Source: Haliea sp.
Lineage (GTDB): Bacteria; Pseudomonadota; Gammaproteobacteria; Pseudomonadales; Halieaceae
Length of the DNA stretch: 64,000 bases
Direction: 5' to 3'
Assembly: GCA_002692965.1 (NCBI GenBank)
Contig: NZNC01000029.1
Span: forward strand, 124,001-188,000
Part shown: positions 1 to 64,000 of the stretch, piece by piece
Numbering within the stretch: the first letter of the stretch is position 1
Layout of the letters: each line of letters opens with the position of its first letter
Notes under the pieces: generated by a model
What the model saw: only the letters and a program-made list of their open reading frames with translations
Databases searched by the model: none
Told to the model about the DNA's origin: nothing
Program-made: the position numbers and the translations under genes

Positions 1-20
1 CTCCCCTGCCGGCGCGCGGC

Positions 21-809
21 CTAGGCCTTCGATTCACCGTCCTCTGCTACCCGAGCGCCACCACCGCGGCGGGTATAGGCTTCGGGGTCCAGTCGCCGCA
101 TCTCGGCTTCGATCCAGTGCTCGATTTCGTCCATCAACTCGCCGGGCTCGCGGCCGGTGGCGGAGACCGGCGTGCCGATAGAGACATCGATGACCCCGGG
201 AATGAAGGAAAAAGTGCGCGCCGGCCAGCAGCGGCCGGAGGTGACTGCGATGGGAATCACCCAGGCACCGGTGGCCACCGCCAGCCGCGTGGCCCCGCTC
301 TTGTAGTTGCCCTTGCGTCCGCGCCGGGTGCGGGTACCCTCCGGAAACATGATGATCCACTTGCCTTCGTCCATCAGCTGGCTGCCCTGGCTGGCGACCC
401 GGGACCAGGCTTCGCTGCGCTTGCTGCGATCGATGTGGACCATGCGCAGACGCCCCAGCGCCCAGCCAAACACCGGGATCCGCAGCAGCTCCTGCTTGAA
501 CACATAGGCCAGGGGGTGCGGGGTCATGCTGGGAAAAAAGAAGGTCTCCCAGGTCGACTGGTGTTTGGCGCAGAGAACCACCCGCCGCATGTCGTCCGCG
601 GGGGGCAGGTTCTCGGCCCCCTGCACCCGGTAGCGCACGCCACCGATCCAGCGCGCGGCGCCCATGACACCCCGCAACCAGGGCACAGCGATCATCCACC
701 ACAGGCGCTGGTCATTCACCAGCGGCGACAACAGCACCAGCAGCAAGCCCGCGGGCACCAGCGTGACCACAATCCAGATAAAGACCAGCAGAGAACGCAG
801 CCACCTCAT
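21..809 (-). CDS. plsC: 1-acyl-sn-glycerol-3-phosphate acyltransferase (PlsC family)
   Basis: Family role: transfers an acyl group to the sn-2 position of lysophosphatidic acid at the inner membrane in phospholipid synthesis. The 262-residue product has one hydrophobic N-terminal helix (about residues 8-30), an acyltransferase block with KHQSTWE (residues 82-88), where Glu stands in the usual HX4D position, and the substrate-binding FPEGTR (155-160). The length is normal for the family. The start codon overlaps the stop of the upstream esterase gene by 4 bases, so the two are probably co-transcribed and translationally coupled. A more specialised lysophospholipid acyltransferase is possible, since genomes of this type carry several paralogues. 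The fold assignment is secure; the exact substrate is inferred. Confidence 0.88.
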   Translation of the reverse strand: MRWLRSLLVFIWIVVTLVPAGLLLVLLSPLVNDQRLWWMIAVPWLRGVMGAARWIGGVRYRVQGAENLPPADDMRRVVLCAKHQSTWETFFFPSMTPHPLAYVFKQELLRIPVFGWALGRLRMVHIDRSKRSEAWSRVASQGSQLMDEGKWIIMFPEGTRTRRGRKGNYKSGATRLAVATGAWVIPIAVTSGRCWPARTFSFIPGVIDVSIGTPVSATGREPGELMDEIEHWIEAEMRRLDPEAYTRRGGGARVAEDGESKA

Positions 810-1879
810 GTCGCGGCACCCTCACGCGTGGGCAGCCCCACCGCCTGCAGGAACTCGCCGACATTCAGCCAAGCCTCCTCGGCCTCGGGCAGCTCCGGGG
901 TAAAGATCTGCCAGACATGTACCAGTTGCGGCCAGCTCTGCAACTCCACGGGGGAGCCCGCGGCCTGCGCCCGGGCAACGTAGCGGCGCGCATCGTCCAG
1001 CAGCATTTCCTGCTCACTGACCTGCAGCAGGACCGGGGGCAGACCAGCCAGCGAGCCGCGCAGGGGCGACACCTCGGGGACACAGGGACGGTGCCGATGC
1101 AGCCACCAGGTGAGCCACCAGAGCAGTGGACGCGGGACCCGCAGCAGCGGTCGGAACAGGGGCCCCAGCAGGACGTCGCTATCCGCGTTGCGGCGCAGGC
1201 TGGGGCTGGCGAAGGTGAGGTCCGTGGAAGGCGAGAAAGCCAGGGCTGCATCCGCCTGGCGCAGCCCCTGGTCGCGAATCCAGGCCAGCAGGGACAGGGT
1301 CAGGCTGCCGCCCGCCGAGTCGCCCGCCACCAGCAGGCTTTGCGCCGGGGACGGCCCCTCCGGGCCGTTCTCCAGCAGCCACTCCCAGGCCAGGCGAGTG
1401 TCCTCGATGCCGTCGCCGCGCCGGTGCTCCGGCATCAGGCGATAATCCAGGGCCAGCACCGCGGCGCCGGTCAGGCGCGCCAGGCGGTCAGTCATGGTGC
1501 GGTGGCTGCGCGGGCTGCCCGCGACCCAGGCGCCCCCGTGGAGGTAGAGCACCCGGTAGGCCGGGTCGACGTCCGGGGGCAGCACCCATTCACCGTGCAC
1601 CCGACCGGCGGACACCGGGACCACCCGCGAGACAATCTCGCGCTCGCCACCCAGTCGATCCATGGCCTCGCGCAGGGCCCTCAGCCGAGCCCGGCCACGC
1701 AGCCCGGCGGCACTGCCCAGCAAGCTGCGCAGCAGGGCCACAACCTCGCCGTGTTCAGGGCTGGGCGGGTGCTCGGGCGCGGGCGGTGGCGGCAGGTCCC
1801 AACGGGACAGGTCCGTCCCGCCCAGTCCCCGCCAGGTCCACAGACCCAGCAACAGGGCCCCCAACAGCAGCCAGATCAT
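806..1879 (-). CDS. alpha/beta hydrolase, hormone-sensitive-lipase family esterase
   Basis: This 357-residue membrane-anchored esterase belongs to the HSL group (abhydrolase_3). Visible are the oxyanion-hole motif HGGAW (residues 114-118), the nucleophile elbow GDSAG (186-190, Ser188), a downstream Asp in LLDDAR and the His in LVHVW near the C-terminus, so the triad is complete. Residues 1-17 form a hydrophobic segment, suggesting an inner-membrane anchor with the enzyme on one face. I chose the ATG at 1879 over the longer frame from 1939 because GAGG lies six bases upstream and the protein then begins with the hydrophobic helix. Family members hydrolyse short to medium acyl esters; the substrate here is unknown. 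The 3' end overlaps plsC, implying shared transcription. Confidence 0.85.
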   Translation of the reverse strand: MIWLLLGALLLGLWTWRGLGGTDLSRWDLPPPPAPEHPPSPEHGEVVALLRSLLGSAAGLRGRARLRALREAMDRLGGEREIVSRVVPVSAGRVHGEWVLPPDVDPAYRVLYLHGGAWVAGSPRSHRTMTDRLARLTGAAVLALDYRLMPEHRRGDGIEDTRLAWEWLLENGPEGPSPAQSLLVAGDSAGGSLTLSLLAWIRDQGLRQADAALAFSPSTDLTFASPSLRRNADSDVLLGPLFRPLLRVPRPLLWWLTWWLHRHRPCVPEVSPLRGSLAGLPPVLLQVSEQEMLLDDARRYVARAQAAGSPVELQSWPQLVHVWQIFTPELPEAEEAWLNVGEFLQAVGLPTREGAAT

Positions 1880-2016
1880 GCGCTTACCTCGGCATCTCAG
1901 AAGGCGTGCATTAAAGCAGAATGCGCGGCGGCGGCACAATGCAACGGGACATTGATGACACAGACGCTATACTGAGACACTTTGCCCCGCAGTAACCCGG
2001 ACTGATTGTAGCGCCA

Positions 2017-2355
2017 GTGAAGAAACCGCAGACCAAGGCAGAATTGCGCGCCACCCTGGAGCGGGAGATGCGGCGCTACCTGGACGCCGGCGGGCAGGTG
2101 GAAAGCGTGCCACCCGGCACCAGCGGTCGCGATCCCGATGGCTCCCGCTACACCACCACCAGCCTGTTCAACGAGCCGCGCCCCAGCCGCACGCCGGTGG
2201 ATGGCGTGATTGCGGCAATCGAGGCCCGGCGCCAGGCGATGCGCCAACGGCCGCCCGCGCGCCGGGTGCGCAAGCGCGATGCCGGCGGTCGGCAACGGGT
2301 CATCTACGATGACTTTGGCGAGCCGGTACGGCGGGTTTGGGACGACAGCAAGTAA
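2017..2355 (+). CDS. small protein with a SutA-like core
   Basis: The product has 112 residues, is very polar and has no signal peptide. The N-terminal part contains an E-M-R-R-Y-L-D-A-G-G-Q-V segment that resembles the FLxxGGKVxEI core of SutA, the RNA-polymerase-binding slow-growth regulator of Pseudomonas. The remainder is rich in Arg and Pro and probably disordered. A second small protein with the same kind of core lies at 27959-28147. The similarity is short and recalled from memory, so function is not claimed. The gene is divergent from the esterase at 806-1879, with a TATACT -10-like hexamer at 1968-1973 but no good -35. It ends 7 bases before the convergent gene at 2362. Confidence 0.6.
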   Translation: MKKPQTKAELRATLEREMRRYLDAGGQVESVPPGTSGRDPDGSRYTTTSLFNEPRPSRTPVDGVIAAIEARRQAMRQRPPARRVRKRDAGGRQRVIYDDFGEPVRRVWDDSK

Positions 2356-2361
2356 GCCCGC

Positions 2362-2814
2362 TCAGGGAGTCGCCCCGGCGCTGGCTTCGTCGCTCGCCAG
2401 GGGCTGTGCGGTATGGTCGGCCTCCAGCAGCAGGTCAAAGCGCTCCCGGGGGATGTATACCGTCAGTTGCTGCCCGGCGAGCAGTTCGCCGGCGCGGTAT
2501 TCGCGCCCGTCTATCGTGGCCCGCCAGTCGGGAGGCACTCGCAGGCTGCGCTGGTGACCAGTGCTCCCGTCATTGTGCAGGGTCCTGATGGTAATGCGGT
2601 TCCCCGTGGTGCGGACCACTTCGATACTCGCCTTGGCGTAGAGGCGCCCATCCCGCTGATAGATCCCCTGGCAGATGTTCTCGACGTCGGGGTAGGCCCG
2701 GTGCACCGCCTCGGACCAGCGCAGGGTGGCGCAGCTGGGCAGGCGCGTGTCAATGTCGTACTGGGCGGCTGCCGGCACGGCAATCCAGAGGGCGAACAAC
2801 AGCAAAAACGGCAT
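2362..2814 (-). CDS. hypothetical secreted protein
   Basis: The 150-residue product starts with a clear signal peptide (hydrophobic segment followed by a PAAAQ cleavage region around residue 16-17), so it is exported to the periplasm. I chose the ATG at 2814 over the longer frame because GAGG lies just upstream and the signal peptide starts there. The mature part has two Cys residues that could form a disulphide and repeated hydrophilic beta-like strands (GRxYxxGxL type). I do not recognise a domain. It is convergent with the SutA-like gene and divergent from the SRPBCC-SDR gene. Only a periplasmic location is supported. Confidence 0.65.
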   Translation of the reverse strand: MPFLLLFALWIAVPAAAQYDIDTRLPSCATLRWSEAVHRAYPDVENICQGIYQRDGRLYAKASIEVVRTTGNRITIRTLHNDGSTGHQRSLRVPPDWRATIDGREYRAGELLAGQQLTVYIPRERFDLLLEADHTAQPLASDEASAGATP

Positions 2815-2951
2815 GGCCTTACCTCGTGCGTGCTCAAGGGCTACAGTGTACAGGGGGCACGCCCGTGGCGAGCGTCCCGGTGCCGCGGGAGGGCGCAATC
2901 TGGCCACCGGCGAGCTGCGTATACAGGGCAATTGCACGAGAGGCCCCTGGC

Positions 2952-4355
2952 ATGATTGAACTGCACGAGAAAATCGACGTTTCCCGCCCGCTGTCGGAGG
3001 TCTTCCGCTACGTGGCCGATTTTCGCAGTGCCGCGGAGTGGGACGACAGCGCTTTTGCCGCGAGTAAATGCACGCCCGGCGCTCCCGGGGTGGGAAGCGG
3101 TTTCCGCGTCAGCTGCTCCCTGCCCCTGGGCAGCCTGACACTGGACTACACGCTGACCCACCTCGAACCCGAACGGGCCCTGGAGTTGGTCGGGCACAGC
3201 CGCCTGATGTCCGTGCACGACACCATACACTTCAGCGAGCACGCCGGCGGCACCCACATCGATTACCGCGCGCGCTTCACCCTGCGTGCGCCCCTGGACC
3301 GCCTCGAGGGGCGACTGCGGGAAGGGCTGCAGCGCATGGGGCAGCGCTCGATTGAAGGTTTGCGGGAGGCCCTGGAGGACAACTTTCCCGCGCCGGAGGC
3401 AGCGCCCGACACCCGCCGCGCCGACCGCTGGCTGCTTCCCGGCCTGGCCCACTTCTCCCGCTGGGGCTATCGTCGCGGGAAGCGGCGCTGGAAGCCGATG
3501 AGCGCAGACCTGCGCGGGCGCCATGTGCTGATCACCGGAGCCAGTTCTGGCATCGGCCTGGCCACCGCGGAAGCGCTCGCGGCCCGGGGCGCCCAACTGA
3601 CCCTGGTGATTCGCAATGAGAACAAGGCGCGAGACCTGCTGCGCCACCTGGAACGGGAAACCGGCAACCGCAACCTGCACGTGGAGCTGGCAGACCTCAG
3701 CCTGATCAGCGAAGTCGACCGTCTGAGCGCCTTGCTGCAGGAAAAACAGCGACCGGTGGACGTGCTGATCAACAATGCCGGGGCCCTCTTCGATCGCCAC
3801 GAAAACACCCCCGAAGGGATCGAGCGCAGCCTGGCCCTGCTGCTGCTCAGCCCCTGGCACCTGACCGAGTCCCTGCTGCCCCTGTTGCAGCCCGGCAGCC
3901 GGGTTCTGAATGTGGTCTCCGGGGGCATGTACACTCAGCGACTGCGGGTGGACCGGCTGGAGATGTCCCCCGACCGCTTCGACGGCAGCGTCGCCTACGC
4001 CCGCGCCAAACGCGCGCTGATGGTGCTCACCGAACAATGGGCGCAGGATTGGGCGACGCGCGGCATTGTGGTCAACGCGATGCACCCCGGCTGGGCCGAC
4101 ACCCCAGGGATACGGGCGGCCCTGCCCGGCTTTCACCGCCTGACGCGGCCCATCCTGCGCAGCCCCGCCGAGGGCGCGGATACGCTGATCTGGCTGGCCG
4201 CCGCCACGGAGGCCGGCAAGGTCAGCGGCCAGCTCTTCCTCGACCGCGAGCCCCGCACCACCCACCTGCGCGAGACTACGCGGGAAAACCCCCGGGAGCG
4301 GGAACAGCTGCAGCCGGCATTGCAGGCCTGGCTGCAGCGAGCGCGCGGGGCCTGA
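2952..4355 (+). CDS. fusion protein: SRPBCC (polyketide cyclase-like) domain + short-chain dehydrogenase
   Basis: The product has 467 residues and two domains in one frame. Residues 1-145 look like an SRPBCC/polyketide-cyclase lipid-binding fold (starts IELHEKIDVSRPLSEVF, a typical opening). Residues 183-467 are a classical SDR with the nucleotide-binding TGASSGIG (195-202), NNAG (274-277) and a catalytic Ser323-Tyr349-Lys353 set (YARAK). An internal ATG at 3498 begins the SDR part but no stop separates the halves, so this is a true fusion as sequenced. The SDR resembles the retinol-dehydrogenase/protochlorophyllide-reductase-like group. A hydrophobic ligand bound by the first domain may be the substrate of the second; that is inference. 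The epoxide hydrolase gene follows 74 bases downstream. Confidence 0.85.
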   Translation: MIELHEKIDVSRPLSEVFRYVADFRSAAEWDDSAFAASKCTPGAPGVGSGFRVSCSLPLGSLTLDYTLTHLEPERALELVGHSRLMSVHDTIHFSEHAGGTHIDYRARFTLRAPLDRLEGRLREGLQRMGQRSIEGLREALEDNFPAPEAAPDTRRADRWLLPGLAHFSRWGYRRGKRRWKPMSADLRGRHVLITGASSGIGLATAEALAARGAQLTLVIRNENKARDLLRHLERETGNRNLHVELADLSLISEVDRLSALLQEKQRPVDVLINNAGALFDRHENTPEGIERSLALLLLSPWHLTESLLPLLQPGSRVLNVVSGGMYTQRLRVDRLEMSPDRFDGSVAYARAKRALMVLTEQWAQDWATRGIVVNAMHPGWADTPGIRAALPGFHRLTRPILRSPAEGADTLIWLAAATEAGKVSGQLFLDREPRTTHLRETTRENPREREQLQPALQAWLQRARGA

Positions 4356-4429
4356 GGGCCGACAACAAGGCGCTTGCACCGCGGCGACAGGCTACGCTAC
4401 CGTAGCTTTTTCACCGCAGGAGTCGCCCC

Positions 4430-5584
4430 ATGAGCGCAGCATCCCCGACACCTTTCCGGGTCGAGATCGATCAGGTCTCCCTCGACAGCCTGCGCTCGCG
4501 GCTGGCACAGACCCGCTGGCCCGATGCCGAGACCTGCACCGGCTGGGACCAGGGGCTGCCCCTGGACTACGCCCGGGAACTCGCGGACTACTGGCAGAAT
4601 GACTACGACTGGCGCCGCTGCGAGGCGGAACTCAACCGCTGGCCCCAGTTCACCACCCCACTGCAAGGTCTGGACATCCATTTCCTGCATGTCGTCTCTC
4701 CCGAACCGGACGCCCTGCCCCTGGTCCTGACCCACGGCTGGCCGGGCTCCATCCTCGAGTTCCGCAAGGTCATTGACGCCCTCGCGGATCCGCGCGCGCA
4801 CGGCGGAGACCCCGCCGATGCCTTCCACGTCGTGGTGCCCTCCCTGCCGGGCTACGGCTTCTCCGGCAAGCCGCGGGCAAGCGGCACCGGGGTGGAGAGT
4901 ATCGGCCGCATGTGGGGGGAGCTGATGGCGCGCCTCGGCTACACGCGCTACGTCGCCCAGGGGGGCGACTGGGGCAGCATGGTCACCCAGAGCATGGCCC
5001 AGACGGAGGGCGAACACTGCGCGGGGATTCATATCACCATGCCGATCGTCAGCCCGGCCGCCGACACCCTGGAGGATCTGAGCCCCGCGGAACAGTCCGC
5101 ACTGCAGGCCATGGAGTACTACCAGCACTGGGGCTCCGGCTACTCGAAACAGCAGGCCACGCGCCCCCAGACCCTGGGTTACGGCCTGGCGGATTCGCCG
5201 GTTGGCCAGATGGCCTGGGTGGTCGAGAAATACCGCGAGTGGACCGACTGCGAGCGCGACGGTGTGCGCCACCCGGAACACATCCTCTCCCGCGATGAAC
5301 TGCTCGACACGGTCATGCTTTACTGGCTGACCAACAGCGGCGCCAGCTCGGCCCGCCTGTACTGGGAGAGCTTCCACAAGCCCGATCTGAGCCCGATCGA
5401 CATGCCCACCGGCTGCTCCATCTTCCCCGGGGAGATCTTTCGCAGCAGCAAGCGCTGGGTACAGCAACGTTTCAGCCAGCTGATTCACTGGAACGAGCTG
5501 GACCGGGGCGGGCACTTTGCCGCGCTTGAGCAACCCGAGCTCTTCCTCGGGGAAGTGCGCGATTGCTTCCGCCGCCTGCGCTGA
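4430..5584 (+). CDS. epoxide hydrolase with EHN N-terminal domain
   Basis: This 384-residue protein is of the microsomal-type epoxide hydrolase family. The N-terminal EHN domain covers about residues 8-115 with WPDAETCTGWDQGLP near its front. The alpha/beta hydrolase core has the oxyanion motif HGWPGS (102-107), the nucleophile Asp180 in GGDWGS and the charge-relay His362 in GGHFAALE. The family hydrates epoxides to diols through an alkyl-enzyme ester. It is followed after 26 bases by a hot-dog thioesterase gene and preceded by the SRPBCC-SDR fusion, suggesting one operon for oxidised hydrophobic or terpenoid-like compounds. The physiological substrate cannot be told from the sequence. Confidence 0.9.
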   Translation: MSAASPTPFRVEIDQVSLDSLRSRLAQTRWPDAETCTGWDQGLPLDYARELADYWQNDYDWRRCEAELNRWPQFTTPLQGLDIHFLHVVSPEPDALPLVLTHGWPGSILEFRKVIDALADPRAHGGDPADAFHVVVPSLPGYGFSGKPRASGTGVESIGRMWGELMARLGYTRYVAQGGDWGSMVTQSMAQTEGEHCAGIHITMPIVSPAADTLEDLSPAEQSALQAMEYYQHWGSGYSKQQATRPQTLGYGLADSPVGQMAWVVEKYREWTDCERDGVRHPEHILSRDELLDTVMLYWLTNSGASSARLYWESFHKPDLSPIDMPTGCSIFPGEIFRSSKRWVQQRFSQLIHWNELDRGGHFAALEQPELFLGEVRDCFRRLR

Positions 5585-5610
5585 CCCCACGACACCACAG
5601 GGAATCTTGC

Positions 5611-6288
5611 ATGTACGACAAACCCGCCCCCGACGAGGAAGGCGTCTTCAACCCCTTTGCCTCCGAAGACATATCGCCGCCCTACTCCGCGCACTGGGAA
5701 GCCAAGCGGCGCCTGGCACAGGCCCTGCGGGAGCTGACCGATACGATGGTCACCAGCAACACCTCCACCGAGCACCTGAGCCAGGTGGCCGAGGCCATTG
5801 AGGCACAGACGCGAAACCTGGAAACGGGGCCGCGCCTCTACGGCGTCAAGGCCTTCATGCACTCCGGCGAGCACGGTCGCCACGGCGAGGTCAACCACGA
5901 ACTCAACGCGGTGGGCGGCTGGAGCAACCCGCTGTCGCCGGGCCTGAACATGTGGGTGGAGGGCACCGAGGCCTGGGGCACTGTCACCTGCCACCACGGC
6001 TATGAAGGCCCGCCGGGCTTCGTCCACGGCGGCTTTGTCGCCGCCATCTTCGACCAGTTCCTCGGCATGGCCCAGATCATGGGCAAGTCACCGGGCATGA
6101 CCGGCACGCTCACCGTGCGCTATCACCGGCCCACGCCACTGAACACGGAGCTGCGGCTGCACGCCGACCTGCAGGAAAATGTGGGCCGCAAGACCCGGGT
6201 GACTGGCGAGATGTACGCCGGCGATACCCTCACGGCGAGCTGCGAGGCGCTCTTCGTTCGCCCGCGCCAGCCGCTCCCCGAGCGCTGA
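5611..6288 (+). CDS. hot-dog fold thioesterase (PaaI/4HBT-like)
   Basis: The 225-residue protein has a C-terminal hot-dog domain. The helix motif HGGFVAAIFDQ (139-149) is the conserved active-site region of PaaI/THEM4-type acyl-CoA thioesterases, with the Asp that serves as catalytic base. The first 70 residues are an extra helical extension that short PaaI proteins lack. The ATG at 5611 was chosen because AGGGA precedes it and it lies just after the epoxide hydrolase stop; the longer frame from 5563 would run into that gene. It probably hydrolyses an acyl-CoA in the same operon's pathway; the specific acyl group is not known. Confidence 0.82.
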   Translation: MYDKPAPDEEGVFNPFASEDISPPYSAHWEAKRRLAQALRELTDTMVTSNTSTEHLSQVAEAIEAQTRNLETGPRLYGVKAFMHSGEHGRHGEVNHELNAVGGWSNPLSPGLNMWVEGTEAWGTVTCHHGYEGPPGFVHGGFVAAIFDQFLGMAQIMGKSPGMTGTLTVRYHRPTPLNTELRLHADLQENVGRKTRVTGEMYAGDTLTASCEALFVRPRQPLPER

Positions 6289-6354
6289 CAGGCGCCACCC
6301 ACGGGAGACCACAAGCCCGGGCCGCAAGCGCGGCGGTATGGTGGGGCGCAGGCC

Positions 6355-7374
6355 TCAGTCGTCGGCGCTGTCGCGGGTATTCAGGACCGGGCTCAGGGGC
6401 GAGGCGGTTCGCGCGGGCTGGCCCTTGTCGCGCTGCCGGCTGCGGGTCTCCAGAATATTGAAGCCGGGTGTATCCAGGGGATGTCCCTTCACAGGGTTTG
6501 CCGCCGCGGGCCACGGCACCGGACTCGCGGGCAGAGAAACCTCCGGGACCTCCGAGACCTCCGAGACTTGCGGAACTGGCAGGTCCTGCGGATCCTGCGT
6601 TACCTGCGGATCCGGGTCGCCACCGCTTTCGCTTGTGAGCGCCACGACCGCCGCCGCGACAGGCTCTTCGGAGGGGCTGGCCTCGGATCGACCCTGCGCC
6701 TGACGCCTGGCTTCCTCGTGCCAGCGGCCATAGCTCAGGCTGCGTGTCGGGTCCGGAGGGCTCGCGGGGTCGAAGGCCGCCTGGTCGGCGAGAAAACGGC
6801 GCAGAAAGCCCTGGAACAGCGGCAGCCATTCCGCGGTCAGCCAGGCCTGTTGCAACTGGCTACCACGCATCAGCAGCAGCTGCCCCGGCGGCTCTCCGAA
6901 TATGCCGGCCAGCAATTCCGCCGCCAGGCAGAGGTGAACCCTGGCCTCCGCCCGGGCCAGGGGCTGGGTGACGCAGGGCAGGTAGCGCGGCTGACCTTCA
7001 GATGCACCCTCGCTGTCCCGGCGCAGCAGGTTGCAGGGCATGGAAAAACCGCGGTCGGCCAACTGGCCGTCGATCACCCAGTCGATCCCGGCGCGCAGGG
7101 CCTGCAGCGTGGCCTGGCGACGCTGGGGCTCGGGCTGGCCGCGCTCAATCACCACCACCGAACCTTCCAACTGCTCCCGCAGCTCCGCCTGGGAGAACAC
7201 CGAGGAGACCGGTGGCGCGGCTCCGGGATCCGGTTCCGGGCCCTGCCCCGGGCCCGCCTGCAGCCGCCGGCGTTCCATCCAGAATGCAAAGGGCGAGGAC
7301 GCGTAAAGCAGCAGATCATCGGCATCGTACAGCGGTGTCTGTCCCGCGCTGGATGGCATCATGGTCCCGTACAC
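6355..7374 (-). CDS. hypothetical protein, possible degenerate RecB-like nuclease N-terminus
   Basis: The product has 339 residues. The N-terminal stretch DADDLLLYASSPFAFWMERR recalls the opening of TM0106-type PD-(D/E)XK (RecB-like) nucleases. The middle contains an aromatic-rich helical region, and the last 120 residues are a Pro/Val/Glu-rich low-complexity tail with repeated EVSEV/EVPEV units. I cannot identify a complete PD-(D/E)XK active site, so a nuclease function is only a hint. It is a single-gene unit, convergent with the thioesterase gene and co-directional with the amidohydrolase upstream. Either the first ATG (7374) or the ATG five codons later could be used. Confidence 0.6.
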   Translation of the reverse strand: MYGTMMPSSAGQTPLYDADDLLLYASSPFAFWMERRRLQAGPGQGPEPDPGAAPPVSSVFSQAELREQLEGSVVVIERGQPEPQRRQATLQALRAGIDWVIDGQLADRGFSMPCNLLRRDSEGASEGQPRYLPCVTQPLARAEARVHLCLAAELLAGIFGEPPGQLLLMRGSQLQQAWLTAEWLPLFQGFLRRFLADQAAFDPASPPDPTRSLSYGRWHEEARRQAQGRSEASPSEEPVAAAVVALTSESGGDPDPQVTQDPQDLPVPQVSEVSEVPEVSLPASPVPWPAAANPVKGHPLDTPGFNILETRSRQRDKGQPARTASPLSPVLNTRDSADD

Positions 7375-7443
7375 AGTGGCTCGCCCCGGGCATCATAAAC
7401 GCAGGCGGGGGCCCACTGTCCAGTCCCGGCGGGAACGCTGCGC

Positions 7444-9150
7444 TCAGGGCCGCCGATAAACGCGGGCCCCGCCGACCCAGGTGCCCTCGACCTCGAGCTC
7501 GCGCATGCGATAGGGGTCCTCAAGCGGGCTGCCCGACAGCAATACCAGGTCGGCCAGCTTGCCGGGCTCCAGGGAGCCACGCTCGTCAGCCTGGAAGATC
7601 TGCCAGGCGGCGTCGATGGTCACCGCGCGCAGGGCAGTCATCACATCCACCCGCTGCTCGGGGCCGAGAACATCGCCGCCGTAGGTCTCCCGGAAGACCA
7701 GGCTCCAGGCGGCCTGCAGGGGCAGCATGGGGGTCACCGGCGTATCCATGTGGGAACTGAAACGCAGGCCGGCAGCCTTGGCCCAGGCCGCCGGGCTGAT
7801 GCGCGACGCGCGCTCCGGGCCGAGGAAGATATCCCGGTGACGATCCCCCCAGTACCAGGTGTGGGCGGCGAAAAAGCTCGGGGTCACCCCCAGCTCCACC
7901 ATCCGCTGCACCTGGTCCTGCCGCAGCATCTGGGAGTGAATCAGGATGAAACGCGGGTCCTCCACCGGGTGGGCCCGCTGGGCGGCGGCAAAAGCATCCA
8001 GGATATCGTCGATGGCGGCATCGCCGTTGCCGTGTACCGCCATCTGGTAGCCGGCCGCGTGCAGCCAGGCTATCTGCTCGAACAGTTTTTCCCGCAGCAC
8101 CGCCGGGTAGCCCCGGTACTCGGCATCGCCGTGGAAGGGGCTGTGGTAGGGCTGGCGCAGGTAGCCGGTGTAGCCCTGGATGCTGCCGTCGGCGATGATC
8201 TTCACCGCCCCCATGTCCAGGCGTTCGGTCTGATAGTCCGCGGGGTCGTATTCCCCCGAGCGCATCAGCTCGCGGAACTCGCTCTCCATCGGAAAGACTT
8301 CCAGCCGCAGTGGCAGCATGCCCAGCCGGGTAACCCAGTGCATGCCGGTGACGGTGCGCGGATCGGCACCGCCGATCTGCGCGGTGGTGACGCCCTGGGC
8401 CAGGTATTCACGACTGGCCAGCTTCACCATGCGCAGCATGTCCATCAGCCCGACATCCAGCATCGCCGCGGCGATCTCGAGACGCGCCGTCTCCTCCAGC
8501 AGACCGGTGGGTTCTCCAGAGGGATCGCGGACAATCACGCCCCCCTCGGGGTCCGGCGTGTCGGCGTCGATTCCCGCCACCGCCAGAGCAGGGCTGTTGG
8601 CCACGACCATGTGCCCGGAGACGTGTAACAGGCCGATCGGGTGTGCGGTCGACACACTGTCCAGTTCCGCCCGGGTCGGGTGGCGCTGCTCCGCGAGCAG
8701 GGTGTCATCGTAGCCGAAGCCACTGATCCACTCCCCCTCCGGTGTGTGCTCGGCCACCTCCCGCAAACGCTGCAGCAATTCCTCCATGCGGGTCACGCCG
8801 CCCACCGGCGGGCTGCTCAAGTCCACCGCCACGGCCCGCAGGCCGGAGCCCGGGAAGTGGCCGTGGGCATCGATAAAGCCGGGCAAGAGGGTGCGGCCCC
8901 GCAGATCGATCACCTCGGTCTGCTCATCCACCAGGGCCATGATGGCGGCGCTGCTGCCCACCGCCTCGATGCGCTCCCCGCGCACGGACACCGCCTCCGC
9001 AACGCTGTTGTCGGCGTCCATGGTGAGCACCTCACCGTTAATGAAAACCTGGTGAGCGGGTGGCGCCGGCAGCCGGGTGGCCATCTGGAACAGGGTGTAT
9101 AAACCTGCCAGCAAGGCCAGCGCGACCAGGGTGATTGTCTTCCAGTTCAT
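7444..9150 (-). CDS. amidohydrolase family protein (YtcJ-like), membrane-anchored
   Basis: This 568-residue metal-dependent amidohydrolase of the YtcJ/ExoIII-like group (amidohydro_3) has a hydrophobic N-terminal anchor (residues 5-22). The metal-binding HGHF is at 96-99 in the standard GFIDAHGHF context. Later blocks typical of the family include GFGYDDTLL, HVSGHMVV, VHGNGDAAIDD and HSQMLRQDQ. The C-terminal DLVLLSGSPLEDP closes the composite beta-sandwich. The family hydrolyses amide or ester bonds in cyclic compounds, but substrates of YtcJ-like members are mostly unknown. It lies 20 bases downstream of the two acyl-CoA dehydrogenase genes on the same strand, so it is likely part of their operon. 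Confidence 0.88.
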   Translation of the reverse strand: MNWKTITLVALALLAGLYTLFQMATRLPAPPAHQVFINGEVLTMDADNSVAEAVSVRGERIEAVGSSAAIMALVDEQTEVIDLRGRTLLPGFIDAHGHFPGSGLRAVAVDLSSPPVGGVTRMEELLQRLREVAEHTPEGEWISGFGYDDTLLAEQRHPTRAELDSVSTAHPIGLLHVSGHMVVANSPALAVAGIDADTPDPEGGVIVRDPSGEPTGLLEETARLEIAAAMLDVGLMDMLRMVKLASREYLAQGVTTAQIGGADPRTVTGMHWVTRLGMLPLRLEVFPMESEFRELMRSGEYDPADYQTERLDMGAVKIIADGSIQGYTGYLRQPYHSPFHGDAEYRGYPAVLREKLFEQIAWLHAAGYQMAVHGNGDAAIDDILDAFAAAQRAHPVEDPRFILIHSQMLRQDQVQRMVELGVTPSFFAAHTWYWGDRHRDIFLGPERASRISPAAWAKAAGLRFSSHMDTPVTPMLPLQAAWSLVFRETYGGDVLGPEQRVDVMTALRAVTIDAAWQIFQADERGSLEPGKLADLVLLSGSPLEDPYRMRELEVEGTWVGGARVYRRP

Positions 9151-9170
9151 GTGCGAGAGCTTCCTTCCAG

Positions 9171-10298
9171 TCAGGCGGCGCTGCCGAGCAGCAGGTCAGC
9201 CAGTTGTGCCCGGTGCCAACGGGCATCGCCCCAGAGCATCTGCGAATGCTTCTGGCGCTTGAAGTAGAGGTGCACATAGCCCTCCCAGGTGAAGCCGATA
9301 CCGCCGTGGTACTGCACGGCGCGGCTACTGGCAAAGGCAGCCATGTCGCTGGCACTGGCCTTGGCCATGTGGGCGTACTGGGCGGCCTTCTCGACTTCGG
9401 TATCACAGGCACAGGCGGCGTTGTAGACCAGTGACTTGGCCTCGTCGATCTGGATCATGACATTGACCAGGGGGTGCTTAACCGCCTGGAAGAATCCGAG
9501 GGTGTGATCGAACTGCTTGCGGGTGTTCACATACTCGACCGTGGTCTGCAGCAGCCACTCGCCGGCGCCGACCATGTCCGCGGCCAGCAGGCTCCAGACC
9601 GCCGGCATCGCGCGATCCAGCGCGGGTAGCGCATTGTCGGCAACCGCCGTCGCAGCCGCGCCCTGGAAGTCCACATGCCCCTGATCGCGGGTCAGATCGA
9701 CAATCGAATCGGCGTGGCAGCTGACGCCCCGCGCTGACTTGTCCACCCAGTACAGGCCAAGCCCGCCGCTGTGGCGGGCACAGACCAGCAGGCGGTCGAC
9801 CTTGCCCAGCTCCTGGACAAACCAGCCGCTGCCATAGAGGGCGCCGTCGCGATACTCGACTTCCGTATCCCCCGGACGCTGGTCGCCCTGGCGGTTGGCC
9901 AGCACCAGCGTCGCCGCCTGCCCCTCGGCGATTTCCGCCATGGCTTCACTGCCCGCCTCGCCACAGGCGCCGAGGACATAGGTGGTTGCCAGCGTGCTGA
10001 GCAGGGGGCAGGGGAAGGCCGCGCGACCGACCTCCTCCACCAGACCCGCCACCGCTGCCACCGGCATGCCGACGCCACCCGCGGACTCCGGCACCGCCAG
10101 CAGGGTCCAGCCCAGATCCACCATCTGCTGCCAGAGCTCCCGGTCCCACTGGCACGCGGGGACCCGCTCGGGATCGTGCTCCGCGGCGACCAGGGCGTGC
10201 AGCCGGTCGGCACCAAAGTGCTCACTGAAAAACTTGCGCGCGGATTCCTTGAGCAGGGCCGCTTCTTCACCAAAACCGAAATTGTTGGGTTGTGCCAT
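9171..10298 (-). CDS. acyl-CoA dehydrogenase, small partner subunit
   Basis: This 375-residue acyl-CoA dehydrogenase-fold protein shows the family layout: helical N-terminus, a beta domain (about 120-220) and a C-terminal helical bundle with the TRKQFDHTLGFFQAVKH block and QYHGGIGFTWE. The usual C-terminal YEGTSEIQ segment is absent (the sequence is WGDARWHRAQ), and the catalytic Glu is not in its ordinary place. This is typical of one partner in heteromeric acyl-CoA dehydrogenases such as the FadE/ChsE pairs. The ATG at 10298 follows GGAGAGGGCG. The adjacent gene at 10312-11547 encodes a more canonical partner 13 bases away. Confidence 0.88.
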   Translation of the reverse strand: MAQPNNFGFGEEAALLKESARKFFSEHFGADRLHALVAAEHDPERVPACQWDRELWQQMVDLGWTLLAVPESAGGVGMPVAAVAGLVEEVGRAAFPCPLLSTLATTYVLGACGEAGSEAMAEIAEGQAATLVLANRQGDQRPGDTEVEYRDGALYGSGWFVQELGKVDRLLVCARHSGGLGLYWVDKSARGVSCHADSIVDLTRDQGHVDFQGAAATAVADNALPALDRAMPAVWSLLAADMVGAGEWLLQTTVEYVNTRKQFDHTLGFFQAVKHPLVNVMIQIDEAKSLVYNAACACDTEVEKAAQYAHMAKASASDMAAFASSRAVQYHGGIGFTWEGYVHLYFKRQKHSQMLWGDARWHRAQLADLLLGSAA

Positions 10299-10311
10299 GA
10301 TCGCCCTCTCC

Positions 10312-11547
<1,236 letters not shown>

Positions 11548-11667
11548 GCGTCGTGTTCCTCTTTCTCTATTATCCGGGCCAATGTGTTCGCTGCTTACGC
11601 CGTGGCAATTGTGGCCAGACAGGCCCCGCGCGACAAGTGGCACGCGCGCGTGCGACGAGAGTGGGCT

Positions 11668-11892
11668 TCAATAGTGGGGGGGCACTTCCGCCGCCGGGTC
11701 GCCGGGCAGCTGGTCAAACAGGCTGCCCTCCTCCAGGCGAGACTCCAGGGCGAGCAGCCGGCGCTGCAGTCGCAGCACCAGCTGTTGCTGCTCGGCCAGG
11801 GCGTCCTGCAGGGACTGCAGGGTATCGTCCTGGAAGGCCAGTCTGCTCTGCAGATCTTCCAGCTGGGCCTGTACATCCGGGCCTGGGCTCAC
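11668..11892 (-). CDS. slyX: SlyX family protein
   Basis: The product has 74 residues and is almost entirely one coiled coil (heptads of Leu/Gln in residues 8-52) ending in PPHY, the characteristic C-terminal signature of SlyX. The role of SlyX is poorly known; in enterobacteria it is encoded beside slyD. Here it is divergent from the SUI1/YciH gene with a 77-base intergenic region, and it lies downstream of nothing obviously related. Length and the terminal motif make the identification firm even though function is not. Confidence 0.85.
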   Translation of the reverse strand: MSPGPDVQAQLEDLQSRLAFQDDTLQSLQDALAEQQQLVLRLQRRLLALESRLEEGSLFDQLPGDPAAEVPPHY

Positions 11893-11969
11893 GGTTTACC
11901 TCGTTGCGGTTCTCAGGAAGCGGGCAGGCTAATATACTCCTCCGCTGCGCTCAATGACCGGAAGTTGCC

Positions 11970-12335
11970 ATGTCCCCTGCCCAATCCGCTAACAGCCGCC
12001 GCGTCTACTCCACCGACGGCGGCCGCCACTGTCCCGCCTGTCAGCGCCCCGTCGACGACTGCGTCTGCCGCGCCGAGAGCCGGCCGGACAGTGGCGACGG
12101 CATAGTCCGTCTGCATCGGGAGAGCAAGGGCCGCGGCGGCAAATCGGTGACGGTGGTACGCGGCCTGCCCCTGACCGGCAGCGAGCTGAAGGCACTGGCC
12201 AAACAGCTCAAGCAACGCTGCGGTACCGGGGGTGCGGTCAAGCAGGACAGTATCGAGATACAGGGCGATCAGCGGGAACTGCTCAAGGGCGAACTGGAGT
12301 CGCGCGGTTACCGGGTCAAGCTGGCCGGCGGATGA
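11970..12335 (+). CDS. yciH: SUI1/eIF1-family translation factor (YciH)
   Basis: The product has 121 residues. The C-terminal 75 are a SUI1/eIF1 domain (block RESKGRGGKSVTVVRGLPL followed by LKQRCGTGGAVK and GDQRELL). The N-terminal part has a small cysteine knuckle, HCPACQRPVDDCVC, typical of proteobacterial YciH. In E. coli YciH influences start-codon fidelity. Several genes in this window appear to start with TTG or GTG, so start selection matters here, although no direct link can be shown. It is divergent from slyX. Confidence 0.92.
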   Translation: MSPAQSANSRRVYSTDGGRHCPACQRPVDDCVCRAESRPDSGDGIVRLHRESKGRGGKSVTVVRGLPLTGSELKALAKQLKQRCGTGGAVKQDSIEIQGDQRELLKGELESRGYRVKLAGG

Positions 12336-12503
12336 AGCGGCAAAAAGCGGGAATAGTTCTCAAATCTCTGCTGTAAGCTGCTCTTTTGATGGGAAAACCC
12401 CGGCAAGTCGTGCTAAAAGTGAGGCACGCTTTGGTCGGGCGTACGACAACAAGATGGCAGTGGAGTGAAACCGCGCCCGATCCTTCCCGAGAGGTAGAGG
12501 GCC

Positions 12504-12890
12504 ATGTATGCCAGCAGCGAGCAACTGAGAGAGCAGGTCATCCGTCCAGCCCTGGAATACCTGGAAATGTGGACGTCCGATGCCGAGGATACCCTGCTGC
12601 AAGCCCTGCGCGAGGCGCCTGAACTGGGGCTTTTTTCCCATCGCCCGGAAGGCCTGGGCCTGTTTCGCATCACCCCCGCACAGCACCGCGACATCTGGGA
12701 CCGCTACCTGGCCTTCCAGCCCGACCTCGCCAGCCGTGTGCGCGGGCTCGCCAGTCAGCGCGCCTTTCTCGCCAACCCCGACCGCGAACTGCAAACCAAC
12801 CTCGGCTATTGCACCGCGATTGCCTGGCTGCTCTATCAGCGCTCCCGTGTCGAGCAGTCGGCTGTCCCCCGGGAGGTCATTTCCGCCTGA
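12504..12890 (+). CDS. hypothetical protein
   Basis: The product has 128 residues, is soluble and predominantly alpha-helical, with no signal peptide and no recognised domain. The sequence begins MYASSEQLREQVIRPALEYL and has aromatic-rich helices in the middle. An RBS-like GAGGTAGAGGG precedes the ATG. The last 55 bases overlap the 3' end of the convergent glycosyltransferase gene at 12836-13495, so the two genes are antisense to each other at their ends. Codon pattern and third-position GC look normal, which supports a real gene. I do not assign a function. Confidence 0.7.
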   Translation: MYASSEQLREQVIRPALEYLEMWTSDAEDTLLQALREAPELGLFSHRPEGLGLFRITPAQHRDIWDRYLAFQPDLASRVRGLASQRAFLANPDRELQTNLGYCTAIAWLLYQRSRVEQSAVPREVISA

Positions 12891-13495
12891 CGCAGCAGCT
12901 GCGAGGGGCAGTGCAGCAGATCCTCCGGCCGATCGATATCCACGCGCTCCGGCAGCAGACCCACCTCCCAACCCGCCTCGCGGGCATTGATCAAGCTGCG
13001 CGCCAGTACCCTGCCACTCCCCCAGGGAACCCCATCGAACAGCGCATCCACCGGCTGACGGCTTCCAACCAGGACATAGCCGCCATCGCGCGCCGGGCCG
13101 AGCACCACCGGGCAGTCTTCCAGGCGCGCCAGGGCCTGTCCCAGAAAGGCCGGGTCGAGGCCGGGACAGTCGCTGCCCACCAGCAAGACACGCGGCGCAC
13201 TGGCCAGCCCCTCTCGCAAGGCGGCAGCCATCCGCGCGCCCAGGTCCGCCCCCCGCTGGGCATGCACCGACTCGACGCCAGCGGCCAGGCAGTCGGTGAA
13301 CAGCGCATGGCCGGTGTCCCCGGCCACCCACAATTGCACCCGCGCCTGGGGCACCTGCAGCAGCTGCTGACAGGTGTGGCGCACCAGGGCCTGATGGAGA
13401 TTGCAGGCACCCTCCGCGCCCAGGGACGGAATCAGGCGGGTTTTCACGGCACCGGGTTGCGGGGCCCGGGCGAACTGGATCAACAGTGCCGACAT
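12836..13495 (-). CDS. DUF2064 glycosyltransferase (TIGR04282 arsenosugar-associated family)
   Basis: The product has 219 residues. The N-terminus QFARAPQPGAVKTRLIPSLG and the later LLVGSDCPGLDP and DGGYVLVG are the diagnostic blocks of the DUF2064/TIGR04282 glycosyltransferase family, a GT-A-like nucleotidyl/glycosyl transferase fold. This family and TIGR04283 often occur together and have been named for their association with arsenosugar synthesis genes. No ArsM or radical-SAM ArsS gene is visible in this window. The ATG at 13495 lies one base after the stop of the TIGR04283-type gene, so the pair is translationally coupled. The 3' end overlaps a convergent hypothetical gene by 55 bases. 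Confidence 0.88.
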   Translation of the reverse strand: MSALLIQFARAPQPGAVKTRLIPSLGAEGACNLHQALVRHTCQQLLQVPQARVQLWVAGDTGHALFTDCLAAGVESVHAQRGADLGARMAAALREGLASAPRVLLVGSDCPGLDPAFLGQALARLEDCPVVLGPARDGGYVLVGSRQPVDALFDGVPWGSGRVLARSLINAREAGWEVGLLPERVDIDRPEDLLHCPSQLLRQAEMTSRGTADCSTRER

Positions 13496-13496
13496 C

Positions 13497-14207
13497 CTAG
13501 CGGCGCCCATAATAGAGGGAATGGAGCCGCTGCGGTGAGACCCCGCAGAAAAAGGCCAGACGCAGGCCCCACATCTCCAGCACGGTCCGCATCACGCCGC
13601 GCTCCCGCCATCGGCGCGCCGAGGTGCTGACCCGCAGGGGCAGGACCCGGGGCGGGCAGTGGCGGCGCAGACGACGACACAGCTCGACATCCTCCATGAG
13701 GGGAATGCCCGCAAAGCCGCCCTGTGACAGGTACACATCCCGGCGAATCCACAGCATCTGGTCGCCGGTACCGATGCCACTGGCCCGCGAACGCAGATTG
13801 ATTCCCGCCTGCACCAGCTTCAGCCCCGGCCCTGCCCCGGCCAGCTCGACCCGGCAGAAGCCCCACTGGGCGCCGGACACCAGAGAGGCCCGCAACTGGT
13901 CCTCGGAAAACAGTGGCAGGGTATCGGCGTGGAGGAACAGCAGCCACTCGCCGCGGGCAACCCGGGCGCCCAGGTCCATCTGCCGTGCCCGGCCACGCTC
14001 CCCGATCAGCACCTCCGTGGCCAGGGGCAGCGCCGCGGCAACGCTGCCGTCGCGACTGCCGCCGTCCACCACAATCCGCTGAGCCGCGGGAAAATGCTCC
14101 GCCAGCCAGGCCAGCGTCACGCCGATATTCGCGGCCTCATTGAGCATCGGTATCACGAAGCTCAGGACGGAATCGTCGCGGAGGGTCCCGGGGCTAGCGT
14201 GGGCCAT
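13497..14207 (-). CDS. family 2 glycosyltransferase (TIGR04283 arsenosugar-associated family)
   Basis: This 236-residue GT2 enzyme has the opening FVIPMLNEAANI, the nucleotide-binding VVDGGSRDGS, the GRARQMDLGA block and LLFLHADTLP carrying the metal-binding DxD-like acid pair. These together are characteristic of the TIGR04283 family. It starts immediately after the stop of slt (adjacent codons) and is followed by the DUF2064 gene with one spacer base, so slt and both transferases form one operon. The product sugar is not identifiable from sequence. The usual literature name mentions arsenosugars, but a general glycolipid or exported glycoside is equally possible here. Confidence 0.88.
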   Translation of the reverse strand: MAHASPGTLRDDSVLSFVIPMLNEAANIGVTLAWLAEHFPAAQRIVVDGGSRDGSVAAALPLATEVLIGERGRARQMDLGARVARGEWLLFLHADTLPLFSEDQLRASLVSGAQWGFCRVELAGAGPGLKLVQAGINLRSRASGIGTGDQMLWIRRDVYLSQGGFAGIPLMEDVELCRRLRRHCPPRVLPLRVSTSARRWRERGVMRTVLEMWGLRLAFFCGVSPQRLHSLYYGRR

Positions 14208-16133
14208 CTAGTAGGACTGCCGCCATTCCTGCTCGCTGAGCAGGGTACCCTCCTCCCCGGCCAGACGGCGGAAGATCAGGTTGTAGGCGAGCACGTTTTT
14301 GACGTAGTTGCGGGTCTCCCGGAAGGGAATGCTCTCGATCCAGACGTCCGCGGGCACCCGGGCGTCGCTGCCATTGCGCCAGCGCGTCACCCGCGCCGGT
14401 CCCGCATTGTAGGCCGCCATGGCGAACACGCGGTTGCCGGCGTAACGATCCAGCAATTCGCGGTAATAGGCACTGGCCAGCATGACGTTGTGATCGACGT
14501 CGTAAAGCGCGCTCTCGCTGTGACGCACACCCAGCCGGCGGGCCACCTGGGCCGCTGTTGCCGGCATCACCTGCATCAGCCCCCGGGCACCGACCGGCGA
14601 GCGGGAGCGGGGGAAAAAGGCACTTTCGCGCCGGGCGATGGCCATCAGCTCGCTGCCGGGCACACCGCGAAGTTCACCATAACGCGCAAAGGTGTCACGC
14701 CAGGCCAGCGGGAAGCGCAGGTCGAGCAGGTCCCAGGCGCTGGCCTGGCTGGCCGCTTCGATTGCCATGCGGTACCAGCCGCGCTCGCTAGCCATATAGC
14801 CGAGGGTAAGCAGCTGCTCTGCGGGGGCCAACTGAAGCAGGGCCGCCCACTCCGAGTGGGCCAGCATGACCTCGTCGTGATAGAGCAGCTCGCGAACCCG
14901 CGCGAGCCCCGGTTCGAGACTTGCGTCCAGGGGTGCCGGCGCCTCCAGGCGCCGGTGCTGCAGCCCGGGTTCCCGCCCGAGGCGCTGGGCCGCCAGGAAG
15001 CCGTGAAAGTCGCGCTCGCCGGCCAGGGTTTCCAGCAGCGCGTCCGCCTCTGCCTGCTGCCCGGAGGCCGCCAGTGTGCGGGCTCGCCAGTAACGCCAGG
15101 TCGGTTCGTTGCGCGCGCTCTCCGACAGACTATCCAGGGCGCCTGCGACCGCGGCCCAGTCCTGCTCGGCAATCGCCCAGCGCAAACGCAGCTCGACAAT
15201 ATTGTCGTCCCCCAGGCGGTCCAGCGCTTCATCGAGCCACGCCAGGTTGGCGCGAGAGCGGGCAAACAGGCTGCGCCAGGCCAGCGCGGACTCCGCCAGC
15301 TGCACCTGTTCCGGGGAAAACGCCATTTCCCGCCGGTAGGCCTGCCAGGCCTGGAGCGCTTCCCGCTCGCGGTAGCGAGCCAGGTAGGCGATGCCGCGAG
15401 CGACGGTATCGGCCGTGCGGGTATCCGCCGCCGCGGGCACCAGGCTGCGCAGCCGGTCGGGCTGGGCATAGACAGCGCGCAGGCGCTCTGCATCGCGTCG
15501 CAGCTCGGCGCTGGACTTGCTCACGACGTAGTTGAGCAGACCGCGTTCGCGGGCATCGAAGGCAGCCAGCAGCCGCGACCAGACGTGCTCATCCGTGAGT
15601 CCACCCGCGCGCATCCAGGCCGCAAACAGGGGGTCGCAGGCCTTGGGACGCGACTCGCCGTGTACCCAGAGGCTCGCGGCTCCAGCGCGTGCAAGTGCCC
15701 GGTCTCCCCCTGCCCAGTGGGCGCGGAAGTAGTAGCACTTGAGGTCGATACTGTTGGGTTCCCGTGGCATCACGGCCAGGAAATCCGCCCAGCGCTCGCG
15801 GCGGCCCAGGGTGTCCAGGTAGCGCGAGAGCAGCCGGTTGGGCAGTGCCGAGCCGCGACTGCGCTGGAGGAAATCCGTCGCGACAGCGGGCTGCAGCCCC
15901 GCCAAGTCGGCGCTGAGGGCCAGGTAGTCCAGATAGATGGCCAGCGGGTAGTCGTCCAGGGCGGCCCGCTGTCGGCGAAAAGTGGCCCAGTCGCGGTCAC
16001 CCGCGGCCTCCCGGGCCAGGCGGTAGGCCTGCCGCTGGCGTTCCAGGGTTGCATCGCCCTGTGCCAGGGCAGCTGGCGGCAGCAGGACCGCCAGAAACAG
16101 CAGGCAAGACAGTAACAGGCCGCTTGAGCTCAA
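14208..16133 (-). CDS. slt: soluble lytic murein transglycosylase (Slt70-type)
   Basis: The product is a 641-residue periplasmic lytic transglycosylase that cleaves the MurNAc-GlcNAc bond of peptidoglycan with formation of 1,6-anhydroMurNAc. Residues 1-24 are a signal peptide ending ALAQ. A long alpha-superhelical U-domain follows (about 30-450), then the catalytic SLT domain with ES at Glu503 (RRESAFF), GLMQVMPATA and AAYNAGPARV. The start appears to be TTG at 16133, with GAGGG eight bases upstream as the only plausible Shine-Dalgarno. That GAGGG lies in the 3' strand of a strong stem (16142-16206), so translation may be structure-controlled. Slt leads the operon with the two glycosyltransferases. 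Confidence 0.92.
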   Translation of the reverse strand: MSSSGLLLSCLLFLAVLLPPAALAQGDATLERQRQAYRLAREAAGDRDWATFRRQRAALDDYPLAIYLDYLALSADLAGLQPAVATDFLQRSRGSALPNRLLSRYLDTLGRRERWADFLAVMPREPNSIDLKCYYFRAHWAGGDRALARAGAASLWVHGESRPKACDPLFAAWMRAGGLTDEHVWSRLLAAFDARERGLLNYVVSKSSAELRRDAERLRAVYAQPDRLRSLVPAAADTRTADTVARGIAYLARYREREALQAWQAYRREMAFSPEQVQLAESALAWRSLFARSRANLAWLDEALDRLGDDNIVELRLRWAIAEQDWAAVAGALDSLSESARNEPTWRYWRARTLAASGQQAEADALLETLAGERDFHGFLAAQRLGREPGLQHRRLEAPAPLDASLEPGLARVRELLYHDEVMLAHSEWAALLQLAPAEQLLTLGYMASERGWYRMAIEAASQASAWDLLDLRFPLAWRDTFARYGELRGVPGSELMAIARRESAFFPRSRSPVGARGLMQVMPATAAQVARRLGVRHSESALYDVDHNVMLASAYYRELLDRYAGNRVFAMAAYNAGPARVTRWRNGSDARVPADVWIESIPFRETRNYVKNVLAYNLIFRRLAGEEGTLLSEQEWRQSY

Positions 16134-16141
16134 GGGGATTA

Positions 16142-16206
16142 CCCTCAGTCCGTGTGGGAGTGTCCGGCCGGGTCAGCACCCGGCGGCGAGGCCCATAGAC
16201 TGAGGG
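16142..16206 (-). promoter_or_regulatory. long stem-loop covering the slt Shine-Dalgarno
   Basis: On the minus strand CCCTCAGTC (16206-16198) is perfectly complementary to GACTGAGGG (16150-16142). Inside it TATGGG pairs with the opposing CCCACA (one wobble), and at the tip CCGGGT pairs with ACCCGG around a CAGC loop. The terminal GAGGG is the only Shine-Dalgarno candidate for slt. No T-tract follows, so this is not a classical terminator. Confidence 0.6.
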
Positions 16207-16251
16207 CACGGCGGCGGATTTGCAACTACTCCGCCAGGTTCCGGCGTCGTT

Positions 16252-16677
16252 TTACTGCACCTCGATACGCCGGCGCTCCGGGGCCTGCTCCCGCACCTTG
16301 GGTGCCTGCAGCCTCAGGACCCCATCCTTGAAGCTGGCCTGGATGGCATCCTCGCTGACGTTGCCGCCGAGGTTGAAACTGCGCAGGAATTTACCGTAGC
16401 GACGCTCCTGGCGAATCACCCGGCCCTCCTTCTCTTCCTTGTCCTCCTGACGGCTCTCGGCCTCCAGAGTCAGCACGCCATCCTTGAGGTGCACATGGAT
16501 ATCCTCCTTGTTCACCCCCGGTAGCTCCGCGGTAATCTCGAAGTGATCGTCGCGGTCGCGAATATCCACCCGCGGGGAAAAAAAGGTTCCCATGGTGTTG
16601 TTTTCACCGGGGGGCGCCCAGAAATCGTCGAAAAAGCGGTCCAGGTCGAACAGGCTGTTGCGTGGAATCAGTGACAT
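16252..16677 (-). CDS. small heat shock protein, Hsp20/alpha-crystallin family
   Basis: The product is a 141-residue holdase chaperone that binds unfolding proteins under heat stress. The N-terminal arm is MSLIPRNSLFDLDRFFDDFW. The alpha-crystallin domain covers about residues 35-130 (VDIRDRDDHFEITAELPGV ... GVLTLEAES ... GRVIRQERRYGKFLRSF), and the C-terminal tail follows. I chose the ATG at 16677 over a start five codons earlier because GGAGG lies seven bases upstream of it. A sigma-32 promoter and a perfect Fnr/Anr palindrome are present upstream, so heat and possibly oxygen limitation control it. The downstream gene is slt, separated by a structured 118-base gap. Confidence 0.93.
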   Translation of the reverse strand: MSLIPRNSLFDLDRFFDDFWAPPGENNTMGTFFSPRVDIRDRDDHFEITAELPGVNKEDIHVHLKDGVLTLEAESRQEDKEEKEGRVIRQERRYGKFLRSFNLGGNVSEDAIQASFKDGVLRLQAPKVREQAPERRRIEVQ

Positions 16678-16718
16678 GATGACCTCCTTCAAGGTAGTTG
16701 CCCATGAAACCTGTTGCA

Positions 16719-16748
16719 GTTATGGGTCTGGTCTGGCGCTTTTTCAAG
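16719..16748 (-). promoter_or_regulatory. sigma-32 (heat shock) promoter of hsp20
   Basis: Reading the minus strand, CTTGAAA (16748-16742) is a perfect sigma-32 -35 element. After about 13 bases it is followed by GACCCATAA (around 16727-16719), close to the CCCCATNT consensus. The predicted transcript starts near 16712, about 35 bases before the ATG at 16677. Confidence 0.75.
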
Positions 16749-16774
16749 AACCGCCCCCTCGGCGTGCACTTTTC

Positions 16775-16788
16775 TTGATGCAGATCAA
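16775..16788. promoter_or_regulatory. Fnr/Anr box (perfect palindrome)
   Basis: TTGAT-GCAG-ATCAA is an exact match to the Fnr/Anr consensus TTGAT-N4-ATCAA. It lies between the divergent hsp20 and outer-membrane-protein genes. Its centre is about 70 bases upstream of the predicted hsp20 transcription start, a spacing compatible with class I activation. Confidence 0.65.
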
Positions 16789-16891
16789 TGTGGAGAATCG
16801 ACAACTGTAGCCTGGCCTCCCGCCATCGCTTGTGCCACGATTCCGGGGTACCGGTTTTTTGCAGGCCCACAGCCTGCTCTCAAGGGGGCGA

Positions 16892-18079
16892 TTGACATAC
16901 TCAAGGACACTCACCTTCGCACTCGCCCTGCTCGGGGCCAGCCTGGTAAAGGCGGACAGCATCGAGGTCAACGGTTTTGCCACCCTGGGTGTGGTCTACA
17001 ACCCGGACGACTTCGTCTTCATCCGCAGCCTCGAGCAGCCCCGCGGCGCCCGGGACGGCTGGAGCAGCCGGCCCGACTCCAACCTGGGTCTGCAGTTGAA
17101 CTGGTCCCTCGACGAACGCTGGGAGCTGGTTCTGCAAGGGGTCACCGGACACCACTACGACGACTATGATCCGCGCATGACTCTGGCCTTCGCTCGCTTC
17201 GAGCCCAATGCCAACTGGACATTCCGCGCCGGTCGATTGGGCTTCGATGCCTATATAGGCTCCGATTCGCGGCACGTCGGTTACGCCCATCTACCGGTCC
17301 GTCACCCCATCGAGTATTTCGGCGTTCTGGAACTGGCCTACCTGGATGGTCTGGATATTACCTACAGGCAACCCCTCGGGGAGGGCCTGCTCTCTGTCAA
17401 GCTGCTGGCTGGCACCGCCGATGAAGAGCGCGTTGTGGCGGAAGACACTACCTACGACGTTAGTGGCAGTCTCAGTGTTGGCGGCTACCTGCTCTACCAA
17501 CTGGGAAGTTGGCAGTTCCGCGGAGGGGTGATTACGACTCGGCTGGATAAGGGTCTCGATACCACGCCCGCACTTCAGGAAACACTCAGGTCCAGCGGAC
17601 TCTCCGCACTGGAGCAAATAGCGGGCGATTTACCGCTCGAGGATAGCCAGATCACCAACTGGAATTTCGAGACCCACTGGAGCCCGGGTGACCTGGAGGG
17701 GCAACTGCGCCTGAATCACCGGGAGAGCAATACCGCTATCGTTCCCGAGGGTCTCAACGTCATGTTTCTGCTCGGCTATCGACTCGAGGCGGTGACTCCA
17801 TATGCCGGGTTTGCATTCTCGGATACTCGCAACACCCATATACCAGCGGCGGTGCCGGCTGGCACTCCCTTGGATACGCTGCTGCGAGATACGATCAATA
17901 TCGAGCAACGGACCAGCTTCCTCGGTCTGCGTTGGGACATTGTCGACGGTGTCGCCGCCAAATTGCAGCTGGACCGGGTGCACGCTGATGATCCCCGCGG
18001 CGGCTATTATGTGGTCGGCAAAAGCGGCTGGGATGGCCACAGCACCCTGATCTCGGCAACCCTGGAGATGGTGTTTTGA
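16892..18079 (+). CDS. outer-membrane beta-barrel protein, porin-like
   Basis: The product has 395 residues if read from the TTG at 16892. I chose that start because AGGGGG is seven bases upstream and the protein then begins with a typical signal peptide (TYSRTLTFALALLGASLVKA, cleaved after ADS). An ATG at 16832 would add 20 residues in front of it. The mature chain shows alternating amphipathic strands, Gly/aromatic girdles and a C-terminal Phe (EMVF), all typical of outer-membrane porins. It resembles the hypothetical barrels that accompany phosphate-binding-like/GGDEF modules. The stop overlaps the TTG start of the next gene (TTGA), so the three genes to 20088 are one operon. Confidence 0.75.
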   Translation: MTYSRTLTFALALLGASLVKADSIEVNGFATLGVVYNPDDFVFIRSLEQPRGARDGWSSRPDSNLGLQLNWSLDERWELVLQGVTGHHYDDYDPRMTLAFARFEPNANWTFRAGRLGFDAYIGSDSRHVGYAHLPVRHPIEYFGVLELAYLDGLDITYRQPLGEGLLSVKLLAGTADEERVVAEDTTYDVSGSLSVGGYLLYQLGSWQFRGGVITTRLDKGLDTTPALQETLRSSGLSALEQIAGDLPLEDSQITNWNFETHWSPGDLEGQLRLNHRESNTAIVPEGLNVMFLLGYRLEAVTPYAGFAFSDTRNTHIPAAVPAGTPLDTLLRDTINIEQRTSFLGLRWDIVDGVAAKLQLDRVHADDPRGGYYVVGKSGWDGHSTLISATLEMVF

Positions 18080-18519
18080 GCCGCCGCTGGCCCCGTGTCT
18101 TCGGCTTTTGCCTGCTGGCTTGCCTGCTGGCCGTGCCCAGCGCGCCTACCCCGGGCCTGGCGGAAGAGCTGGTCGTCGTGGTGCACCCCGATACGACCTT
18201 CGACCACCTCAGCCGAGCCGACCTGATCAATATCTTCATGGGACGCTACCAGCAGTTTCCCGATGGCCAGCCTGCCTTTCCCCTGGACCTGGCTGACAGC
18301 AGCGAGTCTTTTTACCGCAAGCTGGTGGACAAGACACCGGCGGAATTGCGCTCCTACTGGGCGCGCCTGGTGTTCTCGGGGCGCGCCTGCCCGCCCCGGC
18401 GCCTGCCCGCCGCCAGGCAGCTGATCGACGTGGTGGCCAACAATCCCGGAGCGGTTGGCTATCTCGACAGGAGTCAGGTGGACGAGCGGGTCAAGATCGT
18501 CCACCTGCTGGGTGACTGA
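18076..18519 (+). CDS. small periplasmic PBP-like (PstS-type fold) protein
   Basis: This 147-residue exported protein has a signal peptide in residues 1-29 (ending GLAEE). The mature part (VVVVHPDTTFDHLSRADLINIFMGRYQQFPDG ... AVGYLDR) is the conserved half-domain of phosphate ABC transporter substrate-binding-like proteins (PBP-like). At this size it is a single lobe, not a full transporter subunit. Comparable short proteins are encoded beside membrane diguanylate cyclases and may feed a ligand signal to them. The start is TTG overlapping the upstream stop, and the GGDEF gene begins three bases after its own stop. The ligand is unproven. Confidence 0.82.
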   Translation: MSRRWPRVFGFCLLACLLAVPSAPTPGLAEELVVVVHPDTTFDHLSRADLINIFMGRYQQFPDGQPAFPLDLADSSESFYRKLVDKTPAELRSYWARLVFSGRACPPRRLPAARQLIDVVANNPGAVGYLDRSQVDERVKIVHLLGD

Positions 18520-18522
18520 AGC

Positions 18523-20088
18523 ATGCTCCCGCGCCTGCGCCGCAATATCGCCCTGCGCACGACCCTGACAATCATCGCCGTGGTCTCAGCGGTTGGGCTC
18601 GGGGTCATCAGTGTGGCGGGAAAGGTACTGAGTGAGCGCGCCCAGGCGCAGTACCAGCAATCCATCACCGACCTGCTGACAACCGTGGACAACACCTTGC
18701 GGCTGGCGGTGTTCCTGGAAGACGCCATCCTCGCCGAGGAGGTCGCCCGCGGCCTCGCGGGCAACGCCCTGATCGACAAGGTCGCCATCTACGCGGGGGA
18801 TACGCTCCTGGCCGGGGCACCAAAGATTGCCAGTGACAGCACCAGTCGGGTGAGCCTGCTGCACTCGCCCTTCGACAGCGCGGACCCTGTGGGACGCGTT
18901 GTCGTGCTACCGGACCACGAGGCCATGGCGGTCCTCCTGTATGGGCAGTTGCGCTTTGCCGGCGTCCTTTTTCTGTCCCTCCTGGCCGCGACAGCTGTCA
19001 GCGCAGCCCTCGCCGTGCTGTTCCTGGTGGTTCACCCGATAGCCCGCATTTCCTCGCGCCTACACCGCCTGAACATCGAAACCGGGGAGCAGGTACCCGC
19101 GCCGGCGAGCCACCGGGAGGACGAGCTGGGCCGGCTGGTGGATGACATCAACCGGATTCTCAACCGCCTGGTGGACAGGCTGGGCAGGGAGCGCAGTGAA
19201 CGCAACCTGCGCGAGCGTGAAGAGCGCCGACTTCGGGCCATCCTCAACAATGCACAGAGCGGGATTTTCCAGCTGGACATCGGCGGGCATGTGGTGTCCT
19301 GGAGCCCGGCTTTTGTACGCCTGTTTCAGGGCAGCTCGACACGCGACGATGAAAAAGCGGAACCGGCGAGCATTTTACTGAGCGAGCTTCCCCGTGACGC
19401 CGCCACCGCGATGCTGTCGCTGCTGAACCGGGTATCGGACGAGCAGCGAGAAGTCCACGGCGAGATCCCTGTCGAGCTGGCCACCGGGCTTCGCTGGATC
19501 AGCGTGACCCTCACCCCCCTGTCCCCCGGGCAATACCAGGGAATCGCCAACGACGTCACGGAACAACGCCAAGCCCAGCAGGCCGCCGAGACACTGGCCC
19601 TGACCGACCCCCTGACCGGCTGCCTGAACCGGCTGGGCTTCAACCAGGCGCTGGAGCAACAGGCGGCACAGCACGCGGAAGGCGACTGGCAGCACGTGCT
19701 GATGCTCGACCTGGACCTGTTCAAAGCGGCAAACGACCAGTACGGTCACGACGCCGGTGATGAAGTATTGCGGGCCGTGGCGCGGCGGATACAGCGTCAA
19801 CTCAAGAGCGGAGACTGTGTCGCCAGGCTCGGCGGCGACGAGTTCGCCGTGCTGCTGCCAGGGGAAGTATCCAGCGAGCGATTGACAGCCGTCGCCGGTC
19901 ATATTATCGAGGCGGTCAATCGCCCGATTGCCGTCGGCGAACATCGCATCCATGTCGGCGCCAGCATCGGTATCGCCAGTGGCCGCCTGGGTACGGTGAG
20001 CGGGGCGGCGCTGCTCAAGCACGCAGATGAGGCCATGTACCGGGCCAAGCGGGAAGGCCGCAACCGCTACTGCGTGGCGGAAAATTAG
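18523..20088 (+). CDS. membrane-bound diguanylate cyclase with periplasmic sensor, PAS and GGDEF domains
   Basis: The product has 521 residues. TM1 covers about 15-34, followed by a CHASE8-like periplasmic region (35-143), TM2 (about 146-171), a HAMP-like linker (172-225), a PAS domain (about 232-350) and the GGDEF domain (355-521). The active-site GGDEF is intact at 437-441 and DLDLFKAANDQYGHDAGDE is canonical, so it should make c-di-GMP. The product-inhibition I-site is altered: the usual RxxD reads KSGD (428-431). The preceding gene encodes a periplasmic PBP-like protein, a plausible ligand-binding partner for the periplasmic domain, and an outer-membrane barrel gene opens the operon. Confidence 0.92.
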   Translation: MLPRLRRNIALRTTLTIIAVVSAVGLGVISVAGKVLSERAQAQYQQSITDLLTTVDNTLRLAVFLEDAILAEEVARGLAGNALIDKVAIYAGDTLLAGAPKIASDSTSRVSLLHSPFDSADPVGRVVVLPDHEAMAVLLYGQLRFAGVLFLSLLAATAVSAALAVLFLVVHPIARISSRLHRLNIETGEQVPAPASHREDELGRLVDDINRILNRLVDRLGRERSERNLREREERRLRAILNNAQSGIFQLDIGGHVVSWSPAFVRLFQGSSTRDDEKAEPASILLSELPRDAATAMLSLLNRVSDEQREVHGEIPVELATGLRWISVTLTPLSPGQYQGIANDVTEQRQAQQAAETLALTDPLTGCLNRLGFNQALEQQAAQHAEGDWQHVLMLDLDLFKAANDQYGHDAGDEVLRAVARRIQRQLKSGDCVARLGGDEFAVLLPGEVSSERLTAVAGHIIEAVNRPIAVGEHRIHVGASIGIASGRLGTVSGAALLKHADEAMYRAKREGRNRYCVAEN

Positions 20089-20213
20089 TGGGCTGGTGCC
20101 CAGTCGTGCAATAGCCAAGGGCAACTTGCTAGAATGCCTTACCTGAACCAAACTTGGGTCGACGGGGTCTATACAACCCCGGATCAAATACATCTCAAAG
20201 GAAATTGACGACC

Positions 20214-20471
20214 ATGCTCGGCTCAGTCCGCAAAAACACGTCAGCTCTCCACATCAATGCCGTTTGGGATGATGAGGCGCAGGTGTGGACCGCTACCAGC
20301 GAGGACGTGCCTGGCCTGGTGACCGAAGCGCCCACCCAGGAGCTTCTGCTGCAGAAACTACGCGTGATGGTGCCGGAGCTGCTGGAGTTGAATGGTGCTC
20401 CCGAGTACGACGGGCTGGCCCCGCGAGAACTACTGATCCACAGCGAGCAGCGCGCCGTCCTCGCCTGCTGA
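20214..20471 (+). CDS. hicB: HicB-like antitoxin (DUF1902 family)
   Basis: The product has 85 residues. The body INAVWDDEAQVWTATSEDVP followed by GLVTEAPT is the partial RNase-H-like fold of DUF1902/HicB antitoxins, which bind and neutralise HicA mRNA interferases. I used the ATG at 20214 with AAGGAAATTG upstream. Twenty bases after the stop, a hicA frame follows that has no normal start codon, so this antitoxin may be an orphan or the pair may be expressed through a non-canonical start. No DNA-binding C-terminal extension is present, so it probably does not autoregulate by itself. Confidence 0.82.
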   Translation: MLGSVRKNTSALHINAVWDDEAQVWTATSEDVPGLVTEAPTQELLLQKLRVMVPELLELNGAPEYDGLAPRELLIHSEQRAVLAC

Positions 20472-20490
20472 GGTGGCCCCACAGTCCTAA

Positions 20491-20673
20491 ACGCCCGAGC
20501 TAAAGTCTCGTATCAAAAAAACGGGCTGCAGGTTTGTCCGCGCCGGCAAGGGTGACCATGAAATCTGGCACAGTCCCATTACCGGGACGAACTTCACCAT
20601 AGACGGCAAGATCCTGTCTCGTCATACCGCCAATGCCGTGCTGAAACAGGCCGGCCTGGCCAAGGCATTCTGA
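20491..20673 (+). pseudogene. hicA: hicA mRNA interferase frame without a start codon (ACG at the expected position)
   Basis: An open frame of 60 codons reads T-P-E-L-K-S-R-I-K-K-T-G-C-R-F-V-R and continues GKGDHEIWHSPITGTNF, then KILSRHTANAVLKQAGLAKAF. This is an almost complete HicA/YcfA dsRBD-like toxin, including the catalytic His in GDHEIW. An in-frame TAA lies directly before it (20488-20490). No ATG, GTG, TTG or CTG occurs between that stop and the conserved core; the codon where family members begin is ACG. A single T-to-C change at 20492 would explain this. The closest Shine-Dalgarno-like run (AGGTGG, 20471-20476) is 14 bases upstream, too far for strong initiation. The frame is otherwise undamaged, so the loss is recent or initiation is non-canonical. 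Confidence 0.72.
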
Positions 20674-20719
20674 GAGCCGGGCCTCCGACTGCTCAAGCAG
20701 GAAAATAAAGCCGTTTATT

Positions 20720-20796
20720 TGGCACCCCCGGCAGGACTCAAACCTGCGACCTACCCCTTAGGAGGGGGTTGCTCTATTCAACTGAGCTACGGGGGC
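20720..20796 (-). tRNA. tRNA-Arg (anticodon CCU)
   Basis: The 77-nt cloverleaf is read on the minus strand. The acceptor GCCCCCG pairs with CGGGGGT, the D arm is GCTC/GAGC, the anticodon stem ACCCC/GGGGT carries loop CTCCTAA with anticodon CCT, and the T arm is GCAGG-TTTGAGT-CCTGC. CCA is encoded at the 3' end. It decodes AGG, a rare codon in such GC-rich genomes. Confidence 0.95.
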
Positions 20797-20900
20797 AACA
20801 GGGGCGCGAGTATAGCAGCCCCGCGCTACTGATGGCACCGTACAAGCGTGCGAGAGTGCCCGCTCCAGCTTCGCCGGGGCGCGGCGCTCGGTGGGTGTGA

Positions 20901-21914
20901 TCAGCCGGGAATATCCACGCAGATCTTGCCGAAGTGGGCCTGTGACTCCTGGTGACGGAAGGCCTCCGCCAGCTGCGCCAGGGGGTAGCGGCTGTCCACA
21001 ACCGGACGAATGCCGCCCGCCTCCACCGCGGCAATCATGTCTTCCTGATGTGCGCGACTGCCCACGGTGATACCGTGAATGCGGGCATTTCGGTAGAACA
21101 GCTCGGCGGTGGGCACCTCACCGGACATCCCCGTCAGCACCCCGATCATGCTGATGCAGCCATCGTAGGCCACCGCCTTGACCGATTGCGCCACGGTACC
21201 AGAGCCGCCGACTTCCACCACCAGGTCGGCACCGTGGCCGCCAGTCAGTTCCCGCACACGAGCCCCCCACGCGGGCGTCTCCCGGTAGTTGATCAGGGCC
21301 TCGGCGCCCAGGGACTCGAGGCGGGCCAGCTTCTCGTCCGAGGACGATGTGGCGATCACCCGGCAGCCCATCTGGCGGGCGAACTGCAGCGCAAATACCG
21401 ACACCCCGCCGGAACCCTGTACCAGCACCCAGTCACCCGGGCGCAGGTGTGTCTCCACCGCCAGTGCCCGCCAGGCGGTCAGCCCGGCACAGGTCAATGT
21501 GGCCGCCTCATGGAAATCCAGGCCCTCGGGCATGCGAGTGAAGCCCTGGGCGGGCATGGTGACCACTTCGCAGGCAAAACCGTCGACGTTGTCACCCGGC
21601 ACCCCAGTGGTTTTCTTCTGCGTGGGCGGGCCGTCGAGCCAGTTGGGGAAAAAACAGCTCAAGACCCGGTCTCCCGGGGCGAACTCACTGACCCCCTCCC
21701 CGACGGCGGTGACCACGCCCGCGCCGTCGGACATGGGAATGCGGCCGTCCTCGGTGGGCAGCAGGCCGGAGACCACGGCATAATCGTGGAAGTTGAGGGA
21801 GCTGGCACGAATCTCGACCTGGATCTCACCGTGGCCGGGCGCACGGGCGGAAGCGCCCTGCACGAGCTTTAGCTGGTCGAGACCGGCGGGACGCGCTACC
21901 TGAATGGTCTGCAT
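20901..21914 (-). CDS. zinc-independent NAD(P)-dependent alcohol dehydrogenase / quinone oxidoreductase (MDR family)
   Basis: This 337-residue medium-chain dehydrogenase/reductase has a GroES-like N-terminal domain (SSLNFHDYAVVSGLLP ... GAGVVTAVGEGVSEFAPGDRV) and a Rossmann domain with VLVQGSGGVSVFALQFA. The structural-zinc cysteine cluster of classical alcohol dehydrogenases is missing, placing it near the quinone oxidoreductase/zinc-free group. Family members reduce enones or oxidise alcohols with NAD(P)H. It is monocistronic, between the tRNA gene and a DUF3833 lipoprotein gene. Its substrate is unknown. Confidence 0.88.
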   Translation of the reverse strand: MQTIQVARPAGLDQLKLVQGASARAPGHGEIQVEIRASSLNFHDYAVVSGLLPTEDGRIPMSDGAGVVTAVGEGVSEFAPGDRVLSCFFPNWLDGPPTQKKTTGVPGDNVDGFACEVVTMPAQGFTRMPEGLDFHEAATLTCAGLTAWRALAVETHLRPGDWVLVQGSGGVSVFALQFARQMGCRVIATSSSDEKLARLESLGAEALINYRETPAWGARVRELTGGHGADLVVEVGGSGTVAQSVKAVAYDGCISMIGVLTGMSGEVPTAELFYRNARIHGITVGSRAHQEDMIAAVEAGGIRPVVDSRYPLAQLAEAFRHQESQAHFGKICVDIPG

Positions 21915-22010
21915 GGGCGAGAACTCCTGCTGAAAAGTGAAGCGTCAATGTAGGCGCTCAGACAGCCGGCGACAAGCGCAGTGCGCCGAGCCAGACTGAA
22001 ACACGACGGC

Positions 22011-22544
22011 TCACGGCCCCAGCCGGCGAATTACCAGCAGGATCTCGCCGACACGAAAGCCGAACTTGTACATCACCGATTCATTGATCAGCGTCTGTTC
22101 GTCGACCAGATACATGCGGTCATCGATGCGCAGGTCGATGCTGCCGTCGCGCCAGGGCACCCGCAGGACGTAGTCCAGAAACAGAGCGTTGCCGGCGAGG
22201 GTCAGTTCCCCGGGGCCGACCACGTCACCGGCGGTTCCCACGTAGCGCCCGTCACCCGCGGGCCGCAGGGTCCAGATCCGGGTATCGGTACTGCCGTCGT
22301 TAAAGGTGAAGGACTCGTCCAGGGTGCCAACTCCGTTTTCCCAGCTGGCGTCGATGTCGGCAACGAAGCGGCGGGTGACCTCACCGGCGCGATCCTTGAT
22401 CACGCCGTGGGCGACCAGCTGCCCGTTGAAGAAGCGCTCGGGAACCAGGGCCGGCTGCTCCCCGGCGTAATCCTGGACGGTCACGGGGGAGCAGGCAGCA
22501 AGGCTCAGGAGAAACAGCGCGGACAGCCATCGCAAAGCTGGCAT
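22011..22544 (-). CDS. DUF3833 family lipoprotein
   Basis: The product has 177 residues with a lipoprotein signal peptide (LAAC, lipid-modified Cys18), so it is anchored to the periplasmic face of a membrane, probably the outer one (Ser follows the Cys). The mature region FFNGQLVAHGVIKDRAGEVT and later YLVDEQTLINESVMYKFGFR match the lipocalin-like DUF3833 family. These proteins are often found in lipid-metabolism neighbourhoods, but no activity is known to me. The Pho-box-controlled small secreted gene lies 90 bases upstream on the same strand, so this gene could be co-transcribed with it. Confidence 0.85.
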   Translation of the reverse strand: MPALRWLSALFLLSLAACSPVTVQDYAGEQPALVPERFFNGQLVAHGVIKDRAGEVTRRFVADIDASWENGVGTLDESFTFNDGSTDTRIWTLRPAGDGRYVGTAGDVVGPGELTLAGNALFLDYVLRVPWRDGSIDLRIDDRMYLVDEQTLINESVMYKFGFRVGEILLVIRRLGP

Positions 22545-22634
22545 GGGTCACCTCATTGATGAACACCTTGTCAGCTTACGCAGGGTATGCCGCGGAGGAT
22601 CACCCGCCGCGCGCCGCGGCGACGGGAAGCCGCC

Positions 22635-22985
22635 TCAGGAGCGGAATTGCACGGCGGTCAGGGAGCTGCAGGCGTGACTGTCGAGATAGCTGCGCAGGCG
22701 CCGGGCCACCGCCTGGTCGTCCTGTTCCGAGATCCCGAACATCAACCCGTCGAAGTAGCCCAGGGCCTTGGCGTAGACCACGTCGCCGCTGGCCCCCTCC
22801 AGCTCGCCCAGCACCTCCTCAGTGAGTTCGGCGTAGTCATGCTCGCTCAGGTAGCCGAGGGAGTCCTGCGCCAACACGCAGGTCAGGCGCCTGGCCGCGG
22901 CAAATTCATCCGGACCCAGGGCGAGCGCCAGCACCGGCTGCGCAAAGCTGGTCAGCAACAGGCTGAGACAAAGAAATCGTGGCAT
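22635..22985 (-). CDS. small secreted protein with a Pho-box promoter
   Basis: The product is a 116-residue exported protein with a signal peptide (residues 1-21, LALA cleavage). The helical mature part has two Cys residues (in RLTCVLAQ and DSHACSSL) that could form one disulphide. I do not recognise the family. Its upstream region carries three 11-bp-spaced PhoB half-sites directed toward it (23036-23064), with a CACACT hexamer ten bases past the last half-site. Expression under phosphate limitation is therefore the best clue to its role. The downstream DUF3833 lipoprotein gene may share the transcript. Confidence 0.7.
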   Translation of the reverse strand: MPRFLCLSLLLTSFAQPVLALALGPDEFAAARRLTCVLAQDSLGYLSEHDYAELTEEVLGELEGASGDVVYAKALGYFDGLMFGISEQDDQAVARRLRSYLDSHACSSLTAVQFRS

Positions 22986-23035
22986 GGCGGTCGGCTATCC
23001 TCTAAGGCAAAACGCCGCGAGTGTGCCGCAGTTGT

Positions 23036-23064
23036 ATGACAGGAGAATGACAGGAATGTGAAAG
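23036..23064 (-). promoter_or_regulatory. Pho box (three 11-bp half-sites) upstream of the 22635-22985 gene
   Basis: On the plus strand ATGACAG (23036), ATGACAG (23047) and GTGAAAG (23058) repeat every 11 bases. On the minus strand they read CTTTCAC, CTGTCAT, CTGTCAT, the PhoB half-site CTGTCAT in the orientation that activates the minus-strand gene. The distance from the last half-site to the ATG is about 50 bases. Confidence 0.72.
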
Positions 23065-23066
23065 GT

Positions 23067-23094
23067 AAAAAAAGCGCCGACAGGGGGGCCGGCG
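23067..23094 (-). terminator. rho-independent terminator of the TonB receptor/lipoprotein operon
   Basis: Minus strand: GCGCCG, a GC-rich loop, CGGCGC, then seven T residues (23073-23067). It ends three bases before the Pho box of the next operon begins, so one operon's end and the next operon's activator site abut. Confidence 0.85.
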
Positions 23095-23118
23095 CATCAA
23101 GGGGTAAGGATGGCTCGG

Positions 23119-23141
23119 CCGGTGCCCTCGAGGGGCACCGG
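23119..23141 (-). terminator. strong hairpin after the lipoprotein gene
   Basis: CCGGTGCCC and GGGCACCGG form a perfect 9-bp stem around a short TCGAG loop, 19 bases after the lipoprotein stop. It has no T-tract, so it is probably an mRNA 3'-end stabiliser or an auxiliary terminator before the T-tailed hairpin at 23067-23094. Confidence 0.6.
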
Positions 23142-23159
23142 TCGGGTGTGGTGCGGGGT

Positions 23160-24581
23160 TTACAGCGTACCGTCCAGGGTCCAGCCCTCGTACCAGGTGC
23201 TGCTGGCACTAGGATCGACGGCGCCGGCGAAGTCGGTGGCATCGAAGAAGGCCGGATCGGCGACACTCTCGGCATAGGTGCTGTTGATGTTGTCAATGTC
23301 GAGCACACCAACCGATGCGGACTCGGCAGCCTGCGAGGCGTAGTTGGCGTCCAGCTGGACATCGCTCACCAGGCTCGGCAGCAGGTTGACATCCCCCGAC
23401 AGGTCGCAGTCGGCGACGACGTTGGTAAACACCAGTTCCGTACCCACCTGGGCTGCGGCGCTGGAGTCGACACAGGTGGTTTCCCCGGCGTTGGCGAAGG
23501 TGATCACCGAGTGGTGCAGGAAGCCGCCGGAGGTCGCCTTGAAGACCGCGCCGGTCGTCTTGGCGCCGTCACCCACGAAAGTCGCGTTGGCCAGGGTCGG
23601 TTTGGACAGGAAGTCCAGGGTGCCCTCGGTGTCCGCCTCGATGATGTTGCCGCTGGTGTCGGGGCTCTGCACGATCAGGGCGTACTGGATGTTACCCTGG
23701 AAGCCCTCGTCCCAGTCGACAGAGTCGTCCAGGTTGCCCGTGAGCACGATGTAGCGGGTATTGACCGTGCCGCCGTAGTATTCGATGCCATCGTCGGCAT
23801 TGCTGTTGACCTGGATGTACTCCAGCTCGGTACCGGAGCCCACGCCAATCAGCGAGATACCGTTGATCTCGTTGCCGGTGGCGAACTCGAAGCCGCCCTC
23901 GGTGACCACAACGTAGCGCAGCACACCGCTGTTGTCCTCGGGGCTATAGCCGCCGCCGAAGCCGGATTCACCCTCGGAGTCGACGTTGCAGGCGACCGCG
24001 CCCATGTCGGCCATCAGGCATTCGTTATGGGGCGCATAGCCGTGGAGGATCAAACCGCCCCACTCCCCGGTGCCGTCGTAGCCCTCATCGTCGGAACTGA
24101 AGATGATCGGTGCATCGGCGGTGCCCTCTGCCATGATCTTCGAGCCGCGGGTGATGATCAGGTTGGCGAAGCTGCCGGTCTGACCGACGATTTCCGTGCC
24201 CGGCTGGATGCTCAGGGTGGCGGAGACCACGTTCTCGCCACTGGCCAGGATACCTTCATCCACGGACATCTCCTGGTTACCGTTCCCCACGGTGACCCGG
24301 GACTCCATGAACCAGCGCTTGTCGCTGGTCAGGGTGCGGTCCTGCAGGATGGTGGCGGGCAGCTGACACACGTCGGTGCCATCAGACAGGCGCGGTTTGG
24401 CGGCGGCCCACTCGGGGCAGTCGGACGCCGTGCCGCTGTTGCCGCCGTCGGTGGGCGGCGGGTTGGTAACGTTGGTGGGCGCATCGATGTTGACCGTGGC
24501 CTTGTCGCCATCGGAACAGCCGTAGAGACCGGTAAAGGATGCGGCGACCGCGGTGGCGATGGCCAGTTTTTTCAGTTGCAT
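23160..24581 (-). CDS. beta-helix-like lipoprotein encoded with the TonB receptor
   Basis: The product has 473 residues. The lipobox LYGC (Cys22) is followed by an Asp/Asn-rich linker, so it is membrane-anchored and probably surface- or periplasm-facing. The body has repeated parallel-beta-helix-like blocks: LSIQPGTEIVGQ, IITRGSKIMAEGTADAPIIF, WGGLILHGYAP, NSGVLRYVVVTEGGFEF, NEINGISLIGVGSGT, NADDGIEYYGGTVNT. Similar long proteins are abundant in Bacteroidetes and gammaproteobacteria next to TonB receptors; their activity is unknown to me. I chose the ATG at 24581 because GGAGTCG precedes it and the lipoprotein signal starts there. It lies 62 bases downstream of the receptor gene in one Pho-controlled unit. 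Confidence 0.8.
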   Translation of the reverse strand: MQLKKLAIATAVAASFTGLYGCSDGDKATVNIDAPTNVTNPPPTDGGNSGTASDCPEWAAAKPRLSDGTDVCQLPATILQDRTLTSDKRWFMESRVTVGNGNQEMSVDEGILASGENVVSATLSIQPGTEIVGQTGSFANLIITRGSKIMAEGTADAPIIFSSDDEGYDGTGEWGGLILHGYAPHNECLMADMGAVACNVDSEGESGFGGGYSPEDNSGVLRYVVVTEGGFEFATGNEINGISLIGVGSGTELEYIQVNSNADDGIEYYGGTVNTRYIVLTGNLDDSVDWDEGFQGNIQYALIVQSPDTSGNIIEADTEGTLDFLSKPTLANATFVGDGAKTTGAVFKATSGGFLHHSVITFANAGETTCVDSSAAAQVGTELVFTNVVADCDLSGDVNLLPSLVSDVQLDANYASQAAESASVGVLDIDNINSTYAESVADPAFFDATDFAGAVDPSASSTWYEGWTLDGTL

Positions 24582-24643
24582 AACGACTCCTGGGTGGTTG
24601 CCTGAATAGGAAAGGGTTGCCGACACTCCGGTGGGGGCCTGCA

Positions 24644-27600
24644 TCAGAAGGTCCATTCGAAACCGGCCTTGAGCTCAAAGCCGCGCTTGTAGCCCTGGAA
24701 GATATTGCCGCCCTGGGTGAACTCGACCGCCTCATCGAGGATGTTTTCCGCCTTGACGCGGAAGACGAAGTCGTCGCTCAGGGCGTAGCGATACACCAGG
24801 TTCAGGTCCAGCCGCGGTTCGAGAATCACATCGGGCTGGCCGGAAACGCCGACATCGACAATGGTCTCGCCGCTCTGGTTGAGCAGCAGGGTCAGCTCGT
24901 GACCGCTGGCAATGTCGTCGTAACCGAAAATCAGGTTGAGGGTGTAGTCCGGCGCGCCCTGGAGGTCGCGCTTGCTGGCATTCTGCAGGGTCACTTCGGA
25001 ATCGATGTAGCTGGCATTGGCCGCGACGAAGAAGCTGCGGGTGTAGCTGTCATCCAGCGGGAACTCCTTGCGACCGTCGATTTCCACGCCCATGATTTCC
25101 GCGGATTCGGCATTCTGGAAGGTGCGCGAATTTCCCGCGGTACCCGATGCGGGCTGCACTACACGCTCGATCGGGTCCTGCATGTCCTTGTAGAACAGGG
25201 CCACACTGACCGACTCCTTGTCGGACCAGTATTTCTCCCAGCGCAGGTCGTAGTTGGTGACGTCGGAAACCTGGAGGTTGGGGTTGCCGCGGACGCGGAA
25301 GTTGAACTCGTTGTCGTAGAAGGTGGCGTTGGAGGTCTCCTTGAAGTCCGGCCGCGCCACGGTGCGCGAGACAGCAAAGCGCAGCTGCTGCTCGTCGGTA
25401 ATGAACCAGTTGAAGCCCAGCGTCGGCAGCAGCGAATCTTCCTCCAGCACCGACTGCACCGGCGCCTGAGCCCCCGCCAGGGAGAAGGTGTCGGTGGTCT
25501 GCTCGTACTGTTCGTAACGCAGGCCGACGATGAACTGGTACTTGAGGTTCCACAGGCCGTCCCAGGAGAAGAACACGCTGTTGAGGTCGAGCTCTGCCTC
25601 GTAGCTGTCGCTGGGCAGGGTCTTGTCGAGGAAGTTGATGCCGGTGGCATTGACCCCCGTGATGGTGTCGTCATTGATGACGTCGTCCACACGCAAGTTG
25701 GGCGCGTTGTCGTCGATGGCCAGCAGGCCGCCCTGGAAACCGTAGGTATCGGAATCGGAGTCCCGTTCGCGGTGGATCGCGTTGACGCCGACCTTGAGTG
25801 TGGATTCCAGATCGCCGTTGGAAAAGAGGTATTCCAGGTCCACCGAGCCATCGAAATTTTCGTCGATCAGGTCGTCGTAGCGGCGGATCAGCTCCGCGGT
25901 CTGCAGGTTGTAGACCCCGTCGCCGTCCTGGAGGTCAAAGCGCACTTCGCGACGGTCGGGCGCGTCCCGCCGCGCGCTGCTGGCGGTGCCCTGCCAGCGC
26001 AGGGTCCAGGCCTCGTCGTCGCCGAGAATGTGCTCGCCGGTAAACTGCTGGGAAATGAACTGCCGCTCCTCCCATTGGATGGTCCAGTTGAGAGAGGGAT
26101 TCAGCTCGTCGCCATCGAGCCCCTCCTCGTAGCGCACACTCTCCTCGGTGACCCGGGAGACGATGGTGTTGGAGGTGTAGCTGCTCTGGCCGACGTTGTA
26201 GCCCAGGGAGAGCAGGCCGTTCATGTCGATGACATTGTCGAACTGCTCGAAGCTGAAATCGTCGAGGACGCGGGAGGCATTGACGCCCCCGTAGGTCCGC
26301 CGCACACCGTCCTTGCGCACGCCGCGTTCATTGCGGTAGTTGCCGGCGACGAAGTAGCCCAGCTCACCGCCCAGCCAGTCAATGTCGTGTACGTCGCCGT
26401 AGTTGGCCCCGAGGACCATGTCCGGCAGTGCGGTTTCCTCGTCGTATTGCAGGTTGTCGGTCAACGCCTGGGCGCCGAGTATACCGAGCTGCTGCTGCAC
26501 GGCGGGGTTGAGAAATTCCGGCTGATCGAGGGCCTTCGACACCGCGTAGGCGATGATCGGGCGGTCCCGGGAGCCATCGTCGATACCGACGAAATCCCAG
26601 TCACCGCTGGTGGGATCCACCAGGGCATCGTCCAGCGTCACGCCGTCCACGTAGCCGACCTGGGCCGACAGCTTGCCGCCGCGTTCGTTGGGGAAGGTAC
26701 GGGTGTTGATTTCAAGGCTGCCGCCGGTGCTCTCGCCCGGCATGGTGGCCAGGTAGCTCTTGCGGATGTCCAGCTGCTCGACCATGTTGCTGGGGAACAG
26801 GTCCAGGGGTACCGTGCGCTTGCTCGGGTTGGTGCTCGGCAACTGGGCTCCGTTCAGGGTGCTGGTGACATAGCGATCGCCGAGGCCGCGGATGAAGATG
26901 AACTGGCCGTCCTGCACCGTGACACTGGGTACCCGCACCACCGAGGCGGCGACATCGGTATCGCCGAAGCGGGACAGTTCCTCCACGTCCAGGGTGTTGA
27001 TCACGTTGGTGGCGTAGCGCTCGCTCTCCTGCATACCGGTAGCCGCCATGCTGGCCACCACGGTGACTTCCTCTATCTGCGGCATGGCGATGGCGACCTG
27101 AGCGCCCTCGCGACGGCGCAGGCTGAAATCCGAGGCTTTCACGGCGCTGGCAATCACCCGGTACTGCTCGACGCTGCGCGTGCCGAGGTCCGGGTGGCTG
27201 ATGGTCAGGGTGTAGACGCCGCGCGGCGCCTCGAGCTGATAGCGCCCGTTGGCGTCAGTGGTCACGCTGCGGCTCACACCGCCGGACAGCTCCAGCGTGG
27301 CGCCCGACACCGGGTCACCACCACTGGTGATGCGGCCCTGGACCCGGCCGGGCAGCGCCTGGGCACGCTGCGCCGCACTTTCTGTCGTGAAGTAGGATTC
27401 GACCTGCGCCGTGGCTTCCTGACCGTCCTGCAAGCGAATCAGCACATCCGCCAACTGGCCGCTCGCAGCACTGAAGCGAAAGGAGTGCAGCACCTGATCA
27501 CCATCCAGCACCTGCAGACTGTGGGCACCGCCGCGCAAATCGAATTGCACCAGGCCGGTCGCATCCAGAACCTTGCGCTCCCCGCCGTCAAGCACCACGG

Positions 27601-27727
27601 CGAGCCCGGTGGCGGAGGCGCCGTTCTGACTCACCTGAACCACCAGTTCGTCCGCCGCGTGGGCGATCCAGGAGGCGGAGCAAAGCAACATGGCGGCGGC
27701 GCTGTGACGGGAGAAAATCGGCTTCAT
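24644..27727 (-). CDS. TonB-dependent receptor with carboxypeptidase-regulatory-like N-terminal domain
   Basis: The product is a 1027-residue outer-membrane active transporter. It has a signal peptide (ending IAHAADE), a carboxypeptidase-regulatory-like domain (about residues 100-185, GRVQGRITSGGDPVSGATLEL), a plug domain (about 220-330, with VTVQDGQFIFIRGLGDRYVT) and a 22-strand barrel ending in Phe (EWTF). The ATG at 27727 is preceded by GGGAACTCC. Four 11-bp PhoB half-sites lie about 95 bases upstream and point toward this gene, so it is probably made under phosphate limitation to import a phosphorus compound. The lipoprotein gene follows in the same operon. The substrate itself is not deducible. 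Confidence 0.9.
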   Translation of the reverse strand: MKPIFSRHSAAAMLLCSASWIAHAADELVVQVSQNGASATGLAVVLDGGERKVLDATGLVQFDLRGGAHSLQVLDGDQVLHSFRFSAASGQLADVLIRLQDGQEATAQVESYFTTESAAQRAQALPGRVQGRITSGGDPVSGATLELSGGVSRSVTTDANGRYQLEAPRGVYTLTISHPDLGTRSVEQYRVIASAVKASDFSLRRREGAQVAIAMPQIEEVTVVASMAATGMQESERYATNVINTLDVEELSRFGDTDVAASVVRVPSVTVQDGQFIFIRGLGDRYVTSTLNGAQLPSTNPSKRTVPLDLFPSNMVEQLDIRKSYLATMPGESTGGSLEINTRTFPNERGGKLSAQVGYVDGVTLDDALVDPTSGDWDFVGIDDGSRDRPIIAYAVSKALDQPEFLNPAVQQQLGILGAQALTDNLQYDEETALPDMVLGANYGDVHDIDWLGGELGYFVAGNYRNERGVRKDGVRRTYGGVNASRVLDDFSFEQFDNVIDMNGLLSLGYNVGQSSYTSNTIVSRVTEESVRYEEGLDGDELNPSLNWTIQWEERQFISQQFTGEHILGDDEAWTLRWQGTASSARRDAPDRREVRFDLQDGDGVYNLQTAELIRRYDDLIDENFDGSVDLEYLFSNGDLESTLKVGVNAIHRERDSDSDTYGFQGGLLAIDDNAPNLRVDDVINDDTITGVNATGINFLDKTLPSDSYEAELDLNSVFFSWDGLWNLKYQFIVGLRYEQYEQTTDTFSLAGAQAPVQSVLEEDSLLPTLGFNWFITDEQQLRFAVSRTVARPDFKETSNATFYDNEFNFRVRGNPNLQVSDVTNYDLRWEKYWSDKESVSVALFYKDMQDPIERVVQPASGTAGNSRTFQNAESAEIMGVEIDGRKEFPLDDSYTRSFFVAANASYIDSEVTLQNASKRDLQGAPDYTLNLIFGYDDIASGHELTLLLNQSGETIVDVGVSGQPDVILEPRLDLNLVYRYALSDDFVFRVKAENILDEAVEFTQGGNIFQGYKRGFELKAGFEWTF

Positions 27728-27819
27728 TCGGAGTTCCCTAGCAACGTTGTCAATCTGTGGGGTATCCGGGGCCATGGATCCGCCCCTCCCCGATACAGGG
27801 CGCAGGTTAGGTGGCTTGT

Positions 27820-27859
27820 ATGACAGCATCGTGATGCCGGGATGACAGTTGTGTGACAG
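27820..27859 (-). promoter_or_regulatory. Pho box array (four 11-bp half-sites) of the TonB receptor operon
   Basis: Plus strand ATGACAG (27820), GTGATGC (27831), ATGACAG (27842) and GTGACAG (27853) lie exactly 11 bases apart. On the minus strand the array reads CTGTCAC-ACAA-CTGTCAT at one end and CTGTCAT-ACAA at the other. A TAACCT hexamer sits ten bases past the last half-site, the normal Pho-box to -10 spacing. Confidence 0.85.
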
Positions 27860-27867
27860 GCAACCCT

Positions 27868-27907
27868 GCTTCACCAAAACTTCACCGTGCAATCACATTC
27901 CTGCAAC
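27868..27907 (+). promoter_or_regulatory. weak Pho-box-like array pointing toward olsF
   Basis: GCTTCAC (27868), ACTTCAC (27879), CAATCAC (27890) and CTGCAAC (27901) repeat every 11 bases on the plus strand. Each keeps part of the CTGTCAC half-site, mainly the TCAC end. The spacing is exact but the matches are weak, so this is a candidate site only. Confidence 0.35.
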
Positions 27908-27958
27908 AGCCGCGACGGAAGGTGGAGGCCGAACACCACAGCGACGGAGGCCACTGCC

Positions 27959-28147
27959 ATGAGCCCACAGCACGCCACACAGAAGGAACGCGAACGGGCG
28001 GATATCGCCCGCCAGGTGGATGAGTTTCTGAGACAGGGCGGGGAGATCCGCGTGGTCCAGGCTCCCGCGGGACGGCATCAGCCGCGCCACCCGGTCACCT
28101 GGCTGGGACGCGATGACTTCGACCTGCTCGCCGAGCGCGGGATCTGA
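27959..28147 (+). CDS. small SutA-like protein upstream of olsF
   Basis: The product is a 62-residue polar protein. The segment ARQVDEFLRQGGEIRVVQAP resembles the FLxxGGKVQEIEP core of SutA, the RNA-polymerase-associated regulator that supports slow growth. A related core is found in the 112-residue protein at 2017-2355. The ATG at 27959 is preceded by GGAGG with nine-base spacing. The stop is three bases before the olsF ATG, so the two are translationally coupled. A regulatory role is suggested only by the resemblance, which is short. Confidence 0.62.
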   Translation: MSPQHATQKERERADIARQVDEFLRQGGEIRVVQAPAGRHQPRHPVTWLGRDDFDLLAERGI

Positions 28148-28150
28148 ATC

Positions 28151-29857
28151 ATGCTCGATCTGCAAGCGACCCTGGAGTCTCGCTACCCGGATTTCTTCGC
28201 CCGCCATCAACGTGTGGGGAGGACGCTGATTCGCAGTCTCAATCGCCTGTTCCGGGTCCAGCGATTCGCCGATTTTGGCCAGCGCTACCCGCACTTGCAG
28301 GGCCTGGATTTTGTCGAGCAGGCACTGGAGTACTTCGATTTCAGCTTCAAGGTGCGCGACCGCGAGCGCGCCCGGATACCGTCCAACGGCCGGGTGGTGA
28401 TCGTGGCCAATCACCCGATAGGCTCGCTGGATGGCCTCGCCTTGCTGCATCTGGTCAGCAGCGTGCGCACGGACGTCAAGGTCGTGGCCAACGATCTTCT
28501 GGCGGCGATTGAACCCCTGCGACCCCTGCTGCTGCCGGTCAACAATCTGCAGGGAGGCACCCCGCGGGGGCAACTGCGCCGCTTGCGGGAGCACCTGCAG
28601 GCGGAAGGTGCGCTTGTCATTTTCCCCGCCGGGGAAGTCTCCCGCTTCGGCCCCACCGGCATTCGCGACGGCGCCTGGCAAAGCGGCTTTGTCAGCCTGG
28701 CCCGCGCTACCCGCAGCCCGGTACTGCCGGTGCATGTCGGCGGGCGCAACTCCCTGTTCTTCTATGGACTCTCGATACTGGCCCGCCCCCTCTCCACCCT
28801 CTGGCTGGTGCGCGAGATGTTCCACCAGCGCCACAACGCGGTCGAGGTACGCCTGGGCCGCCCGGTGCCCTGGGAGCACTACAGCGCCATCGAGGGCAGC
28901 CCGAAACACCTGGCGCGCTTATTCCGACGCCACCTGTACCGCCTGCCGCGCAATGCGCGGCCGGTCTTCGACAGCATCGATACTGTCGCGGCACCGGAGA
29001 ACCGGATCCTCCTGCGTCGCGAACTGGCCCTGAGCGAGAACCTGGGTCGAACCCAGGACGGCAAGTCGATTCTGCTGGTGCGCGCCGGGGAGGCGCCCTG
29101 CGTCATGCGCGAACTGGGCCGGCTGCGGGAGCTGACTTTCCGCACGGTTGGCGAGGGCACCGGCAAGCCCCGCGATCTCGACCGCCACGATCGCGACTAC
29201 CTGCAGCTGGTGCTCTGGGACGATCGCGACCTGGAAATCGCCGGCGCCTATCGGCTTGGCGATAGCGCGGCACTGTTGCAATCCGGCGGCCCCGAGGCCC
29301 TGTATAGCCACAGCCTGTTCAGCTTCGGACCGGGCATGCAGCCGCTGCTGGCAGCCGGGCTGGAGCTGGGGCGCAGCTTTGTCCAACCGCGCTACCAGAA
29401 CCGCCAGGCTCTCGATTACCTGTGGCAGGGTATCGGTGCCTTTCTCCGCCGTTACCCGCGTTTTCGCTACCTCTACGGACCAGTTTCCATCAGCCGCCTC
29501 TACGGGGAGGAAGCCATCCAGCGTATCGCCCGCTACTACGCCGGCCACTACCGTGCGCTGCCACTGGATGTCCGGGCGCGCAATCCACTGCCCGGGAGCA
29601 AGGGGCCTTGCCCCGGGGAAGCGCCGAGCGAGGATCTGTCCGCCCTGAAAACCTGGCTGGCGGAACAGGGCCTGGCCCTGCCGACCCTGTTCAAGCATTA
29701 CGCCCAGGTCGCGGAAGCCGACGGCATCGGCGTCGGCCCCTTCAACGTCGACCCACTCTTCGGCGACTGTGTCGATGCCCTGGTGGTGGTCGACCTGACC
29801 CGGCTCAAGCCTGCCAAGCGCCGCCGCTACCTGGGGGAGGCGACCCTCCCGGACTGA
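28151..29857 (+). CDS. olsF: bifunctional ornithine-lipid synthase (OlsF-type): acyltransferase + N-acyltransferase
   Basis: The product has 568 residues and two domains. The N-terminal half is a lysophospholipid-acyltransferase (OlsA-like) with ANHPIGSLDG (86-95) and the FPAGEVSR substrate motif near residue 160. The C-terminal half (about 290-565) is the hemolysin-type GNAT N-acyltransferase (OlsB-like), with DRHDRDYLQLVLWDDRDLE and GPVSISRLYG. In Serratia this arrangement, named OlsF, makes ornithine lipid: the C-terminal domain acylates ornithine and the N-terminal one adds the second acyl chain. Ornithine lipids replace phospholipids when phosphate is scarce, which fits the Pho-box region just upstream. 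The order of domains (OlsA-like first) matches OlsF. Confidence 0.85.
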   Translation: MLDLQATLESRYPDFFARHQRVGRTLIRSLNRLFRVQRFADFGQRYPHLQGLDFVEQALEYFDFSFKVRDRERARIPSNGRVVIVANHPIGSLDGLALLHLVSSVRTDVKVVANDLLAAIEPLRPLLLPVNNLQGGTPRGQLRRLREHLQAEGALVIFPAGEVSRFGPTGIRDGAWQSGFVSLARATRSPVLPVHVGGRNSLFFYGLSILARPLSTLWLVREMFHQRHNAVEVRLGRPVPWEHYSAIEGSPKHLARLFRRHLYRLPRNARPVFDSIDTVAAPENRILLRRELALSENLGRTQDGKSILLVRAGEAPCVMRELGRLRELTFRTVGEGTGKPRDLDRHDRDYLQLVLWDDRDLEIAGAYRLGDSAALLQSGGPEALYSHSLFSFGPGMQPLLAAGLELGRSFVQPRYQNRQALDYLWQGIGAFLRRYPRFRYLYGPVSISRLYGEEAIQRIARYYAGHYRALPLDVRARNPLPGSKGPCPGEAPSEDLSALKTWLAEQGLALPTLFKHYAQVAEADGIGVGPFNVDPLFGDCVDALVVVDLTRLKPAKRRRYLGEATLPD

Positions 29858-30044
29858 GCCGGGAACACCTCCCCGCAAGGCCTGCATCGAGGCTCCCGGC
29901 GCGAGCCCCGGCGAACCGCCGGCCGGGGTTATAAGCACCCGGCTCCTTGTTCCAAATTGATAGTCGACACCCCCCTGGGCCTGTGATTGGATGGGGCTGT
30001 GCCCTCCCGGGCACACCAAGATGCGACGATTGGAGGTCAAATCT

Positions 30045-30251
30045 ATGAAGAAACAGAAGCGCGACATGGGTTCCAGAGCATTCGACAGGGGTTACCGGGC
30101 GGGCCTTTCGGGCCGCAGCGCCGACCTCTGCCCGCATGGCAACGAGGAACAGCGACAGGCCTGGATTACCGGCTGGCGCGAAGGCCGTGTCGACCAGTGG
30201 GATGGCCTGACCGGTGTGTCGGGCGTTCACAAGATGCGCGTGTCCTCCTGA
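30045..30251 (+). CDS. rmf: ribosome modulation factor
   Basis: This 68-residue basic protein matches E. coli RMF (MKRQKRD ... ERAHQRGYQAGIAGRSKEMCP) in KKQKRDMGSRAFDRGYRAG, then SGRSADLCP and WITGWREG. RMF dimerises 70S ribosomes into inactive 100S particles in stationary phase. The protein is about 13 residues longer than the E. coli one at the C-terminus. The ATG at 30045 follows TGGAGG with eight-base spacing. The gene is monocistronic and ends before a strong hairpin shared with the convergent gdh gene. Confidence 0.95.
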   Translation: MKKQKRDMGSRAFDRGYRAGLSGRSADLCPHGNEEQRQAWITGWREGRVDQWDGLTGVSGVHKMRVSS

Positions 30252-30278
30252 CCCGCTTCTGACAATCCCGTCCACGGG

Positions 30279-30304
30279 GCCGGGCAGGCCGTGACCTGCC
30301 CGGC
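30279..30304. terminator. hairpin between convergent rmf and gdh genes
   Basis: GCCGGGCAGG and CCTGCCCGGC form a perfect 10-bp stem around a six-base loop, between two convergent stops. It lacks a T-tract on either side. It is probably a bidirectional 3'-end structure. Confidence 0.55.
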
Positions 30305-30311
30305 CGGCAAC

Positions 30312-33300
30312 TCAGGCCCGCAGGCTGCTCTGCGCCAGGTCCAGCAACTCCCGGTTGGCCACGGCAAACATGGCAAAGTCCGGTGAGTCGGTCGTGTGCA
30401 ACTCGGTAATCATCTCCTGCCAGCGCGCCAGCAGGCTGCCCTGGCGCTCCGACCAGGCCGCCAGGCCACTCTCGGTATCTCCCCCTTCCTCCGTGGCCCT
30501 CAGGACGCCCACCGCCAAGGTGCGCTGCTGCCACTCGAGGTCTTCCAGGTAGGTGTCACGCGCCAGGGCCTGCCACTCGTTATCGACCTTGCTGTCCAGT
30601 ATCAGGCCACTGAACCAGTCCAGTTCCAGGCGCTCACCGAGGTCAAAGTAGAGCTCCGCCACCGCGGTCATGTCGGCGCCGGTTTCCCCCGCCGCCTGGA
30701 CAATCCCCAGCAGGGTATAGGCCTGTGCGGCAGCCGCCACATGTTCCGCCAGCGACTGATCCACCCCCGCCGCCATGTAGCGCTCGGCGAGATGGCGGTA
30801 CTGCTCGGCGGCACGCCCCCGCAACAGCCCCGGCAGTGCCTGGCGCAGCAGGGACACCCCCTCGGCAAATTCGGCAATCGCCGTACTGGGCGAAAGCTCG
30901 TGACGGCGATTGCGCAGCAGCCAGCGGGCGGCGCGCCTTACCAGCCGGACCAGACTGTAGATCATCTCCTGCTGTACGCCGGCATCCACCCGGTAGTCCA
31001 GGGCCTCGATCGCGTCCCAGGTCTCGCCGACGGCATAGATATGGGTCACAGCGGTATAGGCCCGGGCAATGTCCGCCACCGGGGCCCCGGTGGCCTTGCG
31101 CAGGCGCGCGACAAAGTTGAAGCCGACCCGGTTGACGATGTCGTTGGTCACCTGGGTACACATGATTTCCCGGCGCAGGCGATGCTCTTCGACATCCTCG
31201 GGGAAGCGATCCACCAGCTGCCGCGGGAAGGCAGTGGACACGGCGGCGCTCAGCAGCGGGTCGCGGCCCAGATCCGAGGCGATCAGCTCTTCCTTGAGAA
31301 TGGCCTTGGAGTAGGACACCAGGATAGCGATCTCCGGCCGCGTCAGCCCCTGCCCCTGGATCCGTCGGTCAGCGAGCTCCTGGTCGCTGGGCATGAATTC
31401 CAGCTCCCGATTGAGGCGGCCGCTCTCCTCCAGGTGGCTGATGAAGCGCCGGAACTCGCCGCTGCGCTCCGCCGACTGCCAGGCGGCGAGGCTGATCGCC
31501 TGGGTCTGCCGGTAGTTGTTCGACAGCACCAGCTCGGCCACGCTGTCGGTCATCGACTCCAGCAGTGCATCCCGCTGTTTGCGGGTCATGTCCCCGCGGT
31601 CGACCACGGCATTCAGCAGGATCTTGATATTGACCTCGTGGTCGGAGCAGTCGACACCACCGGCATTGTCGATAAAGTCGGTATTGGAGCGCCCGCCATT
31701 CAGGCAGTACTCGATCCGCGCCAGCTGGGTCATGCCGAGGTTGCCACCCTCCCCCACCACCCGGCAGCGCAACTCGCGGCCGTCCACGCGCACCGCGTCA
31801 TTGGACTTGTCACCAACATCGACGTGGGATTCGCTGCTGGCCTTGACATAGGTGCCGATACCCCCGTTCCAGAGCAGGTCCACCGGTGCCTTGAGGATGT
31901 AGGTGATCAGCTCGTTCGGGGTCAGGTGGTCCCGCTCAATGGCCAGTAGGTCGCGCACCTGGCGCGACAGCGGGATCGACTTGGCCGCGCGGGAAAACAC
32001 GCCGCCGCCTTCCGAAATCAGGTCGCTGTCGTAATCGGCCCAACTCGAGCGCGGCAAGCGGAACAGGCGCTCGCGCTCCAGGTAGCTGGCCCGGGTATCC
32101 GGCTCCGGGTCGAGGAAGATGTGCTGGTGGTTGAAAGCGGCCACCAGGCGGATGTGCGGTGACTGCAGCATGCCGTTACCGAACACGTCGCCGGCCATGT
32201 CGCCGATGCCCACCACGGTGAAATCGGTGGATTGCACGTTCAGCCCCAGCTCGCGGAAATGGCGCTGCACCGACACCCAGGCCCCGCGGGCGGTAATCCC
32301 CATCTTCTTGTGGTCGTAACCGACGCTGCCCCCGGACGCGAAAGCATCCCCCAGCCAGAAGCGGTACTCCCGGGAAAGCGCATTGGCGATGTCGGAGAAG
32401 CTAGCCGTGCCCTTGTCCGCCGCCACGACCAGGTAGGGATCCTCGTCGTCCTTGGCCACCACCAGCGGCGGACGCTCAACCCCGATGTCCACGCGGTTGT
32501 CGGTAATATCCAGCAGGCCGCGGATAAAAGTCTGGTAGCAGGCAATACCCTCTGCCTGAACCGCCTCGCGATCCATGCCCGGTGCCAGGCACTTGGCCAC
32601 AAAGCCGCCCTTGGCGCCGACCGGCACGATCACCGCGTTCTTCACCTGCTGGGCTTTCACCAGGCCCAGCACTTCGGTGCGAAAATCCTCCAGCCGATCG
32701 GACCAGCGCAGGCCGCCGCGGGCCACCTTGCCGCCGCGCAGGTGTACCCCCTCCACCCGCGGCGAGTAGACGAAAATCTCGTACATCGGCACCGGCGCGG
32801 GCATGTCGGGGATATCCGCTGGCCGCAGCTTGAAGGAGAAATAGGGTTTCAGCCCGCCGTCGCTGCCCTGCTGGAAGAAATTGGTTCTCAGGGTGGCCCG
32901 GATCAGTGTCACATACTCGCGGATAATGCGGTCCTCGCCGAGATTGGGCACCTGCTCCAGGGCATCCAGGATGCGCTGTTCCACGGTTTCCTCGCGCTGC
33001 CTCCGCCACGCTTCATCACCGTCGAATACCGGGGAAAAACGGGTCAGGAAGAGCTCGACGATACTGGCGCTGAGCTGCAGGTGGTTGGCCATGGTCTCGG
33101 CGATGTAGTCGACGCTGTAGGGAAAGCGGATCTGCCGCAGATAGCGGGCGTAGGCACGCAGGAGGGCAATTTCACGCCAGTTGAGCCGGGTGCCCAGTAA
33201 CAGGCGGTTGAAGGAATCATTCTCCGCATCGCCGAACCAGATGCGCGCGAAGGCATCCTCGAAATCGTCGCGCACCTGCTCCAGGTCGATGTCCCGGGAC

Positions 33301-35162
33301 AGCGAATAGATCAGGCTGAACTCCTGGATCCAGTAGCGTTCGCCATCGCTCGCGCGCACGCCGTAGGGGCGCTCGGCCACCACCCGCAGACCGAGGTTTT
33401 CCAGGATCGGCAGCACATCCGACAGGGGCAGTGAGTCGCCACGGTGGTAGAGGCGCAGGCGCAGGCGCTCGGGACCCTCCTCGAGCAGCCGGTACAGGCT
33501 CATGCCCAGGCGCTCCCCCACCTGCAGGCGCAGGATACGACGGATATCCAGCACCGCCACGCGCGGATCGAAGTCGTCGCGGTAGCCCGGGGGGAAGCCG
33601 TTCCCCAGCTCGCGGGTGTAGCGCTCGCCGTTCTCCTCGCCAAACTCGTCAATCAGACGGCTGCGCAGCCGGTCCTCCCACGCCAGGGTTGCCTGCACAA
33701 TCTGCTCCTCCAGTTCATTGGCGTCCCAGCTCAATTCGGCGGTGGGGTCCACCCGCAGGACAAAATGCACGCGCACCAGCACAGACTCGGAAAAGTGCGT
33801 GGTGAACTCGGCTTCCTCGGCACCCAGGGCGCGACAGAGTATCTCCTGAACCCGGGTCCGCCGCTCGGTGTTGTAGCGGTCACGGGGCATGTAGACCAGG
33901 CAGCTGAAAAACTTCCCGTGGGCATCGCGACGAACGAACAGGCGCGTCTGCCGGCGCTCCTGAATGCGGTTCACGGCCAGCGCCGTGGTACACAGCTCCC
34001 GGGTACTGGACTGGAACAGCTCGTCGCGGGGGAACTGTTCCAGCACCCGGGTCAGCTCGCGGCCATCGTGCTCGCTCGGATCGAGGCCGGACTGCTGGAT
34101 CACTTCGGCCACCTTGCGCCGCAGAATCGGAATCAGGCTGGGATTGGTCGTGTAGACCGAGAAGGTGTAGAGACCAATAAAGCGGTGCTGGCCAACCACG
34201 TCGCCGTCGGCATCGAAAACCTTCACTTCGACGTAATCCGGATAGGCCTGGCGGTGCACCCGCGAGCGCACCCGGGACTTGGCGAAACTCAGCTGACGAC
34301 GCTGAAGTTCGTCGGGCCCCATGCTGTGGAGATCGGCCTGCAGGTCCATGGCACCGCGGGTCTGGCGCTGGCGCAGCATGCCCAGGCTGTGCTCGTCCGC
34401 CACCTCGACACGCACCTCGGGGCCCTGGCGCGACACCGTCAGGTATTCATAGCCGAGGAAGGTCATGCGGTCACTGGCAAGCCAGCGCAGGAACTCCACG
34501 GCTTCCTCCCGCAGGGGCGCCTCCACACAGGCGCTGCCGGCAATGGCCTCCATGGCCTGGTCCAGGCGGGCCCGCATGGCGGAAAAGTCATCCACAACAC
34601 GCCCGACTTCATCGAGAATATCCACCAGCGTCGTGCGCAGCTCCTCCAACTGGTCGGGGAAGGAGTGCCGGCTGATCTCGAAGTAGAGCAGGCTTTCGTG
34701 GGAACTGCCCGCGCGCTGGCCCTCGTCCTCCGCGGCCAGGACCTCTTGCAGACTGCCGCCCGCCCCGCGCTGCGCCTCCAGGTTGCAGCTGGCCAGGGCG
34801 TGGATGCGGATGTTGCGCTGGTTCAGCTCCCCGCGCACCGACGCGGTACAGAAAGGCATGTCCCGGCACAGCACGGCGATGACGGTGTACTTGCTCTCCC
34901 AGCCATGGGTCTGCACGTCGGGGTTGAAAATGCGCACCCGGGGCCCCTCTTCCGCCTGCCAGCCATCCATGAAGCGCAACAGCCCGTAGAGGCAGCCGTA
35001 GACATCCTCCACGGTGCGGTGCCGCATGTCCTCGGGCGGGAAACGGCTGAGAAAGACACTGGCCAGGTTGTGCAGAGAGGCGCGGTCGGCGCCATCACTG
35101 CGCTGTTCAATGCGCGCAGCAAGCGCCTCGAGAAGATCCTGCTTGACTGCGTCCCACGCCAT
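30312..35162 (-). CDS. gdhB: NAD-specific glutamate dehydrogenase, large (about 180 kDa) type
   Basis: The product has 1616 residues and is the L-GDH type found in Pseudomonas and related bacteria. It converts glutamate to 2-oxoglutarate and ammonia with NAD. The first 700 residues hold the ACT-like regulatory region. The catalytic GDH core lies in the middle, with RGGKVARGGLRWSDR and the lysine block VIVPVGAKGGFVAK, followed by GIGDMAGDVFGNGML and GGIGTYVKAS. The helical C-terminal domain completes it. The length is normal and no frameshift is seen. I chose the ATG at 35162 because the residues upstream of it look non-coding. It stands alone, convergent with rmf and divergent from the moxR operon. 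Confidence 0.95.
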   Translation of the reverse strand: MAWDAVKQDLLEALAARIEQRSDGADRASLHNLASVFLSRFPPEDMRHRTVEDVYGCLYGLLRFMDGWQAEEGPRVRIFNPDVQTHGWESKYTVIAVLCRDMPFCTASVRGELNQRNIRIHALASCNLEAQRGAGGSLQEVLAAEDEGQRAGSSHESLLYFEISRHSFPDQLEELRTTLVDILDEVGRVVDDFSAMRARLDQAMEAIAGSACVEAPLREEAVEFLRWLASDRMTFLGYEYLTVSRQGPEVRVEVADEHSLGMLRQRQTRGAMDLQADLHSMGPDELQRRQLSFAKSRVRSRVHRQAYPDYVEVKVFDADGDVVGQHRFIGLYTFSVYTTNPSLIPILRRKVAEVIQQSGLDPSEHDGRELTRVLEQFPRDELFQSSTRELCTTALAVNRIQERRQTRLFVRRDAHGKFFSCLVYMPRDRYNTERRTRVQEILCRALGAEEAEFTTHFSESVLVRVHFVLRVDPTAELSWDANELEEQIVQATLAWEDRLRSRLIDEFGEENGERYTRELGNGFPPGYRDDFDPRVAVLDIRRILRLQVGERLGMSLYRLLEEGPERLRLRLYHRGDSLPLSDVLPILENLGLRVVAERPYGVRASDGERYWIQEFSLIYSLSRDIDLEQVRDDFEDAFARIWFGDAENDSFNRLLLGTRLNWREIALLRAYARYLRQIRFPYSVDYIAETMANHLQLSASIVELFLTRFSPVFDGDEAWRRQREETVEQRILDALEQVPNLGEDRIIREYVTLIRATLRTNFFQQGSDGGLKPYFSFKLRPADIPDMPAPVPMYEIFVYSPRVEGVHLRGGKVARGGLRWSDRLEDFRTEVLGLVKAQQVKNAVIVPVGAKGGFVAKCLAPGMDREAVQAEGIACYQTFIRGLLDITDNRVDIGVERPPLVVAKDDEDPYLVVAADKGTASFSDIANALSREYRFWLGDAFASGGSVGYDHKKMGITARGAWVSVQRHFRELGLNVQSTDFTVVGIGDMAGDVFGNGMLQSPHIRLVAAFNHQHIFLDPEPDTRASYLERERLFRLPRSSWADYDSDLISEGGGVFSRAAKSIPLSRQVRDLLAIERDHLTPNELITYILKAPVDLLWNGGIGTYVKASSESHVDVGDKSNDAVRVDGRELRCRVVGEGGNLGMTQLARIEYCLNGGRSNTDFIDNAGGVDCSDHEVNIKILLNAVVDRGDMTRKQRDALLESMTDSVAELVLSNNYRQTQAISLAAWQSAERSGEFRRFISHLEESGRLNRELEFMPSDQELADRRIQGQGLTRPEIAILVSYSKAILKEELIASDLGRDPLLSAAVSTAFPRQLVDRFPEDVEEHRLRREIMCTQVTNDIVNRVGFNFVARLRKATGAPVADIARAYTAVTHIYAVGETWDAIEALDYRVDAGVQQEMIYSLVRLVRRAARWLLRNRRHELSPSTAIAEFAEGVSLLRQALPGLLRGRAAEQYRHLAERYMAAGVDQSLAEHVAAAAQAYTLLGIVQAAGETGADMTAVAELYFDLGERLELDWFSGLILDSKVDNEWQALARDTYLEDLEWQQRTLAVGVLRATEEGGDTESGLAAWSERQGSLLARWQEMITELHTTDSPDFAMFAVANRELLDLAQSSLRA

Positions 35163-35292
35163 GTCGCCTACCTCTGGCCAGATTCCTGTCACCTCCAGTC
35201 TAGTGCAGTGGGCCAGCAAAGTGTCTGGAACTTTTGCACAGCACCTCCGTCACAGGCTTTCGCAAGCGGGTGAAGTCACCCCTGGGAGAGGC

Positions 35293-35298
35293 TACAAT
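35293..35298 (+). promoter_or_regulatory. possible -10 element of the moxR-bat operon
   Basis: TACAAT lies about 50 bases before the moxR GTG start. The hexamer 17 bases upstream (GTGAAG, 35270-35275) matches the -35 consensus at only three positions. It is therefore a weak promoter candidate. Confidence 0.35.
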
Positions 35299-35348
35299 GC
35301 CCGCCGGGCGGCCCGCCCGCACAGCCGGAAAAGCATCGAGGAGCACGC

Positions 35349-36305
<957 letters not shown>

Positions 36306-36307
36306 GC

Positions 36308-37249
36308 GTGAGCGGCCTGCGCGACGCCACCCGGCCCGCTCGCGGCGCCCGGATCGACCTGGCCACCCTGATCGGCCTGCGCTTCTCCGCCACGCGCCTT
36401 TCCCTGCGCCGTCGCCGGCGTGCCCTGGCGGCGCTGGCCGGCGGCCGCCGCTCCAGCTTCCGCGGGCGCGGCATCGATTTCGAGGAAGTGCGCGCCTACC
36501 AGCCAGGGGACGATGTGCGCAGCATTGACTGGCGCGTCACCGCCCGCACCGGGCAGGCCCACACTAAACTCTTCCGGGAAGAGCGCGAGCGGCCAGTGCT
36601 GATCGTGGTCGACCAGCGCAACAGCCTGTTCTTCGGCTCCCGCCACTGCTTCAAGTCGGTGCTCGCCGCCCACCTCGGCGCCCTGCTGGCCTGGGCCGCC
36701 CTGGGCGAAGGCGACCGCGTCGGAGGTGTGGTCTTCGACGATGCGGACCACCACGACATCCGGCCGCGGCGCAGTCGCAAGGCAGTCCTGGCCCTGCTGT
36801 CCCGCGTGCAGGCCAGCAATGCGGCACTGCCACTGACGGCGCGCCCAGGCGCCGATGATTTTGCCGCCATGCTGGGAAAGCTGCGCCGGGTGGCGCGCCC
36901 GGGCAGCAGTGTCTACCTGGTCAGTGACTTCCAGGGTGCCGACAGCGAGGCAGCGCGGGAGCAGTGGTTCCGACTGGCGGAGCACACCGAAGTGCTGGCC
37001 ATCCAGGTAACCGATCCCGCCGAGGCACAGCTGCCGCCGCCGGGTCGCTATGCCGTAACCGATGGGGTGCAAGCCGTGGAACTGGACAGCGCTGACCCGC
37101 GGCTTCGCCAGCGCTACCAGAGTTTGCGCGAGCGGGAACAGAGCCGGCTTCAGGAGACTCTCGGGCGTCTCGGGATTCCGCTGTTGCAGGCGAGCACCCG
37201 GGAATCGCCCCTGCGCCTCCTGCAGGCCTGCTTCGGAGACCGCCGATGA
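36308..37249 (+). CDS. DUF58 domain protein of the MoxR-Bat operon
   Basis: The product has 313 residues. The RGRGIDFEEVRAYQPGDDVR and IDWRVTARTG blocks are the DUF58 signature. The C-terminal half is a VWA-like fold beginning PVLIVVDQRNSLFFGS, in which the MIDAS motif is degenerate (DQRNS rather than DxSxS). DUF58 proteins are obligate companions of MoxR ATPases. The start is GTG two bases after the moxR stop, and the stop overlaps the next ATG by four bases. Confidence 0.92.
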   Translation: MSGLRDATRPARGARIDLATLIGLRFSATRLSLRRRRRALAALAGGRRSSFRGRGIDFEEVRAYQPGDDVRSIDWRVTARTGQAHTKLFREERERPVLIVVDQRNSLFFGSRHCFKSVLAAHLGALLAWAALGEGDRVGGVVFDDADHHDIRPRRSRKAVLALLSRVQASNAALPLTARPGADDFAAMLGKLRRVARPGSSVYLVSDFQGADSEAAREQWFRLAEHTEVLAIQVTDPAEAQLPPPGRYAVTDGVQAVELDSADPRLRQRYQSLREREQSRLQETLGRLGIPLLQASTRESPLRLLQACFGDRR

Positions 37250-37722
37250 ACCCGGATCCTCTCGCGGCCCTGCAGCCCCTGCGCCTGCCCGCCGAGCCCG
37301 GCTGGTGGCCCCCGGCGCCGGGCTGGTGGGTGCTGGCGGGCCTGCTCCTGCTCGCCCTGACCGGCGGCCTCTGGATGATCTGGCGGCGCTGGCAGCGCAA
37401 CCGCTACCGCCGCGTGGCCGCAGCCGCGCTGCAAGCAGTCGCCAGCGACTGGCAGGCGCACCGGGACGCGGCGCGCCTGGTGCAGCAGACCAACCGGATC
37501 CTCAAGGCCACCAGTCTGCGCGCCTGGCCGCGCAGCCAGGTCGCGCCCTTGAGCGGAGGCGAGTGGCTAACCTTTCTGCAACAGAGCTGTCCCCAGCCGC
37601 TGCCGGCCCTGGAGCCCCTCGCCGAGGCGGGCTATGCGAGGGGCCCCGAAGAGCCGGATGCCCCGGCCCTGCTCGCGGCCGCGGAGCTCTGGGTACGCCG
37701 TCATCGGGGACCGCGGTCATGA
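37246..37722 (+). CDS. DUF4381 membrane protein of the Bat operon
   Basis: The product has 158 residues with one transmembrane helix (about residues 25-48, WWVLAGLLLLALTGGLWMIW) and a cytoplasmic basic helical tail (RWQRNRYRRVAAAAL). The opening LAALQPLRLPAEPGWWPPAPGWW is the typical DUF4381 start. It overlaps the DUF58 stop and the BatA start by four bases each (ATGA), indicating translational coupling. The function is unknown apart from its constant place in this operon. Confidence 0.9.
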   Translation: MNPDPLAALQPLRLPAEPGWWPPAPGWWVLAGLLLLALTGGLWMIWRRWQRNRYRRVAAAALQAVASDWQAHRDAARLVQQTNRILKATSLRAWPRSQVAPLSGGEWLTFLQQSCPQPLPALEPLAEAGYARGPEEPDAPALLAAAELWVRRHRGPRS

Positions 37723-38738
37723 TCTGGCAGTGGCCCTGGATACTGCTGCTGCTGCCGCTGCCGTGGCTGGTTTGGCAATTCACCCCACCGGCCCATGGCA
37801 AGCTGCCGCGCTTGCGGGCACCTTTCGCCGGTCTCTGGCAGCGAGTTACGGGCAGCAGCGGAGACGCGGCTGGCCACCCTCGACGTCCGCTGCATACCCT
37901 CCTCCTCAGCCTGCTCTGGCTGGCACTGCTGGCAGCTGCCGCGCGCCCGGCGTGGATCGGCGACCCGGTGGAGCTGCCGCGCAGCGGGCGCGACCTGATG
38001 CTGGCCATGGACATCTCCGGCAGCATGCGGGTCGAGGACATGCAGGTGGGCGACCAGCGCCTGCGCCGCATCGACGCGGTCAAGGCGGTGTGCGCCGATT
38101 TCATGGCCCGCCGCCAGGGCGATCGCGTCGGCCTGATCCTTTTCGGCAGCAACGCCTATGTCCAGTCGCCCCTGACCTTCGACACCCGAACCGTGGAGAC
38201 CTTTTTACGCGAATCACAGATCGGCTTCGCCGGACAGGAAACCGCCATCGGTGACGCCATCGGCCTGGCCGTAAAGCGCCTCAGGGACCGCCCCCAGGAC
38301 CAGCGCGTCCTGGTCCTGCTGACCGACGGCCAGGACAATGCCAGCAGCGTGCGCCCACTCGAGGCGGCGCGACTGGCGGCCCAGCTGGGCATCCGCATCT
38401 ACACCATCGGTGTCGGTGCCGAGGAACTCACCCTGCCCGGCCTGTTTGGTTCCAGCCTGGGCAGTCGCACCGTCAACCCCTCGGCGGAGCTCGACGAACA
38501 GACCCTGGTGGCGATCGCCGAGCAGACCGGCGGTCGCTATTTCCGCGCCCGCGACCCGGCGGAACTGAGCGGCATCTATCAGCTGCTCGACCAGCTGGAA
38601 CCGATTGAGCAGGATCGCGGGGTCTACCGCCCGCGACAATCGCTGATGCACTGGCCACTGGGCCTGGCGATGGCCCTGGCGCTGGCATTGTTCGCACTGA
38701 GCCGTCGACGCCCCGCGGCGAGCGGAGGCCAGTGGTAA
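37719..38738 (+). CDS. batA: VWA domain protein BatA
   Basis: This 339-residue inner-membrane protein has TM helices at about 5-20 and 60-76, a von Willebrand A domain exposed after them and a last TM helix near residues 310-328. The MIDAS metal site is intact: DISGSM beginning at Asp98, a later Thr in SPLTFDT and the acidic LLTDGQDNA. I set the start at the ATG at 37719, which overlaps the DUF4381 stop. The longer frame from 37062 runs through two other genes and is not real. VWA proteins of this operon are thought to be clients of MoxR. Confidence 0.92.
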   Translation: MIWQWPWILLLLPLPWLVWQFTPPAHGKLPRLRAPFAGLWQRVTGSSGDAAGHPRRPLHTLLLSLLWLALLAAAARPAWIGDPVELPRSGRDLMLAMDISGSMRVEDMQVGDQRLRRIDAVKAVCADFMARRQGDRVGLILFGSNAYVQSPLTFDTRTVETFLRESQIGFAGQETAIGDAIGLAVKRLRDRPQDQRVLVLLTDGQDNASSVRPLEAARLAAQLGIRIYTIGVGAEELTLPGLFGSSLGSRTVNPSAELDEQTLVAIAEQTGGRYFRARDPAELSGIYQLLDQLEPIEQDRGVYRPRQSLMHWPLGLAMALALALFALSRRRPAASGGQW

Positions 38739-40663
38739 TGGACTGGCTGGCAGACTTCCACTTCCTGCGCCCGCTCTGGCTCTGGAGCCTGTTGCCGGGA
38801 CTGCTACTGACGGGCCTGCTCTGGCGGTCCCGCCGTCACAGTGGGGGCTGGGAGCAGGTCATCGACGCCGACCTGCTGCCGGAGCTGCTGGAAGCCAGCG
38901 GCCCCGTCGGCCGTCGCCGCTGGCCGGCCCTGCTTCTGGTGAGCTGGGTACTGGCGAGTCTGGCCGCCGCAGGTCCCAGCTTTCGCCAGCTGCCCCAGCC
39001 GGTGGAACAGCCCACCGATGCCCTGGTCCTGCTCCTCGACCTGTCCTATTCCATGAAGTCCACCGATCTCGCCCCCTCGCGCATGGATCGCGGGCGACAG
39101 AAACTGATTGACCTGCTGGAGCGCCGCAGCGCCGGTCAGACCGCCCTGGTCGCCTGGGCCGGGGATGCCCACGTGGTCACGCCGCTGACCGAAGACCATC
39201 GCACCATTGCCAATCTGCTGCCGGCACTCAACCCCGACATGATGCCGATGCCGGGCAGCAATGCGCCGGCGGCCGTCTCCCGTGGGCTGACCCTGCTGGC
39301 GTCGGCGGGCATACCCCGGGGCCATCTGATCCTGGTGACCGACGGTGTCCAGCCCGAGCAGGTGGCGCTGATCCGCCAGCAGCTGGAGGGCAGCGGCAGC
39401 CGGCTGTCGGTCCTCGCCATCGGAACCCCCGAGGGTGCGCCGCTGCCCCTCCCCCGCGGTGGCTTCCTGCGGGACCGCAATGGGGAGATCGTGATTCCGG
39501 GGCTCGACGCGGCGCCGCTTCGACGCCTGGCGGAGGTCGGCGGCGGTCGCTACAGCGAACTGCGGGTGGACGGCGGCGACCTGGACTACCTGCTGGACAG
39601 GGGTCTATTCAGTGCCGCGGAGAGCGCCGAGGCCACCAGCCTGCAGGCAGATACCTGGGAGGACCAGGGCTACTGGCTGGTGCTCCTGCTGCTGCCCCTG
39701 GTCGCCGCGGGCTTTCGTCGCGGCTGGCTGCTGGTTCTCGTGCCATTGCTGGTTCTGCCCTGCACCCCCCTGCCAGCCTACGCACAGTCGACTCCCTCCC
39801 CGGAGGCTGCGCAGGCGGCACCACAGCCGGAGTCGGCCGGGACAGCGGAAACGGTCTGGGAGGACTGGTGGCTGCGCCCGGACCAACAGGCTCTGCGCGC
39901 ACTGCAGTCCGGGCAGCCCGAACGGGCCGCCAGCCTGTTTGAGGACCCCGCCTGGCGCGGTGCAGCGAGCTACCGGGCCGGGCATTATCAGGCCGCGGCC
40001 GAGGCCTTCGCCGCCGGGGACGGAGCGGACGCCTGGTACAACCGCGGCAATGCCCTGGCCCGGGCGGGCGAGCTGGCCGCGGCGGCGGAAGCCTACCGCG
40101 AGTCGCTCCAGCGCGCCCCCGACAGCCCGGATGCGAAGGCCAACCTGTCCCTGGTCGAGGAGCTGTTGAAGCAGGAACAACAGGACCCGCAACAGCCGCA
40201 ATCGGGCCAGGATCAGGATGGCGCCCGGGGCGAGCAACAGCCCCCCGAAAACCGCGACGCGGACGCGGGCGAGGACAGCAGCTCGGCGGGTGCCGGAGAC
40301 AGCGGCGGCGACGCGGCCAGTCGCCAGGGCAAGCCCGGCGCCGAGCCACCCGGGGACCCAACGCCGGGGGACGATGACCATGGCGGCGCGGCGTCGCAGC
40401 CAAGCCCCCCGGGGCCGGAGGAGAACCCCTGGGCCGCTGCTGCACGCCCGGAAGCGGGCGAGGAAGGTGACGGTGAGGCAGAGGATACGGCGCCGCCACT
40501 GCCCCGCTTTACACCCGAGGAAGCCGAACGCCGCCAGGCACTGGAGCAGTGGCTGCGACGGGTGCCCGACGACCCCTCCGGCCTGCTGCGGGAAAAATTC
40601 CGCCACCAGAGCCGCCAACAGCAACGCGCCCGGCCAAGGAATGACGATGCACCCTACTGGTAA
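38738..40663 (+). CDS. batB: VWA + TPR protein (BatB-BatC fusion)
   Basis: The product has 641 residues. An N-terminal TM pair (12-30, 64-78) precedes a VWA domain with an intact MIDAS DLSYSM from Asp101. Two further TM helices lie at about 310-345. TPR-like repeats follow near residues 400-470 (YRAGHYQAAAEAFAAGDGAD, then AWYNRGNALARAGELAAAAE), and the last part is a Gln/Asp/Gly-rich low-complexity stretch. In other genomes the VWA (BatB) and TPR (BatC) parts can be separate genes. The ATG overlaps the batA TAA by one base and has GGAGG nine bases upstream; the GTG two codons earlier is too close to that site. Confidence 0.9.
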   Translation: MDWLADFHFLRPLWLWSLLPGLLLTGLLWRSRRHSGGWEQVIDADLLPELLEASGPVGRRRWPALLLVSWVLASLAAAGPSFRQLPQPVEQPTDALVLLLDLSYSMKSTDLAPSRMDRGRQKLIDLLERRSAGQTALVAWAGDAHVVTPLTEDHRTIANLLPALNPDMMPMPGSNAPAAVSRGLTLLASAGIPRGHLILVTDGVQPEQVALIRQQLEGSGSRLSVLAIGTPEGAPLPLPRGGFLRDRNGEIVIPGLDAAPLRRLAEVGGGRYSELRVDGGDLDYLLDRGLFSAAESAEATSLQADTWEDQGYWLVLLLLPLVAAGFRRGWLLVLVPLLVLPCTPLPAYAQSTPSPEAAQAAPQPESAGTAETVWEDWWLRPDQQALRALQSGQPERAASLFEDPAWRGAASYRAGHYQAAAEAFAAGDGADAWYNRGNALARAGELAAAAEAYRESLQRAPDSPDAKANLSLVEELLKQEQQDPQQPQSGQDQDGARGEQQPPENRDADAGEDSSSAGAGDSGGDAASRQGKPGAEPPGDPTPGDDDHGGAASQPSPPGPEENPWAAAARPEAGEEGDGEAEDTAPPLPRFTPEEAERRQALEQWLRRVPDDPSGLLREKFRHQSRQQQRARPRNDDAPYW

Positions 40664-42347
40664 GCACCCGCGCCTCATCGCGGCGGCCCTGTCCCTGGTG
40701 GCCGCCCTCCTCCTGTTCGCTGGTACGGCGCGGGCCGAAGTCAAGCTCGCCGTTGACCGGCAGGCCGTGGCGATGGGGGAGAGTTTCAGCCTGATCATCA
40801 GCGCCGGCAGTGCCGAGGAACTGCGCCAGCTTGACCTGCGCGCCCTCGAGACCGACTTCGCCATCCTGCAGCGCACCCAGAGCAGCAATACCAGCATCAT
40901 CAACGGCGAGCGCTCCCACAGTGAGCAACTCTCGCTGGAACTCACGCCCCTGCGGGAGGGCAGGCTCGAGATTCCCCCGCTCGGAGGCGCCGCCCCGATC
41001 GCCATCGAGGTCGCAGAGCCGGTTGCCGGCGAGGAACGCAACGACGACGTATTGTTCACTGCGGAGCTGGACCGGGAAACGGTTTATGTGCAGGAGCAGG
41101 CCATTTTGACCCTGCGCATAGAGCAGGCGGTCAATCTCGAGGCGCGCAGCCTGAGCGAGCTGAAGCTCGACCGGGCCTTCGCGGTGCCACTGGAGCAGCG
41201 CTCCTTCCAACGCACCCTCGACGGACGCCCCTGGCTGGTTCACGAGGTGCGATTCGCCATCTTCCCGGAGCGCAGCGGCGAGCTGCAGATCCCCCCGCAG
41301 ACCTTCACCGCGCGGGAGAGCCGGACCCGCCGCAGCGGCATCAACTTCGGACTCGGAGGACGCCAGCTGCAGCGACGCAGCCAGCCCCTGACCCTGCAGG
41401 TCGAACCCCGGCCCGCGGCCTTTCCCCAGGACGCCACCTGGCTGCCCGCCCGCGCCCTGAGCCTGGAACAGAGCTGGTCGGCTGATCCGGACACACTCCA
41501 GGTGGGCGACTCCCTGACCCGCAACCTGAGCCTGCGCGCCGAAGGCCTGCAGGGCGCGCAGCTGCCGCCGATCGATTTCCAGGCCCCGGAGGGCTTGCGC
41601 TACTACACCGACCAGCCGCAAATAGAAGACAGCGAAAACCCCGGGGGCGTGGTTGGCCTGCGGCAGGACAGCGCCGCCCTGGTGGCCTCCGAACCCGGCG
41701 ACTACACCCTGCCCGCCATTCGCGTGCCCTGGTGGGATACCACGGAGGACCGCGTGCGCTACGCCGAAATTCCCGCGCAGCGCATCACCGTGCTGCCCGG
41801 CAGCATCGACGCGAGCCCGCCGCCGGCTGAACCCGCTACACCCGGCGCGCGCAGCACTGCCAGCGCCACTCCCGCGGCGCCACCTGGCCCCCGCAGCACC
41901 CCCACGCACTGGCTATGGCCGCTGCTCAGCGCCGGCCTGGGCCTGGGCTGGCTGCTGACCGCCCTGCTCTGGTGGCGCAGCCACACCCGTGCCGCAAACC
42001 TCCCCCACAGCGGCAGCGCAAGCGGGGCAAATAGCGCCGGCCGCGCCTTCCGGCAGCTGCAGGCGGCCTGCACCAGCCACAGTCCGGCCCCGGCGCGCCG
42101 GGCTTTGCTCGACTGGTGTCAGGCTCAGGTGGGGGCTGGCTGCGAGAGGGATCTGTACACGCTGGCCGAGCGGCTGGGTGATCGCGAGCTGCTGGCGGCC
42201 ATCGACGAGCTCGAGCGGGCGCTCTACGCCCCGGTGGCAACGCCCTGGCGCGGTGACGCCCTGCTCGCCGCGGTACGCCGCCTCCGACAGCAGCCAGCTC
42301 GCCAGCAAGCCGCACCCGACCTGGCGCTCTACCCCGGCGGCGAGTGA
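40641..42347 (+). CDS. batD: BatD-like protein
   Basis: This 568-residue exported membrane protein has a signal peptide (residues about 10-33, ending ARAEV). The large periplasmic part is made of beta-sandwich repeats: VKLAVDRQAVAMGESFSL, ELDRETVYVQEQAILTL, LSLRAEGLQGAQLPPI. A single TM helix lies near residue 430 and a cytoplasmic helical tail follows. It starts 23 bases inside the preceding gene (ATG at 40641, alternative ATG at 40647). It is the last gene of the moxR operon, and the stem-loop repeat pair lies 50 bases after its stop. Confidence 0.9.
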   Translation: MTMHPTGKHPRLIAAALSLVAALLLFAGTARAEVKLAVDRQAVAMGESFSLIISAGSAEELRQLDLRALETDFAILQRTQSSNTSIINGERSHSEQLSLELTPLREGRLEIPPLGGAAPIAIEVAEPVAGEERNDDVLFTAELDRETVYVQEQAILTLRIEQAVNLEARSLSELKLDRAFAVPLEQRSFQRTLDGRPWLVHEVRFAIFPERSGELQIPPQTFTARESRTRRSGINFGLGGRQLQRRSQPLTLQVEPRPAAFPQDATWLPARALSLEQSWSADPDTLQVGDSLTRNLSLRAEGLQGAQLPPIDFQAPEGLRYYTDQPQIEDSENPGGVVGLRQDSAALVASEPGDYTLPAIRVPWWDTTEDRVRYAEIPAQRITVLPGSIDASPPPAEPATPGARSTASATPAAPPGPRSTPTHWLWPLLSAGLGLGWLLTALLWWRSHTRAANLPHSGSASGANSAGRAFRQLQAACTSHSPAPARRALLDWCQAQVGAGCERDLYTLAERLGDRELLAAIDELERALYAPVATPWRGDALLAAVRRLRQQPARQQAAPDLALYPGGE

Positions 42348-42397
42348 CCCCGCGCCGCTGGCACGATAGGCCTATCGTTGTGGAGCCAGTAGCGCCG

Positions 42398-42556
42398 CAG
42401 CGTGGCCTTTCCGGGCCTCCCTGGACACGCCGTGAACCCACACCCGGTAAAGCGGGGCGGGCTCTCCATGGGGGCTCGTAGGCCGCTCACCCGATAAAGC
42501 GGGGGTGGGCTCTCCATGCGGCCCACGGTCCAGGGAGGCCCGGAAAGGCCACGCTG
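42398..42556 (+). repeat. two-lobed stem-loop repeat, copy A (two inserted modules)
   Basis: A perfect 28-bp inverted repeat (42398-42425 with 42529-42556) encloses a 103-nt tip. The tip begins CACGCCGTGAACCC and ends GCGGCCCACGG. Both lobes carry the inserted module of about 24 nt, containing CCGGTAAAGCGG in the first lobe and CCGATAAAGCGG in the second. It lies 51 bases after the batD stop. Confidence 0.85.
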
Positions 42557-42743
42557 CTGTTTTGGCACGAGTTTCAGTTGGGGCGGCTGTAGCCAGAATT
42601 TGCGGGCCTCATTCGTGCCGGATCAGAGTCTCGGCCACGGAAGGTTAGAGCCACTCGGCTTCCGAAGCCAAGTACGTGGCAGCCCATAGCACCGGTTCAG
42701 GCGCCGCTCCGAGGAAGCATCACTCGACGCAACCGCCATAGTA
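42557..42743. other. non-coding spacer between stem-loop repeats A and B
   Basis: I see no gene here. A 7-bp inverted repeat GGCACGA/TCGTGCC (42564-42570 with 42613-42619) is the only structure noticed. Confidence 0.5.
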
Positions 42744-42855
42744 GCGTCCGGGGTGTGCCTTGCCTGTCGGGACCGTGGGCCGCATGGATGCGGCCTACGA
42801 GCCTCCAGGGACGGATTTACGGCGTGTCCCGACAGGCAAGGCACGCTCCGGACGC
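42744..42855 (-). repeat. two-lobed stem-loop repeat, copy B (no inserted module)
   Basis: Arms 42744-42772 and 42827-42855 are complementary at 27 of 29 positions and enclose a 54-nt tip in the opposite orientation to copy A. Read on the minus strand the tip begins CACGCCGTAAATCC, contains the lobe GGCCGCAT-CC-ATGCGGCC and ends CCCACGG. The arm sequence is unrelated to that of copy A. Confidence 0.85.
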
Positions 42856-42930
42856 GGGCCAGTGGCACCAGCGGCCGCTAGCGGTACGGGCGACAGGCAA
42901 AGCACACCCCGGCCGCGGGCGAATGGCACC
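42831..42930 (+). repeat. duplicated outer arm of copy B
   Basis: The right arm of copy B plus 14 flanking bases (42831-42869) recurs 61 bases later (42892-42930) with 33 of 39 identical positions. The second copy has no tip and no partner arm next to it. Confidence 0.7.
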
Positions 42931-42983
42931 CACGACGAGGCCAGCAGTGCGCCTTAGGAGTGATCGCCTGGCCCCGGCCCGGC

Positions 42984-45644
42984 TCACGCCAGGGCCTTGC
43001 TGACCACCTCGTAGACATCCCGCGACAAGGTCGGCAGCGCCGCCAGGCGCTCGAGCTGGGCCTTCATCAGCGCCTCGCGACCCCGGTAGTTGCGCCAGCG
43101 AGTCAGCGGTGTCAGCAGGCGCGAAGCCATCTGCGGATTACTGCGGTCGAGGGCCTCGATGCGGTCGGCCAGGAAGCGGTAGCCGGCGCCGTCGGCGCGG
43201 TGGAAGCTCACCGGATTGGCCGCGCTGAAGGTGCCCACCAGGGCCCGCAGCCGGTTGGGATTGCGGGCGTCGAAGGCCGGGTGATCCAGCAGGCGGGTCA
43301 CGCGCGCCAGGGTCCCGTCGCCGGGCATAGCCGCCTGCACCTGCAGCCACTGGTTGACCACCAGGGTCTCGTGCTGCCAGTCCTGGTAGAAGCGATCCAG
43401 CGCGGCCTCAGCGCGGGTGGCGTCGCCCTGCCAGGCGATGACCTGCAATGCCGCGAGGCGGTCGGTCATGTTGTCGGCGTCGGCAAATTGCTGCTCCGCC
43501 AGGGCCAGGCCCTCCTCCCCCGCCGCGGCGAGGAAATCCAGGCAGACATTGCGCAGGGCGCGGGCTCCGATCTGCTCGGCGCTGGGCGCATAGGGCTCCC
43601 GCGACGCCAGGCGCTGGCGGCAGGCGAGGAGCGCGTCGCGGTGTTGGCGGCCAATCTGCCGCCGGACACTGCAGCGGGCGCGGTGGATGGCATCCACGTC
43701 GGCCCCGCCCTCTTCCGCCGCGAGATCGGCCAGATAGCTCTCCCCAGGCAGGCGCAGCATTTCCGCCACCATCGCGGGGTCGAGACTGTCGTCGGCGAGC
43801 AAGACACCGATGGCCGACAGCCAGGTGGCGTCCAGCGCTTCGCCCTCGGGCTCCCGTATCTGCGCCTGGATTCCCCGCAGGGCCAGCTGCTGGGCCGCAT
43901 CCCAGCGGACGAAGCCGTCCTCCTCCCGGGTCATCAGGGCGCAGAGTTCCGCGGTGTCGAGGTCGATCTCCAGGCGCACGGGTGCAGAGAAACCGCGCAG
44001 CAGTGCCGGGACCGGCGCCTCCCTGATGCCCTCGAAGCGGAACTCCTGCTCCGCCTCGCTGAGCACCAGTACCCGGGAGGTGTTGTCCTCCGGAACATCC
44101 TCCGCCGGCAGGCTTTCCGGGTCCGTGGACAGGCGCAGCGGCAGATTGCCCGCGCTGCCGAGCAGGCCCATGGCGACGGGTATCACCAGCGGCGCCTTGT
44201 CGGGCTGCCCCGGAGTCGGCGGCGTGTTCTGGCGCAGGGTGAGGGTATAGGCCTGGGCTGCCTCGTCGTACTCGCCCCGCGCGCTGAGCCGGGGCGTACC
44301 GGCCTGGCCGTACCAGCGGCGGAACTGCCCGAGGTCGACACCCGAGGCGTCCTCCATGGCGCGCACAAAATCCTCGCAGGTGACCGCCTGGCCGTCGTGG
44401 CGCTCGAAGTACAGGTCGGCACCGGCGCGGAAGCGTTCCGGCCCCAGCAGGGTGTGGATCATCCGCACCACTTCCGCGCCTTTCTCGTAGATCGTCACGG
44501 TGTAGAAGTTGGAGATTTCGATGAAAGAGTCCGGGCGCACCGGATGGGCCATGGGCCCCGCGTCCTCGGCAAACTGGGCACTGCGCAACAGGCTCACATC
44601 CTCGACCCGCTTGACCGTGGGCGAGCCCAGGTCGGCGGAGAAGCAGGCGTCGCGAAACACCGTGAAGCCTTCCTTGAGGCTGAGCTGAAACCAGTCGCGG
44701 CAGGTCACCCGGTTGCCCGACCAGTTGTGGAAGTACTCGTGGGCGACAATCGCCTGGACCCGCTGGAAGCCGGTATCGGTGGTGATCGCCGGGCTGCACA
44801 ACACGCAGGAGCTGTTGAAGATGTTCAGCCCCTTGTTTTCCATCGCCCCCATGTTGAAATCGTCCACGGCGACAATGTTGAAGATGTCCAGGTCGTACTC
44901 GCGGCCATAGACCTCCTCGTCCCAGCGCATGGCCTGCTTCAGCGACAGCATGGCGTGGTCGCACTTGTCCAGGTCCTTGGCTTCCACGTAGATGCGCAGG
45001 GTGACTTCGCGACCGCTGGCAGTGCGGAAATGGCCCTCGATGTGCTGCAGGTCGCCGGCCACCAGGGCAAACAGGTAGGCGGGCTTGGGAAAGGGATCCT
45101 GCCAGTGCATGCGATGACGGCCCCCTTCCAGGGCCTCCGCGCGCCCCGGGTTGCCATTGCTGAGCAGCACGGGGTAGCGCGCCTGGTCCGCCTCGATCGT
45201 CACGTCGAAGGGCGCCAGTACGTCGGGGCGGTCGGGGTACCAGGTAATTTTGCGGAAGCCCTCGGCTTCGCACTGGGTGCAGAACATGGCGCGGGACTTG
45301 TAGAGCCCCTCCAGGGAGCTGTTGTCCTGGGGGCGAAGCCGGCAGCGGGTGCGCAGTGTGCCCCGCTCGGGCATGTCGGGAATACACAGGGACTCGCTGT
45401 CGAGGGTGTACTGCTCGGGCGACAAGGGCTGGTCGTCGAGGAAAATTTCCAGCAACTCCAGTTCCTGGCCCGAGAGCGTCAAAGGCTCGCTGGCCCCGGC
45501 CTCGGGGTTGCGCAGCAACTGCAGCTCCGCCGTGACCAGGGCTTCCGTCTCGTGGAGATCGAAATGCAGGCGGGGGTGCTCGACCCGAAAGGCGGGCGGC
45601 CGATAGTCCTTGAGGTAGATGACCCGGGGGTTGGCGTCGCGCAT
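42984..45644 (-). CDS. pepN: aminopeptidase N (M1 family)
   Basis: The product is an 886-residue zinc metallo-aminopeptidase. Key motifs are GAMEN (266-270), the zinc-binding HEYFH (302-306) and the third ligand Glu325 in LKEGF. The C-terminal half is the alpha-solenoid DUF3458-type domain of the E. coli PepN group. The N-terminus YLKDYRPPAF is also typical of that group. The length agrees with E. coli PepN (870). It is the last gene of the leftward run rhomboid, YeaC-like, DUF2797, pepN, and ends 54 bases from the stem-loop repeat region. Confidence 0.96.
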   Translation of the reverse strand: MRDANPRVIYLKDYRPPAFRVEHPRLHFDLHETEALVTAELQLLRNPEAGASEPLTLSGQELELLEIFLDDQPLSPEQYTLDSESLCIPDMPERGTLRTRCRLRPQDNSSLEGLYKSRAMFCTQCEAEGFRKITWYPDRPDVLAPFDVTIEADQARYPVLLSNGNPGRAEALEGGRHRMHWQDPFPKPAYLFALVAGDLQHIEGHFRTASGREVTLRIYVEAKDLDKCDHAMLSLKQAMRWDEEVYGREYDLDIFNIVAVDDFNMGAMENKGLNIFNSSCVLCSPAITTDTGFQRVQAIVAHEYFHNWSGNRVTCRDWFQLSLKEGFTVFRDACFSADLGSPTVKRVEDVSLLRSAQFAEDAGPMAHPVRPDSFIEISNFYTVTIYEKGAEVVRMIHTLLGPERFRAGADLYFERHDGQAVTCEDFVRAMEDASGVDLGQFRRWYGQAGTPRLSARGEYDEAAQAYTLTLRQNTPPTPGQPDKAPLVIPVAMGLLGSAGNLPLRLSTDPESLPAEDVPEDNTSRVLVLSEAEQEFRFEGIREAPVPALLRGFSAPVRLEIDLDTAELCALMTREEDGFVRWDAAQQLALRGIQAQIREPEGEALDATWLSAIGVLLADDSLDPAMVAEMLRLPGESYLADLAAEEGGADVDAIHRARCSVRRQIGRQHRDALLACRQRLASREPYAPSAEQIGARALRNVCLDFLAAAGEEGLALAEQQFADADNMTDRLAALQVIAWQGDATRAEAALDRFYQDWQHETLVVNQWLQVQAAMPGDGTLARVTRLLDHPAFDARNPNRLRALVGTFSAANPVSFHRADGAGYRFLADRIEALDRSNPQMASRLLTPLTRWRNYRGREALMKAQLERLAALPTLSRDVYEVVSKALA

Positions 45645-45653
45645 GCTGACTCC

Positions 45654-46496
45654 TTAAAGCTGCGACAGGGCGACCTGGTAGCCGCCGTATTTGCGCAGGT
45701 TGATGACTCCAGTGTCGAAAATCAGGTACTGGCCCTTGATCCCCAGCAGGGTACCCTCGACCAGGGGCTGGCGGTCGAGGTTGAAGGATTTGACCTTGGT
45801 CGGATACTCCAGCACCGGGTAGTCAATGGACACGACCTCGCCATCGGTGATGGGCTGGACCGCCTGCAGGCCGTGTTCACGTTGCAGCGTATCGATGCCA
45901 TCGCCGCACTCGCCCAGCAGGCGGTCCCGCCACGCGGGCAGATCCACCGGGTCGGAGGGCCCCTTGAGCATCGCCTGCCACTGGGTGCGGTCGGTGACAT
46001 GGGCCTTGAGCAGGGTTTCCACCAGGCCCGACTGGTAGCGGGTCTGCACCCGGAGCACCGGCAGTGCCTGGGTTGCCCCCTGGTCCATCCAGCGCGTCGG
46101 CACCTGGCTGTGGCGGGTGATGCCCACCTTGACCCCCGAAGTATTGGCGAGATAGACGATGTGCTCGATCATGCAGTGGCTTTCGCCCCACTCCGGCTCG
46201 CGGCAGGGGCCCAGGTGATAGTGGCACTTCTCCGGGCTGACGATGCAGCTGTCGCACTGGGCCAGGCGGCGGAAACAGGGATAACAGTAGCCCTGGTTGA
46301 AGCTCTTGCTGCTCACCCGCCCGCAGTGCACGCAGTGAATCTCGCCCAGGTAGCGCAGGGCCAGGGATTGCCCCAGCAGGGGGTTGAGGTCCACCCGGGC
46401 TTCATCGTCCAGGGTAAAACGATAGCTGACCGGGGCCTCCAGGGCGGTGCGCATCTTGCGCAGCCCGCCCCGGGCCAGTTCCGCCGGCGTGCTCAT
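45654..46496 (-). CDS. DUF2797 protein
   Basis: The product has 280 residues. It has a cysteine-rich zinc-ribbon-like centre, with CVHCG, then CYPCFRRLAQCDSC and a further Cys in GPCREPEWG, followed by IVYLANTSGVKVGITR. That last block recalls the start of GIY-YIG nuclease domains, in agreement with the DUF2797 family. Function is unknown. It overlaps the stop of the YeaC-like gene by four bases and lies nine bases before pepN, so these are co-expressed. Confidence 0.88.
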   Translation of the reverse strand: MSTPAELARGGLRKMRTALEAPVSYRFTLDDEARVDLNPLLGQSLALRYLGEIHCVHCGRVSSKSFNQGYCYPCFRRLAQCDSCIVSPEKCHYHLGPCREPEWGESHCMIEHIVYLANTSGVKVGITRHSQVPTRWMDQGATQALPVLRVQTRYQSGLVETLLKAHVTDRTQWQAMLKGPSDPVDLPAWRDRLLGECGDGIDTLQREHGLQAVQPITDGEVVSIDYPVLEYPTKVKSFNLDRQPLVEGTLLGIKGQYLIFDTGVINLRKYGGYQVALSQL

Positions 46497-46762
46497 GTCC
46501 GGTCCGGGCTGTTGCGCCAGGCCAGGGGGACTTCCGCGGGGTCGTCGCAGACCTCGCCGGCCTTGTGTCCCTTGTCGATGTAACCCACCCGCTGCTCCGG
46601 CGGCAGGTGTTTCTCACCCCAGGCGATTACCGCCTGCAGGGCGTGGTCGCGCTGCTCCGGGGAAACTGGTGAGCCGTCGGGCCAGCGCCCCAGCTCCACG
46701 GCCTGGCGCAGACGCTCGTAGATTTCCGGGGGCATCTGGTCGATGGCGTCCTGATACTGCAT
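46493..46762 (-). CDS. yeaC: DUF1315 protein (YeaC-like)
   Basis: The 89-residue soluble protein begins MQYQDAIDQMPPEIYERLRQ and has the block ELGRWPDGSPVSPEQRDHAL followed by QAVIAWGE, both typical of E. coli YeaC/DUF1315. I set the start at the ATG at 46762; the longer frame extends back into the rhomboid gene and is not coding there. Function is unknown. Confidence 0.85.
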   Translation of the reverse strand: MQYQDAIDQMPPEIYERLRQAVELGRWPDGSPVSPEQRDHALQAVIAWGEKHLPPEQRVGYIDKGHKAGEVCDDPAEVPLAWRNSPDRT

Positions 46763-46791
46763 GGTTGCTCCGCGATTGTGCAAAGGGCGCA

Positions 46792-47442
46792 TTATAACCG
46801 GGACCGCCCTCGCCTGCCGGCCCCGGCGAGCCAGGCCACTGCCAGACCCAGCAGCGCCCCCGCCAGCAGCCCACCCAGGTGCGCGGCATTGGCAATGGCA
46901 CCGAAACCCAGGGTCTCGACAATCCCCAGCAGGCAGACCACCAGCCAGCCGACCATCAGTAGCATGATCGGGCGCGGCGGCTCCAGGGCCCAGGCCGGCC
47001 GCAGGCGACCGGCAACCCAGCTGAAGCCGAGCAACCCGTAGACCACCCCTGACATGCCGCCGAAGATCGCGGGGCCGCTGAAGAGATACTGGGCGCCATT
47101 GGACAGCAGGGCCACCAGCAGGAACAGGGCCAGCAGCATGCGCGAGCCCAGCAGCAACTCGACCCGGTGGCCGAGCTCCCACAGCCAGAGCCCGTTGAAT
47201 ACGATATGCAGCCAGCCGAAATGCAGGAAGGCCGGCGTCAGCAGGCGCCAGTACTGGCCGCCCATCTCGCCGAAACGGATCATCTCGCCGCGGATCTCGA
47301 ACGGGGTGAAGGTCAGGTAACTCACCCAGCTGAAGGGAAAGGGCAGGTAGACCAGCAGGAAGCCGAGGATACTCAATCCCAGCAGGGCCAGCGTGGCGGG
47401 CGCCCGCTGCCAGGCAGGCGGCACAGTAAGCATCTCGGACAT
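46792..47442 (-). CDS. rhomboid family intramembrane serine protease
   Basis: This 216-residue protein has six predicted TM helices. The catalytic dyad is visible: Ser131 in FGGMSGVVYG and His188 in NAAHLGGLLAG. The L1-loop/TM2 region has HFGWLHIVFN (74-83), which includes the oxyanion-type His and Asn. It cleaves TM segments of client proteins within the inner membrane. The start overlaps the nadK stop by one base (TGATG), and I preferred the ATG at 47442 for that reason. The client is unknown. Confidence 0.92.
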   Translation of the reverse strand: MSEMLTVPPAWQRAPATLALLGLSILGFLLVYLPFPFSWVSYLTFTPFEIRGEMIRFGEMGGQYWRLLTPAFLHFGWLHIVFNGLWLWELGHRVELLLGSRMLLALFLLVALLSNGAQYLFSGPAIFGGMSGVVYGLLGFSWVAGRLRPAWALEPPRPIMLLMVGWLVVCLLGIVETLGFGAIANAAHLGGLLAGALLGLAVAWLAGAGRRGRSRL

Positions 47443-48326
47443 CAGTTGACCAGGGCGTTGCTCCAGTGCAGCTTGTCCCTGCAACTGGCGTAGAAACTGT
47501 GCCCCACCGGGTGCAGCAGGGTCAGGCGGTGAGGCTTCTTGGTGATCAGCACGGTGTCCCCCGGGCGCGCGGTCATGTTGACCTGCCCGTCGCAGGTCAC
47601 CGGCGGGTGGATGCGGTTGCGCGAGAGAATATCCAGGCGAATTTCGCTGTTGCCATCGACCACGATGGGCCGGCTGCTGAGGGCGTGGGGAAACATCGGC
47701 ACCAGCACCACGGCATCCAGGGTCGGGTGCATGATCGGGCCGCCCCCGGACAGGGAGTAGGCGGTGGAGCCGGTCGGGGTGGAAACGATCAGTCCATCGG
47801 CCCGCTGGCGATAGACGAAGACCCCGTTAATGGAAAGCTCGAATTCGATCATCTGGGCGGAGGTGCCGGAGTTGACCACGACGTCATTCAGCGCATCGGC
47901 ACGGCCCACGGTGCGCCCCTCCCGCTGCACCCGGGCGTCCAGCAAGAAGCGGCTCTCGCGCACGAACTCCCCGGCAAGCACGGCGGGCACCTGGCTGTGC
48001 ATGTCGTCGGGGGAGATATCGGTGAGGAAGCCCAGGCGCCCGCGGTTGATGCCCAGCACCGGGGTCTCGTAGCGCGCCAGCGTGCGCGCGGCACTCAGCA
48101 GGCTGCCGTCACCGCCGACCACGATGACCAGGTCGCAGTCCTCGCCGATATCGTCGAGGCTGCCACAGGGAAGGCTGGTCTCCGGCACCAGCTCGGCCAG
48201 TCGCTGTTCGAGAATCAGTTCGCGATCCAGGCCCTGCAGCAGCCCTATCAGCTCCTGAAGGACCTCGCGCAGACCCTCCTGCTGGCTGCGACCGACCAGA
48301 CCAATCCTGTCAAAACGTGTCTGCAT
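47442..48326 (-). CDS. nadK: NAD kinase
   Basis: This 294-residue cytosolic kinase makes NADP from NAD and ATP. It has the GGDG motif (71-74), the NE/D-type block TPTGSTAYSLSGGGPIMHP and the C-terminal VTCDGQ. The length matches E. coli NadK (292). The promoter has a perfect TATAAT about 30 bases upstream. The rhomboid gene is coupled downstream. Confidence 0.96.
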   Translation of the reverse strand: MQTRFDRIGLVGRSQQEGLREVLQELIGLLQGLDRELILEQRLAELVPETSLPCGSLDDIGEDCDLVIVVGGDGSLLSAARTLARYETPVLGINRGRLGFLTDISPDDMHSQVPAVLAGEFVRESRFLLDARVQREGRTVGRADALNDVVVNSGTSAQMIEFELSINGVFVYRQRADGLIVSTPTGSTAYSLSGGGPIMHPTLDAVVLVPMFPHALSSRPIVVDGNSEIRLDILSRNRIHPPVTCDGQVNMTARPGDTVLITKKPHRLTLLHPVGHSFYASCRDKLHWSNALVN

Positions 48327-48355
48327 GCCTTCCGCCTTGCGGCTACGGGGACGGT

Positions 48356-48361
48356 ATTATA
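48356..48361 (-). promoter_or_regulatory. -10 element of nadK
   Basis: TATAAT on the minus strand lies 30 bases before the nadK ATG. The region 17 bases further upstream (CGGGAA) is a poor -35, so the promoter may need an activator or rely on an extended context. Confidence 0.5.
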
Positions 48362-48396
48362 CACGGCGCGGGCGCTGATTCCCGGCCCGGCTCCCT

Positions 48397-49389
48397 TCAA
48401 CTCTGGAGACCCACATTGTTCTTCTGCAGGACCTGCTCTGCGCGGTAACTGGAGCGCACAAACACCCCGGACACCACTTCCATGAAGCCCTTCTCCAGCC
48501 CCCACTCACGGTAGCGCTCGAACTCCCGCGGCGAGACATAGCGATCGATCGGGTAGTGGTGCGCGGTGGGCTGCAGGTACTGGCCGAGGGTGAGAATATC
48601 CACCTGCGCCCGGCGCAGATCGTCCATCGCTTCGAGGATTTCCTCGTCGCTCTCCCCCAGGCCCAGCATGAGGCTGGTCTTGGTCAGCACGTCCGGGCGG
48701 TAGCCCTTGGCGTGTGCGAGGACCGCCAGGGTCTGCTCGTAGCCGGCCCGCGGGTCGCGCACCGGGTGGGTGAGCCGGCGCACGGTCTCGACGTTCTGGG
48801 CGAAGACCTCGATGCCCGAGTCGAGCACGGTCTCGACATCCGCGAGCACGCCCAGGAAGTCCGGGGTCAGGGCCTCGACCGCGGTCTCCGGATTGCGTTC
48901 CTTGACCCGGCGTACACAGTCAGCGTAATGCCCGGCGCCGCCATCCGGCAGGTCGTCGCGGTTGACGGAGGTGAGCACCACGTACTTGAGCCCCATCAGC
49001 GCCACCGACTCGGCGGTATTGTCCGGCTCCTGGGGGTCCAGCCAGCCGCGGGGGTTACCGGTATTCACGGCGCAGAAGCGACAGGCTCGGGTGCAGACAT
49101 CCCCCATCAACATAATGGTCGCGGTGCCGGCACTCCAGCACTCACTCATATTGGGGCACTTGGCCTCCTCGCACACCGTGGCCAGACGGTGCTCGTGGAC
49201 GATATCGCGCACCTTCTCATAAGTTGCCCCGCCGCGGGCGCGAATGCGCAACCAGTCGGGCTTGGCCAGGCGCGAGCCCGCTTCGCGGCCCTGCTTGATG
49301 CCATCCTTGATCGCGGTCACGCCGCGGTCGGTGACGAACTTCTCGCCACTGCGCACCTGCACCACCGGGATGAGTTTGGGCTCCGACAT
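48397..49389 (-). CDS. lipA: lipoyl synthase
   Basis: This 330-residue radical-SAM enzyme inserts two sulfurs into the octanoyl chain on lipoyl domains. The radical-SAM cluster ligands are Cys99, Cys103 and Cys106 (CTRACRFC). The auxiliary, sacrificial cluster uses Cys73, Cys78 and Cys84 ([12 protein letters not shown]), together with the conserved C-terminal RSSYRAE serine. I used the ATG at 49389; a GTG two codons upstream is also possible. No lipB is visible in the window. Confidence 0.96.
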
Positions 49390-49502
49390 GCACACTCCGC
49401 GAATCGGTGAAAAACGGCGATTATAGCGGAGTCGGGCAGGCCCTGCAGAATCCTGCGGGGCCCTGCTACACTGGGCCCTTAGCCACCTCTCGCGGAGACC
49501 CT

Positions 49503-50906
49503 ATGGCCACCATCACCTTCTTCGGGGCTGCCCAGGAAGTCACCGGCTCCTGCCACCTGCTCGAGTCCCCTGCCTGCGGCAAAGTGTTGCTGGACTGCGG
49601 CCTCCACCAGGGTGGCGACGCCGTCGAGCGCATTCACAACGAGCGCTTCGCCTTCAACCCCGGCGATATCGATGCCGTGGTGCTCTCCCACGCCCACCTC
49701 GACCACAGCGGTATGCTGCCGCTACTGGTCCACCGCGGCTTCGAGGGGCCCATTTACTGCACCCGAGCCACCGCGGACCTGCTGCCGATCATGCTGCACG
49801 ACGCCGCCGGCCTCTACCTGCGCGACCTGGAGCGAGACAACCTGCGCGCCCGGCGCCGGGGGCGCAAGGAGCGCGAGCCGATCTATGACATGGACGATGT
49901 GGAAACGGTGCTCAAGCGCCTACAGCGCATTCCCTACCGCAAGCACGCGGACCTGGGACCGAAATGCCGGGTAACCTTCCACGATGCCGGGCATATTCTC
50001 GGCTCGGCCATCGTCGAGGTGGAACTGAAGGAGAAGCGCGGCCCGCGGCGCCTGGTCTTCTCAGGCGACCTGGGCCGTGCCGGCTCGGTGCTGATGAACG
50101 CCCCCAGCAGCCTCAGCGAGGCCGACATCGTGCTGATGGAAAGCACCTACGGTGACCGCAACCACCGCTGCGAGGACGAATCCCTGGAGGAGCTGCGCGA
50201 GGTGCTGGCGGACACCTGGCGCCGGGGCGGCTCGGTAATGATTCCCGCCTTCGCGGTGGGACGCACCCAGGAAATCATTTTCCACCTCGGGCGGCTCCAC
50301 CACGCCGGCGAACTGGACCCCTGGCAGATCTTCCTCGACAGTCCCATGGCGATTGAAGTCACCCAGGTCTACGATCGCTGGCTGCACCTGATGGATGACG
50401 ACGACATCCGCGAGCTGAGCGAGTCCCACCGCCACTCCCTGGAGGGTTTCCTGCCCACGCTGCAGCTGACGCCGGATACCGAGCAGTCGATGGCGATCAA
50501 CCGCATCAAGGGCGGCGCAATCATCATCGCCGGCAGCGGCATGTGTACCGGGGGCCGAATTCGCCACCACTTCAAGCAGCGCATCTGGGACAGCCGCAAC
50601 ACCATTATCTTCGCCGGCTTCCAGGCCCAGGGCACCCTGGGTCGCCTGCTGGTCGAGGGCATGCAGTCAGTCAAACTGTTTGGCGAGGAATATGCCGTGA
50701 AGGCGCAAATTGCCACCATTGGCTGCTTCTCCGCCCACGCCGGGCAACGCGAACTGCTGGCCTGGGCCGGCAATTTCGAGGGCCCGCCCCGCGTTGTACT
50801 GGTGCACGGCGAGGCCAAGGCGCAGGACACCCTGGCGGAGAAGCTTTGGGAGGAACAGGGCATACAGGTGCAGATTCCCGCGCGGGGGGAGACCATCGCC
50901 TTCTGA
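49503..50906 (+). CDS. MBL-fold beta-CASP ribonuclease (RMMBL type)
   Basis: The 467-residue protein has an N-terminal metallo-beta-lactamase core with HAHLDH (63-68), GHILGSAIVEVE and FSGDLGR, a beta-CASP domain in the middle (SVMIPAFAVGRTQEIIFHL) and the C-terminal RMMBL segment with FSAHAGQRELLAW. The group includes RNA exo/endonucleases related to CPSF-73 and RNase J-like enzymes such as TTHA0252. Substrate RNA is unknown. I set the start at the ATG at 49503, just after GCGGAGA. It is divergent from lipA, and stem-loop repeats follow its stop. Confidence 0.93.
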   Translation: MATITFFGAAQEVTGSCHLLESPACGKVLLDCGLHQGGDAVERIHNERFAFNPGDIDAVVLSHAHLDHSGMLPLLVHRGFEGPIYCTRATADLLPIMLHDAAGLYLRDLERDNLRARRRGRKEREPIYDMDDVETVLKRLQRIPYRKHADLGPKCRVTFHDAGHILGSAIVEVELKEKRGPRRLVFSGDLGRAGSVLMNAPSSLSEADIVLMESTYGDRNHRCEDESLEELREVLADTWRRGGSVMIPAFAVGRTQEIIFHLGRLHHAGELDPWQIFLDSPMAIEVTQVYDRWLHLMDDDDIRELSESHRHSLEGFLPTLQLTPDTEQSMAINRIKGGAIIIAGSGMCTGGRIRHHFKQRIWDSRNTIIFAGFQAQGTLGRLLVEGMQSVKLFGEEYAVKAQIATIGCFSAHAGQRELLAWAGNFEGPPRVVLVHGEAKAQDTLAEKLWEEQGIQVQIPARGETIAF

Positions 50907-50942
50907 AAGAGCCGTCGCTCTCCCCTGAGAATTCGCACTCGG

Positions 50943-51081
50943 TGGTCCGGCGTTGCTCCGGGGGATCAAGGACACGCCGTGAACCCGCACCCGGTAAAGC
51001 GGGGTGGGCTCTCCCTGGGGACTCGGCGCCGGCCGTCCTGGCCGGCGACGGTCCTTGATCCCCCGGAACAACACCGAACCA
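50943..51081 (+). repeat. two-lobed stem-loop repeat, copy C (one inserted module)
   Basis: Imperfect arms (about 50943-50972 with 51052-51081; the inner 15 bp are perfect) enclose a 79-nt tip beginning CACGCCGTGAACCC. The module containing CCGGTAAAGCGG is inserted in the first lobe only. The second lobe has changed to CGCCGGCC-GTCCT-GGCCGGCG, different bases but fully complementary, i.e. compensatory change. Confidence 0.85.
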
Positions 51082-51153
51082 CGCCATCACCCTCAGGGTG
51101 AGTAGCGACCTGGCGACAGGGACAGGGGGAGCGGAGCGACTAGCGTAATGGCG
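51082..51153. other. spacer between stem-loop repeats C and D
   Basis: No gene is seen. CACGCCAT just after copy C is mirrored by ATGGCGTG just before copy D, so the two elements could also pair at their feet. Confidence 0.5.
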
Positions 51154-51267
51154 TGCTCTGGCGTAGTTTCAGGGTTTTCAGGACCGTCGGCCGCATGGAT
51201 GCGGCCGTCGAGCCCCCATGGATGGGTTCACGGCGTGTCCTGAAAACCCTGAAACCGCGCCAGAGCA
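51154..51267 (-). repeat. two-lobed stem-loop repeat, copy D (no inserted module)
   Basis: Arms 51154-51183 and 51238-51267 are complementary over 30 bases except for a two-base mismatch and enclose a 54-nt tip. Read on the minus strand the tip begins CACGCCGTGAACCCATCC, contains the lobes CCCAT-CC-ATGGG and GGCCGCAT-CC-ATGCGGCC, and ends CCGACGG. This is the simplest form of the element. Confidence 0.85.
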
Positions 51268-51330
51268 CCGGGTGCCCCAGCGCCAAGTAGAGCGTCTCTA
51301 TCCGCCCGTCAGGTCTGCGCGCTTACCCGG

Positions 51331-52317
51331 CTACTGGGTGAAGGGTTCGGCGTAGAACTGGCTGTACCACTTGCGGAACTTGGCGATCGGCCCATCGCCG
51401 TCGCAGAGCGCGGGGTCCGGGCGGTAGATCTTGTTCTCCCAGATCGGCCGGTCCTCGTCCAGCTGCTTGCAGATATCCTTGACGATCGCCGCGTTGACGC
51501 CGCCCTCTTTCACCTGACCGTCCACCTTGGGCTGGGTAAAGGCGAAGCGCACGTGAACGGTTTCCTCGTCAACCGGGGTGACGTTGCCCATCAGGAAGGT
51601 GTCGGCGATCCCGGCAAACTTGGTGTAACCCTGACCGGGGCCGATGCTTCGGGCGGTGATGCTGCCCTTGATGGTACCGCGGGGGGTTTCCATGTCGGCG
51701 CGCTGGACCATGTTGGAGAAGTGATCTTCGTAACGGAGATCCGTTTCCGGGAAGGTGGCGGTCTGGTGTACATAGCGGAAGTGGGCCGAGTCGGCGCCGT
51801 TTTCAGCCATCTCCTGACAGGCGGTCTTGAAGGTCCACTCGAAGCGCTTCAGGGGTGCCCAGTCTTCGCTGTTGGCCTCCGGGAAGCTCTCCACCTCCCA
51901 CTTGGGCGCCTCGCCCTTGGGGTGATACCAGGCATAGATCACCTGATTGTCCTCCACCAGCGGGTAGGAAGTCAGGCACTGCTTGCCATCCACCTTGGGG
52001 GGCATCTTCTTCGCGTAGGGGACTTCCGTGCAGTAACCCTCGGGGTCGAATTTCCAGGCGTGGAAGGGGCAGACGATGGTTTCCCCCTCGATGCGCCCGC
52101 CCTGACCACTGCTTTCGTTGATGCCGTAGCCCAGGTGCGCCCCGAGGTGGGGACAATAGGCGTCCAGCAACACAGGCCGCCCGGATTCGGTACGGAACAA
52201 TACCAGTTCCTTGCCGAAGTACTGCACCGCCCGGGAGTCGCCCGGTTTGAGTTCATCCGCGTAGGAAATCACGAACCAGCCGAAGGGTATCGGCATCGGA
52301 GGACGGGGTTTGGCCAT
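51331..52317 (-). CDS. Rieske-type oxygenase, KshA (3-ketosteroid 9alpha-hydroxylase)-like
   Basis: The product has 328 residues. The Rieske [2Fe-2S] ligands are Cys55-x-His57 (CPHLGAHLG) and Cys83-x-x-His86 (CPFHAW). The mononuclear iron site is ENGADSAHFRYVH with Asp176, His179 and His184. The layout and the YAKKMPP segment resemble KshA, the oxygenase of 3-ketosteroid 9alpha-hydroxylase, and more distantly the DAF-36/Neverland sterol desaturases. No reductase gene lies nearby, so electrons must come from elsewhere. The ATG at 52317 is preceded by AAGGAGAGTG. It begins the steroid-like island. The exact steroid position attacked is not deducible. Confidence 0.86.
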   Translation of the reverse strand: MAKPRPPMPIPFGWFVISYADELKPGDSRAVQYFGKELVLFRTESGRPVLLDAYCPHLGAHLGYGINESSGQGGRIEGETIVCPFHAWKFDPEGYCTEVPYAKKMPPKVDGKQCLTSYPLVEDNQVIYAWYHPKGEAPKWEVESFPEANSEDWAPLKRFEWTFKTACQEMAENGADSAHFRYVHQTATFPETDLRYEDHFSNMVQRADMETPRGTIKGSITARSIGPGQGYTKFAGIADTFLMGNVTPVDEETVHVRFAFTQPKVDGQVKEGGVNAAIVKDICKQLDEDRPIWENKIYRPDPALCDGDGPIAKFRKWYSQFYAEPFTQ

Positions 52318-52480
52318 GGTCACTCTCCTTGAAGCGAGGTGCGAGTCGCACAGAACAGTAAAGCGCCGCACTGCGGCCCGCGTGGTTGATGGCGGCATGA
52401 TAATGTTTTTCCCCACGCGCCTTAAGGGCATTGGTACAAGCACTTGCACCGATCCCCGGAAGCGGGCCCGCGGTATCCAA

Positions 52481-54706
52481 TCAGAAGCGGTAGACACCCG
52501 TGAGACCGAACTGCCGCGGCTTGATCACGCGGTCCTGGGGAATCACCCCCGAGGGGACCGAGGCGTCGAGCAGGGTTTCCAGCTCGTTCTGCATCAGCAG
52601 GGCCTCCCTGTCGAAGGCATTCTTCACCCACAACTTGAGATCCCACTGGCCATCCGCGCTGCGCAGCCCAGTGAACAGGTCGAGGGTGGCAAAACTGCCG
52701 CTCTCGACCCGGGTGATGGGCGCCACCCGCATGCTGTGGAAATTGTAAAGCGTATCGAGATACCACTCCGCGCCCCAGCCTGTCACGGGCACGACATAGC
52801 TGGAGCTGGCAACCACTGACCAGTTGCCGGTATCCCCACCCAGGCGCTCGCCGCTCAGGTCGCAGACCCAGAACCCGCTGGAGCCTACGTAAGCCAGCTC
52901 GCCGCTGGTATCGGCACAGATGGCATCGTCGAAATCCTCGTACTTGCTGTCGGTATAGGACAGCAGGAGCTGCCCGCGGAGGCGGTCGCTGAAGAGGTAG
53001 GTGAGATCCACCTCCGCGCCGCTCACCAGCACCTCATCAGCATTCTGGATGACATCGAACTGGTTGTCCTGAAGACCATCCCCGTCGGTATCCAGGGGGG
53101 CTCCCAGCGTCTGTGTATGGAAGTCCGTGTAGGTCTGGTAGAAAGCTGCCAGGTTGAGACGCATGCGCTGGTCGAGCAGGTCCGATTTGTAGCCCAGTTC
53201 GATACTGGTGGAGCTTTCGTGATCGAAATTCTCGATCGCGTCCGGCGTGGTGCCGGAAAGGTCCAGTGTAGTGCCACCGTCCCGGCCCCCGCGATCCACG
53301 GTCAGATACAGCATCTGGTCAATCGACAGCTTGTAGGACAGCTTCACCGTGCCGGTCAGATCGATGTACTTGATCTCGGCATAATTGGGTGGATAGGGAA
53401 TATCCAGATCCAGAACATTGCCGCCAAGATTCGCGGTGCCCACAACCCGCAGGGCGTTCAGGTTCTTGCGCACGACACGACTCCAGCGCGCACCCGCGGT
53501 AAGGGTCCAGTCATCGCTCAGGTAAAAATTGTTGTGGGTAAAGACGCCCCAGTTCTCCGAGGAGGCATCCAGTACCACGTTGGCGGTGGTATCCACCGCG
53601 CCACCCAGGCGAAGCTGGCGCGACCTGACCGTGGTACTCGAGTTATTGTGGCCGTAGTAGAGGCCGGTTATCCAGTCCCAGCGGTCATTGCCGCTGGAGG
53701 CCAGGCGCAGCTCCTGGCTGAAGACCTTGGAGAAGTTGATCTCGGCGGTCTGCCAGCTGTCATCCACCCCGGTCACGTCGGTGTCCTTGTCATCATCGTT
53801 GGTGGAGGTGGCGTGATAGGTCTGGGAGGTGAGCACAGTGTTACCGATCTCGATATTCAACTCGCCAATGGTCTGGTTCATGCGCGCCCGAATATGCCGT
53901 GGACGATCACTCAGGTCGACCCTGTCGACAGCCTCCACCCCTTGCCCGTCAGAAATCCACTCGGAGTTGTTGCTGTCCCACTCGACATAACTGTGGCTGA
54001 GCCGCCCACTGACCGCGCTGCCCGGCTCCCACAGGACCGTGGCCCTCAGGGATTCGGTCCTGGCGAGCTGGTCCCGGTCGAGGTTGCCGTACTCATAGCC
54101 GCTGCTGTTGTTTTCATCGTAGACCCCGGCCAGGCGCAGCCCCAACTGGTTCTCTATCACCGGAATACTGAGGCCGAAACGGGTGTTGGACAGCTGGTGC
54201 TCGCCGAAGGACTGCTGAATATAGCCCTCCCTGCGGGTCAGGTCGGGGTTGCGGGTATGAATGACAATGGAACCCGTGGGCGAGGCCGTGCCATACAGGG
54301 TGCCCTGGGGGCCGCGCAGCACTTCGTAGCGTTCGATGTCAAACTGGGTAAAGAATGCCAGCTGCTGCTGACTCACATAGGCCCCATCCATGAACACGTT
54401 GGTTCGAGGCGTCATGGGGCCCTGGATATAGGTTCCCACCCCGCGCAGCGTAATGTTCTGTGTCGAGCCGAAGGATTGCAGGTTCAAGCCCGGAGCCAGC
54501 TTACCGAGATCCTGCAGATCGAAGGACACCTTGTCTTCAAAGGCACTGCCCGTGATGGCATTGATGCTGACAGGAACGTCCTGCAGCAGCTCGGTGGTCT
54601 TCTGGGCAGTTACCGTGATCTCCTCCAGCACCAGGGTATTCTGGGCCTGAACCACGCCACACCCGCTCAGGGCAATGACAGCGACATAGCATCGGGTGCG
54701 TTTCAC
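52481..54706 (-). CDS. TonB-dependent receptor
   Basis: This 741-residue outer-membrane transporter has a signal peptide (ending VVQAQN), a TonB-box-like LEEITVTAQK at about residues 27-36, a plug (VPVSINAITGSAFEDK ... GTYIQGPMTPRTNVFMDGAY ... VLRGPQGTLYG) and a barrel ending in Phe (GVYRF). The plug's LRGPQGTLYG and DGAYVSQQ blocks are typical of the large sterol/terpenoid/other receptor group of Sphingomonas-like and marine gammaproteobacteria. It probably imports the hydrophobic substrate processed by the surrounding oxidoreductases. The gene is divergent from the PPOX gene across a 310-base region with an AT-rich palindrome. Confidence 0.92.
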   Translation of the reverse strand: MKRTRCYVAVIALSGCGVVQAQNTLVLEEITVTAQKTTELLQDVPVSINAITGSAFEDKVSFDLQDLGKLAPGLNLQSFGSTQNITLRGVGTYIQGPMTPRTNVFMDGAYVSQQQLAFFTQFDIERYEVLRGPQGTLYGTASPTGSIVIHTRNPDLTRREGYIQQSFGEHQLSNTRFGLSIPVIENQLGLRLAGVYDENNSSGYEYGNLDRDQLARTESLRATVLWEPGSAVSGRLSHSYVEWDSNNSEWISDGQGVEAVDRVDLSDRPRHIRARMNQTIGELNIEIGNTVLTSQTYHATSTNDDDKDTDVTGVDDSWQTAEINFSKVFSQELRLASSGNDRWDWITGLYYGHNNSSTTVRSRQLRLGGAVDTTANVVLDASSENWGVFTHNNFYLSDDWTLTAGARWSRVVRKNLNALRVVGTANLGGNVLDLDIPYPPNYAEIKYIDLTGTVKLSYKLSIDQMLYLTVDRGGRDGGTTLDLSGTTPDAIENFDHESSTSIELGYKSDLLDQRMRLNLAAFYQTYTDFHTQTLGAPLDTDGDGLQDNQFDVIQNADEVLVSGAEVDLTYLFSDRLRGQLLLSYTDSKYEDFDDAICADTSGELAYVGSSGFWVCDLSGERLGGDTGNWSVVASSSYVVPVTGWGAEWYLDTLYNFHSMRVAPITRVESGSFATLDLFTGLRSADGQWDLKLWVKNAFDREALLMQNELETLLDASVPSGVIPQDRVIKPRQFGLTGVYRF

Positions 54707-55016
54707 GACGTACTCCCTATTTATTGTTATGGGCCGGCAGAAATGCCACGCGCGGTGCTTTACGGGCGGTGACTATAGACACCTTTATTGCATAATATCA
54801 TTTTATTAGCAATGTTTTGATCGGCGCGGAAGATGACACCCGGGATCCGCACAGCGGATTAACGATGTCTATAGCGTGGGAGTAACTCCAGGGCATGGCA
54901 CCCCGCCAGCCATATTTGCCTTCCCGTCAGAATGTTTTTAGACTCAGGTCATCGAATCTGTACAAGCGCTGTCACGCACCCGCTTCGCGGGTGCCCTACC
55001 ACAAGAGGCCATCGCG
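54707..55016. other. divergent intergenic region, TonB receptor / PPOX gene
   Basis: This 310-base gap has no gene. It holds an unusually AT-rich stretch (54784-54820) with an ATTGC/GCAAT palindrome, and a perfect 8-bp hairpin GCACCCGC-TTC-GCGGGTGC (54976-54994) close to the start of the rightward gene. Confidence 0.55.
54787..54813. promoter_or_regulatory. AT-rich palindromic operator candidate
   Basis: ATTGC at 54787-54791 is mirrored by GCAAT at 54809-54813 across a 17-base A/T-only centre apart from two C positions. It lies in the divergent promoter region of the TonB receptor and PPOX genes. It is a candidate operator for the TetR regulator encoded at 61511-62137, but a second good copy was not found near the other promoters. 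Confidence 0.4.
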
Positions 55017-55472
55017 ATGCCGGTCAACAAATCCGTTCCGGACAGTCACAAGCACATACTGGAGAACGGCGTATTTGCATTCATGAGTACCATACGCGCC
55101 AGTGACCAGCTGATTTCCACCAACCCGGTCGGCTATGACTGGGATGGCGAGACGCTGCGTATCAGCACCCTCAAGAGCCGCGTGAAATACCGCAACCTGC
55201 AACAGGATCCCCGCGTCACGGTCTGCGTACTGGATGCCCGCTCACCCACCCGCTATGTGGAAATTCGCGGCAGAGCGGTGCTGGAGGACGACCCCGGTGG
55301 CGCCCTGAACAAAAAGATGTTCCGGGAGAAGATGGGCTACGAGTTCGACCTCGACGAGCCTGGGGCGGAGCGGGTTATCGTCACCATCGTACCCGAGCAG
55401 GTCTCCACCCCGACCCTTTACGGGGGCCGTCTGGACCATGTCGGCGATCCAGCCGGGGGAGAGAAGCCGTGA
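55017..55472 (+). CDS. PPOX-class pyridoxamine 5'-phosphate oxidase-like / F420-dependent protein
   Basis: This 151-residue split-barrel flavin- or F420-binding protein has the blocks FAFMSTIRASDQLISTNPVG, then LKSRVKYRNLQQDPRVTVCV and PTRYVEIRGRAV, typical of the TIGR03618 PPOX group. Such proteins reduce enones or other hydrophobic substrates with a deazaflavin or flavin. F420 is uncommon in gammaproteobacteria, so FMN is also possible. The ATG follows AAGAGG. Its stop overlaps the next start by four bases, coupling it to the NTF2-fold gene. Confidence 0.85.
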   Translation: MPVNKSVPDSHKHILENGVFAFMSTIRASDQLISTNPVGYDWDGETLRISTLKSRVKYRNLQQDPRVTVCVLDARSPTRYVEIRGRAVLEDDPGGALNKKMFREKMGYEFDLDEPGAERVIVTIVPEQVSTPTLYGGRLDHVGDPAGGEKP

Positions 55473-55843
55473 ATGAAGAGCTGATGCGGCGCTACTACGC
55501 AACCTACAACCGCGAGGACCCGGAGGCTCTCGCCGCCTTCTACCACCCCGAATGCCAACTGCACTCGGCACAGGGGTCGATGCAGGGGCGCAAAGAAATC
55601 CTGGACACCTACCGCTATCTGATCACAGCGTTTGAGGACCGCATGACACCACTGGACATCCGCGTGCAGGGCGATACTGCAGAGGTTGACATCCTCGACC
55701 GCTTCACCGCGCGCGAGGATGTCGCAGATTTCATGGGCCAGTCCCTGGTCGCCGGCGAGAGTTTCGAGTTGAAACTGAAGGCGCACTACCGGGCTGAAAG
55801 GGGACGGTTTCGCGAGATTCATATCGCACTGAGCCCGGACTGA
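55469..55843 (+). CDS. NTF2-fold protein (SnoaL / ketosteroid-isomerase-like)
   Basis: This 124-residue alpha+beta-barrel protein of the NTF2 superfamily has the typical opening MRRYYATYNREDPEALAAFY, then HPECQLHSAQGSMQGRKEIL. Members include ketosteroid isomerase (KSI), SnoaL cyclases and limonene-epoxide hydrolases. The KSI catalytic Tyr/Asp pair cannot be assigned with certainty, so only the fold is claimed. In this steroid-like neighbourhood a delta5-3-ketosteroid isomerase-type role is attractive. It is coupled to the PPOX gene by a four-base overlap. Confidence 0.8.
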   Translation: MNEELMRRYYATYNREDPEALAAFYHPECQLHSAQGSMQGRKEILDTYRYLITAFEDRMTPLDIRVQGDTAEVDILDRFTAREDVADFMGQSLVAGESFELKLKAHYRAERGRFREIHIALSPD

Positions 55844-55871
55844 GGCGGCGCTCTCCCCGCCTCCCCCGGCT

Positions 55872-55892
55872 CGCGCCCCGGACCGGGGCGCG
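55872..55892. terminator. hairpin between convergent genes
   Basis: CGCGCCCC and GGGGCGCG pair perfectly around a five-base loop, with GTTT following on the plus strand. It lies between the NTF2-fold gene and the convergent membrane-protein gene. Confidence 0.55.
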
Positions 55893-55926
55893 TTTGCAAC
55901 GACCGGGCGCTGCCGGAGCGGCCGGT

Positions 55927-56802
55927 CTACGAGTAAATCGGCCCGCCAATCAGGTGTGTGGCCAGATCGATCAGCAACAGGCTGATGACACCGACAAAGG
56001 AGGCTTCGATAAACACTCTGCCGAGCCCCCAGCGCTCACCGTCGACCTCCTCGTCCATGCGGTAGACATTGGGGAAGGCGACCACAAAATACAGCGCATA
56101 GAACCAGGACCCGTAAAGCAGCATGGCGTCGAGGTCCTCGTACCACACGTTACTGCCGTCATTGTCGATCATCACGAAGTACATGTAGGTCTCGCCCCAG
56201 GCCCAGAAGCAAGCCACCACCAGCACGATCGCGGACCAGGCCACGGCCCGCGCCGCGGCGGAGCTCCAGTGCGTGGTCATGGTGCGGATACGCCGCATCA
56301 CGATAACCGCGCTAGCGTGGTAGACGATGAAGAACACGATGGCGTTGAAGTACATGGACGGCGGTACCTTCATGTGCTGCGCCAGCGCCGTCGACTCATC
56401 CGGGCCGACCAGAGCAGAATCCAGGTACAGGTTCACGTCTTCAAAGCGGTAGCGCAGGCCGAGGATTTCAAAGAAGTACTCGGTATGGAAATAGGTAGCC
56501 AGAAAAATCCACCAGAACATGTAGAGGTTGAACTTGAACCAGTAGCTCTGCTGCCAGGGTACGCCGCTGTTGCGCCGGAGAAACCAGGGAAGCAGCACGC
56601 AGTACGGCAGCCACATGAGCAGGTTCTGCATGATATTCCAGAAGGTCCCGGTCTCCAGCCAGCCCATCTGCACCATGGCCATGTTGTAGAGAAACCAGAA
56701 GGGTATGACGGTGAGAAAAAACTTTTCCGCCCAGGCCTTGTCAGGGTTTGGCGAGAACCAGTAGCCCCCCTTCCCGCGCTCATTCATCGCTGCCTCGTGC
56801 AT
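55927..56802 (-). CDS. polytopic membrane protein resembling cycloeucalenol cycloisomerase
   Basis: The product has 291 residues and about six to seven TM helices. Several blocks match plant cycloeucalenol cycloisomerase (CPI1) as I remember it: YWFSPNPDKAWAEKFFL (14-30), YWFKFNLYMF (87-96), YFHTEYFFEILGLRYRF (104-120), YHASAVIVMRRIR (161-173), the acidic AWGET (201-205) and FYALYFVVAFPNVYRMDEE (234-252) followed by WGLGRVFIEA (258-267). CPI opens the 9beta,19-cyclopropane ring of cycloeucalenol in plant sterol synthesis. The flanking KshA-, KstD-, OYE- and 3beta-HSD-like genes make sterol chemistry plausible. The match needs a database comparison; another sterol-membrane enzyme is the alternative. 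Confidence 0.7.
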   Translation of the reverse strand: MHEAAMNERGKGGYWFSPNPDKAWAEKFFLTVIPFWFLYNMAMVQMGWLETGTFWNIMQNLLMWLPYCVLLPWFLRRNSGVPWQQSYWFKFNLYMFWWIFLATYFHTEYFFEILGLRYRFEDVNLYLDSALVGPDESTALAQHMKVPPSMYFNAIVFFIVYHASAVIVMRRIRTMTTHWSSAAARAVAWSAIVLVVACFWAWGETYMYFVMIDNDGSNVWYEDLDAMLLYGSWFYALYFVVAFPNVYRMDEEVDGERWGLGRVFIEASFVGVISLLLIDLATHLIGGPIYS

Positions 56803-56840
56803 ACTCGCTCATCCTCTTGTTTTGTTTTGGATTCGTGTGT

Positions 56841-58916
56841 TCAAAGTGCCGGCTCGCGCTTCCTGACCCGGCCAATAGCGCAGGCGACTTCGGTGGCTTC
56901 ATCGATGGCCTGTCGAATCAGTCCCGGACCGTTACAGTCCCCGATGTGCCAGACCCTCTCCGCGAGGCCCGCAAACGGCGAGCTTGCGGCCTCCAGGCCC
57001 TGCGGCTGCCCGGCCAAAACCACGGTATCGGCGTCCAGCGAGCGCTCTCTGCCCGCAAAGCGCAGGGTCAGCCCGCCCGGATAAAGCGCGACCAGTTCAG
57101 TCTCGGCCAGCACCTGCCCACCCAAGCGATCGAAGCGTGACAGCTGCTCCTGCCGCCGTTTCGGGCCAACGTCGAGGGCGGGTACGGCGGCGCTGCAGAG
57201 CAGCGTCACCGAACGCCCCCGCCGCAGCAGGAACTCGGCAAACTCGAGGGCCACCAGATCCTCACCCACGACACACACGCGACGCCCCAGGGGCAGATAG
57301 TAGCGACTCAGTCGGCGCAGATGAGCCGGCTTCAGGCTACCCCACAGGACGGCGGGAACTTGCGTCGCGAGCCGCATCCAGGTCGGGCCCTGACCACCCC
57401 TGACCGGATTCAGGCCGGACAATACCTGGCGCATCGCCCAGGCATCCACCACGTGGGGCAAATCCCGACCGGGCACTGCCGGCAGCCTGGGTGTCGCCCC
57501 AGTCGCCACCACCAGGACATCCGGTGCCAGGGCCTGAACCGCGCTGGCATCGGCCCGCGTGTTCAGGCGCAAGTCCACGCCCAGGCGCTGCAGCTCACGC
57601 GACAGGAAGTGCAAAAGGGGTTCGTTGTCACTGTGTACCAGTGCGGCATAGAACAGGGATCCGCCGACCCGCGGCGATTGTTCCAGCAGGGTCACCGAGT
57701 GGCCATTGCCGGCACACTGGCGAGCCAGCTCCATCCCCGCGGTACCCGCACCCACCACCAGGACCCGGAGCGGGCGATCCACGCTGCCGGGCACCCGTGT
57801 ACCCTCGCGCCCGCTGAAACCATTGACCGCGCAATGCATGTTGGCATCAAAGGGGGCCACCAGCATGGAGTCGATACAGTTCTGACAGGACAGGCACTCG
57901 CGCACCTCGCGCCGGCGACCCGTGCGAAGCTTATTTGGCAGCTCCGGGTCCGCCAACAGGGGTCGTGCCCACATCACGATATCTGCCTGGCCACGAGACA
58001 CCACAGCGCAGGCCGTTTCCGGTCGGTGCAGCCGTCCCACTACCATCACCGGGATATCCACCAGCTGCTTTATCGACGCGGCGACCGCCACGTTGTGCCC
58101 GTCAGGCGTGTCCGAACCACAGACGATCTGGCCGACCAGGCGATCGTGGGAAACGCCGCCACTGATCTGCAGGCAGTCCACCCCCGCCGCTACAAGCTGC
58201 GGCGCCAGCCGCTGGGTTTCCGTCAGGTCGCGGCCGTCAAAGCTGCCCTCGTAGCCGGAGATACGCAGCGTCAGGGGGAAGTCCCTGCCCGTTGCCTGCT
58301 TGATCCGCTGGATGGTTTCCAGCAACAACCGGCTGCGGGTCTCCAGGCTGGCACCGCCATATTCGTCTTCGCGCCGGTTGCGCTGCGCCGACAGGAAAGA
58401 GCCCAGCAACATGTAGGCGTGCGCCGCATGCAACTCGATACCGTCGTAGCCGGCCTCCCTGGCGCGCACGGCGGCTGCCGCGTACTGGTCCATGATGCCC
58501 TCGAGTTCGCCCCGCTCGAGGGCGCGACAAGGCCAGCCGGTTCCGGCGGCGACGCAGACCGAAGGGCCCAGGGGGTCGGTCATGGACTCCGGCCCGGGAT
58601 GGGAAATCTGCGGCTGTATGCAGGCCCCCTGGGCGTGCACGCGCCGCACCAGCTCGCGGTGACCCGCGATAAAGCGGTCATCCCCCAGGCTCAGGGCCTG
58701 TGGCTGATAGCGCTGGGCGACATCCACCGAGCACATCTCCACGGTCAGCAGCCCGGCGCCGCCGCGGGCGCGGGCCTCGTGAAACGCGATCAGGCGATCG
58801 CTCACTTCGAAGTCCGCCGTGCCGTAATTGGTGGTCATGGCCGACATGGCAATGCGGTTGCGCAGGCGCATGCCAGCGATATTGACCGGTTGAAAGAGTG
58901 CACCGAAATCCTGCAT
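56841..58916 (-). CDS. NADH:flavin oxidoreductase / 2,4-dienoyl-CoA reductase-like (OYE family with Fe-S cluster)
   Basis: The product has 691 residues: an N-terminal old-yellow-enzyme TIM barrel (1-335, with HAAHAYMLGSFLSAQRNRR), a [4Fe-4S] site with Cys341, Cys344, Cys347 and Cys362 (CLSCQNC ... HC), and a C-terminal FAD/NAD(P)H domain (from about 375, VLVVGAGTAGMELARQCAGN). This is the FadH layout. In FadH it reduces dienoyl-CoA; related enzymes reduce enones, including 3-keto-4-ene steroids and bile-acid intermediates. The gene lies between the CPI-like and KstD-like genes, all leftward, with short gaps, so they are probably one operon. Confidence 0.9.
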   Translation of the reverse strand: MQDFGALFQPVNIAGMRLRNRIAMSAMTTNYGTADFEVSDRLIAFHEARARGGAGLLTVEMCSVDVAQRYQPQALSLGDDRFIAGHRELVRRVHAQGACIQPQISHPGPESMTDPLGPSVCVAAGTGWPCRALERGELEGIMDQYAAAAVRAREAGYDGIELHAAHAYMLLGSFLSAQRNRREDEYGGASLETRSRLLLETIQRIKQATGRDFPLTLRISGYEGSFDGRDLTETQRLAPQLVAAGVDCLQISGGVSHDRLVGQIVCGSDTPDGHNVAVAASIKQLVDIPVMVVGRLHRPETACAVVSRGQADIVMWARPLLADPELPNKLRTGRRREVRECLSCQNCIDSMLVAPFDANMHCAVNGFSGREGTRVPGSVDRPLRVLVVGAGTAGMELARQCAGNGHSVTLLEQSPRVGGSLFYAALVHSDNEPLLHFLSRELQRLGVDLRLNTRADASAVQALAPDVLVVATGATPRLPAVPGRDLPHVVDAWAMRQVLSGLNPVRGGQGPTWMRLATQVPAVLWGSLKPAHLRRLSRYYLPLGRRVCVVGEDLVALEFAEFLLRRGRSVTLLCSAAVPALDVGPKRRQEQLSRFDRLGGQVLAETELVALYPGGLTLRFAGRERSLDADTVVLAGQPQGLEAASSPFAGLAERVWHIGDCNGPGLIRQAIDEATEVACAIGRVRKREPAL

Positions 58917-58939
58917 GTCTGGCTCCCCCCCTGCCGCCC

Positions 58940-60403
58940 TCAGGCGGAACGCGCCAGGGCCGCGAGGCGCAGGCCTGCCTGGCGACCGAAAAAAGTGGCG
59001 TCCGCCACCGACATGCCACTGGCGTAGCCCTCACCGGTGCGGGGGATACCGGCGGCGGTCCGGCCGGCGGCAAACAACCCCGGGATGACCTCGCGGTCGG
59101 GACTCAGGACCTCTCCACCGGGTAGCGTGTCGAGCCCGCCGAGGGTAAAGCAGGTGGGCCGCAACTGCGCCAGACTGTAGTCAACCAGCGCATAGGGGGG
59201 TGACTCCAGGGGAGCCAGCCAGGTATCCGCCTTGTGAAACAGCGGGTCGTGTCCGGCGCGGGCATGGCGGTTGTAGGTGGCAACGGTTTGCTGCAGGGAG
59301 CCTTCGGGCAGTCCCGCTTCGGCCTCCACTTCTGCCACGGTTTCGCCGACTGCGACAATCACCGTGGTGTCGTGGTAGTCGGGCCGGGCGAAGTAGCGAT
59401 TGTCGATAAACATCCACGCCCGCATGTCGGTCTGTCGGGATACCGCGGCACCCAGTCGGGCCAGGTAGACATCCTCGTTGACAAAGCGCTGCCCCTGGGC
59501 GTTGACGAAGATACCGTAAGTCAGCTGCGCGGGCGGATAATGCGCCACGCCGACGAAGGCCTGGCCCATGTGAATGGCGTTGCCGCCGGCGGCCACCCCC
59601 AGCAGAATGCCATCCCCGCGGTCACCCGGGTTGCCGTGGCGGGTGCAGACGGCAGCCAGGTCCGGGATGTGCTGCCGGGTCAGTCTCTCGTTCATGATGA
59701 AGCCCCCCAGGCAGAGGATGACCCCGTGTCGCGCTTCGAGACAGTGCAGCCGGTTGTCGGCCTTGACCTGAACCCCACACACGCGACCGCTGTCGTCCTG
59801 GATCAGGGCCGTCACACGATGGTCGCAGCGGACCTCCACGCCGGCTTCCTCTACCCGCTGCAGCAGTGTGTCCATCAGCACCTTGCCGCCGTCGTGCCCC
59901 GCGTCTGCTGGCAGGTGCCCCCGGGGCACCGGTGTTGCCAGATCGCGAAAGGGCCAGGCGCGCTCGTTGCCTGTGTATTGCAGGGAGTCACCGGTCAGTG
60001 CAACCACATCGCGCCCGGTAAACAGGCTGCGCCGGTAGGGCACGCCCTGGGACTCCATCCAGTCAAAGTGTGCCGCCGCACCCGCGACAAACGCATCCAC
60101 GCGCGCCGGGTCGGCAAACTCGCCAAAACAGGCCATCAGGTAGCGGCGAAAATTTTCCGGGCTGTCTTCAATGCCCAGGTCCCGCTGCAGAGAAGTGCCA
60201 CCGGAGCCGCCCAGATACATTTCGCAGGCGGACAAGCGCGTCGAACCGCCACCGGCACTGGCCCCCTCCAGTGCCATGACATCCAGGCCTGCAGCACGCA
60301 TCTCGAGTGCAGCGCAAGCACCCGCACCGCCAAGGCCGCAGACAATGGCATCGGTGCTGGCGTCAAAGGCAGCGACATCGCCGCGGCGGATGATCCTGGA
60401 CAT
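58940..60403 (-). CDS. FAD-dependent oxidoreductase, 3-ketosteroid dehydrogenase / fumarate reductase flavoprotein family (KstD-like)
   Basis: The product has 487 residues. The dinucleotide motif AIVCGLGGAGACAALEM (about 19-35) opens the FAD domain, the C-terminal IPRTGEGYASGMSVADATFF is the family's FAD-closing block and a substrate-covering domain lies between. It has the size and pattern of 3-ketosteroid delta1- or delta4-dehydrogenases (KstD family) and is distinct from succinate dehydrogenase. Catalytic Tyr residues cannot be assigned without an alignment. It is the first gene of the leftward run KstD-like, OYE-like, CPI-like and is divergent from the 3beta-HSD-like SDR gene. Confidence 0.85.
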   Translation of the reverse strand: MSRIIRRGDVAAFDASTDAIVCGLGGAGACAALEMRAAGLDVMALEGASAGGGSTRLSACEMYLGGSGGTSLQRDLGIEDSPENFRRYLMACFGEFADPARVDAFVAGAAAHFDWMESQGVPYRRSLFTGRDVVALTGDSLQYTGNERAWPFRDLATPVPRGHLPADAGHDGGKVLMDTLLQRVEEAGVEVRCDHRVTALIQDDSGRVCGVQVKADNRLHCLEARHGVILCLGGFIMNERLTRQHIPDLAAVCTRHGNPGDRGDGILLGVAAGGNAIHMGQAFVGVAHYPPAQLTYGIFVNAQGQRFVNEDVYLARLGAAVSRQTDMRAWMFIDNRYFARPDYHDTTVIVAVGETVAEVEAEAGLPEGSLQQTVATYNRHARAGHDPLFHKADTWLAPLESPPYALVDYSLAQLRPTCFTLGGLDTLPGGEVLSPDREVIPGLFAAGRTAAGIPRTGEGYASGMSVADATFFGRQAGLRLAALARSA

Positions 60404-60500
60404 GACAAGGCCTCCACAAGGGACAAGACTCCCGGGACTTTAGCCGAACAAACATTTCATTTACAATCCTTTTTTTTCGAGATGTGCCAGGGGCGCGAGC
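60404..60500. promoter_or_regulatory. divergent promoter region between KstD-like and SDR genes
   Basis: This 97-base spacer is AT-rich in the centre (60448-60475, including a run of eight T). It should hold the promoters of both divergent genes and is a natural place for a regulator to bind. I found no clear palindrome. Confidence 0.4.
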
Positions 60501-61505
60501 ATGAAGGTACTGGTAACCGGCGGCACAGGTCTGGTGGGTGCATTCACGATTGCCCGTCTGTTGCAATCCGGTCATGACGTCAGAGCCCTGGTGCGCGACC
60601 GGACAAAACTCGCCCCCTGTCTGGCGCCACTGGGCAGCAGTGCCGCAGCGGTAGAACAAGTGACGGGGGATGTCACGGCCGCGGATAGCGTCGCGGGGGC
60701 CGTCGAAGGCTGCGAAGCGCTCATCCACTGCGCCGGCGTCTTTTCCGACCGATTACAGGACGAAGCCCTGCTGCAACAGGTCAATGTGGAGGGCACCCGC
60801 ACCGTGCTGGCACAGGCCGTGACCGCGCAGCTGGATCCGATCATTCACGTCTCCAGTTACATCGCCCTGTTCCCGCCGGCGGGCCAGGTCCAGGAAGCGG
60901 ACGACCCGGTCACCGAGCCGCGCTCCATGTACGCCCGCACCAAGGCCGCGGCCGAACGTATCGCCCGCGACCACCAGGCGCGAGGGGCGCCGGTGGTGAC
61001 GGTCTACCCGGGCTCCATCCAGGGTCCCCACGACCCGACCTTCAGTATCGGCTCACAGATTATCGCCCGCACCCTGCGCGACCGGCGCATGCTGGTAAGC
61101 GACAGCGGCAGAAGCTACGTCGACGTGCGCGACGTCGCCGACCTGTTGAACAACCTGCTGGAAACGGGCCGCGGCCCGCGGCGCCTCATGTGCGGTGGCC
61201 ACTACCTGCTGGATGAGGAAGTGCGGCAACTACTCTCCCGCGTCAGCGGCGAGGAGATCCGCGCACTGCGCATCCCCGGCTGGCTCCTGCGCGGCATGGG
61301 CCGCGGCGCTGACCTGATCGCCGGGCTTCGCGGGCGCCCCTTCACCCTGACCGCGGAAGCCGCGGAAGTGCTGACCCGCAGCGTGCCCTGCAATGACGCC
61401 CCGGGCCTGAAAGACCCTGGCTATCGCCGCCTCAGTGCCGAGCAGTCCTTCCGGGACCTGGTGACGTGGATTCGGCAGAGCGGCAAAATCGACAGCCTGC
61501 CGTGA
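60501..61505 (+). CDS. NAD-dependent epimerase/dehydratase-family SDR, 3beta-hydroxysteroid dehydrogenase-like
   Basis: This 334-residue extended SDR has the nucleotide motif TGGTGLVGAFTIARL (residues 6-20) and the catalytic YARTK with an upstream HVSSYIALF Ser. The fold and the LIHCAGVFSD and TVYPGSIQGPHDPT blocks match the 3beta-HSD/NSDHL-like and dihydroflavonol-reductase-like groups. In this setting oxidation of a 3beta-hydroxysteroid to the 3-ketone is the most likely job, which would feed the KstD- and KshA-like enzymes. The start at 60501 has CAGGGGCGCGAGC before it. It is convergent with the tetR gene. Confidence 0.85.
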   Translation: MKVLVTGGTGLVGAFTIARLLQSGHDVRALVRDRTKLAPCLAPLGSSAAAVEQVTGDVTAADSVAGAVEGCEALIHCAGVFSDRLQDEALLQQVNVEGTRTVLAQAVTAQLDPIIHVSSYIALFPPAGQVQEADDPVTEPRSMYARTKAAAERIARDHQARGAPVVTVYPGSIQGPHDPTFSIGSQIIARTLRDRRMLVSDSGRSYVDVRDVADLLNNLLETGRGPRRLMCGGHYLLDEEVRQLLSRVSGEEIRALRIPGWLLRGMGRGADLIAGLRGRPFTLTAEAAEVLTRSVPCNDAPGLKDPGYRRLSAEQSFRDLVTWIRQSGKIDSLP

Positions 61506-61510
61506 GCGGG

Positions 61511-62137
61511 CTAATCCGCCTCGTACAACAGCTCCATCACCATGTTCTTGAGGTGGCGGATGTAGACCTTGGGGTTGAAGCTGCGCGGTTCCAGGGCAAT
61601 CTCGATCAGTATCCCGGTGAGCATGCAGTGAACCAGGTAAATGGCTTCACCCAGCACTTTGTCGCTGGCCTGGCTGTCGTGGAATATCTTGCGCCCCAGC
61701 TGGAGGTGGGACTCCCGGCTGCGACTGATTGACAGGTCATTGGCCGCCTTGCCGTGGCCGCGGGTGGCCAGAAGGATCTCCAGGGTCGCCATGTACTCTT
61801 CCCCCTGGTAGTGCTGCCAGGCAGCATCGACATACTTGCCAACCCGGCGCGAGGCGGTGCCCACCGTGAAGCGGGGAGCACTCAGGGTCTCGTGAAACTT
61901 GACGTGGGAGCGCGCCAGAATTTCTTCGAGGATTTCTTCCTTGCCGCCAAAATGATGCTGGACCGCGCCCCAGGTCACACCCGCCCGCTTGGCAATCTGG
62001 GTGGAGCTGGCGGCCGCGAAACCCTTTTCCTTGATCAGGCCGATCACCGCGTTGATGATCTTTTCCTGGGTTGCCCGGCTTTTGGCCGCCTGCCGCCCCA
62101 GGGCTTCCACGTCCGCCGGATTCAGTTCCTGGGACAT
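61511..62137 (-). CDS. TetR family transcriptional regulator
   Basis: The product has 208 residues. The N-terminal helix-turn-helix lies at about residues 24-70 (GFAAASSTQIAKRAGVTWGA, then VQHHFGGKEEILEEIL), followed by an all-helical ligand domain. I set the start at the ATG at 62137 because AAGGGGAGAG precedes it and the extra 25 upstream residues look non-coding. It is the only regulator in the steroid-like island and is presumably its repressor, sensing a hydrophobic ligand. It lies between the SDR gene and the third TonB receptor gene. Confidence 0.92.
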   Translation of the reverse strand: MSQELNPADVEALGRQAAKSRATQEKIINAVIGLIKEKGFAAASSTQIAKRAGVTWGAVQHHFGGKEEILEEILARSHVKFHETLSAPRFTVGTASRRVGKYVDAAWQHYQGEEYMATLEILLATRGHGKAANDLSISRSRESHLQLGRKIFHDSQASDKVLGEAIYLVHCMLTGILIEIALEPRSFNPKVYIRHLKNMVMELLYEAD

Positions 62138-62303
62138 GCCGCTCTCCCCTTCGGTTGAAAACCCGCGCAGTTTATCACCTGCTTCAGAGCTGAGACAGCA
62201 ATGCGCCCGCAATGTGTTTATCCCGGCTGGCTACCGCCACACCGGAGCGCATCACCCCGGCGATGCGGGCTTCAGCTGTGCCGCCAATCGACAGCGCACC
62301 TGA

Positions 62304-64000
62304 TCAATACTCGAATGTGATATCCACACCATAGGTCCGCGGTGGCTCGTAGGTACCGGCGATGATCGGACCGAGCACGTTCATGTTGGCGGGCAGGTCG
62401 CTGTCGGTGAGATTGCGCCCCCACAGGGCGACGCGGAACTCGGCATCCCCCAGACGCAGGCCCTCGAGGGCGAACTGCGCATTCAGGCGCCAGGTTTCAT
62501 CATTGACCTCGTCATCGGAATACTCGGCGTCCCGGGTTGCCGCCCACTCCTCGGAGCGATAGGAGGCATCCAGGTGCAGGCGGAGGTTCGCGCCCGCCAG
62601 CACTGGCTCGGTCACATAGTCGGCCCGGAACACACCACTCCACTCCGGCCGCAGGTGCGGCGAAGGCGCCACGCCCAAGAGATCCAGGTCGAGGGTATCA
62701 AAGCTGAAATCCAGATAGCCCAGATCCATGCCCAGGGTCAGGCCACCCAGTGGCAGCCAGCTGAGTTCCAGCTCCATGCCGTCGGCGCTGGTATCTCCGG
62801 CGTTGACGATCACCTGCGAGGTGGGCACTGGAGGGTCCACCAGATTGCCGGCGGTTCCAAACTGCTGGTCTTCGTAATCGGTGGAAAACAGCGAGAGGTT
62901 CACTTGCAGGGTGTTGTCCCGCCAGCTGGACTTGAGGCCCGCTTCCAGTGACGTCGCCGTTTCCGGATCGTAGATCAGGCCGGACACGATGCCGCCCGAG
63001 ATATACCCGGTTGAATACTTGGCATACAACAGCAGATCGGCGCTGGGCTTGTAATTGAAACCCACCAGGTAGGTGGTCTCGTCCTCATCGAAGGATTCTT
63101 CCAGAACCTCGCCGGTCATCAGGGTACGGTCGATGTAGTCCTTCTTGTCGTTGGTAAAACGCCCGCCCAGGAGCAGGTCCCACTCCGGCGTGATGTGGTA
63201 TTCCCACTGCCCGTAGAGTGCGAGGGAATCGGTCTCCACCTCCGACTGGCGCGCCCGCTGGTTGCCGGGGTAGAGAGTCAGGTTGGGCGGCGCCGAGCCA
63301 AAGAAACCGTTCGGCGCGCGGTTGTAGCCACCGGCGGACTGGTCGAGACCGTAATAGAGGAAGCCCGTGGTCAGTGTGTAACTGTCTGCGCTCCAGATCA
63401 GCTGCAGCTCCTCGCTTAGCTGCTCGGTCTTGCGGCCCCCGTTGGTAACAAAGACCACCACGATGGGCGCGAACTGCCCCAGGCCATCCAGCGTAAACCC
63501 CGGGGTATCGATGGAGGATTCACGGTAGGAGAGAATGTTGCGCAGCGTGAGCGTATCACTGATCTCGTATTCCGCCGTCAGGTTGTGCCCCCGGCTGAGC
63601 TTGTGGGAATTCAGGTGGAAGGCATTGTTTACCGAATCGGGACGCTCGGTACCGAAGGAGGGCCCGATCAGGGGCAGCAGCGAGGCATCGGCATCGAGGA
63701 TGCCGGTGCCCAGCGGGGAGTTGGTGGTATCGACGTAGTCAAACTTGTAGACCAGCTCCAGGTCCTCGTGCAGGTCGAAGCTCACCCCCAGCAGCATGGC
63801 ATCGGTCTGTTCGTTGCCCAGCTTTTCCGGGGACACGTAGAAGCCGCCACCCTGATGGCTGAAATCGACCTCGAAACCCGCCCCGCTATTGCGGATCTCG
63901 CCATCCCGCTCGCGATAGGTGTAATCCAGGCTGAGACTGATCGGTCCCCACTGGGGGCTGTCGATACGGGTGCGAGACTCGAACAGATCGAGGTTGCCTG
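62304..64000 (-). CDS. TonB-dependent receptor, partial (C-terminal part; continues beyond the window)
   Basis: The frame is open to the last base of the window on its 5' side, so at least 565 C-terminal residues are seen. The first in-window codons read NLDLFESRTRIDSPQWGPIS, without signal peptide or plug start. The rest is a TonB receptor barrel with many alternating strands (e.g. YTLTTGFLYYGLDQ, LYALYGQWEYHITPEWDLLL-like segments, DLLLYAKYSTGYISGG) and a terminal aromatic residue (ITFEY). It belongs to the same receptor type as the gene at 52481-54706. A GTG in the middle of this frame (63836) is not the true start. It is likely another importer of the island's substrate. Confidence 0.88.
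   Translation of the reverse strand, partial: GNLDLFESRTRIDSPQWGPISLSLDYTYRERDGEIRNSGAGFEVDFSHQGGGFYVSPEKLGNEQTDAMLLGVSFDLHEDLELVYKFDYVDTTNSPLGTGILDADASLLPLIGPSFGTERPDSVNNAFHLNSHKLSRGHNLTAEYEISDTLTLRNILSYRESSIDTPGFTLDGLGQFAPIVVVFVTNGGRKTEQLSEELQLIWSADSYTLTTGFLYYGLDQSAGGYNRAPNGFFGSAPPNLTLYPGNQRARQSEVETDSLALYGQWEYHITPEWDLLLGGRFTNDKKDYIDRTLMTGEVLEESFDEDETTYLVGFNYKPSADLLLYAKYSTGYISGGIVSGLIYDPETATSLEAGLKSSWRDNTLQVNLSLFSTDYEDQQFGTAGNLVDPPVPTSQVIVNAGDTSADGMELELSWLPLGGLTLGMDLGYLDFSFDTLDLDLLGVAPSPHLRPEWSGVFRADYVTEPVLAGANLRLHLDASYRSEEWAATRDAEYSDDEVNDETWRLNAQFALEGLRLGDAEFRVALWGRNLTDSDLPANMNVLGPIIAGTYEPPRTYGVDITFEY

Follow-up and report, generated by a model that had tools for sequence, protein, structure and literature searches.

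The open reading frame at 55927-56802 (minus strand, 291 aa) is a real, conserved gene of a Halieaceae bacterium, and its product is a polytopic membrane protein that appears to be a relative of plant cycloeucalenol cycloisomerase (CPI; cyclopropyl sterol isomerase, CPI1), the enzyme that opens the three-membered ring of plant and algal sterols. The gene is located among sterol-degrading genes and near a sterol 14-demethylase (CYP51) gene, which suggests that bacteria use it to prepare such sterols for breakdown rather than to synthesize sterols. As no activity, metabolite or expression data exist and the plant sequence used for comparison was not confirmed against a database record, this interpretation remains an inference, although we consider it more likely than not.

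The CPI-like protein and its distribution

The window, which is the whole 64,000-nucleotide stretch analysed here, corresponds to positions 124001-188000 of contig C31 in the genome designated G000. The minus-strand frame at 55927-56802 translates without an internal stop and contains FYALYFVVAFPNVYRMDEE followed by WGLGRV, as the initial annotation had it. Its third-position GC is 0.84, within the range of its neighbours, and 27 aligned sequences, including that of the window, show 57% mean column identity with 39 invariant columns; the long plus-strand frame over it is its antisense shadow. An AlphaFold model built from this alignment (pLDDT 86.8, pTM 0.87) has seven helices of 15 or more residues, with hydropathy peaks over six of them.

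The initial annotation had proposed a match to plant CPI1, and this proposal was supported within the limits of an unconfirmed plant sequence. The bacterial profile matched the plant sequence over its length with 171.3 bits, at about 30% identity, and a score of this level was reached in 0 of 2000 shuffles. In addition, 29 of the 39 bacterial invariant residues are the same in the plant sequence. However, the invariant E108 aligns with a His, and the bacterial proteins carry a conserved segment of about 20 residues (with invariant D128 and G133) that the plant sequence lacks. A scan of viral contigs with the plant sequence found no relative and a literature search for its peptides found no paper, so the comparison rests on an unconfirmed reference. 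No unrelated family matched better: no Pfam family reached its cut-off (best DUF5657, 15.3 bits against 25), no NCBIfam family was listed at E<=0.1 and no PDB sequence at E<=10, although the two family libraries may not include a CPI model, and a plasmid collection gave no match. Fold searches were likewise not significant (PDB, best E 0.81; VIA-align, best Z 4.1 over 574 chains; viral library, best E 0.56), but a missing match shows neither a new fold nor a different one.

The gene is rare and patchy. Among 97 related genomes, 10 carry it; nine of these have full-length frames, while one (G045) has only a truncated copy covering residues 1-133, in a genome with three CYP51 copies and two strong hits to the sterol 8,14-reductase Bsr. 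A pattern scan of genome contigs gave 28 loci in Halieaceae, Spongiibacteraceae, Litorivivens, Solimonas, Nevskia, Hydrocarboniphaga, other gammaproteobacterial MAGs, Deltaproteobacteria/Myxococcota MAGs and Sphingomonas formosensis, and the closest named relatives of the gene are in Sediminihaliea, Haliea and Parahaliea. One MAG titled Klebsiella pneumoniae (locus L017, CAMAXE010000001.1) carries the island and looks the same as genome G068 of the window's order, so its title looks wrong. In even surveys the gene was found in 1 of 370 genomes in the class and 2 of 397 in the phylum, with G000 being one of them in both, and in 8 of 79 genomes in the order of genome G466. A distant CPI-like protein, in one 309-aa frame, is 25.6% identical over residues 16-291 and belongs to genome G921 (L088, C341). 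In a tree, the loci L008, L009, L076 and L081 fall outside the main bacterial group and L007 is its first branch, and these five are here called divergent; the plant row sits on a very long branch and the root is a drawing choice, so its place is unsure.

Gene neighbourhood and the association with CYP51

Within the window, the order on the minus strand is a 3-ketosteroid delta-4-(5-alpha)-dehydrogenase-like flavoprotein gene (58940-60403), an OYE-type flavin reductase gene (56841-58916) and the CPI-like gene, with gaps of 23 and 38 bp. The first of these had been labelled KstD-like in the initial annotation, but its product matches the delta-4-(5-alpha)-dehydrogenase 4AT0 (310.9 bits) far better than the 3-ketosteroid dehydrogenase 4C3X (98.9 bits), and the label was corrected accordingly. 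The other neighbours that had been named were confirmed. The OYE-type protein, of the FadH/BaiCD/mycofactocin-OYE superfamily, matches PF00724 (197.9 bits), TIGR03997 (383 bits, below its cut-off of 793) and, in the PDB, NCR and 2,4-dienoyl-CoA reductase. TonB-dependent receptors are encoded at 52481-54706 (minus strand; PF00593 and PF07715) and from 62304 to past the window end (minus strand; PF00593; whole gene 307-2526 of L053, the stretch past the window end), and a KshA-type Rieske oxygenase gene (51331-52497, minus strand) overlaps the end of the first receptor gene, with PF19298 at 123.2 bits and KshA 4QDF as the best PDB match (126.7 bits). An extended SDR of the 3Beta_HSD/Epimerase families (HpnA/SdmB-like) is located at 60501-61505 (plus strand). 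The surroundings further include a TetR-family regulator (61511-62212, minus strand; PF00440, 45.4 bits), an NTF2/SnoaL-like protein of 124 aa (55469-55843, plus strand; PF12680, 49.2 bits), with homologues within 10 kb of the CPI-like gene in L012, L014, L016, L017, L020 and L038, and a pyridoxamine 5'-phosphate oxidase-like protein (55017-55472, plus strand; PF01243, 44.1 bits). Elsewhere in the window, a beta-CASP metallo-hydrolase (49407-50906) scores 379.7 bits to the type VII CRISPR Cas14 model and 322 to aCPSF1, both below their cut-offs.

Past the window end, the island continues with LLM oxidoreductases, a P450, a KstD-like protein (L053:6917-8602; 585 bits to NF009478, cut-off 789), a PQQ dehydrogenase, and a run of two SDRs, an Rv0768-type aldehyde dehydrogenase (686 bits, cut-off 775) and a 3-hydroxyisobutyrate-dehydrogenase-like protein (L053:10777-14697), followed by an FA_hydroxylase protein, with the His boxes HRFWFH, HAVHH and HHVHH, and a CMD protein. 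Among 41 other loci, of which 39 are distinct (L087 repeats L017 and L078 repeats L030), homologues of the SDR lie directly downstream of the CPI-like gene in 13 distinct ones, relatives of the Rieske protein within 10 kb in 15 and CYP51 (300 bits or more) in 11, although many of these loci are short. A histidine kinase with an ethylene-receptor-like N-terminal domain (ETR1_N, 124.9 bits) lies next to the CPI-like gene in L019 (8637-9851), with a homologue in L020 (near 8611).

The P450 past the window end (L053:3703-5049; G000:C31:189703-191049), 8.9 kb from the CPI-like gene, is CYP51. It matches 7JJ1 (Cytochrome P450 51) with 369.5 bits, M. tuberculosis CYP51 with 332.7 and an obtusifoliol 14-alpha-demethylase with 265.7, and it shows YQFMVPIFGQGVQY, GHHTS and FGGGQRKCVG, consistent with the signature motifs expected of CYP51. 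Among the 97 relatives, CYP51 at E<=1e-40 is present in 20 genomes, that is, in 10 of 10 carriers against 10 of 87 non-carriers (Fisher 1.5e-8), and among the 57 KshA-positive genomes the split is 10 of 10 against 10 of 47 (p 4.3e-6). With the truncated copy of G045 dropped, the first comparison becomes 9 of 9 against 10 of 87 and the two p-values become 7e-8 and 1.2e-5; as these genomes are related, the p-values overstate independence. Ten of 11 copies in these genomes have a CYP51 on the same contig within 25 kb (9 of 10 without G045), with gaps of 8.9 kb (G000), 2.4 (G015), 24 (G037), 23 (G045, truncated copy), 2.4 (G050), 5.3 (G068), 1.3 and 0.9 (G077, two copies), 2.0 (G087) and 1.1 (G088), while in G025 the two genes lie on different contigs. 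The association is not universal, however. In 23 further carrier records, one of which (G922) gives CYP51 at coordinates identical to those of G037 and is taken as the same genome, CYP51 is present in 16; the seven without it are Nevskia, three Solimonas, Hydrocarboniphaga, one soil Deltaproteobacterium and Sphingomonas. The loci of the Solimonas-type group instead hold a CMD protein and, in three, another P450 downstream. In the deltaproteobacterial and Spongiibacteraceae loci L018, L019, L020, L023, L024, L037 and L077, no CYP51 lies within the 10 kb or so examined on each side, although their genomes have one. Many carrier records are MAGs of unknown completeness, and absences there are thus weak.

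In five divergent loci (L076, L080, L081, L082 and L083), the CPI-like gene lies together with CYP51 and an NTF2-like protein of about 200 aa, with an SDR among them in L076, L080 and L083. L080 and L081 are two separate CYP51-CPI clusters of one genome (G077), and their CPI-like proteins are 49% and 38% identical to that of the window. The CYP51 of L082, the one scanned, ends in a ferredoxin domain by Pfam, and those of L076 and L081 have C-terminal extensions that look alike in sequence. The 200-aa protein has SnoaL_2 hits in four of five, over cut-off in one. A bacterial 8,14-sterol reductase (8,14-Bsr) of the NTF2 superfamily has been described that works on the CYP51 product, often lies next to CYP51 and has the pocket residues Y37, Y43, Y78, Y80, D133 and D136 (PMC13277303). 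L081 has Y37, Y43, Y78, D133 and D136 at these numbers and Y80 in the alignment, and all six are invariant in five sequences. Bsr-strength hits (174 bits or more) were found in 11 of 97 relatives, but only 4 of the 10 carriers are among them, and the window's genome has only a 68.2-bit hit.

Catabolic and alternative roles

Taken together, the most likely explanation is that the protein is a bacterial member of the CPI family used in catabolism. In the inferred reaction, a membrane-embedded acid protonates the 9-beta,19-cyclopropane of an imported plant or algal 9,19-cyclosterol, and loss of the C-8 proton gives a delta-8 sterol, which is the substrate type of the CYP51 encoded nearby. CYP51 would then remove the 14-alpha methyl, and in the divergent branch 8,14-Bsr would reduce the diene. 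The plant steps are numbered SMO1, CPI, CYP51 and C-14 reductase in a review stating that CPI forms obtusifoliol (PMC12667688), and M. tuberculosis CYP51 demethylates obtusifoliol (PMC6469627). The C-4 methyls could be removed by the Rieske protein or by the FA_hydroxylase protein, homologues of which lie near the CPI-like gene in L017, L038, L076, L082 and L085, together with the aldehyde dehydrogenase and SDRs; this step is likewise inferred. The delta-4-(5-alpha)-dehydrogenase, a KstD-like protein and KshA would feed the nucleus into the 9,10-seco pathway. In support of a catabolic setting, KshA_C was found in 57 of 97 relatives, in 10 of 10 carriers against 47 of 87 non-carriers, with means of 7.2 copies in carriers and 2.1 in others and nine copies in G000 (best 223.5 bits). 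Among ten proteins scanned around one KshA copy (L056), three got names at E<=1e-60, all housekeeping and none of them hsa. Plant enzymes are stated to act poorly on 4,4-dimethyl cyclosterols (PMC12667688), so cycloartenol itself may not be the substrate.

An alternative hypothesis, which we consider less likely but cannot exclude, is that the protein shares the family but is a sterol double-bond isomerase (for example delta-8, delta-8(14), delta-7 or a 3-keto delta-5 to delta-4 shift) acting in the degradation of lanosterol-type or ordinary sterols without ever meeting a cyclopropane ring. E108 in place of the aligned plant His, the extra conserved segment and the seven further carrier records without CYP51 are in its favour, as are the CPI1 orthologues reported in Capsaspora, sponges and a choanoflagellate, in a paper noting that CPI1 was usually expected in cycloartenol-route species (PMC4967820). 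On the other hand, 29 of 39 invariant residues are shared with the unconfirmed plant sequence, an NTF2-like protein that could be a ketosteroid isomerase is encoded next door at 55469-55843, and ten CYP51-positive relatives lack the gene, so 14-demethylation alone does not need it. Six genomes (G005, G030, G043, G056, G063 and G091) have CYP51 and a strong Bsr but no CPI-like gene and no cyclase found, and are candidate lanosterol-type degraders.

It is much less likely that the island degrades another polycyclic terpenoid with both the CPI-like protein and CYP51 repurposed for it: although the island also holds LLM-type oxidoreductases and a PQQ dehydrogenase, and some loci a TauD dioxygenase, the CYP51 linkage, the 8,14-Bsr residues, the delta-4-(5-alpha)-dehydrogenase-like gene and the nine KshA_C copies all point to sterol nuclei.

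The weakest alternative, sterol synthesis from cycloartenol, is very unlikely, even though CYP51, SDR, FA-hydroxylase and Bsr homologues are also sterol-synthesis genes (PMC13277303) and Stigmatella makes cycloartenol (PMC4919349), because no SQHop_cyclase_C domain (PF13243) was found in G000 and none over cut-off in 30 of 34 carrier records (at most 33 genomes). Of the four cyclases over cut-off (3 of 26 carriers in one search and 1 of 8 in another), three, including that of G921, show what is probably the hopene-cyclase motif and one (L062, G476) shows neither motif; weak hits below cut-off were in G471 and G476, and the non-carrier G006 also has a weak hit counted over cut-off. Squalene-epoxidase hits (PF08491) were over cut-off in 29 of 37 genomes (19 of 26 carriers and 10 of 11 non-carriers), but they were weak (33.3 bits at best), mostly partial and also obtained in the controls E. 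coli and Caulobacter, and thus were not used as evidence for synthesis.

Relation to known systems

Cyclopropyl sterols are intermediates of plant and many algal sterols, and our literature searches, in which most of the listed papers were judged by title or the start of the abstract, showed no bacterial CPI or bacterial enzyme that opens the 9,19-ring. It is about as likely as not that bacteria carry a module in which a CPI-family cyclopropane opener, CYP51 and, in some, 8,14-Bsr turn imported cycloartenol-type sterols into nuclei that the 9,10-seco pathway can use as food. As far as these searches show, this would be the first bacterial enzyme assigned to opening 9,19-cyclosterols, and it would give bacteria that make no sterols a reason to keep CYP51. 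The relevance of M. tuberculosis CYP51 to its physiology has been called unclear, because the full sterol synthesis pathway is lacking (PMC6469627), and a catabolic role for CYP51 in environmental bacteria offers a testable precedent.

Compared to the unconfirmed plant CPI1 reference, the protein is of similar length and aligns over its length, but it occurs in a bacterial host without a detected sterol cyclase and in a catabolic neighbourhood, with the extra segment and E108 for the aligned His. The CYP51 and 8,14-Bsr pair of Methylococcus and Mycobacterium (PMC13277303) is resembled by the neighbouring CYP51 and, in the five divergent loci, by the NTF2-like protein with the published pocket residues; here, however, the pair is joined to a CPI-like gene in genomes mostly without a detected cyclase, and the window's own genome lacks a strong Bsr. 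The same paper reports Bsr activity in a sterol-degrading Mycobacterium and cites the conversion of lanosterol by a Mycobacterium to a C19 steroid, and its reference list includes, by title, a report on microbial transformation of cycloartenol. A Rieske oxygenase and an extended SDR of the same superfamilies as the bacterial C-4 sterol demethylase SdmAB are present, but their scores of 48-58 bits (SdmA; 57.7 for the window protein) and 70-116 bits (SdmB; 107 for the window protein) are far below the curated cut-offs of 600. Finally, Halieaceae and Spongiibacteraceae isolates from sponges degrade steroids (PMC5790920), and the island shares with proteobacterial 9,10-seco steroid degradation the KshA-type, delta-4-(5-alpha)-dehydrogenase-like and KstD-like genes and the TonB receptors, while adding putative nucleus-preparing genes (CPI-like, CYP51 and FA-hydroxylase) beside the ring-degrading ones.
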